DNA from: Amphiura filiformis
Taxonomy: Eukaryota; Echinodermata; Ophiuroidea; Amphilepidida; Amphiuridae
Direction: 5' to 3'
Length of the DNA stretch: 64,000 bases
Assembly: GCF_039555335.1 (NCBI RefSeq)
Contig: NC_092628.1
Span: forward strand, 72,445,706 to 72,509,705
Of this stretch, positions 1 to 64,000 are shown piece after piece (position 1 is the stretch's first letter; each line of letters opens with the position of its first letter). The translations under genes and the position numbers were made by a program. The notes under the pieces are model-generated. The model was not told the DNA's origin, did no database searches, and saw only the letters and a program-made list of their open reading frames with translations.

Positions 1-1071
1 GCATTTTGTGGTAGCAGGTCACATATGACATGATCCGATCCACTCAAACAAAACTTAGGACATTTTGAAAATGATGCTATTACCATTACTAACTTGCTCA
101 GTACTATACTTAGTGATGTTGAAATCCCTGCTCAGTACCTAAGGTTACTTATTGGAAAGTTATGATCATTTTATATGCCCATTTTCATCTCTTTTTAATG
201 TTTTTGGATCAGATTGTGTCGCCTTTCCTTCTACAGCACATGTGGTGTAATCAAGCAAAATTACAGCACATATATGTGGTGTGATCAAGCAACATCAGTG
301 TGAAGTCGGACATATTCAATTTTTAGTTTCTTAAAGGGTTGTAAACAGCATTAGCAAAGCTACATTTTGCAGAAAGCCCCATTGAAATTGAACATTTAGT
401 TCCAAAGATATGAACAGTTGTATGGACTTGAAGTGTAAACAGTATGCAACAAAAATGAAATTGTCTTTGGCTATATCAGAAGATCATATCCGACTAACGA
501 CTGATTTTGCTTGCTCACATTGCACAGCTAGGTAATTAATGATTTGATACAAAAGCTGTTCAATACTGTATGTGACTTAATTTAACACTCCTCCCCTAAT
601 AAGTGCCTCCATACAGAACATCTTTTTTTTCCAACTTTTCAAGAAACGAAGCAAAACAACACAAAAGGCAGTGCCTCCATACAGAACTTTTTCAATGCAC
701 TACAGTGAACTAAATCACTTCATAAAAATCATAAGCTATATTTTTGAAATATCTAAGTAAATGAAACTGAGTGTGACTGACTTTAGCAGTAAGTATGCTC
801 ATTTGGTAGAATGTTAATTATGCATGCCTATTTTGTATTTCTTTTGTACACAATTAAATCCAGAATCCCAAATTTGTACAGAATAATTTGAAATTGGTGG
901 TAGGATTTGCAGAGCCTGATGCATGTTTTGCTGTTTAGAAATCTCTTGTCAGAATTTTTTTTGGAGAAAAAAATAATTCTGAATCAACTTTTCCTAACTA
1001 GTGTTATTTGAGTATAAACTTCTGTACACTTGATACAGGATGATATTAAAAAATAAATAAAACATGACTAA
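1..1071. other. No gene recognised
   Basis: AT-rich sequence with no coding exon, RNA gene or clear repeat that I can support. Short CAGCACATATATGTGGTGT-like words recur near 235-290, but no element boundaries are visible. Confidence 0.5.
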
Positions 1072-1797
1072 GGGTCTTTTTATCTTTTCAGTTTCCGTAA
1101 CTCTATTGTTCAGATACGAAAACGCAAGGGATTCAGTAAGTTTACTGTAATCTGATTTCATTGTTAACTCTGAAGTACCAATCAGCTTATTTCAATAGAG
1201 ATGATTGCCTGTGTCAATATTAAAAGGCTGGAGTGGAGATAAAAGATTATGGAAAACCGATGTCTGACCGGTGTTTTAATGGTCTATCGCCCTCTCGTGT
1301 TTGACACTGTTTATCAATTTAAAAATTGATTCACATTATTATCATGATTATGACAAAATGCCAATCCGAATGAAAAGGTGCACCTTTTTCTGTAAAAACG
1401 TCGAAAATCACAAAAGGTCCGCTTATAAGCATGTCGCACCCCAAAGCACCTGTGCAGGGCCGCAGTTTCGCCCTGCCCTCGTATCAATTTCTATCTCCCT
1501 TGTTTGCTTCCTCCCCCCCCCCCCCCCCCATGATCAGGCTCCCCACTCCCTCCCCGGTCCCTACTCTCTCCTCTCGATCGAGTTCTTCTCTTTCTAGTCT
1601 TTCCGTCCAGCCCTCTCCTCTCTTTCTTCCTCACCCCTCCCGCTCTCACTTGTTCAGTCTCAAGTATCCCGCCCTCCCTCCCTCCCCCTCCCCTGCGAAA
1701 TTGATCAGTATGATCCATGACTGAAAATAAGCTCTGCAAAAATAAACATTTAAAATAAACCCGAGTTTTGCATATAGGCCCAACCAATTATCAGATT
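1072..1797 (-). repeat. Dispersed repeat, family K, copy 1
   Basis: Reading inverted, this segment matches two blocks at 17647-17890 and 19010-19672. Shared words include the CTTTTTATCTTTTCAGTTTCC end, the TTTTCGTATCTGAACAATAG block and the AATAAACCCGAG block near 1750. A second inverted end, TACGGAAAC...CTGAAAAGATAAAACGA, lies at about 2295-2330, so the whole unit may run 1072-2330 with inverted termini. It contains a C-rich run at 1512-1530 and a pyrimidine-rich stretch to about 1695. No coding potential is seen. The element class is unknown. Confidence 0.6.
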
Positions 1798-2652
1798 AGC
1801 TTGCCATGAATAGAATACATTATCTTTGCTCCAATGCAAATTCTTTTGTATTGCATTTCAATATAAAACATGATTACCAAATCACCACTTGTACAGCGCC
1901 TCATTGGGAGATTTTAGGCGCTCGTTTCATCGCCAATATGAAAGACTTTTGCTTATAACTTGGCAACATGGTTAGTATATATTTCAATGCAAGACTTTTT
2001 TTACGAGCCACTTACGTCTATGCGTAAGTGCATATACCTAAACACAAGTCAATTGAAGCCGTACAATTTACCGCTGAATTTAGGACCGTAAAATTTAGAC
2101 TCTTCTTTTGTCTAGATTGGCACCCAACCGCACATCTCAAGGTTTTATGTAAAAAATCAATATAACTTACCAAAACGAAAACTGAAATTCACGAGCTTCA
2201 AATTTTCAGTAACTAACAAAAGGCTAGAATAAAAGATTGGTCATACCTGGGAGACTACCACTTCAGAATAACAATGACTTACAAAAACTATTACGGATAC
2301 GGAAACAGAAACTGAAAAGATAAAACGACGGTAAGAGTAATTCAATTGAGAATGAATCTTTTTAATTCATTATAATCCTCTTAATTATATACAAAATTAT
2401 ACATGTACATTAAAAATATATGTAATATTTCATATTAGGAGTAATGAACTGGTAGTACTGGGAGTTAGAAAAAAGACAGTTTGGTCATTAAATACAGTCA
2501 TATAAAATTGCCACACAATTCAAATTGACAGCCTCATCCCACAACCCCATTTCCTCACTTTACATCAAAATGCATATCACCATACAGAACAAATTACAGA
2601 ATGTTGAAATGAGGAGGTTGAGAACCAGAAAGCTTTAACTCATGCGAGTTAA

Positions 2653-3064
2653 AGGGAGTCTCCGGCAATCACAACAATCACATTTAATATGCCTTACATG
2701 TAAGAAAAATAATTATCAAGCACGAATCACATGGTTTTATTTAAACTCATAGTGACCATAAAACGAATACAAACATCCGTCTCTCAACACGGGATATTCA
2801 AAATTCCCGGGCGCCGAAATTGTCGAGTGCAATGACGTTTCTGTAATACAATGAATGCTGATGACAATTGAGCACAAATAACCAATACGTCACTGCACTT
2901 AGCCCAATTTCGGCGTAGGAATTTTGAATATCGCGTGTTGAGAGATGTTTTTGTTCATTTTTATGGTCAATATGAGTTTATTTTAAATAAAGCCATGTGA
3001 TTCATGCTTGATAATTATTTTTCTAACATATAAGGCATAGTGTTATGATTGCCGGAGACACCCT
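2653..3064. mobile_element. Foldback MITE, TTAA-flanked (family 3)
   Basis: The two halves are long imperfect inverted repeats. The left end AGGGAGTCTCCGGCAATC pairs with the right end GATTGCCGGAGACACCCT, and pairing continues inward for well over 100 bases through the GATAATTATTTTTC and CTCTCAACACG blocks. TTAA sits directly outside both ends (2649-2652 and 3065-3068), the target duplication expected of piggyBac-type transposition. There is no transposase, so it is non-autonomous. It lies immediately before a retrotransposon remnant and may be inserted in it. Confidence 0.75.
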
Positions 3065-3069
3065 TTAAG

Positions 3070-3270
3070 GCTCTCAACCCTCGAAATGTCACAAAGGACA
3101 ACAGATGTACAGAGAGGTTAACTGAATGGCAGCCAAGAACAGGAAGGAGAAGTGGAAGATAAAAACGAAGATGGTGTGATCTCACATCCTATATGGGCAC
3201 AACCTGGGTAAGGGAAGCACAGAACAGAAGGATACATTTATGGAAGCTACTTGAGGAGGTCTACATCTGA
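3070..3270 (+). pseudogene. Non-LTR retrotransposon ORF2 C-terminal remnant (RTE-like)
   Basis: One plus-strand frame reads a block containing ERLTEWQPRTGRRSGR, then after an in-frame TAA KRRWCDLTSYMGTTWVREAQ, then NRRIHLWKLLEEVYI and a stop. The order TEWQPR, RRW(C/R)D, TWxREAQ is characteristic of the C-terminal tail of RTE/BovB-type endonuclease-reverse transcriptases. Only this tail remains: no reverse transcriptase or endonuclease domain is found upstream, where the family 3 foldback element begins. It is an inactive fragment. Confidence 0.75.
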
Positions 3271-3299
3271 CAGTGGAGGTGAGGTGAGGTGCATCAAAA

Positions 3300-4600
3300 T
3301 GATTTTTGGTATCGGGTGAAAGGTCATATTTTTCTCATAACCCCACTGATATTTGTAGGTACGAATGTGAGGTACAAAACATACCCACCTCATGATACTA
3401 TTTGATATATATAACATCTATATAGATTTTAAAATGACTATTTATAATAACATAAATAACAATAATATTTTATATTTCTATTTAAAGCTATGCAGTGATT
3501 CTCAATATCCTTAATCATGCCCAAAAATGAATTGTCTTCATTTTGCAAAGTATCTAGGCTTCAGTGGAGAATCCTTGGAAGTAACTTTTAATAATATCGA
3601 TCGGCTATATTAAAAAATAAAGAACAAGATTTTCATCTGAATTTGACCAGAGAAGGTACATCAACAACATAATTATAGTAAACACTAAAGTATGAGTGAA
3701 AAATCTGTTTGTATCCAACATATTACACAAATTTGATGCATGATATTATGCATACATACATACACCCAGCCCCACCTACATACATGAGTTGCCACATACA
3801 AGTTACATAATAGGCTTTGTCAAGTGCAAGATATACATTGTATAAGTTCTATGTGCATCAAAAAATAAATACTGATAGAAAATCTTGATTCAACCTTTTG
3901 AAGGCAGTAGAGATTTAAGTATATACAGAATGCTCACATTACAGGTGAGAGTTCTTCAAATAAATTTGTATGGGATGTGCCCACTGGACTATGGAATGCA
4001 GACTTCCTCTAAACAAAAGTGAATGTTACAACCCATCAATATACCTACTTTCACCATTTTGGTCAAGATTGTGCACTTTTGTGTGGAAAATTTTCAAAAC
4101 TGTAGGCATCAGGAGCGAAGGCTTTCACTTGTTCCTCTCAGCAAGCTATTTTAGTACAAAGCCTTTCAAAAGACATATGCAGAAAATTTCAGTTCGGCGG
4201 ATATACGTAGCAACAATTTTTGTCTGCTGGGAATATTTTCCCTTCCATGAGTGAGATGCAAATATTGCAGAATCTGAGTTCTTCAGTCCAATTCAATTAT
4301 AAAACTACAATCAACGAATTTAATAGTTCACACACCTTGACAATATGTTGGAACTCTTCACTGCCACTCTGATAGTTAAGTGAAATTAGTATAACTATGT
4401 TTGATGAGAAGTACATACCTTCTACTTTCCCCTTCCCTCCCCCATTCCCCCTCAATCAATATTGGGGAGACTGGAGAGCCCAATGAAAAGAGTGCTTTCA
4501 TCAACATTGAACTGGGGAGAGGGGTGGCGATTTACATTTAGTATGCCCGAGTGTGCCAACATTAATTTCTTTGATTGTAGATGTTCAACTGTTTGATAAT
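3300..4600. other. Probable 3' UTR/flank of the CARD gene; no other gene seen
   Basis: No coding exon is recognised here. A minus-strand ATTAAA (4319-4324) lies about 310 bases past the stop of the CARD gene and could be its poly(A) signal. The assignment rests on position only. Confidence 0.3.
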
Positions 4601-4631
4601 CAATTGGTGATTCCATTTGGTAATCAATCTA

Positions 4632-4675
4632 CTATGAAGCACCTTCATCCATAGGAACTGCTTGATCCATCATAT
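4632..4675 (-). CDS. CARD gene, candidate terminal exon with stop
   Basis: The minus strand reads TTTCTATGCTGTTGCAG, then 44 bases encoding DMMDQAVPMDEGAS and TAG. The phase-1 start agrees with the preceding donor. There is no membrane anchor of the kind found at the C-terminus of MAVS. It is short, so it may be chance or a minor 3' end. Confidence 0.45.
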
Positions 4676-7600
4676 CTGCAACAGCATAGAAATCAAATTG
4701 AAATTCATTAGATGTGAAACAGAAACCATGTTTATGATGATATTGCTAAATTTGACTGCTATCATGTTTAAATCTTCAGAAATATCTACAAATTTTAAAA
4801 GAACAAAAACTTGCTATGCACTGACACAATATAAAATAAAACATTTTGGCAACCCACATGATTTAGGAGGTCATTTATATTTTATATTGGTAGTAGGCCT
4901 ACATGCAGGGTTTTGTCAAACTAGATCAAAAGAAAGGCCTAAAGAACTGATTGGAAATTTTGCCCAAATTTCCACATTTTATTTCTTTTTAACCAGTTTT
5001 GAGCATTTTTGCCTAATTGACACATTTTTATCTCTTTTTTTTCTTCAGAATTTCCCTTTTTCATTGAAAAATGTATTCACATGATTGGTCTTGAACTGCT
5101 AGCTATAGATATGAACCAGAAACCTTGACAGTAATGCATATAATATATCCCGTCTACTTTTGGTGACCATCCACAGGCATTCATTAGCAGTTTAGCATTA
5201 ATCATATTCGCAATACATCTACAAGTTGCACTCCTCCAAGAATGTGAAAATATCGGTGACCCAATGACCACATTGTGTATATGATCAGATGAATACACAC
5301 TACTATCAGCAAAATATCAGATCAGCAGAAACATGACTTTCATTTCTAATCAATTATACCCTCAGTGCAATTTCTTTTCTATTACTTTTCCCTCCTATTT
5401 TTCACTCTCTTTATGGACGAAGTATTTTACTGTATTGTGCTCTGATTTACCACACAGTGGGCTAGCTCACACACTGCTTGTCATTTATGCTCAAACAAAT
5501 ATATTGAATATCAGCCAAAATGTGTAGGGCTATCAGTTATTGGATCAGCAGACACATTTCAGTTCACCTTTAACACCTTTAATTTGTGATACAGGGAGGA
5601 AGAGCAGAGAAAGAGGAGAAAAAGAAGAGGAGAAAATGATGGAGAGATATTCTAAATTCATCCTGTACCTGATGTTGGGTGTTGTTGTCTTAGATAGTCC
5701 CTGAGTGCTCCACACCTGTTATTATTAAATTCTGTAGCTCGTAAATCAAAATATTCCTTCTTCAACAGATCTGCGAATACGGACTGACTCTCATTGCGTA
5801 ATGCCTGTATCAAGTCCTGTGGCCAGTCATTGTCCCTTTGTGGGTACATCAGTTCCTTCAAGAACACATCTGTGGCTTCGCCTTTACCTGATGTGTGTTC
5901 ATGGCTGCTTGGATTCGGCCCTTGTGGAGGTAGGGAATGTGTTTCAGTAAGACTAATGGGTTTATGTTTTTGCGGAGATCTTTTTGGTGTTTTCTCACTG
6001 CCATTTCGTAGAGTTGTCTGTGTTGAATGATGGCTACAAATGAAAAATAAAATAAAGATTTGAATTTAATGTATCAATATCATTCGCAGATACCTAGCAA
6101 ACAAATGTTTGTAAAACATTTTTAAAAGGGTGTTTGGTTAAAAACTTTCTATAGCATTTAAATGTCGGGTTATATAAAGGTTATGAAAACGTTTAAAACA
6201 TTTTGCATGAAAAATACTACAAAATTGTTTTTAAAAAATCTTGTCAAAATGTTATTGTAAAATATTGATTGAAAATGTTTTACAAAAATATTTTGTCACA
6301 GTATGTCACAATGTTTGGAAGGAGGGCAGGGCTTGACATTTAAACACCAACGTTAGTTTCTGCCCATTTCTAACCTTTTACGAAAACATTTTGCGTTGGG
6401 TAGCTGTAAATCAAATCATATGACTTTTTGTAATACCTGATATAATCAGAATACAAATGGCATAAATCAATTATACTACATTGACATACATGTATATGGA
6501 AGCAAGGAATGCTTTGCAGGTGTTTGAAGGGATGCAACACACATATGCATGTGGTTCTGACAAAATGTCCCATGCATGGTATTCAGCATTATATGCATGC
6601 CATGTCTCAGATGCCACAAAAAGGTTAGCTTTACTACTAAAATAGTTCCACAAGTGTATTCTTTTGATAAGTATTTTACGAAGTCCCTCTCACAAGATAC
6701 AAGGTGTTTGAAAAGTAAAACGACTTAATGATTTAAATAAAGCTGTAGACAATTGGGCTATTCCATTTAAAATCCACACTACCCCTGTGGAAGATTTAGC
6801 TAAAGTCTGCCACAGAGGGAGTATCAATTTTGAATAGAATAGACAATTGGCAACTTCTATTTGTAATACTCACTCCAGTTGTGGAAGATATAGGTAAAGC
6901 CATAATACAGGTGGAGTATGGGTTTCAAAAAGATATACCCTGACCAATTACATTTGAAAAACATACTCCCCCTGTGGAAGATATTACCAAAATCTTCCAC
7001 AGGGGTAGTGTGGATTTCAACTGGAATAGCCCATTATCCACTTACCTTGACTAAGTGTAGATCTAGGTTCAGGTGGTTCATTCATTGATCCTGTGAAATA
7101 CATTTCAAAAAATTATGATGAAGTTAAATCACAGAACTATGTTTGACATATTTTCATTATGATTTTATCAGCCATTCCACACCACTCTTATTTGATAGTA
7201 TATTGGTCTGTGAAAGAGCTTGGTCTGTTTTATATAAGTTCAGACTGTTATTACTACCATTTGCAAAGAAAGTCATCAATATAACCCATTAAGTTACAAA
7301 TCCCAGTTATCCCAGTATATCACAGTAGGGAATGTGGAAGGGTAGACAAAATGAACCATGCAATATGGTTAAAAAACTGTATATGTGCAAAGTCTCAACA
7401 TGACAAACAAGTTTCCAAATCACCCCCTCTTGCAAACGCCCCAAGAGTAGTAGTATAGTTTCATTTCACACACACATCCTAACTGTGGCCTTTTTCACAC
7501 ACACATCTGTACGCAATTGATCCTCTGTGGAGGTGATTGTATCACAAACTGGGGGGTTATACCCCTATGCTCAAAGACATGGTTTTTAAGCAACAAGGCT

Positions 7601-10600
7601 CCACAGTTGGTATGTGATATGTATAATATGTACACCTCCACAGTTTGAATGCAGTTGCGAATGCACCAAATTTGCTGCACTGACATACTGACTGGGTGCT
7701 ATGGTCCTATAGAGGGTAATACTCAGGAGAACTTCTTATTTCATACAGTAATTAATCAATTAATATCAGTGCTCTATAGTATATTTTTCACTTTTTTCTT
7801 CTAAATAGGACACTTGGTTATGTGATATGTGCATGTCTATAAACTTACCATCAGGCTGATCACTCCCACCCTGACTTTGCTCCAGTATTTGTCTCCTACA
7901 TATCTCTTCATACTTTTCTGCAAACCGATCTGCTAAAAGTTTCTGTCCACATTCAATCAATCCTTCCTGTAACCTTTGAGGCCATGTTGGTTCAGCGGAC
8001 TGAATAATGTATTTCAGTAATGCTTCCATACCATCCCTCTCTCCTCGATTTGTCGTGATTTCACTCACTTTAGATGCCCATTCAGATTTCAAGAAATACA
8101 GATAGACCAGTAGATCAGATGGTGACCCTTTGTCTATAAGTTGATTCCATACTTGAATGTCATGTAAGGCACTCGCCCACTTACTCAGGTCATCAAGTAA
8201 AACTGAAAAAAAAAGAAGAATGTCAATGTAATCTCACTTTGGGATATGCCAGGCCTCACATTAAAATATTGATGTATCATAAAATAAATAGCTCTGAACC
8301 TTCCAAGGTAGTTTGTTGTTTTATCCGAAACCTACTTGGGGGGCCCTACCCAATGGGCCCTTCCCCCTTCCCACACTTAAACAGCAAATATGTGTTTACC
8401 TTGTGATTGTGATCCACTGGTCTCCTGGGTGCTAACATCATTGTTAGAACTTGGACTCATAGGCTGAGCTCCTCCAACATAAACTGCAATAAAAATGAAG
8501 CAAACTTTGTTACAAACTAAAACACTGAAGAGAATTTTTAAAATGTCTTGTGTTTTGTGCTTATGTTATTTTTATATCCTACAAATATCCTCATCTGGGG
8601 CAATAGATACACACCAGCTTATACACATAACTCATCCCACCAACAGATATTTTTAGTCTAGATTTTATGTCGTTTGGGTTAAATGTTTGGGACAGACATC
8701 ATGATAACATCTTATATATATTTATTTTCATAAAATAATAATTATGCAAAACATGAATCATTATCCTAATATTATTGCATAAATTTGTTTTGTGAGGACA
8801 TTTAAATGTTTGGCTTCCATAAGGAAGTACACAACTTGCAAATATCTGTGTCCCACAAATATCCACCCCCCACACACAAACACCTTACGTGTAAAGTAGC
8901 ACACATACAGCCTGCAACCAAGGATCGATCTACAACTAGGCGCCAAGCCAATAGACCCACTTGTCAATTACCATCCAACCAAGACGAGACTTTCCTTGGC
9001 TGACTTTACGCTGGCTAACAAGACATGGCCTTATATGTATTTTTACATTGTTTGCAATATGCTGCTAGGGAAAGGGAACAGTGGACGTCCTTGGTTGCTG
9101 GGTGTCTTTGGCTATCACAGAACTTTCGGGTGTTCATCCTTTGCTTTGAGTGCCTTACCAATGCACCCCTCCACACACACACTCCACATGCACCAACACT
9201 AGCGGCAAACATGCCCCCCCCCACCACCACACCCCAACTAACAAACAAAAATACCTTGTGGTCCACTAGTCTCTTGTTGAGCATTGACATCATGACTTGT
9301 TGAATCGACTCTAATATAATCTGTCAAACAAAGTGAACATATCAGTTAAGCTGACGTGGCAGATGAGACAAAGTTCTGACACTTCTATCTCTTAAACCGA
9401 ACGCAAAGATTAATGTGTGGAGTAGCTTTTTTCATTGATCTGTAACATATTTAACTTGCACTTGTTTCTTTTTGAATCTTTAAGATTTAAAACAACTTGG
9501 TTTGAACAGTTTTTGTGAGCAGTATTTCATCATGTCATGACCCAAGTGTTTTTCTACACAGAGCATCTGGTTAAACAAATAAGCATATGAAAGTAAACAA
9601 ACAAACCAGAGGTCCATTTCACTAAACTTTACGAAGCTTCATAAGTCTTGAAATTCGTTCACAAATTGGTAGATCCTTCATGTAATTATTACCTATCTTA
9701 CGACGAGACGCAAGTTCCATTTTCCTATTTAACTTGCTTACAAATGGTACCCTTCGTATTAAGTAATAGGGATTTACTACAGGGACCCTTTGTAAAGTTT
9801 CGGCTAGTATTGGATATTCATAACTTTACGAACGGTTACTTGAGTTACGAAGGGTTAACAGTTTAGTGAAATGGACCCCAGGCCCATAGCCAGGATTTAT
9901 TTTGGGTGTGGGAATTCAAGGGCTAAAAAGTCGGGGCCTTTTGTGAATTTTTTCTTCGGTATCCCCTTATGGCTCTGAATAAAATTGTGGCCATCACAGT
10001 ACAACACCCATAATGATGAAACAAATCACTACTAACAGTGTTACCTTGTGCTCTGGCAGTCTCTTGAGCAGTGTACTGGGCACCATACTGTCGACCATCA
10101 TCGGAACGTAAACTCAATGGGTGATCTGACAAAGGCAAATAACAGAAAAATATATTCAGATCAACTATGAGGTAAAAGCATATAAATGACAAGTATGAAA
10201 AGTAACAGTTTGAAATAAGATGTGCCCCGGCCCAAAATCCTGTGAAAATCACTGCAGTCCTATCGATATGCTACCCAACGGGCCCGCAGAGCCATGAAAT
10301 TTTTAGTCAGCAATATGGACTCCATTTGCCCTGAAAATCAATAAAATCAATAAATGTCCAAAGCAAACATTAAATAGGGTGCCTCCGCCTAATGAATGCT
10401 GACATCAACCCATGGCACAACCTATTGTTGAATTTTGAGTATGAAGACTTACAAAGTGTCACAAAAGTGGACCAGTTTAACAATTTTGAAATTTGAGTTT
10501 GACCATGCAAATTGATGAGGAACTAAAGATTTTAAAACAAGGGGAAACTAATTTGATAAAATAAAATATATTGTTGATGTCATAGTTATTATAACCATGC

Positions 10601-11257
10601 AGTAAATATTATAATGCTGAATATTGCCCAATTTTTATTATGCTTTTTGTTCTTTTACAGTTTCCAAAGCCAATCAAAGCATATAATATCATTTGATTAC
10701 TTTACAAATTGCTACCTATGTGTATCATCATCTTGTGGCATTTAATTACTCAGCATTTCAAATGAGTTATCAGGTTCATAGTACCATTAGTTTCATAATC
10801 GACAGGTTGCGGCTTCGAGCCCCACCACAGCCAGTGTTGCGTCCTTGGGCAAGATAGCTTAATTCCCAATTGCTTCACTCTACTCAGGTGTAAAATGGGG
10901 GAGCTACTGGGGGTAATCACAGTCTAAGTCACTGAGAGTACCTGCCGCATCAGTTGCGGACTTAATGAAGTGGAAATAATTCTGATACACCTTAATGGCA
11001 GCAGAATAATTGTTGAAGTGTGCTGATTACTAGGTCATGCTTAGATGAAGCGCACATTAAATCACCGACATTATAGTTCATTGTGGAATTGAGCGTCATT
11101 TGCTTATTGAGGATATCAAATTGGCTCTGCTAAATAATCTATATTTTATAGAATAAAATGAAATACTTGTGATGTATGATGACCTATAAAAGAATTCTGG
11201 TATCAGTCTTAACTACTTCAGCTATAATAATGTAATACATGTACCTGCATGTGCCAT
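4632..11257 (-). CDS. CARD-domain protein, RIG-I/MDA5/MAVS-like (spliced gene, helicase not seen)
   Basis: Model: coding exons 11245-11257, 10045-10125, 9255-9320, 8400-8483, 7849-8202, 7046-7090, 5669-6033 and 4632-4675, plus 5' UTR exon(s). Every junction has GT donors and AG acceptors, and every internal join is phase 1. The N-terminus is Q/S/T-rich. Next comes a CARD-like domain with the W-P-x-x-L...L helix pattern of RIG-I/MDA5 CARDs, then a second CARD-like region. CARDs of this family recruit each other in antiviral signalling at mitochondria; that role here is inference. No DExD/H helicase exon was found down to position 1. The gene is therefore either a CARD-only adaptor or decoy (MAVS-like), or a receptor whose later exons lie beyond the window if the terminal exon is wrong. 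The penultimate exon is one base short for an open frame, so this may be a pseudogene or contain a sequence error. Confidence 0.6.
5669..6033 (-). pseudogene. CARD gene, second CARD-like exon with apparent one-base frameshift
   Basis: The acceptor TTTTTCATTTGTAG and donor CATCAG/GTACAG are good, but the length is 365, while all other internal exons of this gene are multiples of three. From the phase-1 acceptor the frame reads a CARD first half (RKNINPLVLLKHIPYLHKGR, then IQAAMNT) and hits TGA after about 58 codons. The frame one base back carries the CARD second half (DVFLKELMYPQRDNDWPQDL, then IQALRNESQSVFADLLKKEY) and leaves by the expected phase-1 donor. The second frame is also open upstream, as a Ser/Pro/Lys-rich stretch. 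A one-base deletion near 5865-5900, real or from assembly, explains this best. Confidence 0.6.
6096..6400. repeat. Degenerate X-family repeat in CARD-gene intron
   Basis: Contains AAATGTCGGGTTATATAAAG at about 6160, followed by GTTATGAAAACGTTTAAAAC, as in the X elements at 57258-57947. The ends are eroded, so the limits are approximate. Confidence 0.5.
6754..7033. mobile_element. Foldback MITE, family P copy 1
   Basis: The ends TGGGCTATTCCATTTAAAAT and CAACTGGAATAGCCCA are inverted. Internal CCCTGTGGAAGAT and ATCTTCCACAGGGG blocks also pair. It ends 12 bases short of the linker exon of the CARD gene, close to its splice donor. A relative is at 34652-34898 and a weaker one at 46353-46489. Confidence 0.75.
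7046..7090 (-). CDS. CARD gene, 45-base linker exon
   Basis: A 15-codon micro-exon, phase 1 at both ends, with acceptor TATTTCACAG and donor CAAG/GTAAGT. It encodes GSMNEPPEPRSTLSQ, a proline-rich linker between the two CARD-like regions. Confidence 0.55.
7849..8202 (-). CDS. CARD gene, exon with complete CARD-like domain
   Basis: 354 bases, phase 1 to phase 1, with a long pyrimidine tract before the acceptor and a GTAAGT donor. It encodes 118 residues. Helix-like segments include LSKWASALHDIQVWNQL, SDLLVYLYFLKSEW, GMEALLKYII, PTWPQRLQEGLIECGQ and KLLADRFAEKYEEI. The G-(M/A)-E-x-L-x-x-(I/L)...W-P-x-x-L-x-x-(A/G)-L pattern matches helices 4-6 of RIG-I and MDA5 CARDs. Other death-fold families are possible but fit less well. 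The tail is Q/S/G-rich and leads to a short linker exon. Confidence 0.7.
8400..8483 (-). CDS. CARD gene, Q/S-rich exon c
   Basis: 84 bases, phase 1 to phase 1, acceptor TTATTGCAG, donor CAAG/GTAAAC. It encodes a peptide with NNDVSTQETSGSQSQ at its end, the third member of the QETSG exon set. Confidence 0.65.
9255..9320 (-). CDS. CARD gene, Q/S-rich exon b
   Basis: 66 bases, phase 1 to phase 1, acceptor TTTGACAG, donor CAAG/GTATTT. It encodes a peptide ending SHDVNAQQETSGPQ. It shares the QETSG ending with its neighbours. Confidence 0.6.
9611..9877. mobile_element. Foldback MITE with GGTCCATTTCAC ends
   Basis: The left end GGTCCATTTCACTAAACT and right end AGTTTAGTGAAATGGACC are perfect 18-base inverted repeats. 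TTTACGAAG/CTTCGTAA-type words pair internally. It lies in a CARD-gene intron. No coding capacity. Confidence 0.8.
10045..10125 (-). CDS. CARD gene, Q/S-rich exon a
   Basis: 81 bases, phase 1 to phase 1, with AG acceptor and AAG/GTAACA donor. It encodes a segment ending QYTAQETARAQ. The ending resembles those of the next two exons (QQETSGPQ and STQETSGSQSQ), suggesting they arose by exon duplication. Confidence 0.6.
10775..11075 (+). mobile_element. tRNA-derived SINE-like element
   Basis: The head contains CATAATCGACAGGTTGCGGC followed by TTCGAGCCCC. This resembles an anticodon arm plus the RNA polymerase III B box (GGTTCGANNCC), with one change. It continues with TGCGTCCTTGGGCAAGATAG and CAGGTGTAAAATGGGG, a body typical of deuterostome tRNA-SINEs, and ends near AAGCGCACATTAAATCACC. 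An A box is not clear, so the left limit is approximate. Confidence 0.65.
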
Positions 11258-11297
11258 CTTTAAAGCTCCATAAATATTCTATCTGTCAGCTGGTAAT
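11245..11297 (-). CDS. CARD gene, start-codon exon
   Basis: The minus strand reads TTTTTGCATAG acceptor, about 40 untranslated bases, then ATG at 11257-11255 encoding MAHA plus one base, and a GTACAT donor. The preceding AAAG gives a purine at -3 and the next base is G, a good initiation context. The first four codons join phase 1 to the next exon. Confidence 0.55.
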
Positions 11298-12398
11298 CTA
11301 TGCAAAAACATAAAAAGTAAAAATAGGTAAAAGAACAACAACAAAAGCATTCCATTAATGCATATAACACATCAACATTAAAATGTCCAAGTAAAGAAAA
11401 ATGTAAAAGTATTTTTCCAAGTAAAGTTTAAAACTTTTGATCCAAGCACAAGAAAGTTATTCCTACCTCAACATTTTCAGATGGTTACTCCTCCATCTTT
11501 CATCAGCAAGACTGAGACTGTGATGATGATAAAAAGATCAAAACCTGATGATCAACAGCACAGTCTCATGTGCCCCCCCACCTTTTGGCAAAATTACGCA
11601 TTGTTTGTTCTTTTCAGTTACTTTTTGATAATTCAGGCCAATTTGTCACCTCCCACATTTGAAGCTGGATTGGTGCTAATGCCAGGAGGTGAATGAATGA
11701 ATCTGGGAAGGTAGCCCCCGACCTAACCAATCTCATTATTTCCCGGTCGGTAAGATTATTAAAATTCCCCAAAGTAGATTCTTCCCACTTTTCTCTTTTT
11801 CCTATACATTCTTCCTCTTCTGTTTCCATTTTCCATTCTTTTCTTCTTCCTCTTTTCTCTTCCTCCTTTCCTTATTTTTCCACACTTTATTGCTCCAGTG
11901 GGCAAATGGGAGAAAGCCCTGGCTACTGGTAGCAGTGATGCCAATGCTGTGCCTTAGACGCACAATTGGGCTACTTGGCGATTATTCGCCGCTACTCAAA
12001 AAAGCATGCTGCTACTTGCCTAAAATTGGGTTACTTTTGCCAGTGTCATGGCGGTTATGCCATGGCAGTAATTTCATTTTCCTATCAATGTACCCGATCC
12101 ATATAGGTTTTGTCTCCGAAGCTTGAAATTGCAATTTAAATGGGTTTTATGATCATATATTGATTAGTCTGTACCAGAAGTTTTTAAGTCAATTGCTTTT
12201 CCGTCCAATTGGGTGATTTGTATTCTAAATTTGGGTAAATCTGCCCAAATATCCGGTATTGGGTGCTTTTTTTTGAAAGCTTTAAAATTGGGCCGAGAAT
12301 CCTTTACTGTAACCTGACACTGAAAAGTTTCAACTTGGCGCTAAAAAAGTTTTGGTAACACTACCTGGTAGTAACATCATCCACGACAGAGCATCATT

Positions 12399-13217
12399 TA
12401 GGTATGAAAGGTGAATTCAAATTTGCCGTCAAACTGCATCATTTTATATATCAAATTAAGGTGGTACTACACCCTGGCCAATTTTGTGCCTATTTTTGCA
12501 TTTTTCTCAAAAATTATAGCGCATTGGTGACAAGTAAGATATGTATATTATAAGGGCAAGGACTACAACTACTGCACTGGTAATTTTATTTCAGCACAGA
12601 CAGCAGTTGTGGAGTGTGGAGTTACAGTCAAAAATGAGGGAAAACCAATATTTGATCAATAAATCTATAATTACTTGTCTTGAGTCACTGAAATTCCAGT
12701 GTAGAAACTGGATTCCTTGCCCCTATAATATACATAACTTTTGTTACCAGTGCTTTATTAGTTTTTGAGAAAAATGCAAAAATATTCACAAATTTATCAA
12801 GGGATGTAGTACCACCTTAAAGCCCTTGAGTAAAGAAAGCCAAAACTGAAAACCGTTTTGTCATAGCACTTTCCGTAGCAAAGTTACATCTTGCCAAAGA
12901 TTGACTTTCATCAAAAATATTCAGCCAATATTTAATGCATCAATTAAAAAAAAAACCAGCATAGTCTCATGATAAGGCAGATTTCCTATGTGGAACTGCT
13001 GTCAACATCCCTCTAAAATTCCATGTGCGATTGTCTCATCACCAATAAAAATCATATATTTGGGTCAAGTGAAGTATAGACAATATATTTATGTAGGTTT
13101 CCTTGACCAATCTTTTCTTTTAAATTTCTATGTAAATATGTATTGTGTTTGGGCCCTGGTTTAGGCCAATTTGGCTGACTAGCAAATATGTTAACTAAGG
13201 TTTGCCACTCATACCTA
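12399..13217. mobile_element. Family F element copy A, carrying an inserted TTAA MITE
   Basis: Homologous along its length to 21843-22488. It has short inverted ends (TAGGTATGAAAGG at left, ACTCATACCTA at right). Shared blocks include AACTGCATCATTTTATATAT, AAGCCCTTGAG, CATAGCACTTTCCGT and TATGTAGGTTTCCTTGACC. It is interrupted at 12460-12816 by the next element. No coding capacity. Confidence 0.75.
12460..12816. mobile_element. Foldback MITE, TTAA-flanked (family 1), copy 1
   Basis: Left end GGTGGTACTACACCC, right end GATGTAGTACCACC. The inner arms (TTTTTGCATTTTTCTCAAAA and its inverse) also pair. TTAA flanks it at 12456-12459 and 12817-12820. The homologous segment near 21897 reads CAAATTAAAGCCC with a single TTAA and no element. 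That is a direct empty site and shows insertion with TTAA duplication, as in piggyBac-type transposons. Confidence 0.9.
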
Positions 13218-13604
13218 CATCATTGATCATTTTATTTTGAGACTTTGAGATGATCGTGAACGATAAACATTTGGTAACAATCACCGATGCCGTGAAGCTA
13301 GTCTTGCTAGTTGTGTCAAAATTCCGCTATCTTCAATTAAGTTATATATTTTTAAAACAAGTTAGTAAGCTTAAATTAAATCAAATGCCATTGTGACATT
13401 TCATGTCAAGTCATTGACATTGCGACGTCGGGACTTACCGTAATGTTTGCATTTATGAGATCCTCAGTCAACTGACATGTCTGTAAAAGTGAGGAAGTTT
13501 TCTTTACAATCAAATCATATCAAAAGCAGAACTGTACAGAATAATAATTCGTCATTGTTGTTATAATCATGATATTGCTTCATCAGGAAATGTAAAATAC
13601 TCAC

Positions 13605-13690
13605 TCTGGAATTTCCCATTCTCTGTTTACTTTACCGACAGCTAGTCACCCAAGATTTTACTTCCGGGTGTGCTGGCGCCGGATTTAAAG
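13605..13690 (-). other. Candidate 5' UTR exon 1 and promoter of the CARD gene
   Basis: On the minus strand a GC-richer block (GGCGCC near 13675) precedes a sequence ending AATTCCAGA before a strong GTGAGT donor (13599-13604). A short ATG frame in it would stop soon after joining the next exon, so it is untranslated or an upstream ORF. The upstream limit is unknown. A TTAA-flanked MITE begins only about 50 bases upstream. Confidence 0.35.
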
Positions 13691-13737
13691 CAATAATGTG
13701 CGATTTCTCATATTGCTTTTTAAAAGAAACAGATTAA

Positions 13738-14065
13738 AGGGGCATTTCGTGATCCACAGCCTCATCCCCTCACTTTTCCCAAAAAAAGTTGAGATTTTTA
13801 CACCACTGAATACCTCTGGCTACATAGGCCTATTAATGTTTATGTACGGTACCAAATATTTCTTAGCAAAAATATCGCCAAATTTGAATTTCGTTCTGGT
13901 GCACACATTGTCTATGGAGCAGTGTAATACACATAATCATGCATAATAAACTCGCAAACGCAAAATCGGAATCAACTGAAATTTTGGAAATAAGCTTTTT
14001 TCGTGGATATCTACCGTACTGAAAAATGTCATAAAAAGAGGATGCTAGGATCACGAAATCCTCCT
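13738..14065. mobile_element. TTAA-flanked MITE (family 2, Y), copy 1
   Basis: The ends AGGGGCATTTCGTGATCC and GGATCACGAAATCCTCCT are inverted, with TTAA at 13734-13737 and 14066-14069. The interior carries the family words AATTTCGTTCTGGT and CTATGGAGCAGTGTAATACA. It lies just upstream of the putative first exon of the CARD gene. Confidence 0.85.
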
Positions 14066-14266
14066 TTAAGGGGCTGTGCAATAATTATGAGCCCTCCCTC
14101 GGGGAGTAAAATTTCGAATGGCCTGCCAAAATCGCTTGCCCCCTCCCTCTCGGCCCGCCAAAATTCTCCCCCGCCTTTGAACATGCCAAATTGTTTGGAT
14201 CCTAATTTTCAAATATGTTGCATATTAAAGCATTTGCATACTGTTTTCCAAGCCTAAGAGCGTTGA

Positions 14267-14614
14267 AAGGGCATTTCGTGCCACAGCCTCATCCCCCCAC
14301 TTTTTTGTCAAAAAAGTTGAGATTTTTATACCACTGGAAACATCTGGCTACAAGCTGCTACATAATGTTTATATACCAAAAATTTCTTGCAAATTAATTC
14401 GTTTAGCAAAAATATCGTTTAAATTTGAATTTCGTTCTGGTATACCAGAACGAAATTACAACGCATTGTCTATGGAGCAGTGTAATACACATAATCATGC
14501 ATAACTCGCAAACGCAAAATCCGAATCAACTGAAAATTTGAGAATAAGCTTTTTTCGTGGATATGTACTGAAAAATGTCATAAAAAGAGGATGCCAGGAT
14601 CACGAAATACTCCT
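14267..14614. mobile_element. TTAA-flanked MITE (family 2, Y), copy 2
   Basis: Same order of blocks as copy 1, 200 bases further on and in the same orientation. The left flank is TTGA (14263-14266) and the right flank TTAA (14615-14618), consistent with one mutation in an original TTAA duplication. The centre has the palindrome CGTTCTGGTATACCAGAACG. Confidence 0.85.
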
Positions 14615-14668
14615 TTAAGTTTCTTATTATGTCAAATCATTTATGACTACCTACCTTTTGTTTAGCTG

Positions 14669-14815
14669 CTGTCTGTTCATCTCCATAAGAGTTGTCAACC
14701 ACTGGAACAGTCTCCCAGGAAATGTTGTGATGGCAAAATCTGTAAATGAATTCAAGAATAAGATAGATACCTATTGGCAGCACGAATTTGGATATGGGGT
14801 CATAAAGGCTAATTA
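14669..14815 (+). pseudogene. Non-LTR retrotransposon ORF2 C-terminal remnant (CR1/L2/Rex-like)
   Basis: The plus strand reads IRVVNHWNSLPGNVVMAKSV followed by NEFKNKIDTYW and, shortly after, TAA. The (R)VVNxWNSLPxxVVxAxSVNxFKxxxDxxW block is the usual end of CR1/L2/Rex-type and related retrotransposon polyproteins. No reverse transcriptase domain is found upstream, so this is a 5'-truncated relic. TAAGTGTAAGTGTAAGTGTA just downstream may be its repeat tail. Confidence 0.8.
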
Positions 14816-14829
14816 ACCTAACTATTGCC

Positions 14830-15950
14830 CATCAACCTAAGTGTAAGTGTAAGTGTAAGTGTTCAGTGGTACATACGTGTAGGGCCACAGTAGGGGTCTG
14901 GTTTGCCCTTCTTTTTGGGTGGGTGCGGCGTGCCGCACCCACCCTGTATTCTCTGACTATTGACCTACTTTTTCACATGCCGCAGTGTTGAGAAAATATT
15001 CGTGCCGGTTATATCCCAAACACCCACAGAGGTGATAGTTTACGGCGAATTTTGTAATTATTACTTGATTTTGATATGTAAGTAATACGATAAAGTCGTC
15101 ATAGGCAGTAATGTGTTTGTATTAAAAGAAATAACAAAAATAATTATTTAAGTAATAGAAATACTATTTGGAAATTGCAGCAAGATTTGCAGATGTTTTT
15201 ATTTGAACAGTACCAGTTCACCAGTTTTGCTAGTTTTCCTAATCTTTGGGCTAAATTAATAGCATCGTGAAGGTCATATATATCATTTTATACTGACAGC
15301 TTTGGCATGTACTTAAATACAGCTTGTATATGTGCATTGTGTTCAGTGTGTACATAGGCTATTTACTTTTCAAATCTTGTGACAAATAGTGCTTGCTGAT
15401 CATGCTTGTATATGGTATTATAGACAAATTATTAGAATGCATGCATGCACCAGTAGAAATGGCCTAGGTTGAATAAAATAAATAAACATATGAATGAATA
15501 TTTTATTCCCTGGATTATTTTTGTTGGGACAAAATAATGATATAGTTTGACGCTTTGAAATACAGTTATGTTAATCATAATAAAGTTACAAAGTTAAAAA
15601 ATAATATCGAAATATTGTAAAATCAAACATTTCCCCTCATAAGTTGCAAAACAACATATTGAGGAAATTGATATGACAGATTTTTAAACTTTGATATGGA
15701 AAGATACCCCAGCCCTGTTGTCTCACCAGAGAAGATGAGCAGAAGTCTTTCTATCTGATGATAAAAAAACACTCTAGGTATGATTACGAAAATGTTTTAA
15801 ATAACTATTATCTACAAAAGTTTTATAACCATGTTTTATATAAAATGTTAACATAAAACGTCTTGTGTTATGATGTGAAGGGTTAATATAAAAGGGAAAA
15901 TCTGTTCCAACTGACCAGCAGAGAACAAAGGATAAGCAATAGATCAGATT
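14830..15950. other. Intergenic; no gene seen
   Basis: AT-rich sequence without a supportable exon or element boundary. A short GC hairpin, GGGTGCGGCGTGCCGCACCC (14920-14942 region), stands out. Confidence 0.4.
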
Positions 15951-15955
15951 AAAAT

Positions 15956-16096
15956 CAGGGAAAATATGACACAACCTCCAATGGGGGAATTGAACAAACG
16001 TATAAACGTATAAAGTTAAAAACTCTTTAAACTTTGTTTATACGTTTTGTGTTATTCCCCTATTGGAAATCGATGTTGTGTCATATTTTCCCTGTT
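15956..16096. repeat. Short foldback element
   Basis: The left arm CAGGGAAAATATGACACAAC pairs with the right arm GTTGTGTCATATTTTCCCTG. The inner CAAACGTATAAACG and TTTATACGTTTTG parts also pair. Total length is about 140 bases, hairpin-like throughout. Confidence 0.75.
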
Positions 16097-16636
16097 TTTA
16101 ATTGTGAACTTGACTTACTCATTCTTTCATTTCTCTTGACAATTTTTCATTTGCCCACCCTATTCCTTTTAAAGGAATTTTTATTCATATCACCTTTGGC
16201 TTTCTGTAAAGCAAAGAAAGAATGCAAATATTTGTCATTTTGGTGAATAAGGGAATGTATTCTTGAGATACTTTCAGTCTTTTAACACAGCGATCAGTTA
16301 TTTGATTTTGTTATCTTTTTCATCTGAAAAACACACACACAAAATCAGAAATCCAATGCAGAAGTTAAATCCTTTGCAAATTCCGTGTTCTACAATAGTT
16401 TGCCTTGTGATCAAAATGAAAATTACAAATTCTCACTGACAAAATGTATTCAGCATTTTCCGGATTCCGGAATTACCATTATAAAAATGCCTAAACTGGA
16501 AATCTCCTTTAGTGGTGTTGATCAGAATATACCATCTTAAATGTTCCTCTGTACAAAGCACAGATTATGTTTTATGCTAGAAATTTCCATTCAATGAACA
16601 CACCCCGACATAAATGTGATGATTTTTCGCATACAA

Positions 16637-16895
16637 TATTAATTCGTTTAGCAAAAATATCGTCAAATTTGAATTTCGTTCTGGTAGGCCTATACCAGAA
16701 CCACAGTGACCAGAACGAAATTACAACGAGTGGCCTATGGAGCAGTGTAATACACATAATCATGCATAACTCGCAAACGCAAAATCGGAATCAACTCAGA
16801 TTTTGGGATTTGAGCTTTTTAGTCGTGGATAGGCTATCTACTAAAGAATGTCATAAAAAGAGGCCTTGCTAGGATCATGAAATCCTCCTTGAAAG
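16637..16895. mobile_element. Partial family 2 (Y) MITE, copy 3
   Basis: Retains AATTCGTTTAGCAAAAATAT, the TTCGTTCTGGT centre, CTATGGAGCAGTGTAATACA and the right end GGATCATGAAATCCTCCTT. The left end is missing. Confidence 0.75.
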
Positions 16896-17379
16896 TGTGC
16901 CAAAAATCGCTTGCCCCTCTCTGCCCCCTTTTGGCACGCCAACCCCCCCGCACAGTGTCATCGGTAGGTTGAATCCACAGCCACGCACGGCCATTTTGTT
17001 CCGACCTTTGAGACGCATAATGAGCCGAGGGACATCTGACTAAGGCTACTGACAATAGCCTGGTTATTGACCTCTCTGTGTGTGAGTGAGCATGTATACA
17101 CCATGATGAGGTCAATGCTTTTAGACTGCTTGCACGAGTGAGTGCAGCTAGCCTACGCTGCACTATAGTTCGGCACATATAAAATCAGAATATTTTTGTC
17201 AGTTTTTGAGTTCAAGACGCAATGGTTCTTTCTCAAGACGCAAGCTAATGACTATCATATCCGTTGAACACGTATATTCAAGTGCAAGGAACAAAATCTG
17301 GCTTCTTTAGACTAAATCAATTACGGGAGATATTCATCATTTTCTACCCCGGTATCCAAAGATTTAGCGCCACAGAAAC

Positions 17380-17620
17380 CTCAAAAATCAAATTTCTAGT
17401 TCTAAATGGCTTCAAATTTCTTTGTTTTTTCAAAATAAGTAACAAAATCAGTGATAAATAAAAGTTGCTGTTCAAATTGAACTTGTAAGGGTCTTTGGGT
17501 GACAGAGCATGTGTTCGTAAAAAAATATGGGGTCTTTGGGTAACATCGATGCTGAAAAAGGGGGTCTTAACAGCCCTACATACACGTCACCTCCAAAGTT
17601 GGAGTGCCCCCCCCCCCGGG
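17380..17620 (+). repeat. Dispersed repeat, family L, copy 1
   Basis: Inverted relative to 49625-50425. Shared words are GGGTCTTTGGGTGACAGAGC, GGGGTCTTAACAGCCCTACA and a run of Cs. It has no hAT-like insert and so shows roughly what the 49.7-kb copy looked like before insertion. Confidence 0.65.
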
Positions 17621-18302
17621 TCGTAACAATTATGACAAGCTAATATGATAATTGGTTGGGCCTATATGTAAGACTCGGGTTTATTTTAAATGTTTATTTT
17701 TGCAGAGCTTATTTTTCAGTCATGGATCATATACTGATAAATTTCGCAAAGGGGGGGTAGGAAGGGAGGGGGATGAGACTGAACAAGTGAGAGTGGGAGG
17801 GGGTGAGGAAGAAAGAGAGGAGAGGGAGAGACGGAAAGACTAGAAAGAGAAGAACTCGGGAGGAGAGAGAAGGGAACGGGAAGGGAGTTGGTTTTTGACC
17901 AAAAATGAGCATTTTTTCAGAAAAAATAAAAATCGATATTTATGAGCATGGATGTGTGCTTGATTAATTTTTCAAGGGGTCAAATGTCACAAAAAATAAC
18001 AACTTGCCCATATACAACGAAGATCAATTTTTTTGATTTTTTTTCTTCATGGGATGTAATACTCTGACCAAAGTTGCCCTAGACTTGTTTCAAGTCCTTT
18101 GGCGTCCATAGTAAGTGAATGTAAAATTCATGGAAGCTTTGCCACATCTTCCAAAAATTTCTATTTCTTTCCAAAGTTTTGAAGTTATCTATTCTTTCAA
18201 AATAATTATTTACCATCATAACTTTGTGAAAATCTATTTGTCATTTGAATTGCTAGATAGTGGACTTTCTTATCATACTTTACCCCAGGCATACTGTGCA
18301 CT

Positions 18303-18772
18303 GCAGGGGTAGTATTTGGGGGGGGGGGGGGCAAGCTGCCCCCGACACAAAAAAAAACTGGGAAGAAGAGCAAAAAATTGGGAAGGGGAAAAGGGGAAAG
18401 AAAGAAAAAGAGGGAAAAAAAGGGGAAGGAGAAGAGAAAAAAGGGGAAAAAGAGGGAAGAAGAGAAAGGGGAAAAAGAAAAAAAAAGAGGGAAGAAAAAA
18501 GGGGAAGGGAGAAGAGAAAAGGGGAAGGGAGAAGAGAAAGGGAAAGAAAGAGGGAAGAAGATCTATACTACTTTCATTGTGAAATTTTGTACTCTGAACA
18601 CTGGATTTGTAGCTTCTAATATGCCAAAAACCATGAGCTTCAGGGGGCTCCGTTTATCACTTCGCGGCAAGCCGCTCGCGATGCGCACATAAATAATACA
18701 ACTTTTGGTCAAAAATTGGGAAATGTTTCAATCTTGCCCCCCCCCCGGAAGATCAGGTCTGGTTACGCCCCT
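18303..18772. mobile_element. hAT-like non-autonomous element with polypurine core
   Basis: Starts CAGGGGTAGTATTTGGGGG and ends TCTGGTTACGCCCCTG, an imperfect CAGGGG...CCCCTG inverted terminus of the kind found in hAT elements. No matching 8-base duplication is visible, so the class is tentative. The core at 18361-18560 is almost pure A/G. Confidence 0.45.
18361..18560 (+). repeat. Polypurine tract
   Basis: About 200 bases built from GGGGAA, AAGAGGG and GAAAAA words with almost no pyrimidines on this strand. Lys/Glu/Gly-rich translations here are artefacts of composition. Such tracts can form triplex DNA, which is inference. Confidence 0.85.
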
Positions 18773-19918
18773 GATCAAGGCTAAAGTTGCCCCAGATGCG
18801 GGGTAACTTTGGTCAGGCTATTTTTAACCCCTAGGGCACCCTTACAAAATTATTTACAAATCTTTTTTAACTTCAAGGTGTAGAAGGGAACCCTAATGTC
18901 ATAAAAAAGATATAATTAGAAATAAAACTGGTTTTGTTGGGAAGCAGTGGTTAAAAAAACTCTGAAAAGTGCCCAAAGTTACCCCATTTTACGGTATAGA
19001 CATTGATACGAGAGAAAGGCGACACTGTCGCCCTGCACAGGTGCATTGGGGTGCAACAGGCTCGTAAGCGGACCTTTAGTGATTTAAGGGCTCATTTTCA
19101 ACGTTTTTACAGAAAAAATTGGATCTTTTCATTCGGATTGGCATTTTGTCCCCGATTTTGTCATTATATATTAATGTGAATCAATTTAACAATGACAGAG
19201 ACGAGAGGGCGATAGATAGACCATTAACAACAACGGTGCCAACCGGTAACCGGTGTTCCATAATCTTGTCTCTCCAGCCTTTATTGACACAGGCATCTAC
19301 CTCTATTGAAATAAGGATTGGTACTTCAAAGTTAACAATGAAGTCAGATTACAGTAAACTTACTTAATCCCTTGCGTTTTCGTATCTGAACAATAGACTT
19401 ATACGGAAACTGAAAAGATAAAACGACCCTTAAGCAGTATGCACTTAGACATGCAATATTGTAACATATCTTTAGGCCTAATGTTTAAGTTCTAACGAAT
19501 GTTTGATGACGTAAAATCGATATTATATTTCTACCAGATATTATCCTACCTCCCCCTCCCTTGCGAAATTTATCAGTATGATCCATGACTGAAAATAAGC
19601 TCTGCAAAAATAAACATTTAAAATAAACCCGAGATTTGCATATAAATTATAGGCCCAACCAATTATCAGATACTACGAACTCTGGTTACTAGTTTACTCT
19701 ATCGATCCTGATGAATTTGTTTAATCATGTTCAAGTAAAGTAAAGCAAAATAAATTAACCCAAACATTTTAGTTGTAAAAACTCCAATTTACGTAGACGT
19801 GAGGTTAATTTACAGATATCTTGACTTTCACATTTAGAAATTGAACTAATCCATCGGATAATTTTACCGAATTTAATCAGAGGAAAGTGTTACAAACATA
19901 ATATATTTTCAATTTGTT

Positions 19919-20958
19919 GGGAAGGTGGGGCATAACGGACCCCCGGGGCAAAACGGAACCACCTGGAAAAATAGGCCTTGGCAATACTGCCGTCTATGCA
20001 AATTATATTGAGGAACACCAGTATGGCTACGAGGATTTACAACAAAAATTTTATCTGAAACAATCCACTGACATTCGAGCAAGATCGAGTCAAAAAATTA
20101 CTACCCGTCTGGTGTAAGATATGTAGATGTTTAATGCGCTGAAATTTTACTTCATTAATATCGGATTCCCAAATAATTGTGTATATTGTAAACACGAAGG
20201 TACTAGCCATGAGCTGTATTAAGTGCATGGCCTATATGCTACGATGTATTATGCATGCAACCAATTTCTAAAAAATCGGGTATGGGGCAAAACGGAACCC
20301 TAGGTCCGGGGCATAACGGAACAGGGCGTTTTGCCCCGGGCATTTTGTCCCACAGATGGGTTCCGTTTTGCCCCAATTGGACCGTCATAACTTGTCTTCA
20401 CTGAAGGAAATGTAGGCGTTATCTAGGGGCCTACTCGAACATGGTAAACACTTCGCTGAAACATAGACATATAACTAGACCTACAGATAGAATTAATGAT
20501 TAAAAGTTAACGACTTACTCCACAGAGATGGTAGGCCTACTGAATATTTCTTTCTAATCAAATATTGGTCATACATATTATAGGCCTACTAGGCCTATAA
20601 GAAGTTAACCTTCACTCCACAGAGATGGTAGGCCCACTTAATATTGTAACTGAATATAGGCCTACATGATAACTAGGACTAGGGCCTACCGATGGAACAA
20701 CTAATATAAGTTTGCACCCAGGGTGCCGTTTTGCCCATAGGGGGGTTCCGTTTTGCCCCGATAGTGGGGCAAAACGGATTTTTTTTGTTGAAAATATTTC
20801 TTCATTTTTATAAAAACTTGTAAGATTCAAGTTATATTGGTTAATGGTATATTAAAGGTAAATACAAACTTCAACTGAATATATAATTTTTACAGTCATA
20901 TTACTTATGGTGACGTCACAGAGCATCCTCAAAGTTAAGTGTTATGCCCCACCTTCCC
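19919..20958. mobile_element. 1.04-kb inverted-repeat element rich in GGGGCAAAACGG motifs
   Basis: The ends GGGAAGGTGGGGCATAAC (19919-19936) and GTTATGCCCCACCTTCCC (20941-20958) are perfect 18-base inverted repeats. Inside, GGGGCAWAACGGAA or its inverse recurs at about 19943, 20285, 20309, 20330, 20360, 20730, 20748 and 20765. No transposase frame and no clear target duplication were found. The clustered motifs resemble transposase-binding repeats (inference). Confidence 0.7.
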
Positions 20959-21094
20959 CTAGTGGATTGAATTTTAGCCTAAAGGTCAGTTAAACATTTG
21001 ATATGTGTGATAGGCCCTAATGTAACATTTTGAACTAGATTTCATGAATATCATATGCTTATCAGACAGTTTTTGTGAGACTAGGTAAAATCAG

Positions 21095-21255
21095 TTGAAT
21101 TGTCTTTTTTTTAAGACAAGGCCTATTCTTGCTAGTTTGTTGTTTAAGTTGTTTTTGTTTGTTGTTGCTGTTTTTGTTGTTGTTTTGTTTGTTTTGTTTT
21201 GTTTTTGGTTTTTGTGTGTGTGTTTTTTTGTTTTGTTTTGTTTTGTCTTAATAGT
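21095..21255 (+). repeat. GT/T-rich low-complexity stretch
   Basis: Dominated by TTGTTT and TTTTG words, ending in (TTTTG)n. Translations on either strand are repetitive and not taken as genes. Confidence 0.8.
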
Positions 21256-21368
21256 TTTCAGTCCATCCCAGGTTACCTGGTCCATCCCCAGGCCCCTGCC
21301 CAGGCTTTTGGTTAAGCTTTTGGCACCATAGCGCCGTCACTGCTATCCTGCCTGACCCCCTCTGATGG

Positions 21369-21375
21369 CTATTTA
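21369..21375 (+). promoter_or_regulatory. Candidate TATA-like box upstream of FAIM
   Basis: The TATTTAA word lies about 140 bases before a good splice donor and 3.1 kb before the FAIM start exon. Only position and sequence support this. Confidence 0.25.
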
Positions 21376-21399
21376 ATTGATTGGCATAATGTGTACGAC

Positions 21400-21515
21400 C
21401 GGCTGCGGATACCGATCGTTGTTAGAAACGGAATTCCAACGAATTTCACAGGATTGTGAATTTACTGAAAATCCCTCAGAATATTGTCGTCTTTATCACT
21501 TCTCTGACGTTCCAG
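21400..21515 (+). other. Candidate 5' UTR exon of FAIM
   Basis: GC-balanced sequence ending GACGTTCCAG before a GTGAGG donor. Joined to the acceptor at 24599 its only ATG frame stops before the FAIM ATG, so it would be untranslated. The left limit is a guess. Confidence 0.3.
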
Positions 21516-21842
21516 GTGAGGAAGTTAAAGATAACTTTGTAATCAATGTTCATGTAATTTATTTACTAATGGCATGATGGCCAGGCCCGGTGATGTGACA
21601 TGCAAATAAAATTTATGCCAAAGCTGAAAGCATTGTATGAATTTAATTATGAAATGATGAATGCATGTCATCATCATGTCATGCAATGATGCATGTACAT
21701 GTGGTACATGTAAAAATGTCAATGCATACCAATGATACATGCAGGATGCTCATTCAATCATGTCAGTCCAGTTCATGAGTTGCAAGTTGTTTCATTATGT
21801 TCATTGCACATTTTACATATTTTAAGCTTACTTGATAAATTG

Positions 21843-22488
21843 TAGGTATGCCAGGTGAATTTAAATTTGCCATCAAACTGCATCATTTTATATATCAAAT
21901 TAAAGCCCTTGAGCAAAGAAAGCCAAAACTGAAACTCTTTTTGTCATAGCACTTTCCGTGGCAAAGTTACATTTTTCAAAGATCGACTTTCATCAAAAAG
22001 ATTCTGCTAGCAAAATTCCCCAAAACAGCATTACGGGGGTGTTTCTAGATCTTAGTCTCATGATGATAGCAGCTTTTTTTAATGGAACTGCTATCAAAAT
22101 CTCTCTAAAAGTCCATGTGTGAGTGTCTCATCACCATAAAAAATCATATATTTCGGTCAAGTGAAGTATAGAAAACATTTATGTAGGTTTCCTCAGGGCC
22201 GTAGTAAGCGGGCGGCTGGGGATGCCATGGCCCACTTTTTGAGAAATTTGTTATGTTTTTCTTTATATCTTTATTTCAATTTGGCCATAAATTTGTAATT
22301 TTGCCGCCCCACATTTGTGATGGCCGCCCCACATTTTTCAACCTTGCTACGGCCCTGGGTTTCCTTGACCGACCTGTTCTTGAAAAAAATTGAAATTTCT
22401 ATGTAAATATGTATTGTGTTTGGTCCCCGGTCTAGGCGAATTTCGCTGACTAGCAAATGTGTTAACTAAGGTTTGCCTGGCATACCTA
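21843..22488. mobile_element. Family F element copy B, carrying a hAT-like MITE
   Basis: Inverted ends TAGGTATGCCAGGTGAA and TTTGCCTGGCATACCTA. Homologous to 12399-13217 but lacking the TTAA MITE found there. It is interrupted at 22194-22357 by a different small element. Confidence 0.8.
22194..22357. mobile_element. 164-bp hAT-like MITE with 8-base target duplication
   Basis: The ends CAGGGCCGTAGTAAGC and GCTACGGCCCTG are inverted. GGTTTCCT is duplicated exactly at 22186-22193 and 22358-22365, and occurs once, uninterrupted, in the homologous empty site at 13096-13103. An 8-base duplication with CAGGG termini is diagnostic of hAT-type insertion. Confidence 0.9.
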
Positions 22489-23414
22489 TAAATTGGAAGT
22501 GTAGTAGAATCATTTTCAAAATTTTGCGTAAGCTTACTTTACTAAAAAAGAGTCCAGCTGGTCATGCTATATCTCATCCTGATATAATAATAATATATTA
22601 TATATTATGCTGGTATTATTTTGAATATGTTGAATGCCCGGGGGGCCACTCATATGAAATTTGTAAGCAGGGTCTACTCTTCATGCTCTTAGCTAGAAAT
22701 TGATGGTTGCCCGTCATTTGAATAATTTGACCTTTAAAACATTTACCAGACATCTATAGCCCATTGGGGGTTCAAAGAGTTCAAATATGTGATGATATAG
22801 CCTTGTTCTACAAATTGGGTCTACTAAAAAGGTCAATTAGCTTCTCAAAACATACAATTTATAATATAGCATCTGTCAAAGGCATTAATTTTGCCCGTCC
22901 CAGGAGCAAACTGGCCATCTAATATGACGGCCAGACGGGTGGCTAGCTAAGACCCTGGTTGTAAGCATCCGCATGAAAGAAAACACAGATTTAGGGTGGT
23001 TTTGAAAAGCAAAACGAGGATCCGTGCGGATCAGCGATTTAGGGTCTCAAAACACTCATTTTACTAAAAGAAGCGATGTTTTTTTAAGGATGATCCTTGC
23101 TTAGGTTAGTTTTTTAAAATTACCCAATTAACGGACATTAGTGGTGACATATTTATCAAGTTATTCAGCACAAAAGAGTGGTTTCCGAGCAATTTACTAA
23201 CCAGATTTTTAAAAAAATTGGAGCCGACTTCAACAGCGCCAATTTTAAGTTTACCAATAACCGATATCATCACTGTCACAGTGTCACTGAATGACACTCT
23301 ACCGACTTTACTCTACTATTCTTGTTTTGTCTTGTTTAGGGGCAAACTTCAAACCAATTCCTTGAGTACCGTACTATCCTTGTTTAGGGGTAAATTTCAA
23401 ACCAATTCCTCACT

Positions 23415-23588
23415 TATAGGAGTATTTCGTGATCCTAGCATCCTCTTTTTGTGACATTTTTCAGTAGGTATCCACGAAAAAAGCTTATTCCCAAAATTTC
23501 AGTTGATTTCGATTTTGAGTTTGCGAGTTAAGCACGATTATGTGTAACACTGCTCCATAGACAATGTGTTGTAATTTCGTTCTGGTAT
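23415..23588. mobile_element. Half copy of family 2 (Y) MITE
   Basis: Matches the left half of the copy at 57993-58328 from AGGAGTATTTCGTGATCC to GTAATTTCGTTCTGGT, then stops at the central palindrome. Confidence 0.75.
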
Positions 23589-24435
23589 ACATATATAAAA
23601 CTACCCCTTTCGGATGGTGTACAGGCCACAATGGGAGTGACCCCGGACTTTTCTGACCCAGTACAGTACTACTTTTACCCCGGGCAATACCAGGTTTTAG
23701 AGGCATAAATTACTTGATCCAAAATTCCAAACGCAAACCCCAACCCTAACCATATACCTAACCCTTACCCTTACATGCATTGCACCTTCTCTGATGCTTA
23801 ACCTTAAACTATAAATGCTAACACTAAAAATATGCAAAATAATGCCCCTACCCGGGCCCCTACATTGTAAAGTTATGCCGAGGATTGTCCTACACCCGAC
23901 TTAAATACATTTTGAAAGTATTGATTTTCACAACATCTGAACATACCCAATTTTGTCAGTGTTTATTGAATTGTTGTACTACGTATTTCAAAACATCATG
24001 ACCTTCCCTTTCATATCCTACTACAAACGACAGTGTATTGGAAAAAGGTGGGCACCTTACGCTGCTACACATTTCTACAGTCTCTTTTCCACCTAGAAAT
24101 TTTGCATGATTGAACATTTTCTCCAATGTTTATAATTACAAAAATTGCTTGCTCCGCTTTTTGACCTGTCAAAAATGTCGTTCCTCTAAGCTTTCAGTTT
24201 AACTTAACACAACTTTTACCATTCATCTTTCTAGTACTGTATCATCTTTCATTTTGCTGCCACTTTTATTTAGTTGCTTAAAAATCTGAATGTGACCCAT
24301 CACCCATCTGTCTTTCTTTTCAAACATTTATTGATATGTAAGAAAAACCTGTAGATATGCAGCGAGGCATTCTCTCTAGTCTCTACCCAGCCCAGCAGTT
24401 GTCACACACTTTTGCTCCTCTTAATATTTTAATAT

Positions 24436-24593
24436 TTTTCAATTATTATCACGGAATTAGAAGGAGAACTGAGACTCCTTATACTGCCATGTACAATTGC
24501 GAATACCACCAATTTTTGCTCCATGCCTGCATGTTTCAAGATGGCAGTCGAGTCCCGGTTCTCCTTCTCTAATTCTGTGATTATTATTAATAT
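24436..24593. repeat. Foldback element immediately before the FAIM start exon
   Basis: TTATTATCACGGAATTAGAA at left pairs with TCTAATTCTGTGATTATTAT at right. GGAGAACTGAGACTC/GAGTCCCGGTTCTCC and ACTGCCAT/ATGGCAGT extend the stem. It ends within a few bases of the splice acceptor at 24597-24598 and appears to supply part of the acceptor region. Confidence 0.75.
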
Positions 24594-24598
24594 TGCAG

Positions 24599-24737
24599 GT
24601 ACTTCCAATAGAGTGACAAACCAATGATGGCTGATTTAGTAGCATTGTGGGAAGTCTCTCTAAGTGACGGGAAACACAGAATAGAATTTGAGCATGGGAC
24701 CACATCAGGCAAAAGAGTCATCACAGTAGATGGAAAG
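24599..24737 (+). CDS. FAIM: FAIM exon with start codon
   Basis: Acceptor ATTATTAATATTGCAG, about 28 untranslated bases, then 37 codons ending VITVDGK at an AAG/GTATGT donor, phase 0. Its last 70 or so bases are repeated downstream. Confidence 0.95.
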
Positions 24738-27700
24738 GTATGTGTGATAGGAAACACAAAATAGAATTTGAGCATGGGACCACATCAGGCAAAAGAGTCA
24801 TCACAGTAGATGGAAAGGTATGTGTGATAGGAAAAACAAAATAGAATTTGAGCATGGGACCACATCAGGCAAAAGAGTCATCACAGTAGATGGAAAGGTA
24901 CATGTATGTGTGATAGGAAAAACAAAATAGAATTTGAGCATGGGACCACATCAGGCAAAAGAGTCATCACAGTAGATGGAAAGGTATGTGTGATAGGAAA
25001 CACAGAATATAATTTTGAGCATGGGACCACATCAGGCAAAAGTAAAAAATTAAAAATGAGTCATTTCAGATGATGAATGGCAACACTGCATTCGTAGTGA
25101 TAATGAAACATAGATTTTTATCGTACATGTGGTGTGCTTAGCCTGAGTCGCTCGTCCTATCTCGAACAAAATCGCCATGCGTGGCTGTTGAAGAACTAGT
25201 GGATTCGCCCTGTACTATCACAGCAATTTTTGACACAAAGATATAGGGATGAGAGCTGTGCACTAAACAACAAAGTGATGATCAGACACAGCAAACCTTC
25301 ACATAAAGGCTCATGTAGTATTAGTAATTGCATTTATGCAGCAATATTAATTGAAATATTAACAATGAACTAATTTTATGGACCTTGTTCTTTCTGCAGC
25401 AGCACTTTACAAGTGGGCAATTTATGTATATGGTCATTTTCACGGTAAAGGGTGTAACTTTGGATTTTTAACATTTTGATCCGTAGTTTTCTAATAAAGC
25501 CACAGAATTCCATGATTTTTGGCCACATAAGTCATCTAGTTAGCAGCTACCTTGGGTAGCATAATCATCTTCGGGAGTTACTGCGTTCAGTTTTAGCAGG
25601 CTTAAATGTACCTAATATTGCCATTTTGAAAAACTGTAAAAAACAGTAACATTTTGTAAAACCCTGTGTTTTCTTCAGTTAGTTCATGGATAATTTTTCT
25701 TATCCTGAAAGTACGGTCATATGTTCAGTAAACACTGCCACATTAGATTTAATTGTGAACAGCCCTGTATTTTTGAGAACCGGACTTCGATATTTGTCGT
25801 TTCGGAGGCTTCATTTTCCGTTAACAATTGTTAACAAACTTTGTGGGTATAGCTTTGGTTCATAATTCTTGTTTATTTCTTCACTTCTTTTTGATTCATA
25901 ACAGTTGATATCTTAACTTGAAATGGGTAACAAAAATTAGTTGATTTGCAAGCTTTTAAAATTTTTATAAAATCTTGACTTCAAAGAGCCGATTTTCCGT
26001 TAACTTTTTGAAGCCTCCTAAAAACAAACTGTTCAGCAAGCTTGGGCAAATATAAATAAAAGAGCTCATCCAATCTATTTATCAAAATGTAGCAAAGTAG
26101 ATCCTCAAGTCACTTGTTTTTAAATCATGGAGATATATATCACCGTTTGAAAATGGGACCCAATACAAACTTTCCGTTAACAATTGAAGCCTCCGAAACA
26201 AATGAAGCCTCCAAACAACAGTAAACTTAATTATCATCTATGCATATCTAAATTGGTATGTTCCATATTGATATCTGCATTGTAATTGTTGCATGATATG
26301 TGCAGAATGTCATAAATTAAAAAAAAATTGATATTATGGTTAATGCTTGAAAAATATACTGATATCCAAGAAAGCCCCACTCGGAGGCTTCACATGCAAA
26401 TAACACCATACTTAACAAATGGGTGAAAAAATTATCATGTTATAAATCTGCAATATCTGCCGATAGAATCATTGATTCAATACACACAAGAAAATAACAG
26501 CTTAGATGATCCCAACAGTGTTGTTTTCAAAAAAACTACTTCTGCCATGTTTAACCATTGTAAACATGAAGCCCGAAACAAAAAAAAAATGACTTGCTGT
26601 GATAATTTAATTTTTGTCACAACTGAAATTCAATACTTAGAAGCAAAGCATGAAAATTGGTAATTGTGATATTTTTACCTATTTTTTCATGTCAACTTGT
26701 AGTAGTTAGCCAAATATTTTACTTTTATGATCACCTGTGTTGTTAACTGAAGCCTCCGAAACACAAATCGCTTGAATTGCCAATTCTAAAAAATAACTCC
26801 AATTTCTGTGAAACTTGGCTGGGAGGTTCCTTTCATCAAGTAGTATTTGTACATGAAGTTAGACATTTAAATTATTTTAGGAACCCAATTAAAACTTAAA
26901 AAATATGTTTAAGGTTGGGAAATTTCCATTGCAAATGACCCTTGATGTTAAAAATTTTCAAAATTGCAATTACAAACATAGCAAAACATGGTATAAAATT
27001 TAACTTATATCTGTTGACTTACTTTGGAATGGGATTTCACATGTATTCCAGCTTTCATGTCATAATTTTCTGAGCTTATGTAAAATACATTTTTCTTAGA
27101 TTTTAACCAAAATGTTATGGAAATGTCAAATTTTTATCAGAAATCAAAAGGTTTAAGCCTTGAAACACTATTTTACTGGAATTTAAGTTGCTTCTATGCA
27201 TGATTACAGTAAACAGAAACATATTTAAGTGGTTTGAAATTTTGACCCTAAAAATCAAAAGTTACACCCTTTACCGTGAAAATGACCATATAGTTTAGTT
27301 TAGTTTAGTTTAGTTTAATCTTTATTAACGTCACACTCTCACATAGAGACCAGCCAATTCTGGCTTATGAGTGACAAAACAATAATATACAATATAAAAA
27401 TATAGCACATAATAATACATATAAATAGCACATAATACTATATATAAATATAGTCAAGGTTTTTTAAAAACAACAACATGCATATACATTTTTAAAAAAT
27501 AAACACAAGGAAATGTTAGCTGAAACCTCATCAAACGCCCATCATGCTATAGGCCTAGACCAAAAGAACCAAATAAGCAAGCCGCAAATGCGCAACATGG
27601 CAGAAGCAAGCATGATGTTGACGTGTACATGAGGAGACAGCTAAATAATAATTACAATTTATCCCTTAGTGTACACAATAGATTGACGAAGTGTGAGAAT

Positions 27701-30700
27701 TTCATTTGCAAATTTTGCTACCCTGCAACAATGGTTGCCATCTGACATTACAAAAATAAATTTATTGTAATCTGAAAGATTTGAGAAACTTGGGTTAAAT
27801 TTAACCATGTCATTAAAGAAATTGGATCTGATATCATTATACGTTGAACAAATTATAAAACAGTGGAACTCATCTTCAATACAATTCATATTACAAATAT
27901 TACAAATTCGGTTCTGTACCTGAGTGTTGTTATAACGATTCGTTTCAATGGCAATTGGAGCGCATCCACACCTGAAGAGGGCTAAAGCCGCCTATTACAC
28001 TTCTTCATAATGGTGTTTACATACTCAGCAGTGCAATAAGTGGATTTAAAGGTGCGATACGTACTGAAGTTTATTGCGAGCATTTGGGTTCTTTCTTCGG
28101 TCATTAAAGATTGCCTCTTTCCAACGATTTTCTACAAACAATTTAGCAGCATCGGATATATGATTAACTAAGTTTCGAGTACCGATCTGTTCAGAAATAC
28201 TCAAAATTAGATCACAATTAAACTTAGAACATAACGATCTTACTTTGTAACACCAGTTCTTAATACCTTTACCTGCTAAATGTTGTGACCATTGAAAAAC
28301 TTTACTTGGGTAACGGTTGCTGTCTAGTTTTGAAAGACGACTCCACAATCTAGCCACTGACTGCATTTGACGCTCAAAAGGGGAAACCCATCCCAAGTCA
28401 CCAAGCATGGCGTCATTTGGAACATATTTCCCAACACCAAGGAAAAATCGGCAAGCGGTAGAACACAGAATTAATCGAGGAAAACTCATCAATACCCCAG
28501 ACCCCACTGCCGTAGTCTAAAATTGGACCAACGAAAGAGTCATAAAGCTTGGTGAAAGAATTGAAATTGATACCACCCAGGGCTTTGACTTTACTGATGA
28601 CCATTCCCAGAGCTCTGGATGCAGAAGCAGCTAGATTTCGGTAGACACATGAAAATCAAGATATTCGTCAAACCAAATGCCTAAATATTTATAACCACTT
28701 ACTGTAGAGATGTTAGTATCACAGCATGTAAATTGTACATTAGATTTATCACGGCTTTTAGTGCGAAAATGAACTACCTGAGTCTTTGTGTCATTTAAAC
28801 TTATACGCCATCTTTTAGTCCAATTTGATACACAGTCTAACATTCTTTGAAGTGAACTTTCACTTTCAGCAACAAGTACAATATCATCTGCATACATTAG
28901 CAGATCAATTTTTGTATCAAGCACAGGAACACCACAGTTTAATTCTTGTATTTCATTCACAATACTATTCAAATAAATGTTAAAGAGCACGGGAGAAAGT
29001 AAACAACCTTGTTTCACACCGATTTCAACATCAAACCAATTTGTCATAAAGTTATTAACCCTTACCGAACATTTCACATCTTCATAAAGACTTTTAATAC
29101 AGTTATAAAAGTTACCATTAATACCTATACTTCTAAGTTTATACCATAAACAATCACGATTGACACGGTCAAATGCCTTCTTGGCATCAATAAAACAAGC
29201 AAATGTGTCTTTTTTACAAAGATTTCGATTCTGTACAATAGATGAAAATGTGTATAAATGATCAAGACAACCACGGTTCTTTCTAAAACCATTCTGCTCT
29301 TCATTGATAATGTTATTTTCTTCAAGCCAATCTGTGAGCCTTTTACGGATCACATCACAATATATTTTACATACCACTGAAATCAGCGTTATACCTCTGT
29401 AACTCATCGGATCTCTAGGATCATTATTACCAGATTTAGGTATTGGGTTTATTAAACCAAATCTCCATTTGGAGGGACAAATACCACATGTAAAACAACG
29501 GCTAAAGAGAGCATGGAGGACAACTGTCATAGTTTTGTTCTTAAGTAATTCTGTTACAATACCATCAACACCAGCAGCTTTATTCAATTTAGCTCTATTA
29601 ATTGCACCAATAACTTCATCAAGCTCAAGAGGTTTATTGAGATTAACTGCAGTATAATCTTTTTCAGACGAACTAGCTTCAAGATCTTTCAATTTTGTCT
29701 TTATATGTGACAAAACTCGTCATCAAAATTATTTGCGTCAGCTTTGAAAAGCGATTCAAATTCATTACACCATATGTTTAAAACATGGTCAGTATTATCT
29801 GTAGTTTCACCAGTATCTGTTATTACCTCCATTGGTATACTACTATTTTGTTTACAACTGTTAACACCAATTTTACCGATCTCTTTCCAAAACATAGATT
29901 GGTCACCATTCAACATATCATCAATATCTTTGATCTTACTGTATTGAAATTGTCGTTTAGCTTTCTTCACAGCTTTATCAAATTGTCTATGAGCTGATTT
30001 ATATTGCACAAATAAGGTATTACGCATGTTTGGTATTTTACATCTTAGCCAAGATTTTTGTTTACAACACACCTCATCCCAAATCAATTGAAGTGATTCG
30101 CTCCACCATGGTTTAGGAGTATGTCTCATACCCTTATTGTGTTTACCACGCTTATTGTTCTTTTTCTTAAAGTTCTTTTCAACTGCAGACTTAATGTAAG
30201 TTTCAAACTTGTCATAAACACTGTCAACCTCACTCTGATTGCCTTGGTTGGTATTTATTTCAGCAATCAATTCATTTGCTTTTGACACACTAGACTCATC
30301 CATAAGAAAAGTGGACGGTATTTCACGCAAATCATACAATTTAGCCAGACTTTTCAAGTCGACATTTGACTTATTCACAGATTTTTCATAACAAGAGAAA
30401 ACATTAGTTTTGAACACCCATGATAACAATGAATGATCAGGTATAGTACTACACACAGGCACACTATACTTTTCAATAAGATCTTGAACAAGTGACACTT
30501 CGAACTGCAAGAAAGTTCATGTATCCATCATATGGAACGAGACAGTAATCAACAACTGATTTACCTTTTGTTGAAACACAAGTAAAATTATCTATTACAT
30601 CATCATTTCTACCGCTTAGACAACACATATTAGCACTTATGCAAAAGTCAATGAATGGTTTACCTTGTGAGTTCAGTACTAAAATCAATGACTTTACGAG

Positions 30701-33700
30701 TTTTAACTTCATCAACACCTTCAATATAATCTACACTGTCACCAATTCTGGCATTAAAATCACCACATATTTGCAACGAACCAGTATCTTGAAATTTGTA
30801 AATATCAGAAATTAATGCATCAAAAAACTCTTCAGCGTGACCACCGCGACTTGAATTTTCGGGTGGTAAATAACAACAGCAAACATAAAAACTTTCCTTG
30901 GCACTTTTGTTAGTAAATTTCAACCACAATATATACCATCATGCGTTTTTTCCACAGTTTTGATTGTGAAAGATTTAAGAATACGTTTATGTACAAGAAT
31001 ACCAACACCACCTGAACCTTTTCTTGCTTTACAATGGAGAACGGATCTATTATGACCAAACCACATATAGTTGGGAACATTTATAACATCATTTTCTTTC
31101 ATATGAGTTTCTACAAGACACATAATATCAAAATCACACTTAGCAATAATATTTTTACGCAATTCACAGTTTTCTAAGTACCACCCCCCACTGTTCCAGC
31201 ATCCAATTCGTACTGAATGATGACAGCCATCTCTGTCCTAGTCCGAATGATCGTGATGAGAACCCGTGTTCTCTTGAGAACCCGTATTCTCAGCGTTGTC
31301 ACTTGATTCTTTGTACAGTTTATTATCTATGAACAGTTTACGCGTTTGAAAACTGTTTTCTTGCCAGCTTTATACGCGGTCTCCGCAACTGATTTCAGTC
31401 TGAACCGTTCCTTTCTGTCTGACTCGATTTTCGCCGGTCTTGATGTAATATGAGGCCTTTTTAAGTTCCTTCTTTGCTGTGATAATGGAATCTTTATCGA
31501 TTAGCTTAAAGTACTTTAAAAATGATTGGCCTATGACGATTCTTGTCTTGACTCTGTCTACCCGTCCGATGGGCAACCTCACCGTAATGTTCAGCCCAAG
31601 ATCTTTTTTCAGAACTCTGTTTACGATATCTCGGGGACCTCATCTTTCTTCTCAGGACCATAGTTGCATAACAACAAGTTATGACGCCATGAATGCCTTT
31701 CTAGATTATCACTTGATTCACGTAATTTCTTCACATCACTTTTGTGTTGATCTATTTGGTGTATCAGCTTAGAATTTTGTTGTTTTAAAGCTGAGACCTG
31801 TTTTTCTATGTCTGATGTACGGGATGATTGAAATTCAATCGATTCATCAAAATTCTGTTCGTTTTCTTTAACCATAGCTTCCAGTTTGTCTTGACGTTTT
31901 TGGAGGCTTGTAATTGACTCACGTAAGGAAGTTTGACCAAGGGGGTGACACTAAATTCACGGTTGTTCTATTCCCAACGCAAACCTATGACAAACCCCGC
32001 TGGTTTGCTCGTTAGAAAATGAGGCCAGTTATCGATCGGTTATGAATAATTAATTTCGATCCCTTGATTATGTTTAATTAGGGTTGGCAAATAACGACGC
32101 CGTTAGTTTTGCGAACTCTGCCTGTTCAATGCGTAGTAGCAAGCTTGAAAGAGCGCCAGCTAGCAGAGCAGGGAGCAATCCGTGATGGCGCACTAGTATT
32201 TCCCATCAGGCACCAGTGATTTGTTTTTTCCAGAAAGTCTACTAGTTTGAGTCGGGAATGACTTTTTACAAAAGTAATGTTGAAATAAGGACTTGCTGTC
32301 AATAATGCGATGAAAACGCGTGTCAGATGCAAGGTATGAAATACAAGTAGTATTTCAAGTCAATAAAACCTTTGACATGACATCTGACCTTTCAACATGG
32401 CGATATATTAGCTTGTATGCGGGGGTATTGTATGTGTGTTTGTATTCCTTTCCTATTCTCATTAAAAAATTATCAATCTGCAATAATCAGACATATTGGT
32501 GCTTGCGGCTATGGGCGTGAAGTAATGTTTTTACAAGTATGTAAAGAAATTTACATCATATTGCCATTTTAGTTATGTATATCAGCACCAATGGACCAAA
32601 AATCTGATTGGTCACAGTCTGCTTTAGGGCATAGGTGAGCAGATAGGTCGACGCCTTCAGCTACATTTGTACAGACCCCAGAAAAAAAGAGGATCTACTA
32701 ACTGTGTCATTGCACACCTTGATGCATGATGTACGCCAACTATCTACTGGTCAGTTCAGACTGTTGACAAATCTATCTGTGATTGATTCTATTCCGATCG
32801 GGAGAAAGCGCGTGTGATCATGATCATGGGAAATAAAAACAAAATTTTAAAAGGAAGCAAGTATAGGCTAGGGGCCTACCCACAAGCAAATCTCGGCCTA
32901 AATACCCGAGTCTACATATCAGAATCACCGATTCATTGTGTAATATAAAGCATATGCCTACCCAAGGCTCATTCTCATGAACATGAGCTAACACTAACAG
33001 GGATGTAAGTTTGTAGGTTTAATCCTTAATTATTGTGCCAGTGATGGCGCGGCGTTGTTCAGTAGCGGATCATAAATGAAGAGTACTTTATCCCTTATTC
33101 ATAGGTCTATCATCAAACGCGTGCTGTGGAAATTACGTAACCCATGTCCTTGAACTTTTGAAGATCTATAGCTGCTTTAACATGATTGAATGACATCGTG
33201 ATGCTCGATTATATATCTTTAGGAATTAACATTTCTTTTAAATGCAGGCCAATTGTGATTGCTTCAAATTTATCGGATATAATTCAATATTATTGGAATT
33301 GAATTCTACATGCAGCCAGGGACGGACACGTTGCATACATCGCCTAGCTTAAGTCGCCAGAGCTCTGCATTTCAGACAATAACAAGGCTACTATATGTCA
33401 AATGTCATACACTTCAATACATTGAATATTACATTCTGTTTTATATAACCAAGGTGCACGAAATATACTAGCTTATACATAACACAGAAAGGTGATATTA
33501 GGGATCAATTTAACATGCCTACACACTTCCATTTAGTTCGGACAGGCTCGCATGCATGCTATGAATAGCGCCGACTATAAGACCAGGGAGCAAATTTGAA
33601 TAATAATACGTTATTTACATAACAGTGCGGCTCATGCAAATGAGCTATTGCCGTTTCCAGGATATTGTTCCATGGTTTGACCATCAATTATCGTTCTTAG

Positions 33701-36700
33701 GGAGCTTCTGACAAAGGTTTCGAAGTCAGGCTCTGTTTGAGGTTGAATATCAGTACTCACATCATCATCTTTCACGGGTTTAACTTTCCGCTCCTACCTC
33801 TCAGTTCCATTGTTGGTGTTGGTGGACCCATTCCGGACACAAAAAGTCACTTAAATATCGTTGAAAGTAACAAAACCAGTCAAATATGGTCCAAGTATGA
33901 TCCACAGGATACAAATAGTAGGTGATGATGAAAATAGAAGATTGATGGCAAAACCAAATGGTGATATTTGATGATTATTTTGAGTCAATACACACGATTA
34001 AAATTATACGTGTTTATACGTTATAGTGCGCCCTCCTTATATATGTAGCCAGCACTTTTTCAGAGGGGGGAGGGGGCAAGCAAACTTTTAAGGGGGAAAA
34101 CTTAGACAAAAATGGTCAACATGGGCTTAAAAGTACAAAAAAGCATCCCACAGGGGGTAATAAGGGGCTAAGACTTCTCACAGGAGGGGGAGCTGCCCCT
34201 TTGCCCCCTCTCCCTCCTTCGGGGCTACGCCATTGATATGACAAAATTTTGCTTTGATTGAATTTTATGTGTTTAGCGTTGGAATTTCCTAACATCAAAC
34301 ATTTTTTTGCATTGATTGAATATTCAAATCCAGGAAGTTTTACGTAAGAATTGGATGTTCAAACTAGTTGGTAGAGAGACCTTCAACATCGGCAAGGTGA
34401 AAGGTACCATAAACATAGACGCATCAGGGGGATTCTCCTACGAGTACACATTGGATGTAGATGGTAAGAGTCTCAAGAAGTTTGTGGAACAGAGATCAAA
34501 GACAGCAAGAGTGTGGTGCACATCTGTGGCTGGCATGGACTATAGGATTGTACTTGGTAAGGATATTTATATTTCTCTATGGTTTGTTATCAAGCTAGCA
34601 ATAAGTTGGATGTCAATTGTCATGAAAATGTGATTTAATCAAAACAATCATTGGGCTATTCCAGGTGAAATTCATACCCTTCCACAGAGGGAGTATGTTT
34701 TTCAAATGTAACTGGTCAGGGTTAATTATTTTCAAACACATACGCCCCCTGTATTATGGCTTTACCTATATCTTCCACAACTGGTGTGAGTATTTTAAAT
34801 GGAAGTTACCCAATTGTCTATTGTATTTGAAACTCATACTCCCTCTGTGGAACTAAATCTTCCACAGGGATAGTGAGGATTTGAAATGGAATGGCCCATT
34901 CAGGCTCCTTGGTTTCCGATTGTTTTTAAGCAAACATAAAACTGTTTGAGAAACTTATTGTAAATGTCAGATTAAAGGAATTCAAAATCACAAATTACAA
35001 CATTTTAGGCTAAAAAAATTACCATGTTTGTTTCTTATAGGGAATCAATTTACTACAGAAAAGACACATTTTGTGAATAAAATGCCAATGAAAAACATTG
35101 CAAATTATTGTTTCTGTGTCAAAAGCTTTTCAAGTAAGATGAAATCAACAATAATATTCGTCAGTAGATAAATAAATCGTTCCCTCACGAGATCACACAA
35201 ATATCATACTGGTGAAAACTTATGGGGAGGGTAAAACAGGTGGATAGTAACAGAGTAATGGAGTTTTGCCTAGACTTTTTAGTGCCAAGGCGCAGCAACT
35301 TGGCTCACCAGACTACAGTGAATGACTCTCAGGTAGTCCAATTCTTAAGATTCCAAAACTAGGACTCTAACTGGAGACTTGGGCTGTTTTACCTAAATTT
35401 GGAACGTAAATCACTCAATTGGGCAGAAAAGGACTTGACTTACAAACTTTCGGTACTAAATTGACCGGTACTAAAAGTCACTGATCAATCAATACATGGT
35501 CACAGAACCCATTGTTACTGAAATTTTATGCTTTTTAGATACTTAAAACCTCTATAATTTGGATAAATTTAAAGGTAAATATGTAAAATTACTGCTGCGG
35601 CCGGACACTTGGGCCAATTTTAGGAAAGAAGGATTTTGGAGTAAAGAAGGATTTTGGAGTAGTGGCAAGTGATCACCAAGTACTCCAATTGTGTGCCTAC
35701 GCAATAGGCATCATGCTTTGGCATCACTGAATGACACACACACACTGACAGACTGACTGACAGACAGAGTGACAGACAGACACAGGAAGGCAGACATCCA
35801 AACAGAAAGATTGATTGAATAAGAGATGTTGACTGAATATATTGGTCTGGTTTTTTTTTTCAGAAAAAGATACAATGGATGTATGGTGCAATGGAGCAGT
35901 ACTTGATACAGCAGTAAGTAGGAAATATAACCATTTATAAATGCATGTATGAAAAAAACAGATTCTTTTTCATTTCCATGTCAGGTCTGTATCAACAGTT
36001 AACTCCTGACTGCAACAAGTAATAAGCACGACTTATTTCTTCTTGACAAAATTGATATGACAATATTATTTCATGAATAGACAAATTAAGTGACACCTTA
36101 GTTGTGAAAACTGAAATAGCTCTTTTGATATGCATGATGATGACAATGACATGAATTTTAGTATTCACTTCTTAATATTTTGTAGGCCTGTTATTGATTG
36201 TCTTATGTGTTGTATTATTGTCGAAATGATCCTAAATCAGACATGTAAAAATAAATTGTCTTTTTTCGACATTTTACGACACATGTCAAAAAAGGTGACA
36301 ATCTTAATTAAAATACACTTTCGGATAATATGGCATATCTGATATCACATTACACATTATATAATAAACACAATATTTATTATAGATGTTGCTAGCTTGA
36401 GGAAGCATTTTTGTCAAAGAATTTAGCAGGGAGAACCAAGGCTTTATATTAATGAGAAACCCACCATGCAGAGAGAGGCATGCAATGGAGACCCTTAAAT
36501 GACATGTACTTTCTGAATGTAAACTTTGGTTATATTCCCACTATTTCAATCAATGTCACAGGAATTAAGATAAATAGCATGGCAGTTTCTTTATATAGCT
36601 TAGTTGAAGATTGCAAGCAATGGTTCAAAAGTAAAAATGATTTAAAGGTCCGTAACCCGATCGACAGCATCATCCCCGATTTTTTTTCATTGTTGATGAG

Positions 36701-39428
36701 GTTTTGGTATCACATAATAGATACTATTTTTCTCATTACTATCCTGAAATTTGGCGCTCCAAGTCGATGTATTTCGGAGAAATCATGAATCACAGCGGTT
36801 TTACAGGTATACCAGTTTGTAAACAATGGTAAATACTTTTTATTTCTGGGAGGGAAATATGAACGAAAAATCAGTCACTGCAACAGCTACTTTGGTTTCA
36901 GCGTCATACACATTCTGTGAAAAAGCGAACCACACTAACTGCTGAGGAGACGGTGCGCCGTATATAGTTATGAAAACGGCAACAGTAAGCGTGGTGTGCT
37001 AAATAGCTCAATTGACTAGCGCGTTTGTTTTTTACCCGATAAAAAAAAAAAAAAAAACCCGGTCTCGGAAGGTTTTTTTCCTCTCCATTTTACCCAAACT
37101 TTTTTATATTCATTTGAAATGTACATATTGCAAGGGAAATATATTTTGTTTCCTTTTTTCTGAAACAGTAACGAAAAAAAAAAAAAATTCCGTTCAATAC
37201 GGGCCGGGCATTGTACAGCATGTCAGCATTCGTCATTGCCTGCCCAGAATGCAATTCACGTATACCAAGGTATTGGATTGCAAATTTGGCTATTTATTCA
37301 CATTTACGCTGAAAATGCTCTCGTTTTTCACAAAGCAGCATAAAGGAGGCGATATTTGATATTATTATGTAATTTTAAAGACAATCCATATCCAAAACCA
37401 ATAGGGTTACCCCCCTTTAAGTGTTTGCTTGGTGATATTAATATTTCACAATCTGGCTTGGTACAGTCAAATCAAGCCAGAGTGTGAAAACTGGACAATT
37501 AATATTGATTAAAAAGCAAAAATACTATCAAGAGCTTGATTAGTGAGTCAATGTATCAGGAGTGTTATAATAATTCACCATGCAGTGTGTTATATGTGTG
37601 TGCCATTGCCTAGCAACCAGGAAAGATCATTAGGTTTAATTGGTAATTATATTAATAATAACCCCTTGCCAAAAAACAATAAAATAAATAAATACAGGGT
37701 GTCCCAAAAGTCCTTTACTATTGTATGCATTCATAACTCTGGTATTTAGCAATTGACCATACACATGAAGGTATCTTTGCACAGATAAAACTCTATTATA
37801 TAAAATATTATTTTGACAGGAAATTCTATAGATATACATTGTTAGAAATAAGCTACTGTGAAACAGTTTGGCATATACACACAAACCATACAAAAATTTT
37901 ACAACACATCTCCGGATCCCATTAAGTATCGACTACTTCCTCTCAACATCCAGACCAATTTCCCCATTCAATTCAGTTGCAATATTAAACAGGTCTCATC
38001 ATATAATAATATAATATATTTGGTTAAATGTAGCGATTTTGTGGAGGATAAGAAAACAATACTAGTATTTATGGTATGATTTACCACGAAGTAAAATGCT
38101 TTTGAAAAAAGCTTTGTACATGAATAATATACAAATTGAAATTCATCAAGTTGATCTCCCAGGTACCTGAATAAAGTGTGTTTATGAAAGGGTTGTAGAT
38201 TTCTGTCAGTATGCAATAACTTGCCATTTAATTATTGATAATTGCAACAGATAAACTGGTCAAGGATAGATCCAATAGATTTGTATAATAATATTTCTAA
38301 TGAATTTAGTATACATAATAAGTCAGCTGTTGACATTGGTTATTAACTGTGACCTATTACATTAAACATGACAATTGTCCAGGAAAATGTTAATTTAGAT
38401 TTCTTAATCAAGTTAAAAAAATACTTTTTGTTTTAAAATGACATATCCAATGTTCTAGATGTAGAATAGTGATCTCATGGGACAAATATAGTACAAATAT
38501 TATTTTCTTTATTTTTGTAAACATATTTTCCTCATCATCTTTAAATGGGGGGTTTCCAGTAACTGCTGGTCCCGGGCTGCTGGTGGGTCACATTTCTTTA
38601 GCTGAATGTGTTGGGCAGGATTTCATCATACCGCTAGCCAGGCCTTGGATTTTAATTTTTTGGGGCATCCTTTATCAAGGCCACTGGGCAAAGACAAAGA
38701 AGGGCATCAAGGCCAATAAGTAATGTTAATGAAGAATGCCTTGGAAGTTGACAAAGATCTGGGGCATCAAGGCCAAAACTGAAAAACGGCAGGCAATGGC
38801 CTAGGTGGCTTCCCTGAAATTTGACCCCTGCTCCTAGCTCTGGACAACATTGCATCCATACTGTCCATGAAGTTGGGTGTCTGTATTATCATAATTGGCA
38901 TATATAGGCTATATAATTACTTTCCATACCATATAAAAAAGTTACATCTAATTAGTAACCTTCCTCTGTTAATAGAAAACGACCATAGTGACAATTAGAG
39001 CAGAGTATAATTAATTAACATGGCCAAGATTATTAGCTTATGCTCTGTTTTTCTAGATATATTGATGTTTAGTGGCAAAACTATTAGACCTATATCATAA
39101 GGATGAGGGGACTAATGAACAATAGCCTGAGTCCGGAGCCAGGACTTTTACAGAGGGGTATCAAAGGGGGCAAGTCAAATTTCTGGGGGGTGGCTCCCCC
39201 CTTGGCTACTCTTCTATAAACCACTGTCAATTTTAATTTTGTAATCTCATATTTTCTCTTCACATAATATAGGGTGAATTTGTAGACGATGGGACCGAGA
39301 CTCACTTCAACTTGCCAGGGAGTGACCATTCCGCATATATTAAAGCAGTGAGCAGTGGCAAAAGAAGAGAGGGGATCATCCATGTGTTATTTGTTAATGG
39401 AATAGAAGTACCAGAGAGTAATGACTAA
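24627..39428 (+). CDS. FAIM: FAIM, Fas apoptotic inhibitory molecule (four coding exons)
   Basis: Exons 24627-24737, 34334-34556, 35864-35913 and 39273-39428 join in frame (phases 0, 1 and 0) with consensus splice sites to give 179 residues, the usual FAIM length. Recognisable blocks are MADLVALWEVSLSDGKHRIE, GTTSGKRVITVDGK, NWMFKLVGRETFNIG, FSYEYTLDVDGKSLKKF, RIVLEKDTMDVWCNG and FVDDGTETHF. FAIM is a small soluble cytosolic beta-sandwich protein. In vertebrates it is linked to protection from Fas-induced death and to stress or aggregate control; function here is inferred from the family. An in-frame ATG at 24624 precedes the chosen start, but the second ATG has A at -3 and G at +4 and matches the family N-terminus. 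Nothing in the protein looks broken. Intron 1 is 9.6 kb and full of transposons. Confidence 0.96.
24738..25079 (+). repeat. Tandem copies of the end of FAIM exon 1 with its splice donor
   Basis: Four further copies of a unit of about 80 bases: GTATGTGTGATAGGAAACAC, then the exon portion from AATAGAATTTGAGCATGG to GTAGATGGAAAG. The AAAG/GTATGT junction recurs after 24817, 24897 and 24983. The third unit has a 6-base insertion and the fourth is broken by GTAAAAAATTAAAAATG. Each copy has an in-frame TAG if read through (AAA TAG), so none can extend the protein. They present a series of equivalent 5' splice sites. Confidence 0.9.
25429..27290. mobile_element. 1.86-kb DNA element with 42-base inverted ends, TA-flanked
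   Basis: The left end TATGGTCATTTTCACGGTAA continues to 25470 and is matched inverted at 27249-27290 with one difference over 42 bases. TA flanks both sides (25427-25428 and 27291-27292), as for Tc1/mariner-type insertion. No transposase frame is seen. The interior repeats GAAGCCTCC in both orientations at 25804, 26010, 26186, 26204, 26383 and 26749, often near TTCCGTTAAC. It lies in FAIM intron 1. Confidence 0.8.
27659..28604 (-). pseudogene. Retrotransposon ORF2, C-terminal domain
   Basis: Pieces in different frames read FTKLYDSFVGPILDYGSGVW, then CSTACRFFLGVGKYVPNDAM with LGDLGW, then EDEFHCFIICSTYNDIRSNF. This C-terminal arrangement, ending in a C-x-I-C-N-x-x-x-E-D-E-F-H-cysteine motif, is common in such elements. 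At least two frameshifts are present. Confidence 0.8.
28631..30510 (-). pseudogene. Retrotransposon ORF2, linker and reverse transcriptase domain
   Basis: The upper part (29701-30510) starts after IPDHSLL, the end of the endonuclease, and runs through a basic linker. The lower part (28631-29713) has PIPKSGNNDPRDPMSYRGIT, NGFRKNRGCLDHLY, CFIDAKKAFDRVNRD, GVKQGCLLSPVLFNIYLN and the catalytic YADD in LLMYADDIVLVAE. These are reverse transcriptase blocks 2-5 in order. It is the best-preserved part of the element. Confidence 0.92.
30473..31235 (-). pseudogene. Retrotransposon ORF2, endonuclease domain
   Basis: Begins VRIGCWNSGGWYLENCELRK and continues DIMCLVETHM, SGGVGILVHK, ICGDFNARIG and STKGKSVVDYCLV. 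The ET, GDFN and (S/T)xxxSxxDY motifs are those of the exonuclease-endonuclease-phosphatase fold of APE-type retrotransposons. The domain spans at least three frames and is broken. Confidence 0.8.
31370..31940 (-). pseudogene. Retrotransposon ORF1 fragment
   Basis: Minus-strand pieces carry a coiled-coil region (SLRESITSLQKRQDKLEAMV...VSALKQQNSKLIHQI), then DNLERHSWRHNLLLCNYG. That is the LERxSRRxNL hinge typical of L1-like ORF1 proteins. A second piece in another frame follows (RLPIGRVDRVKTRIVIGQS, AKKELKKASYY), the RNA-binding part. A frameshift near 31600 separates them. Confidence 0.7.
31946..34333. other. FAIM intron 1, right part; no gene seen
   Basis: No coding exon apart from FAIM is supportable. 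A G-rich block with cccc/gggg words near 34060-34220 looks like transposon debris. Confidence 0.5.
34334..34556 (+). CDS. FAIM: FAIM exon 2
   Basis: Acceptor TTCAAATCCAG, start GAAGTTTTACG (E-V-L-R-K), end CTTG/GTAAGG, phase 0 to phase 1. It encodes the central beta-sandwich strands. An ATG at 34316 lies in the intron and is not a start. Confidence 0.96.
34652..34898. mobile_element. Foldback MITE, family P copy 2
   Basis: The ends TGGGCTATTCCAGGTG and GAAATGGAATGGCCCA are inverted. It shares CACAGAGGGAGTATG, TTCAAATGTAACTGGTCAGG and related blocks with the CARD-gene intron copy at 6754-7033. It lies just after FAIM exon 2. Confidence 0.75.
35728..35800 (+). repeat. GACA microsatellite
   Basis: Imperfect (GACA)n/(GACT)n run in FAIM intron 2, close upstream of the exon 3 pyrimidine tract. 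Confidence 0.8.
35864..35913 (+). CDS. FAIM: FAIM exon 3
   Basis: Acceptor with ten Ts then CAG. 50 bases encode EKDTMDVWCNGAVLDTA and end at a GCA/GTAAGT donor. Phase 1 to phase 0. Confidence 0.95.
36646..37416. mobile_element. TTAA-flanked inverted-end element (family 4)
   Basis: Left end AGGTCCGTAACCC and right end GGGTTACCCCCCT, with TTAA at 36642-36645 and 37417-37420. The inverted ends are short (about 13 bases). Inside, TAGCTCAATTGACTAGCGCG near 37001 resembles a tRNA A box, so a SINE fragment may be included. No transposase. Confidence 0.55.
37694..37720 (+). mobile_element. Single terminus of a mariner-like element
   Basis: TACAGGGTGTCCCAAAAGTC, starting at a TA, matches the common end of mariner-type transposons. 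No opposite end was found, so it is probably a fragment. Confidence 0.35.
39273..39428 (+). CDS. FAIM: FAIM exon 4 with stop codon
   Basis: Acceptor CTCTTCACATAATATAG, then 51 codons from GEFVDDGTETHF to VPESND and TAA. A strong C-terminal family match (FVDDGTETHF, YIKAVSSGKRREGIIH). Confidence 0.96.
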   Translation, partial: GEFVDDGTETHFNLPGSDHSAYIKAVSSGKRREGIIHVLFVNGIEVPESND

Positions 39429-39706
39429 ATCAGTCTAGCATTATCTTGTTTTATTGTCTGTAATTAGTTTTGGTTTGTATGATTTGCAATCTTACATACC
39501 CAATTTGACAATTATTTGTGTATTTACTGCAATCAGCTATCCTCATCTATACATGTCTAGCTGTTATACGTTCATTATGGTTATGATGTACTTACACCCA
39601 ATTCCAGAATTATACAGCACTCATTTAAAAAAAAATTAAAACAATATTAAATTGCAATGCGTAATGAAACATGGCTCAATCAATCCTTTAGTTCAACCTA
39701 ACTTTG

Positions 39707-39712
39707 AATAAA
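39707..39712 (+). terminator. Candidate FAIM poly(A) signal
   Basis: AATAAA about 280 bases past the stop, followed by AT-rich sequence. Later AATAAA words occur, so the true 3' end may differ. Confidence 0.45.
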
Positions 39713-40162
39713 AGTTACAATTTCATATATATTCAATCAATTTTTGGGAAAAAAGAGCCATAAACCCTTATTTTGCATGTTTTCTGACAATAATTATCAA
39801 CAAAGTCACAGATTTGGTACAAGTCTTTTAAGACTTAAAAGTATTCAAAATCATTTATATAGGCTAAAATATCACTTTTTATTTCATGCTTTTGTCTTTA
39901 TTTTTGTAATTGATTAAAAGGAGAATATGAATCCCCTTTGCAAAAATCAAAATTTATAGACTGAAATTAGTCTTTATACAAGTCTTCAGGCTTGAATATC
40001 ACAGCATACAAAAACATACAAATGCAAGTTTTTAGCCCTTATTTCCAAAAAGTGGCTGAATATCAACATCATTTGACTTTTATTGTCAGTTGGGCCTAAG
40101 TAAAGGATTAGGATTGAGCTATGTTTTATTTGGCAAATCAAGGTACTAAACCCTTTTTCACC

Positions 40163-40320
40163 CTGATGTGGCAGTGACGTCAGTGCGCATTTCATTAGGT
40201 GCAGCTTCAAGTAGTTAGCAGACGTTCAAAGTGCTGGCATGCACATGTGCGCACTTGAAGATGTCGCATATATACGCACGAAACAGCTACCTCAACACGT
40301 TGACGTCACTGTTACATCAG
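40163..40320. repeat. Inverted repeat with two TGACGTCA palindromes
   Basis: CTGATGTGGCAGTGACGTCA (40163-40182) pairs with TGACGTCACTGTTACATCAG (40301-40320). Each arm ends inward on a perfect cAMP-response-element palindrome. Confidence 0.65.
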
Positions 40321-40951
40321 TGTATACAATATTATAGTATATAATACTGTATTATTCTGGCATCATGAGTAGGGTATGTATACTTAAGTAGTACCACTGC
40401 CATACCATTGTGATTTCATATTTTAAGGGTCACTTTGTGATCCAAAATTTCATCCCATTTCCCTAGTATGAACTTGTTGTAATTGTTATGTCATCTGAAA
40501 TCTGTGACTATTATATTCTAAGAATGCATACATAACCAATCTTCCATAGTATGTCTTTTTAGAAGATATTGTCACTTTTATATCCCATTTTAATTTCTTT
40601 CTGTATACCAGAATAAAATAGAGCACAGAAGGCTGTGTGGATTTGTATTTCGCACAAAAATGTGGGCAACTTGGGGGAAAAATGTACTTAAAATCATCTG
40701 AAAACTAACCCTGATTTATCTTTAGAATGATATATACAATTTAACAGAAGGGAGCAGGTACGAATCATATTGGGATCACACAATTCACCTGTCATATTGA
40801 GTCTATCATTTTCAATGTCATATGCAGTCCATCAATAATCAATGGATTAAATCAGTGTAAGGCAGTTTAGTCTTTTAAGAATCTAATAGACTGATTATGG
40901 ATGTGGATGTGGATTCTGCTGACAGATGCCATTAGGCAAAAAAAAAAAAAT

Positions 40952-41359
40952 TGTTTGTTTGTCCTCCACAGCTTTGAAAGAGGACGTGCGGGCGGCCGGA
41001 TTTTTTTTTTGAAATTTTTTTTTTCGGATTTGGCGTATTCCTGGACCTAGCAAGAGCTAAATGCTACAATCATTCATGGTGACTTAAAAAAAAAAACATT
41101 TTGTTTCTTTAATATGAAGTTAAAGTTATAATTTGTGTTCATGTCATAGTCTTTTAATGATTTCAAATACAATGTATTTTGAAGTCACTAAAAATAATAG
41201 ACTATGACATGAACACAAGTTATAACTTTGCATATTGAAGACACAAAATGTTTTTTGGGGGCTTTTTCTTTATTTTCAACCATGAAAGATCTTAGCATTT
41301 AGCTCTAGCTAGGTCCAGAGATACTCCAAATCTGAAAAAAAAAAATTAATTTGACTTAT

Positions 41360-41401
<42 letters not shown>

Positions 41402-41452
41402 TGGTCAGGCCTTAATCTGAGGAGCGGGTGGTGGAGGACAAACAAACAACTT
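40952..41452. mobile_element. A/T-rich foldback element
   Basis: GTTTGTTTGTCCTCCAC at left pairs with GTGGAGGACAAACAAAC at right. Inner arms pair over CCTGGACCTAGC, CATTTTGT and GTTCATGTCATAGTC. An A run of more than 30 bases lies at 41369-41398. No coding capacity. Confidence 0.8.
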
Positions 41453-42716
41453 TTTTTGGCTTTATGTAGGATACCAGGGTTGGCCATGAAGTGTGTAATG
41501 GTACTTTAAAGTCATTGATGTGTCTTGTCTTTAAGGTAGTGAGGTTAGTATGTTCTCAAGTTGCAGTATCAAATTAAATCCATTAAGGCTACACAGTGGT
41601 ATACATGCATCACCAAAGCATTGACATTACTACCATGAAGAAAAGAAAACTTACTATTTATGTAAGTAAGTAGGTAGTACTATAGTTTTTGGCATGGTTC
41701 TTCAGCAGTCTGCTGATTTTGCACTGTTAATAACGTAAACACGGAAGTGGTTTTCTGATTGGTTAATTGAATCATGTCATCATCACATCGCCACTTCATT
41801 CGCTGATTGTGGCTGTGTAGCAATGTGTGACGTAGTTCTTTTTACACAGTAAGCTAGAAGTACAGTCAGACACCACTGCAGGACCTTGACAAATAATATA
41901 GTCCGGGTACAAGTTTAGCCGCCACATAGGTGCTGTTAATAATGAGTATGTGAATCTAGAGAATACATGTATATGGAATATCTCAGGCATGGGGTACCCC
42001 ATACAGGTGAAGTTGAAAAAGTATAATGAGTAGATTGGAAAAATGTCTTTTTAATAATCATCACAAAACATCAGCAGGTTTGTGCCAATGAAAAGCATGA
42101 GTGATTTGTGCCATATTATAAAATTACCAAAGTGATTTGATTTAGGGCCTGAATAGGAATATCCACATCTCATAAGCTGGTGTTTTGTGTTGAAATGTAT
42201 AAAGTAAGAGATAATAATTATTTTGATTATTGTGAGCCTAAAGATGTATAAAATAATTTGATAAAATGTTGGGGGTACCAGGTATGTAGGTTCATAAGCA
42301 ATTGGAGGTTTGTATGTAATCATAGGAAAGAAGAAGCAAACATCGTTTTCCATTCTGTATTCATAAAGCTGCTGTTTTCAGTTACTAATATTTGACATTA
42401 TGTAAAGACTAATGATCCATGTGTATTATTGTATTCAATTCATTTGATGTAAGGTCAAATTTTATTGTTACTTTGGCTTTGTTTACTGTTCATAAATTTA
42501 TGTTTGATTGAGAAATTTATTTGAAAATGTTGCATAAAGGTTTGAGATATACAAAGACTGCCTGGCTTGAAGTAATTTAGACCCCGGTCAGACGTGCATG
42601 TTTTTACCAAGTAAAGATGGTCAGAATATAGTTGGACCATTGTACGGGTATCGTGTGACCGCATTCCGACCATGGTCAGACTATAGTCGTACCATCTTTC
42701 ACCCAACGATGCTAAT

Positions 42717-43390
42717 TAGTATAGTTAGCACCCAAGTTACTATGATTGGCCTACAGTTAGTATAAACAAAAACATGTATGACCACAATGTGTCATCTCAT
42801 CATGCATTTCAGCAACGCTTCGGCCCGTGATCGGTGCCAATAGCATCATTATAGTATAGTTAGCACCCAAGTTACTATGATTGGCCTATAGTTAGTATAA
42901 ACAAAAACATGTATTACCACAATGTGTCATCTCATCATGCATTTCAGCAACGCTTCGGCCCGTGATCGGTGCCAATAGCATCATTATAGTATAGTTAGCA
43001 CCCAAGTTACTATGATTGGCCTATAGTTAGTATAAACAAAAACATGTATGACCACAATGTGTCATCTCATCATGCATTTCAGCAACGCTTCGGCCTGTGA
43101 TCGGTGCCAATAGCATCATTATAGTATAGTTAGCACCCAAGTTACTATGATTGGCCTATAGTTAGTATAAACAAAAACATGTATGACCACAATGTGTCAT
43201 CTCATCATGCATTTCAGCAACGCTTCGCCCGTGATCGGTGCCAATAGCATCATTATAGTATAGTTAGCACCCAAGTTACTATGATTGGCCTATAGTTAGT
43301 ATAAACAAAAACATGTATGACCACAATGTGTCATCCCATCATGCATTTCAGCAACGCTTCGGCCTGTGAACGGTGCTAATAGCATCATTA
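42717..43390 (+). repeat. Five tandem 135-base units
   Basis: Units start TAGTATAGTTAGCACCCAAG at 42717, 42852, 42987, 43122 and 43256. The period is 135, with one unit of 134 that lacks a G. Units are nearly identical. They contain GTGTCATCTCATCATGCATT and CAGCAACGCTTCGGCC. No open frame crosses units. They sit inside a segment with GGTCAGAC/GACCATGG words on both sides. Confidence 0.95.
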
Positions 43391-44102
43391 GCATACATGT
43401 GGGTATGACCGCAAGTAACCATTATCCGACTATATAGTACTCTGCCATGTGACCATTCATGGTTTAGTAAACAATAGTCAGACCATGGCTTATTAAGCCT
43501 GACCACTAGCCATGCTTTGAGAAACCAGTCTAATTATTGTCTATTTCATTGTACAGTGAGTGTTTGTTTATGTTTTAGTATAGATGTGGAAGGTAACCAA
43601 ATATGTTATGTAATGGATCAAAAAATGTTATTGTAATATCATGTTTATAATTCAATGAACTGCATTGTTTTACTCGATGAACTTGAATTTTGGCATGTAT
43701 CAAGTGTATGTGTGCTATCTTACCCTGTTAATGGGAACAAACAAATAATAATAATTATAATTAGAGAGGGCGGCCTATCTGCTGTGTCATAGCATGACAT
43801 CAGTCAATATGAGACATTAAATATTAAATGCGAGGATCCAGAGGATACATGCCTGAGAAAATATATAATAATAATAATGTTAATTTTTAGACTTTTCTGC
43901 AAGTTAGAATAAAAATGCAAAATGCCAATAATTAATTATACATCTTTCCATGTCCTTAAGATTGTAGCTGGATATACATTATCCATGGGAATAACATTTA
44001 TTTTTAAGCTTGCTTTAATTTTATGTCGCTATCCCACAGACTACTACAGACCATGTATCAACGGTCAAAGTCCCTGTGCATTGTATGCTATTCTTGCATA
44101 TT

Positions 44103-44278
44103 CATGAGGGCCGATTGTACGATCGTGGCATGTCTAACAATCACGCCAGCGTTGCGTGCCTTTGCGTATACGCGATAGAGCATTGCGTGCCTTCGTGATT
44201 ATGTGATAGACCATAAAAATACACGGTAAGTGCGTAGCAGGTTTGCCTGTCGCATTTCATGGAACAATCGCCCCTCAT
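44103..44278. mobile_element. Small foldback MITE
   Basis: ATGAGGGCCGATTGTACGA at left pairs with ACAATCGCCCCTCAT at right. The interior is GC-rich with repeated GCGTGCCTT. Confidence 0.6.
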
Positions 44279-44279
44279 T

Positions 44280-46350
44280 ATTGGGTGATACTGAAACTTT
44301 GACTGCTTGTACGCGGTCTGTTATCTTTTTCGTCTATGGCTAACCCAAGTTGTGATGTGTCAGCAGGCTATCATGGAGTGCAGCTGTAAAACAATGTACT
44401 ATGTGTTGTTTCATTCTGGATGTTTCTACTTGGAAAGGGTCATTTGATGTAGTTTGGTTTCTGTGAGACCTGAAACAGAGGATGATAAACTTTTGGTATA
44501 TTATAGATTGGCCAATCAAATATGAACTAGCTCATAAGGTATACCTTGCAATGTGAGGCTGTGTCTATTATTTGTTGAAGAAACACACCTGTGTAACAGT
44601 TGCTGTGTATATTGGAAGTTTGTTAGTAAACTGTTCTACATTTTTATAAGTACCTGATTGTGACCTTGAGGGTGTTCTTTATTTAACACAACAAAAATTA
44701 CTTAAGTATATACATGCTGGATGCTGGTAACACAAATTGTAGGCTGGACATGCTTTCTATCAAATACAGATATGCATTGAGCCTAGTATGGACATGCTCT
44801 TTATCAAGTGCTCTGTCTACTTGTTTGTAGTGAAAAGTAATAGGAATTCTTTATTCATTGATTCATATCATTGGTAGTATTATGTTAATAACAAGTCAAC
44901 ACGATTTATGTTATTTCAGTCTGTAGCGCAATTTATCATAAGTAAATATTGTAAAGTTTTGAGTACTCTATCATGCCGCTTTATTGCTGCTGAGCAGTGT
45001 GATGCTTTATCATGCCACTTGCATTGTTTTGCAAGTGGCATGATCCAAACTGCAGTGTCATGACTCTGAAAGTCATTGTTGTCACTACATGTATTTGCTC
45101 ATTTGGCAAAAATATCCTATGTCAGAGAGGGTATGCTCCTGAGTGAAGTCAGCTCCAAGTGATATGCCATTTCAGTCAAGTGGTGGAGTGATTGATGTAT
45201 CGGCTTGCCAGTGGTCACCACTGGCATTGCTGGTCTGATTGATATGACATCAAAATTGTCATCAGAACACCAAACAGCATGACGGTATGAAACCAGTATT
45301 ACTCATTGTAACATTCCAAAAGGGTTATTGTTCTAATGATGATGGTACATATCGAGCTTCTGATTATTTCACATCACTTTGAGAAATTCACAATGATTAT
45401 GAGAATATTATATTGTTTGTCAGTGCCATATTTATTTTTATAAACAGTATCATCTCAGCAATGAGATGATTTTACTGTATGAAACTTACTCAACAAGGAA
45501 AAAACATTCACTCTAAATAACCTAATTGTTATTAAACATGGTATCTTTTTGTAGCATAAACTTGACACACCAAATCTATGTATATGCATTTTAAGCTTTA
45601 TTTAGTGACATCGCGTTCCATATAGCACATTTTGAATTTATAGCGTGTACCATTTCCAATATTTTAAACTTTATATGTACCAAATGAAAAGCCACCTTGA
45701 ATTTTCAGTACAGTGTACTCTTTATATTATTCAACAATTGTAAATAATTGCTAGCAAAGTATTTATTACTTCCTCATGTTAAAGTCATTCATAATTTGTA
45801 GTGATGTTGTCTGTTATACAATGACTGTAATAATAAGGAAAGAGGGTATCAATAACGTGTGAAATTGGTTTATTTGCTTGAAAAGGCTTGTCAATTTATG
45901 AAATAAGTTAGTAGCGTAGCCACAGGATCCTATTTTTAATCATTTTAAGGACACTTTACTCTTTGCCATCCCCATTTTTTGTGGGGCAGTTTGCCCCCCC
46001 CCCTCCAGCTCCCCCTGGTTTATCCACCCCTGATAAGTGTACCAAACATAATTGCAGTAAATGTATTTTATTGGCTTTAAATAAAATGTAATCATTCCAA
46101 AATGTTCTTCAAATGTATAGAAGGAAGTCAGATGAAAACTTTATGGATGGAATATTTCAATTCAATTGGAGAAAGATGTATTAGTTTATATACCTTCCTT
46201 CAAGAAAAGAAGTCAACTTGTACATTAAACCTGGGCTTTGTGTGGAAGCTTATTGAGGTGGGTTTTTTAAACTATTTTGCAGCTTTTGAAAATAAAATAC
46301 TTGTTATTTATTTGATCTAATTTGGTTTTTTAAAAGAATGAAACCAGGAT
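44280..46350. other. Intergenic; no gene seen
   Basis: No exon, RNA gene or bounded repeat is supportable. C-rich transposon debris is present near 45990-46030. Confidence 0.4.
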
Positions 46351-46352
46351 TA

Positions 46353-46489
46353 AAAATCTATACAACGCCTATGGTAGACATGACCTTAATCTTCCACACA
46401 GGGAGTGTGAATGTATACACCCCCTGTGTGGGAGATTAAGGTCATTTCTACCATAGGGGTTGTATGGATTTCAACTGGAATAGCCCATT
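46353..46489. mobile_element. Foldback MITE, diverged family P copy 3
   Basis: AATCTATACAACGCCTATGG at left pairs imperfectly with CCATAGGGGTTGTATGGATT at right. The central CACACAGGG/CCCTGTGTG part also pairs. The right end CAACTGGAATAGCCCA is the same as in copy 1. Confidence 0.65.
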
Positions 46490-46499
46490 GAAGCTTAAC

Positions 46500-48050
46500 T
46501 GCAAAGGTCACTGATATGATAAAGTTAATTTGAATAACTTTAATTTTGTTAATATTTTTTGTGAATTTTTTAGTTAGTGCTGGAAGTGATTACCAAATAT
46601 CATGATTTGTGATCATTGTATGAATATTTTGCTCAATAAAATTGTGAAACCAAACAAAAAGCCTGAATATAATATGGTGTCTCAAGTTATTTATATTTGG
46701 CGTTACCACCCCCTCACCCCACCGAGTTCTTCATATATTAACGAGTTTTATTTTGCCTAGATATTTTAAATCAAGAAAATAGGATATATCGATTTTTGCA
46801 TCTAACCTCTTCATTTGAACATGATAGTCAATGTGAAAGTTATTATTATTCACAGTTACAGTTGGAAACGGCTCATTATGCATTAATGTATTAATATGGA
46901 ATGCCACCATATTGTCGACATGAATATCTGTTCCGATTTGCAGAATTTCAAGAAACTCGTTATTTACCCGACATTTTTTGCTTTCTGATATCTAAAGAAA
47001 CTGATGGTAAAGAAGTCTAAGAAAATTTAATGACCAGCCTTCAGCTCTTCAGAAGACTTCAGAAGTCTGGTATCGAATTTAGAATCATGTTCATGGAATC
47101 CTGTATGAATACGCTGTGGAACACGCATCATGTTATGACCCACATCTTTATATCACCTGGAATTACCTTTGCAGTCGTCATTTCCTTTTAAAAGGACATC
47201 TTATTTCATAGTAGACCTGCTGCTTACACTATTATTACGCTTCTTTGGCTAAATGGGTATCGATTTGTATGCATGATTTCTGGATCCTTTCTTTCCCAGG
47301 CTTTCTTTGAACAATCCATGCCTCATATTTCTTATTCAATACTTTTAACACTAAATCAATCTTTAGACTTAGAGAGCTTGCATTATGTGGGCCTGATATA
47401 AAATTTATTGATGACCATATTAATTTATTAAAATAACAAAACAAAATACCCAGCCCAGACCTGAGACTAGTTACTAGTCTCCAGCCATTCTTACATGCAG
47501 GCTGAAAGTCAAGAACTGCCAGCATGGCAATATAGGCCAATTTGCTTAATTTCTTGCACATTAACATGATCAGTGATTAACCTTCAAAATGGCTCAACAC
47601 CAAGTTCGTTCCAGGAACACCATTGATAGGCCTATAATAATTGATAATTATTTGAAATGGTCAATTATATATTGAACACAAATTTGAAATGTCAATCATT
47701 TATATGAATGAATGATCATTATCGCAATATTTCTACTAAACTGGCTTACGACTCATGACGTTGATTATCCAACAACACAAAAAAACTTTTAACGCTCTCA
47801 TGGTTCCTTTATTTTCAATATTAATATCAATATTTTAAGTCAATATGTAATGATATTATTGACATTTGAAGAGAAAAGTAAGAGTTGTGAAAAGGACTAT
47901 CAAGATGATCCAGCAATGTCCGATTAGGAAGTGACTGAGTGACAGATAGACGTGACAACCTTAAGGATGGGTCCTTGCAAGTATTACATAAAATGATTAT
48001 TCTTTCCTGATTTTTACGAAGGCTTCATCCGTTTTCTTGATGCATATGCC
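46500..48050. other. Intergenic; no gene seen
   Basis: AT-rich sequence with no supportable exon. The region just before 48060 is presumably the upstream part of the promoter that follows. Confidence 0.4.
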
Positions 48051-48059
48051 TTACAAACG

Positions 48060-48068
48060 TATATAAAG
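48060..48068 (+). promoter_or_regulatory. TATA box
   Basis: TATATAAAG lies 62 bases before an ATG that opens a coding-like exon. This is a good fit to a TATA element at about -30 from a start site near 48090-48095. Confidence 0.6.
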
Positions 48069-48129
48069 GACGACTTATTGCTTATTATTAGTGCTGGGAT
48101 CCTTCAGAGATCCTAAACGTGTTTTTGCA

Positions 48130-48257
48130 ATGATGGCCAGGAGGAACGTGGAACCTATTTCTGATGTTTTTGTGAACTTAATGGCAACTGATTATTTTAA
48201 AATTGACGACGGAAATCGACGGCGAATGGAATCGGAATCTGGTATCGATATTCACAA
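48130..48257 (+). CDS. First coding exon of an unrecognised gene
   Basis: Begins ATGATGGCC (the second ATG has a good context). It encodes MMARRNVEPISDVFVNLMAT and DYFKIDDGNRRRMESESGID, then IH plus two bases, at a strong AA/GTAAGT donor, phase 2. I do not recognise the protein. The position after a TATA box, the open frame from the first ATG and the donor support a real first exon. The next exon is uncertain. The gene may include the candidate exon at 54983 and the long frame at 55992-57056, which share strand and basic, serine-rich composition. Confidence 0.5.
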
Positions 48258-49600
48258 GTAAGTCAGCTGCAAAAGAAAGTCTCTACGTTGGTAGTCATGT
48301 TTCTCTCTATGCTATGCGTGTTTCGTTTGTCGCTTGTTATTCCCGGGTTGTTATTATTTTAATATATTGAATAATGATAATTATTTAATTGTGAGAACAC
48401 TTACAATCCATCACGCAATTTGCGCTCAAATCAAAATCCCTGATCAAAATAACTTAAAACACGGTACTGCCTATACAAATAATTGACTTTATGTTTAGCA
48501 TTAGGCCTATATTTAATAAGTTTTCATGTATTGTATTTTTTATGTATTGGTTTCATCATTATATTTAATGTATTGCTACATTGTATATCTAAGTTTGTTA
48601 TTTTGTTTCTTAAATTATTATTTGTATTGCACCTTGATTGAACATCTTGTTTTGCGTTATAAATTCATTAAGGTTAGCAACTATTTTAAACTGTTGCGAT
48701 TTGGTAGTTCACAGCATCTTGCGAAAGGTACGGTACATAGTGAGCTTTGGCAAAAATTGCATTGATCATAGTGGGGTAGAAGAATTCAAATATCACAGAT
48801 ATACTTTTGTAGGTCCTGCATGTGGTTCTTGACTTATGTTGTAAAGAGGGCTGAAACAACAACACTTTTGTAAAACGTACTCTCTAGTCTTAAATGGAAA
48901 GATTGGGGTGAAGAAAAGTCCAAATTATGATTGAGAAATTAGTCTTAAAGATTGAAAATTCAAACTAAATTCCATTGCATTTTCAATCTAATTTTAGACT
49001 TTTCCTCAACACAATCATTAAGATTTGGTTTTAAGAGAATACATAACTCATTAACAACAATAAATCAAGCAAGTTTTCAAAGTGTATGATTTGTAGAATG
49101 AATTGTTGTAAAACATCAAAGTGTTATTTTTCAATAATATGTTGATTTAGACAATTAAAATCGATTTTTGGTTGCTTCGACCAACAAAAGATCGTAAACA
49201 CAGAGCTCAAAATAAATGAGTGAGATGGTAACGCCGTCAAACGTAGCCCCTAGTTGAGCTAGTTCACACCACGGGCCTTCGGGTTTGGACCACGCGTACG
49301 TACGGCGTCTAGGTTGTTATTAAATTGCAAAGAAGGAGATATAATAGGCCCTATATGGAGAGTTCCGAAGGAAGAATAAGGTATTCTAAAAAGAGTAGTG
49401 TTATAGGCTGAGCAATAAGTGACAATTTTCATCAAAATGTTGTCCCTCAAAATTGAACATGTGAATCAGGAGCGCTAGGAAAAAATGCCTACTTGCTTTT
49501 TTGTCCAACAATGTTAATATGACAAAACGTACAGTAGCTTACCCTGCACCTATGTGTCGTTTCGACCACGATATTAATAAAAAAAAATCCTTAAAAAAGA
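48258..49600. other. Probable intron; nothing recognised
   Basis: AT-rich sequence after the first-exon donor. No exon or bounded element is supportable. Confidence 0.3.
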
Positions 49601-49624
49601 ATGGGCGGCCAATGGGAGCTTTGA

Positions 49625-50425
49625 TGTGCTGGGGGGGGGGGGCTCCCACTTTGGATGTAACGCGTATGTAGGGCTGTTAAGACCCTCCTTTTCACCATCA
49701 CTGTCACCCAAAGACCCCATTACCAGCACCAGGGTTCGGTTTTTGTCGGCAAAAACCTGTTTTTGCCAACAAAGTGGCAAAAATTGGCAAAAACCTGTTT
49801 TTGCCAGTTTTTGCCTGCATGGAATAAACCGGCAAAAATGGCACAAAATGGCAAAAACTCATATATAGTCAGTCAAATATTAAAAAGTAATACAGAAAGC
49901 TCATAAATAGTAACACACAAATTTCAATGAATCATTCAACATATTTTTTGTCTCATCAAGTCCTTAAAATGAAAAAGTTTTGAATTTGATAAGCCGCATT
50001 TCAGTTAAATGCACTAGTGAGCAATAAAAACCCATGCCTTTTATTTCTTATATGTTACTTATAATTACAAAATCTGGCCTTGTTACACTCAGAAAAGTAT
50101 TTTTGTAACATAATAATTTGTTTTGAGATGAAGTGAACTATTTGTCAGTTTTTTAGTTTTTGCCATTTTTGCCGGCAAAAACTGGCCAAGTGGTTAAAAC
50201 CGCGGTTTTTCCCACCTGCGGCAAAGGGAAAAACCTGCGAACCCTGACCAGTGACCAGCACATGCTCTGTCACCCAAAGACCCCATGTTTCCTTTAGATA
50301 TAGATCTGTCACCCAAAGACTTTCCATCTGAATAGCAACGAGTCGTCTATCACTGATTTGGTTAATTCTGTTGAAATAACAAAGCCATTTGAAGCCATGA
50401 TTTAGAACTATAGAAATTCAATTTT
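49625..50425 (-). repeat. Dispersed repeat, family L, copy 2, with a hAT-like insert
   Basis: Inverted relative of 17380-17620: shared G run, AGGGCTGTTAAGACCC, ACATGCTCTGTCACCC and ATTTAGAACTATAGAAATT. It is split by the element at 49730-50246. Confidence 0.65.
49730..50246. mobile_element. hAT-like non-autonomous element with GGCAAAAA repeats
   Basis: The ends CAGGGTTCGG and GCGAACCCTG are inverted. TTTTTGCC/GGCAAAAA recurs at least ten times near both ends. ACCAGCAC occurs directly before it (49722-49729) and again at 50254-50261, seven bases after its right end, so the 8-base duplication is displaced. The related family L copy at 17.5 kb lacks it. Confidence 0.65.
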
Positions 50426-50449
50426 CGAGTTAAAAATAGTCCCGACGTT

Positions 50450-53400
50450 TTTTCGTGCATATTCAATTGTAACGTTGCGTTTTTGGTACTCCTGTGCGAT
50501 ATTCGGTTTAAAAAAAACACAAAATAAAGTTGAGAAGAAGAACAAAGAAGAAGCAAATAATTTTTGTCGAAAGTTGCAGCAAAGAACTGTGAAAATCGCA
50601 GTAAAGGACCGAATGAGCGTCTGCTGCAACGTAAAACGTCGGACTATATAATCTGGCCTTTATTGATCAGGAAAACGTTGTTGTTAAATTTCTTAGGCAG
50701 CACATTGGTTATGATAACAAAATACAGACGACCACTTTCTTAGGAATATATACACGGGTCAAACGCCAGACGTTGCGTCTTTTCGTTCTCTGGTGCGATT
50801 TTAATACAGCAATGCGACATCCAGGGGCCTGGGATACGTCGCAAGAAAATACATGATACATTGCTACATAAAAAACAATTATGACTGTAATAAACATAAT
50901 AAAATAATCGTTATTTCAAAAACCGATAAACCGCCTGAAACCGATATATATATATAAACCAAAAAAATTTGTTTGTTTTGTTGTTTCCTTTTTCTTTCAT
51001 TTGTTGGAACACTTGACTTGTGGTTTTTTTCCTTGCGGGTTAGAAATTTTGTATGATGACATAGGCCTATATTTACTTAGTATCCAATGTCTAGGCCTAA
51101 CCCGCTGAACCCGCAATGATTTTTTATATACAATTTCTAAAATTATGTAAAAGGTTTCAATAAAATTTTGATGATATGAGGCTAAATAAATTATGAAGTA
51201 ATTACAACGTTATGAAGTAATTACAACGTTACCTTCATGCATTTAATAAAAATAAAATTAATATAGGTAAGATTTTTAGGTGAAATCTATTTCACCATAG
51301 TATTCTCTTTTTTGGATTAGGGCTGGGGTTTTAGGTTAGTTGGGCTTGAATGGGTTTGTATAATTATAGTAAGGCTTGGGGATGGAAAAACATTAAAATG
51401 AAATTAGAAATTAACCAAATGCAGGCAAGTCAGTAAGAACTCGAACATGCATGGATACGGTAATGCATTATGTGGATAGCACGAACGTGTGTGTAGCGCC
51501 GTCATTTTAAAATTCCCAAGTAAAATGATGCAGTGAGGGCACAAACATGATTACTGATGAGATGAGATGATACTGATGTCATATCAGACAGATGAGACAG
51601 TGCATACCTATACCTCAGTAGAAGCTCAGCAGCATAAAAATACTAAGAGCTACTAAGCTGATACGACAAGAACTGAAAATCTGAATTTGAACTTTTTTTT
51701 AGATGTCGATATATGAGATTAAGATTCAAAATGATGAAGTTGAATTTGAAACAAATACAATTTTAATCCATGATCCGGATTTGCTCCTTTTCAGGCCTCA
51801 AGGGGTTCAGTATTGGAGTCGAGATTGTGTTTGCAGTCGAGGTTTGGAGATAAAATCGGAATTTAGAGAAATATTAAATGGATCAACTTAGAAATTTGAT
51901 AATAGTAATAACGTCCCAATAATGTTTAACGTCCCAAACTTTTTTTTTTTTGTGCTGCGGTGATTAACAAAGAGCTAGAGGTAGACAACAAATTATTATA
52001 AATATAATAAAATTTGTTTGTCTCACGGAACACTGCTCTTAGTCTTACCACATAAGCATGTTAAGGGGCTGCGCCAACTTTATGAATGAATACAATACAA
52101 TAATACAGCTGATCGATCTCACGCATGCGTGCATCAAGTTCAACCTACTATACTACGAAAGGGATTTTGTTAGAAAAATTCCCAAAATTATTCTGAAAGA
52201 ACGGATGAAATGGAAAATACCAATTTTATGTAAAATTATAATAATTGCACCTAGTAAAAGATTTTGTAGAAACCTCTTTTTAGATGAGAAATCCGTTTAT
52301 TTCATCCAATATATAATATTTTGCTCTTTATTTCTTAGTATTTTTCACACGTCCCCTGTATGCCAAACCTTGGGTCCTTTACGTTACTCAGAGTTACGTG
52401 CAAACAATAACTGCGATAGTGTGTGTGATGCTAGTAGATTATAACCTCCTTACAGGCCCTTGTGCTATCGATCCCCCTTAAGCGAGCAAAACATCATCGA
52501 ACCAACCCTATCAACCGTACTGAGTGAACCAGTGAGCATAGTGAGTAGAATTCTAAACAACAACATATCCAAACTGATGCAGATGATAAACGACATGTGA
52601 CTCGGGATGCCGCTGAACCCTCTTTCCAGTTCGTTAAAGGATGAATATCTTAGCGGCACACACTTGATGTATTGCTTGTGACTACCATGTTTTCAGAAAA
52701 TCTTCCTATTTGATTGAGTTTGATTCATAATGACTCGAGAGCATTAGCTTGTACGCGAGAAGACTAAGAGAGAATGCACTTAATGCATTGCAATAAACTT
52801 CTGTATTTGGTCGCAGTGTACAGAAGCTAACTCTCATCCAGTATGTGGCTCAGTATATCAGCCAGGAGTCGTAGGTGACAGAGGTAGTTTGGGAATTTTG
52901 CTTACCACAGTAACGATATGCAAAATTCTTTATTTTCAACGGCAGAGTAGATTATGCCAGAAAGCAAAGAAGTAATGTAGGTAGTACTAATACCATGCAT
53001 CTTCAACCTCGCAGATTGTAACAACGATAGCTTTTACAGGAATTACCTAATTTTATAGGATTTATGTATCGCTTCGGAAAAATAACAGTTTGTGGAATAT
53101 TCTTTTCAAATAACATTGCAACCAATCCACTGGAATTAATTTACTTGAAAAGACACTTACAGCAGAAGAATCACTGTTTGCAGCGCTGAGGATTTTAATA
53201 AAGGTAAGAATATTACACTTCATTTGTTTATCATTAATCAACCTAAAGAAAGATATCGTAATTATTTTCCAATCTTTGCGTGATTCCAACAAAATCCATC
53301 TCTGGAACAAGTCCCATCTAACACGTCAACAGGAATATAATGGTATACGTGGGATAATGTAACTTCACTATCTCAAACTTGAAAGATGTCCCTAGGACTA

Positions 53401-54970
53401 GGAAACTCTCGACAAGTTTGAAGACTCGATCAGAAAATGACAACAAGAGTTTTAATAATATTATTAAATAATGACCTTCAGTCAGTTGCTGACGTCGAAG
53501 TTGTGTGTTTCGAGGTATGCAACTTTATCGACGTTTGATATGCGAATATTGTTTCCCATCTAAAACGGCGGTCTGAAATTCAAGAGTAAATCCATATACA
53601 GCATAGTCATGATAGTCCGCTTAAACTAAACCTATGTAACTACATTCGTGGACAAAACACCCCTTATTTTATACAAAATATACATCGTCACCCAAGAAAA
53701 AAGTTTCTTTTGAAATCCTTTAACCCAATGACCACACTAATTTTTTACGATAAGCAAGTGCAAGTGTTAATGTAATATTAGATATCACTGATAGACCCTG
53801 TAGTTAGAGCCTTGTCACAGACAGATCCCTGGTTTTCCAATGTAAAGTTGCCAAGAAATACAAGCTAATACACTAGGTTATTTCAAAAAGTAATTTTCCC
53901 CTAGTCAACTGTACAGCAGTCAGCCGTGTTAGTGTAGTGTTTCGAAGCTTGTCGAGTTCTCAGAGAATCAAGATTCTGGTTCTACCAGTAAGCATAGCGT
54001 ACAAGGATGAGATACTACCTGCTACAACAAGCATGATAAGGCTAAGGCGATTGCATTTATGTTCAGAGAGTTTGAGCAGTTTAACTTGCGCAGTCTTTAA
54101 TCGAGTATTCAATTCTACTACTATTCCTACATGTAAATATTATTAACCTGAACCCTAAACACTTCCACCCTTTCTTACCAAAACACCAAATTCTAATCAT
54201 AAAACACTTACCCTATAACTCTAAAGCGTTAGGCAACCCTAATCCGAAGTACTAAGTTTTTGGTTATTGTTCAAGTGTACATGCGTCCATTTTAACCGAT
54301 GTGTCTTAATGCTAACCCTAAACAACCCTATTAACGTTACCCCTAACCTAAAGTACTAAACATTCCGAATCAGATACATGTTATAGCGGTGACTTCATAA
54401 AATATTGGCACCATTGACTATTATTTGGGACTATAGACTCCAATTTACAATCAGTGTGTGATAACTCCTTTCCAGTCCCGTTTCCAGTATGCATGTCTTA
54501 CACTAGAGTTTAAAAAATCCAAATAAATGAGTAAATAAATAAATAAATAAATGAATAAATGAAATAAAAAAATATATCATAGTTCATACAGGATTGGTAT
54601 GATGAATGGAGCATAACCAAAACCAACCTTAAACTTATGTGAATTTTGTTAATGAATGAACTATACTACCAAATAACACTACTGTTGCTAAACCTTAGAA
54701 TTAAGCGTTCTGGCCTAAATACCAGATATTATATAAAAATGATATTGCCCCACTAATCTTTGAGTTGAAGATAACTTGTACAATTTGTTCACCATCATGA
54801 CCATAACATACGTTTCTTAGATATTTCACTTCAAGACAATTCAAGACACGTATGTTTAGGTGTGTGTATCATCAGGTGCCCCAAATGCAGCCAATCAACA
54901 GTGCATTGTATGTCTGATTCAATTAGCGTATAATTTTACACTTTAACAAATTTGGCATCTTTCTTTTTTT
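50450..54970. other. Probable intron or intergenic; no gene seen
   Basis: Short frames occur but none has both splice context and protein-like composition. A 19-base tandem duplication TTATGAAGTAATTACAACG lies near 51191-51230 and an AAAT-type microsatellite at 54525-54565. Confidence 0.4.
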
Positions 54971-54982
54971 CAATCCCTCCAG

Positions 54983-55124
54983 GTGTAGCATCACCCAGAC
55001 TTGCAAGCTATCAGCAATCAGGAGGTCAAAAGCTGATCCGTACTTCGCTAGGTTGCCCGTGGACGAGTTAATATCCGGCCCGCATCCATCAGTCTGCCTG
55101 AGCGTCAAAAGTTATCCATCAAGT
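54983..55124 (+). CDS. Candidate internal exon (weak)
   Basis: A strong pyrimidine tract and CTCCAG acceptor precede a frame that, after the phase 2 donor at 48257, reads KCSITQTCKLSAIRRSKADP, then YFARLPVDELISGPHPS and more. A phase 0 exit at AGT/GTAACA would match the phase 0 acceptor at 55990-55991, but that donor is weak. The same frame stays open to a stop near 55220. It could equally be a 3' end of the first gene, or not an exon. Confidence 0.28.
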
Positions 55125-55991
55125 GTAACATCCCTAAGACCCGTTTTTTTCTTATGGTGGAAGTTTACGCTGCTATCTTCAGGAAGTACATCATTAAGAG
55201 CTACTCTCGTTCCCAGGGATTAGCTTTCGATGCACTTTTAAATCCTAACGGGCCTCACAAAACGGGACAATTGCTTCCTGAGAACGTGTATATAATCATC
55301 AGTGGCAATCTTATGTGTGTGTTTTTCAGGAAACTCTACTAAAGTAAAAGAAGAGACATATTAAACGGACTGTCTGTGATTGAACTATCGAAGGATGAGT
55401 AATTCTATGTGGAAAATATTGTTAAGTTAACTATAAACTGAACTGATTTGCCTTATTTGTAGTATAAAGGAGCCAACATTTGATATCTTTATTTTTATAA
55501 TTTACCGCGGTGCATTGTGGATAAACGAGAAGTTCCTGGATATGAAATTAGCCAATAGAGCAGTGACATCGTTTTACTATGCAGGTTGTTCAATATAGAG
55601 ACATTAGCTTGCATTTAGACGGAATATAACGGACGGCTTAAAACCATGTTGCGTTGGAAGTACTCGTCTATATTGGTGCACTTTTACTACGCTAATTGAT
55701 GACAGCCACATTTTACTTATAACGCTATGAATTATTTCAACGTATACTAATGGATTTTCCCTGTATGCAATATACGGTTTGGATAGCAGCCTAAGTAATG
55801 TGTATTTGGATCTGTCAAGTGTAGCGTGTGCTTCATCAAGTTCTTCAGCAACACATAAATTGAGCAGTTTAACGACATACGTATTATGTTGAGGTCTCTT
55901 GCGCATCACTAGATGGCTTGGCAAGATAAGAATAACATCATAATGTCGTTGACCGAAAAAAGAGTTCTCTTATCTTTCTAAATAAGCGTAG

Positions 55992-57056
55992 GTAACTACG
56001 GAGCCAAAGATGAAAGGAGATCGGGAGGTACAACTTGATAATCAACCTTCCCCAATCCGTGTCTTGCGAGGGTCTCGTAACAGGAGACCAAAGACTTCAA
56101 ACATGACTGATACATCGCCACATTCGCCCAGAAGGAAGTCTTTAAATGATAACAGCAATATTTCGACTTCGTCAATTACAGAAACTGAGATTTCTCTCGA
56201 TTCTGGATATAGCAGTCAAAACTCCGGTGAGCAGTTCCTAATGGATTTTAATATGCAATGTCCTCAGGTGCTCATGACATCACCTGTTCGTAGACGAAGA
56301 CCATCTGGTAATTCTGTAAGATCCAAACGTTCAAAAAATCAAAGATACGCATTGAATAAACGCAAAAGTTTACCAGTGATATTCGAACAAGAGGATGCTG
56401 CAGTATTATGCTCCCCTACCACGCCTCCACCTCGTCGCAAATCACAAAGAAACAAGATCAAGAGACGACCTTCATCAGTTGCTGATGCTCTTATTGGTGC
56501 TAGTTATAATTTTCCTGGTGCAAGACGGAAAGGTTCAACAGTTTTACTTGATAGAAACGGATTGAAAAAACGCATATCAACATTGGCAGATGGTGTTGTG
56601 AGTGGAGGAGCTACAATTGTGCCGGTTGTCCCAGCTACAGGTTACAATGGCTCGAGGCAAAACTCTGAGGTCTATAGCGTTATTCCACGGAAAACGCACC
56701 TGCCGAGATACGGGTTCATCATTCAAAGAAATCCATATACACCTCCTCCTAGTAACCGCCGTAGACTATCAACAGTTACTATATGTGGCTATCCACATCA
56801 AGTACATGTACGACGACAACAATCTACGCTATCCATAGATGAAATTAATAAGAAATTAACGCAAGCAAAACTGGAGAGAAAAGACTCCAAGGTTCAGTTC
56901 TCCGTTGTAGAAGATGCTGGTGCAACTCCTAGTGATGAGAGAAGGGATAGTATTGCAAATAAGAGCGACGGGACTGCATCGCAGGTTGCTGAGTCGGTGT
57001 ATTCGCCAACTGGAAGTGAGAGTGAAAGCGAAACAACATCCAGGTATATATCTTGA
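55992..57056 (+). CDS. Basic, disordered, phosphosite-rich protein of unknown family
   Basis: An open frame of 348 codons from ATG 56010 to TGA 57056. An in-frame TAG precedes it, overlapping a possible acceptor GCGTAG at 55986-55991, which would allow six extra upstream codons. The protein is low in hydrophobics, with no signal peptide, membrane span or fold that I recognise. Five similar motifs of basic residues followed by S-S/T-V/L occur: RRPSSVAD (about 152), RRKGSTVL (172), KKRISTLAD (186), RRRLSTVTI (250) and RRQQSTLSI (268). Such sites suit basophilic kinases such as PKA or AKT (inference). DSGYSS at 64-69 fits the DSG-x-x-S degron read by beta-TrCP. The C-terminus is S/E-rich. It may be a single-exon gene or the last exon of the gene starting at 48130. 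Confidence 0.7.
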   Translation, partial: VTTEPKMKGDREVQLDNQPSPIRVLRGSRNRRPKTSNMTDTSPHSPRRKSLNDNSNISTSSITETEISLDSGYSSQNSGEQFLMDFNMQCPQVLMTSPVRRRRPSGNSVRSKRSKNQRYALNKRKSLPVIFEQEDAAVLCSPTTPPPRRKSQRNKIKRRPSSVADALIGASYNFPGARRKGSTVLLDRNGLKKRISTLADGVVSGGATIVPVVPATGYNGSRQNSEVYSVIPRKTHLPRYGFIIQRNPYTPPPSNRRRLSTVTICGYPHQVHVRRQQSTLSIDEINKKLTQAKLERKDSKVQFSVVEDAGATPSDERRDSIANKSDGTASQVAESVYSPTGSESESETTSRYIS

Positions 57057-57105
57057 AATAGTACAAGCCGTGTTGTTGCAATTGCCATGATTGTACTAAT
57101 TAATT

Positions 57106-57111
57106 AATAAA
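57106..57111 (+). terminator. Poly(A) signal of the phosphosite-rich gene
   Basis: AATAAA about 50 bases after the stop, with TG-rich sequence beyond it. A short 3' UTR is implied. Confidence 0.65.
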
Positions 57112-57257
57112 TACAATTGCTTATGTAAATGATATTATTTTACTTGATTGCTTTGTTAATTATACGTTTATAGTGGGTAAGTAGTTTAAGGTGCTACTAC
57201 ACCTCTTGATAAATTTGTGACTATTTTTGCATTTTTCTCAAAAAATAATAACACACT

Positions 57258-57947
57258 CCCAGCAAACACAAAACGTTTTCGACATCATTCGCAAAAGGTT
57301 ATAAAAGGTTGTCAGAAAACGTTTAAATGTCGGGTTATATAAAGGGTATATTAAGAGTATAAAACGTTTTCATAACCTTAAAAACATTTTTGATAATCTA
57401 CTGCTCTGCAAACAAAAATGTTTTACAGAAAACGTTTAAATGTCGGGTTATATAAAGGGTATAAAAACGTTTTAATAACATTCCAAAAACATTCTTGAAA
57501 ACTTGATACAAAACATTCTAAACAGAATGTTATTTTGGGGTTGAACAAATATTTTGCGAAAAACGTTTGCCAAAAAATATTTTCAATAACGTTTTAAAAA
57601 CGTTTTCATGACCTTTATATAACCCGACATTTAAATGTTATTAAAAGATTTTGAAAAAAACATTTTAAGAACATTTTTGTGTTTGCTGGGTTCAAACATT
57701 TTAACATAATGTTATTTAAGTATTGACACAATATTTGGCAAAAATGTTTGTAAAAATAGTTTACAATAACATTTTTTGAAAACATTTAAAAATATTGTTG
57801 TAGTGTGTTTTCATACAAAACGTTTTAAAACGTTATCATGACCTTTATATAACCCGACATTTTAATGTTATTAAAACGTTTTACCTAAACCAAAAGCCAA
57901 AATATAACTTATTTAAAACGTTTTTAAAACGTTTTTGTGTTTGCTGG
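57258..57947. mobile_element. X-family elements (CCAGCAAACACAAAA ends)
   Basis: CCCAGCAAACACAAAACG begins the block. TTTTGTGTTTGCTGGG occurs near 57691, closing one unit of about 430 bases, and TTTTGTGTTTGCTGG closes the block at 57947. The interior repeats AAATGTCGGGTTATATAAAG and its inverse several times, with AAAACGTTTT words. No coding capacity. Confidence 0.75.
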
Positions 57948-57992
57948 TAGGGCAAGGAATCCAGTTACTACACTGGAATTTCAGTGACTTAA

Positions 57993-58328
57993 AGGAGTAT
58001 TTCGTGATCCTAGCATCCTCTAGTTATGTCATTTTTCATTAGATATCCACGAAAAAACCTATTCCCAAAATTTCAGTTGATTCCGATTTTGCGTTCGCGA
58101 GTTATGCATGATTATGTGTATTACACTGCTCCATAGACAATGCGTTGTAATTTCGTTCTGGTGCACCAGAACGAAATTCAAATTTCACGATATCTTTGCT
58201 AAACGAATTAATCTGCAAGAAATATTTTGTACATAAACATTATGTAGCCAGAGGTTTCCAGTGATATAAAAATCTCAACTTTTTTTGAGAAAAGTGGGGG
58301 ATGAGGCTGTTGATCACGAAATGCCCTT
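57993..58328. mobile_element. TTAA-flanked MITE (family 2, Y), copy 5
   Basis: Left end AGGAGTATTTCGTGATC, right end GATCACGAAATGCCCTT, with TTAA at 57989-57992 and 58329-58332. The centre is the palindrome CGTTCTGGTGCACCAGAACG. The host MITE sequence CAGTGAC...GACAAG continues on both sides, as expected from its intact copy. Confidence 0.9.
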
Positions 58329-58418
58329 TTAAGACAAGCGGTACGTTATTTATGATAAGAAAAGAGGTACCGCGAGAATGTACCTCATTTCTTCCATTTC
58401 TTGACATATATAATGAAC

Positions 58419-58419
58419 C

Positions 58420-58456
<37 letters not shown>
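58419..58456 (+). repeat. (CAA)n microsatellite
   Basis: About twelve CAA units within the nested MITE. Confidence 0.95.
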
Positions 58457-59289
58457 ACAGGTATTTAGGACGCTATTCACAAGGTAATATAGCGTTTACA
58501 ACAAATAAATGAATTACAAAGTCACTTGTCTTGAATCACTGAAATTCCAGCGAGGTAATTGTATTCCTTGCCCCTATAATATACATAACTTTTGCGTAGT
58601 TATTTTTTGAGAAAAATTCAAAATTAGTCGCAAAATTTATCAGGGGGTGTAGTACCACCTTAAGTACTATGGTTGAAAAAACACAATGTACATGTAGTAT
58701 TGCTACAAACTGATGCTACATGTAGTAGCTACAAATTTACACGTGTAAAATATCAAGGCGCAATTACGATTTGTACGAAACCATCTACCATGTACGTCTA
58801 CTGCACGGGATTGACAAGTCGTCTATGTCGGTTACACTTTGGGTATACATTTTTGTAATGTGATTGGTAGCTGAAATTGACAAACCGCGTCACTTATATT
58901 AATTACTTCCCTTGTTTTACCCATAAAAATGATGATACTCTACTTAGAAACCATGAACTTTCACTCTTGTATACACAGGGGCTAGAACCTGGGAAGCGTT
59001 CAAATAACCAGCAGACAATTCCGGATGTGTAGGTGTCAAGTTAATCTTACTCCTAATTCCTCAATAATTTAGATATATACCAGAGATCCCGGTCTTAATG
59101 AATTGAGCCGTAATTCTACAACATTCAATTGCAGGCAGGCAAAGTATCATAATTTTATTATCAATGTACCGAATCCAAAATTTGCTAATATCAAATGCGA
59201 GTTATTCTACTGCACATCAATATAAGAATATTATTGCTTTTCATTGCATATGAGATAGCTATAGATAGGTAGGTAGATATTTTTATAAT

Positions 59290-59620
59290 ATGGCAAAAGC
59301 GTATGTGACTGGAACACCTGAAAACCATGATATAAATGTATTTCATCAAACTGTATCATATTACCATGTTTACTCGTACTGTTACCTAATGCTGCGATCT
59401 TGAAACCATGAATCATTGAAACCGTGAATCAATACGTTATCATCACGGTCATATTTATATATACAACGCAAGCATATGTGACTAGAACACCTGAAGAACC
59501 TGTCATATTTCATTAAATTGCTCGTACCATTACCCTTAAGATGCGGTGACCTTGAAAACCATGAATCCTCGAAAAACCACGAATCAACGCGTTGTCACCA
59601 TAGTTATGAACCTTTTTAAT
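59290..59620 (+). repeat. Diverged tandem duplication
   Basis: Two units about 175 bases apart share GCATATGTGACT(G/A)GAACACCTGAA, CTCGTAC(T/C)(G/A)TTACC and CATGAATC...GAAACC/AAACCAC...GAATCAA blocks. No coding frame. Confidence 0.55.
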
Positions 59621-59649
59621 ATACGGTTTAAAGAATGAATTATTGGTGG

Positions 59650-62600
59650 TGGTGATGATATGTAAAAATATTCTTGTTCATCCACACTGAAAATTCAACC
59701 TGGGTAAAAACATAAACGCAAAAGACCCCGTTTTAATTGCTTATTGTAATGTGTTATTCTGAAGCATTCAATTACTTGCAAAGTACCACATTACTATTGC
59801 TCTGACTATTGCTGGCCTGATTAGCAATTCATCATTAACGACTGCCAATATCAATCAAAATAGTACACAACCCTGCATGCAGGATTCCTGTGTATTAGCT
59901 CGTATTGAATATGAAATTATACTCCTGGCCTTCCAAAGCCTGACGTTTAATAAATAATAAGATACATGGTTCCCAAGAAGTAAATTCCCCTAAGGCATTT
60001 TGGAATAATCCAAAAACCAATCGATAATTTTGCTTGTTTTAAAGTTTTGAACACAGACTGATTAGTTATGCATTAGTGAGCGGGTTTTCGTTGCCACCTT
60101 TTATCATCTTCCTCGCCGTTTAAGTTTTGGCCAAACAAAAGTTGCATTTTTCTTCATAGGCATTTTATGCATTAGTTTGAGACCTCTTTCTGATTAATCA
60201 AAAAGAAATGTTTCAGTTTTTGTTATAATAATTTAAGTTATAGTGTTCCTGATTTAGGTTTCACACATGTTTTATGGCTAAGTGAGAAACAGCCATTTCT
60301 GAAATTTCGTACATAAACAAAAGTTGCCGTTCTACATTGGCAGATGTACGCAATTGTCATCATTTAGTGTAAATGTGTAAATAATCAAACTTGAAATCAT
60401 AACGGCAAATGACGAATTCTTTTACAATAAACTTTTCAGGCCTTTTGCAATTGATCCTGAAGCACTAAATTATAAAAATTATTTGTTTTTATCCAAAATG
60501 GCATATGATATTTTCATCGTTTGCTTGGAATGACGCTGTCTTTGCTTTATCTTGCTATTCGATTCTTTTAGGTAAATGAAGTTTGAAAGCAAACCCTCTT
60601 GACAGTTTCTTATCCATATTCTCCCGAATATATGTATGAAAAAAATAATTACTTGAGACTATTTCATATGCATCAATATACTACAGTATCACGAACCTGT
60701 TAAACTATCATGCATAAAACATGAAAGTTATTTGATTTATTTGTTGATTATATTCTTTTCCTTTTACGTCTTCCTTTCATTTGATACAATAGCGCGCCAA
60801 TTAGTATAAATAAGAGGTTATTAACCAAAGCTTTATATTTCATTATTTTGAAGAAGAACAATCAAGTTGCAATTAGATATTTCCATTACAACAAATCATA
60901 ATAGCAAATTCAGTAATCATATTTCTCAGAACTTGAAGCTGCCTCATTTACCATGTGTCTTCCCATTCCATACAAGTAGATATCATATCTTTCACCGGAT
61001 ACCACTCGGTCGGTGCGTTTATCCTACTTGGCATTATTCTTAACAGCTATCCCTCAGATTTTCATATATTCATGGCACGTGTGGAAGAGGCTACATTTAT
61101 GCGTGTTACGTTGTAAAGCATTTACCCAAAGTTTGCTCTTAACATGTTAACTGGGGCAAATTGCATCACACGTTTGCAACGAATTTTATCTGAGAAAGTG
61201 AGAGGAAAATCGACAAATCTTAAGGAGTACCATACATGACAAAAGTGCATGTATCGTAGTTCACTTAGCTTGGATGGACTCTTCCTCTGTAAGGAGTTAT
61301 ATTAATGCTTCACACGTGTGTCCATAGGAGGGTTTCAAATTCTGTGTAAAGACTGCGACGAAACATATTATGTTGCTCAGGTTTACAGCCTCCAGTTCAA
61401 TATATTTACATGTATATAATGTTTTAGCTCTTATGTTTTTGCTTTTTTCTCCTACGATTCTAGAATTTATGTTATTAGCTATATGCTATAAAATCCAATC
61501 TTTTCAAAATCCTTTAAAAACAACCCACGACTCATTCCATTATTAGAGCAAAACTCTACCGGCAATCTCTCAATGCGAAGGTGAATTTATTTGAATGTTT
61601 CAGAATCAATATAACACCATGTATATACGGTATATATTCCAATTGTGGTTCCGTAATTGAACCTGTTTCGTATTTGACCAACATTGATTCGACCAAACTG
61701 TTCATGCTGTTTGTAATTGTATTGTTAGTGTATGCTTGTTGAAGTACACACAACCAACTGGAGCAATGTTTGGGAATCGGATGCCGATGCTTTCAGAAGC
61801 ACAATAGTTCCCCAAGTATTAAATGCCAATTCGTTTACATTTGCCCCGGACATTTGCCATTTAGTTGTGTCAAAACTACGTGGTGATTTAATGATTTCTT
61901 ATGGAGCTCTATGCGTTTTGCTATGAATAGACTTTGCAAACATTTCCCCGCATTATACTACATTAAAGACACTTAGTTTACTTACCTTTGCTTGCATAAA
62001 ACATTAAGAGCAATTTCTATAGGTAACATAACTAAAGCACACTTTTTAAATATTCTATTTCTGCCATTTTATACGAGGCATTGTAATAGCAAAAAAGTGT
62101 TTAAGTGCAATCTCGTGTTTATAAACCCAAATCGAATTATCCGCTCTTGCTCAATCAATCGAAAACTTAAACTACGATCAAATGAAACATGTTGTGCATT
62201 TTATTGCGTGAGCGCATAAAAAACTGTATAAAGATGGACTATTCGAGGCACAGAACGATATGCAGGTGTGAAACCTGTCCTGGATATGCTGCTATGTTCT
62301 GCGTATGTAAAAAAGATAAGACATTATCATATATGGAAAAATGGGACAACCGAGCGGAGAAACTGGCTCATATCTGTTAAATTGATAGACAAACTGCATG
62401 TATAATTTGGATAAATTTATGTATAAGATGCTATAGCATGGCGAAGCAAGGAATGTCCTACTTTTTGTGAAAGTCTAATTTTAATAAAAGAACGTTTATG
62501 AGAATCTTTGCAACCCCAAATCTACTTGATGCAAGAGCACGTTTTTACCCTTCAAGACCCATTTCCACAAATCTGCTGATATTTGAAGAAGTAAATTACA

Positions 62601-64000
62601 TCTTTAACCCTGTGTGGTTTGAAAGAGGTTTTGGCGCCAAATCCTACAAATTATAAGTGTTAAAATGCTGCCTGTGTTTATTCTCATATACTCATGTTTT
62701 GCTAGTACTACTACATTTTCTCAAGAAGTATACTTACGTGGCACAATTCCGAAGAGTTTTAAAGACGTCGCGTCGCCACTGAAATATTTTAAAGAACATT
62801 GAATTATAGTAATTGTTATATCTGATTGCATCATAGTCCATTCTACGTTTACATTATTTGATTCCCATACATATATGAAATTATGTATTTTAAATACGAC
62901 AAATGAATGTGACTTGAGAGAACCAGAATGACCTAAAATTGGCGAGAAATGGATAACATGGTATTTTTAACCTCACAGTTTTTTGCTCCAAAAAGCTACT
63001 TTGACATCATTTTTGTATTATATGCTTCGGAAGACAAAGTCATACATGCATGTATACTCATCATGCAACGCAGTTTCAAAAAGCGAAATATTATCATTTA
63101 TATGAACTTGCATTCGGTTAAAAGAAATATAGTTGGTGGAAATGGATGTACAATGTATTATGTAAGATGGAATCTGTCATGAGTTCTAATAAAGTACTAA
63201 AATGAAGTCGGAAGTATTTACACCATACTTTGTCTTCATAACTCAAAACCACGAGATACGGGTACCTCATAACTCAATAACCATGAGATTCGGGTACAAC
63301 TGTTTATGCATGTGTCATCTTTTGATGCTGCTGTAATAAAATTATGAAGAAAAAGGATCTGAAACCTTCCAAATACTACATGTATACTGATTTACTCATC
63401 AGCTTTGTGTACCTTCATACCTAATACAAGGTTTTACTACTTCTTATGACACAAGAATACAAATTAGCGGATGTATTTTAAGAGTAAACATCTAGGAAAA
63501 AGATCCTCGAATGATTACACTTGTTGTAAGAAGATAGACACATTAAGGGATGGGTTTATATGTGTGTAAATGGAGGAGAAATGGGAGGATTTTGGCATGT
63601 TTGCTGTGATTGTTTGCCTAGCAATATTGATCACAAGTACACAATTGATGGTGCATATCAAGGACCAAACTCTATAGTTTTATATTTGAGCACGATCACT
63701 TCTGTAAGGTCATGGGAAATTATGTAAATCGGCTTTTATATTTGATGTTGCATATCGGCTCACGCACTTTATTTTTGTACCCAGTATTTCACAAAGTCCC
63801 TGTACTCTGATGACCCTATGACTTTTTGCTGGTATGTTGAGCACTTTAAACAATTAATTATAGTACTTACCTCCTACTTTAGGAACATGCGTATGTCTTA
63901 ATGTATGTCGACCATGTCAACAACCCAGTGTAGTTTTACATGGTTGGAAAAGTCTATTTCCTTTCGCTATTTTGCCAATCATAATTCATAAATTGTCCAA
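59650..64000. other. No gene recognised
   Basis: AT-rich sequence. Short open frames near 61.7-62.4 and 63.0 kb lack splice context or protein-like composition, and I support none of them. Confidence 0.4.

Follow-up and report, generated by a model that had tools for sequence, protein, structure and literature searches.

A predicted two-CARD gene of Amphiura filiformis with a second CARD exon split between two reading frames, possibly by an assembly error

Human MAVS is reported to bind TRAF2 and TRAF5 via the motif PVQET (PMC3743401). A helicase-free dual-CARD ORF has been described beside MDA5 in Branchiostoma floridae and ascribed there to partial gene duplication (PMC4565553), and CARD genes are reported to adjoin RLR genes in Nematostella (PMC2686710). 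Here we analyze a predicted two-CARD gene on the minus strand of a 64,000-nt stretch of Amphiura filiformis DNA (contig NC_092628.1, positions 72,445,706 to 72,509,705, assembly GCF_039555335.1), the whole of which is called the window; all positions below are counted within it. The gene resembles CARD proteins of the RLR/MAVS type but falls outside the definition of MAVS, and it probably works like a CARD adaptor. It was not found in the titles and abstract openings returned by searches for echinoderm MAVS/CARD papers, which is no proof of its being unpublished.

Eight exons (E1 to E8) separated by GT-AG introns have been predicted, as read from the sequence, with all introns in phase 1, the last of them (E7 to E8) in the frame of the E7 donor. 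E1 (11245..11257) comprises the start ATG and first codons (MAHA+G) and a phase-1 donor; a TAG lying in frame seven codons 5' of the ATG fits E1 as the gene start. E2 (10045..10125, 81 nt), E3 (9255..9320, 66 nt) and E4 (8400..8483, 84 nt) contain TAQET, AQQET and STQET, respectively. The first CARD lies within one exon, E5 (7849..8202, 354 nt; positions 18–91 of the Pfam profile CARD_2, PF16739, 39.4 bits, E 6.3e-10), and is followed by a linker exon, E6 (7046..7090, 45 nt), by the second CARD exon, E7 (5669..6033, 365 nt), with its halves in two frames, and by the last exon, E8 (4632..4675), which encodes 14 residues, DMMDQAVPMDEGAS, and then a stop, if read in the E7 donor frame.

The gene is like MAVS (IPS1) in combining CARDs with motifs that look TRAF-binding, [PSAT]xQET, which resembles PVQET, one each in E2, E3 and E4. 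Shuffling the first 82 residues 20000 times never produced three such motifs, but this count is no test of independent motifs, as the three exons look like duplicates. These small phase-1 exons (8400–10125) have similar ends, each encode a putative TRAF2-type motif, and are apparent exon duplicates. Unlike MAVS, with its single CARD at the start, the gene has two CARDs in its second part, and about 81 residues (E1–E4) precede the first CARD exon; inspected by eye, the E8 end has no hydrophobic stretch, whereas MAVS has a C-terminal transmembrane helix. As for the RLR helicase, the E8 stop follows shortly after the second CARD, and no helicase was recognized by eye among ORFs of at least 60 aa at 1–24000. 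In having two CARDs without a recognized helicase the gene is similar to the dual-CARD ORF of B. floridae, but while that ORF is reported as 98% identical to the first two CARDs of MDA5, no close second copy of the CARDs is seen here: a tblastn search of the window returned the gene itself and otherwise matches with E 0.23 or worse.

Among solved chains, the best sequence match to E5 is RIG-I (DDX58; E 0.0022, a weak match, with a designed repeat protein next at E 0.003), and to E7 with its two halves joined, MDA5 (IFIH1; E 0.23, also weak). Pattern searches with E5 in prokaryote contigs and with the second half of E7 in viral contigs gave 40 and 6 matches, respectively, none of them confirmed, as expected for a non-animal collection.

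Several other features were observed in the window. An inverted repeat (6754–7033) with 87-nt arms, 83% complementary, ends 12 nt from the edge of the E6 donor, and a part of it recurs inverted at 34679–34810 (89% over 132 nt). Tandem repeats are found at 24658–25015 (four copies of approximately 80 nt) and at 42717–43499 (135 nt, three near-identical and two diverged copies). A LINE element occupies 27659–31950 on the minus strand; its probable ORF1 is itself divided between two frames (31370–31639 and 31621–31950). The ORF at 55992–57056 is rich in S, R and P, has no Pfam match at E 0.1 and may be a host gene exon.

The length of E7 is 2 mod 3, while all five other internal exons (E2–E6) are multiples of three, as the earlier note had remarked, and are entered in phase 1. 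The frame opened by the E7 acceptor (TTTGTAG) meets a TGA at 5858–5860, 189 nt 5' of the donor (GTACAG), and the straight-spliced message ends after 272 codons, so that the truncation at about 272 residues suggested earlier is exact. The frame that is open backwards from the donor, and into E8, differs from it in being read one base earlier. The same note had described a CARD-like first half in the first of these frames, before the TGA, and had placed a CARD-like second half and the correct phase-1 donor in the –1 frame; this observation is borne out. In the first half of E7 neither frame contains a stop, which means little, as a second open frame appeared in 6134 of 20000 codon-order shuffles (31%). 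When E7 was compared with the window by blastn, only E7 itself and matches of 13–33 nt with E 0.23 or worse were obtained, and thus no repeat or duplicate overlaps E7 in the window.

The curated cut-off of CARD_2 is 28.2 bits. The first half of E7 in the acceptor frame (5906..6033) matches profile positions 4–42 at 12.8 bits (E 0.12), not significant by itself, and the second half in the donor frame (5669..5888) matches positions 49–92 at 22.4 bits. No single frame of the exon reaches the cut-off, the acceptor frame scoring 12.8 and the donor frame over the whole exon, 24.1 bits. Joined over one X, the halves match positions 4–92 at 39.6 bits (E 5.4e-10), approximately the score of the unbroken CARD of E5. 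Both pass the cut-off of this profile, which describes CARDs of the RIG-I/MDA5/MAVS type; E7 differs from these in being split by a frame change. Controls with a shuffled first half scored 21.9–29.9 bits; two of the ten reached 28.2 bits, hence the cut-off alone proves little, but all ten fell below the real join. Thus the profile search of the first-half frame, proposed earlier as a check, gave a match that is weak alone but precedes that of the second half, in a join superior to every control.

The position of the frame change was estimated from eleven joins. Six of them, with the last acceptor-frame codon starting at 5908 to 5893, scored 39.4–40.5 bits, and the five outside this range, 34.5–37.7 bits. 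This peak places the frame change most probably at approximately 5889–5905. The one-base deletion near 5865–5900 (pseudogene allele or assembly error) put forward in the earlier note is supported, as a single frame-changing indel fits both the profile and the splice phases; its place is narrowed and slightly shifted.

Other measures are less favorable to the first half. Its acceptor frame has the lowest codon-usage score of the three frames under all three training sets (–0.41 compared to –0.10 and –0.09 if trained on E1–E6), and in the second half the donor frame ranks first, although two of the three training sets include that half. As the comparison rests on 46 codons, codon usage was weighted below the profile and the splice phase. 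When the two CARDs of the gene were aligned pairwise with BLOSUM62, the first half added little (52 compared to 48), and this was matched by 275 of 2000 shuffles. The support for the first half as a part of a CARD hence comes from the splice phase and the family profile.

Ways of reading E7 in a single frame were considered and rejected. An intron within E7 that restores one frame has little room, as the two parts of the CARD_2 match nearly meet, and the donor-like site CAG|GTAAAG at 5888 is in phase 0 and would, as worked out by hand, join the phase-1 E8 out of frame. The whole of E7 read in the donor frame, as a linker and half a CARD, would need a phase-2 entry at the acceptor against six predicted upstream phase-1 donors, and a second open frame would turn up by chance at the rate given above. 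Most likely, judging from the assembled sequence, E7 is a complete CARD exon that carries one frame-changing indel.

Beyond the exon structure, the frame conflict and the continuity of the CARD profile, all of which are shown here, we infer with about even confidence that the fault lies in the assembly and not in the animal. E7 would then be an ordinary second CARD exon of an adaptor-like protein of approximately 350 aa, with a single CARD read through it in the living gene, and the assembled sequence would lack one base, or carry a change of the same effect, at approximately 5889–5905, introduced by a consensus error or by the merging of the two haplotypes of a heterozygous animal. Collapsed heterozygous or diploid assemblies are reported to produce such frameshifts (PMC8445201); the trypanosome case described there is similar in that one indel cuts short a gene that is sound in all other respects, but there it was demonstrated by reads, and here it is proposed from the assembled sequence. 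The 1052 nt of coding sequence contain this single lesion and no second mark of decay, all other splice sites and frames being intact, as expected of an error or of a very young change.

The LINE provides a further comparison. At 27659–31237 it consists of eight open pieces. Of the seven transitions from one piece to the next, six involve a change of frame; the remaining one stays in frame, but has a stop at either side, the two stops being 54 bases apart. Pfam matches to endonuclease or reverse transcriptase were obtained for three of the eight pieces (one below its cut-off), and the continuity of the others was judged by eye. Frame changes thus outnumber stops, which is weakly suggestive of indel errors, but is also possible in an old copy. 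Other observations count against an assembly error. The six changes are divided equally into three base-short and three base-long ones, indicating no particular error process; the interval 5889–5905 contains no run of four or more identical bases, and is thus an untypical site for a long-read error; and the 354-aa ORF at 55992–57056 is unbroken, which shows that errors do not pervade the window. The codon usage of the first half of E7, lending no support to the acceptor frame, also counts on this side.

That the frameshift is a real allele, whether heterozygous, segregating or fixed, is a serious possibility, somewhat short of an even chance. This reading takes the sequence as given, with the TGA well upstream of the E7 donor, and the lack of other damage suits a young loss as well as it suits an error. 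Dispensable copies are also plausible, given the partial duplication of deuterostome CARD genes reported in PMC4565553. On the other hand, the second half of E7, the splice sites of the last intron and E8 are intact and in frame, which argues against a long-standing loss. Transcripts containing E7 would stop after codon 272, and the expected outcome is either decay of the message or a protein in which the first CARD is followed by half of the second. Decay would be expected under the general 50-nt rule, as the TGA precedes the last splice junction by 189 nt.

It is unlikely that the change is simply tolerated through splicing. As the donors of E6 and E7 are both in phase 1, skipping of E7 would join E6 to E8 in frame and yield a one-CARD protein of 228 aa; but since every intron is in phase 1, the same would hold for the skipping of any internal exon, and hence this is not specific to E7. 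Alternatively, an inner acceptor at 5920, which is in the right phase, could join E6 to the donor frame with an in-frame product, omitting the first half of the CARD; this site, however, ends in AAG and would yield half a CARD. Still less probable is a frame change that is real and kept, in the species or as a balanced allele, so that E7 would act as a switch, its inclusion leading to a truncated or decaying message and its skipping to the 228-aa protein, and a variable second CARD would tune a MAVS-like adaptor.

Programmed –1 ribosomal frameshifting, which would unite the halves into a full CARD, is the least probable reading: the shift is indeed –1, both frames are open as far as the TGA, and in 12 acceptor-frame heptamers one slippery triplet of the two is present (the nearest to the join is GGTAAAG, 5888–5882), but no full X XXY YYZ heptamer occurs in 5889–5905, the sole strict match ahead of the TGA (AAACCCA, 5963–5957) is approximately 50 nt upstream of the join, where slipping would presumably swap a part of the CARD for donor-frame residues, and an open second frame is, as shown by the 6134 shuffles, common; we find no sign of a programmed mechanism at E7.

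The gene itself is worth annotating, as two CARDs following three repeated QET exons, with neither a helicase nor a membrane helix seen. Should the allele be real, an immune adaptor would here have lost one of its CARDs naturally. Mostly, the case is a warning that a CARD gene may well be complete even where annotation would shorten it or label it a pseudogene.
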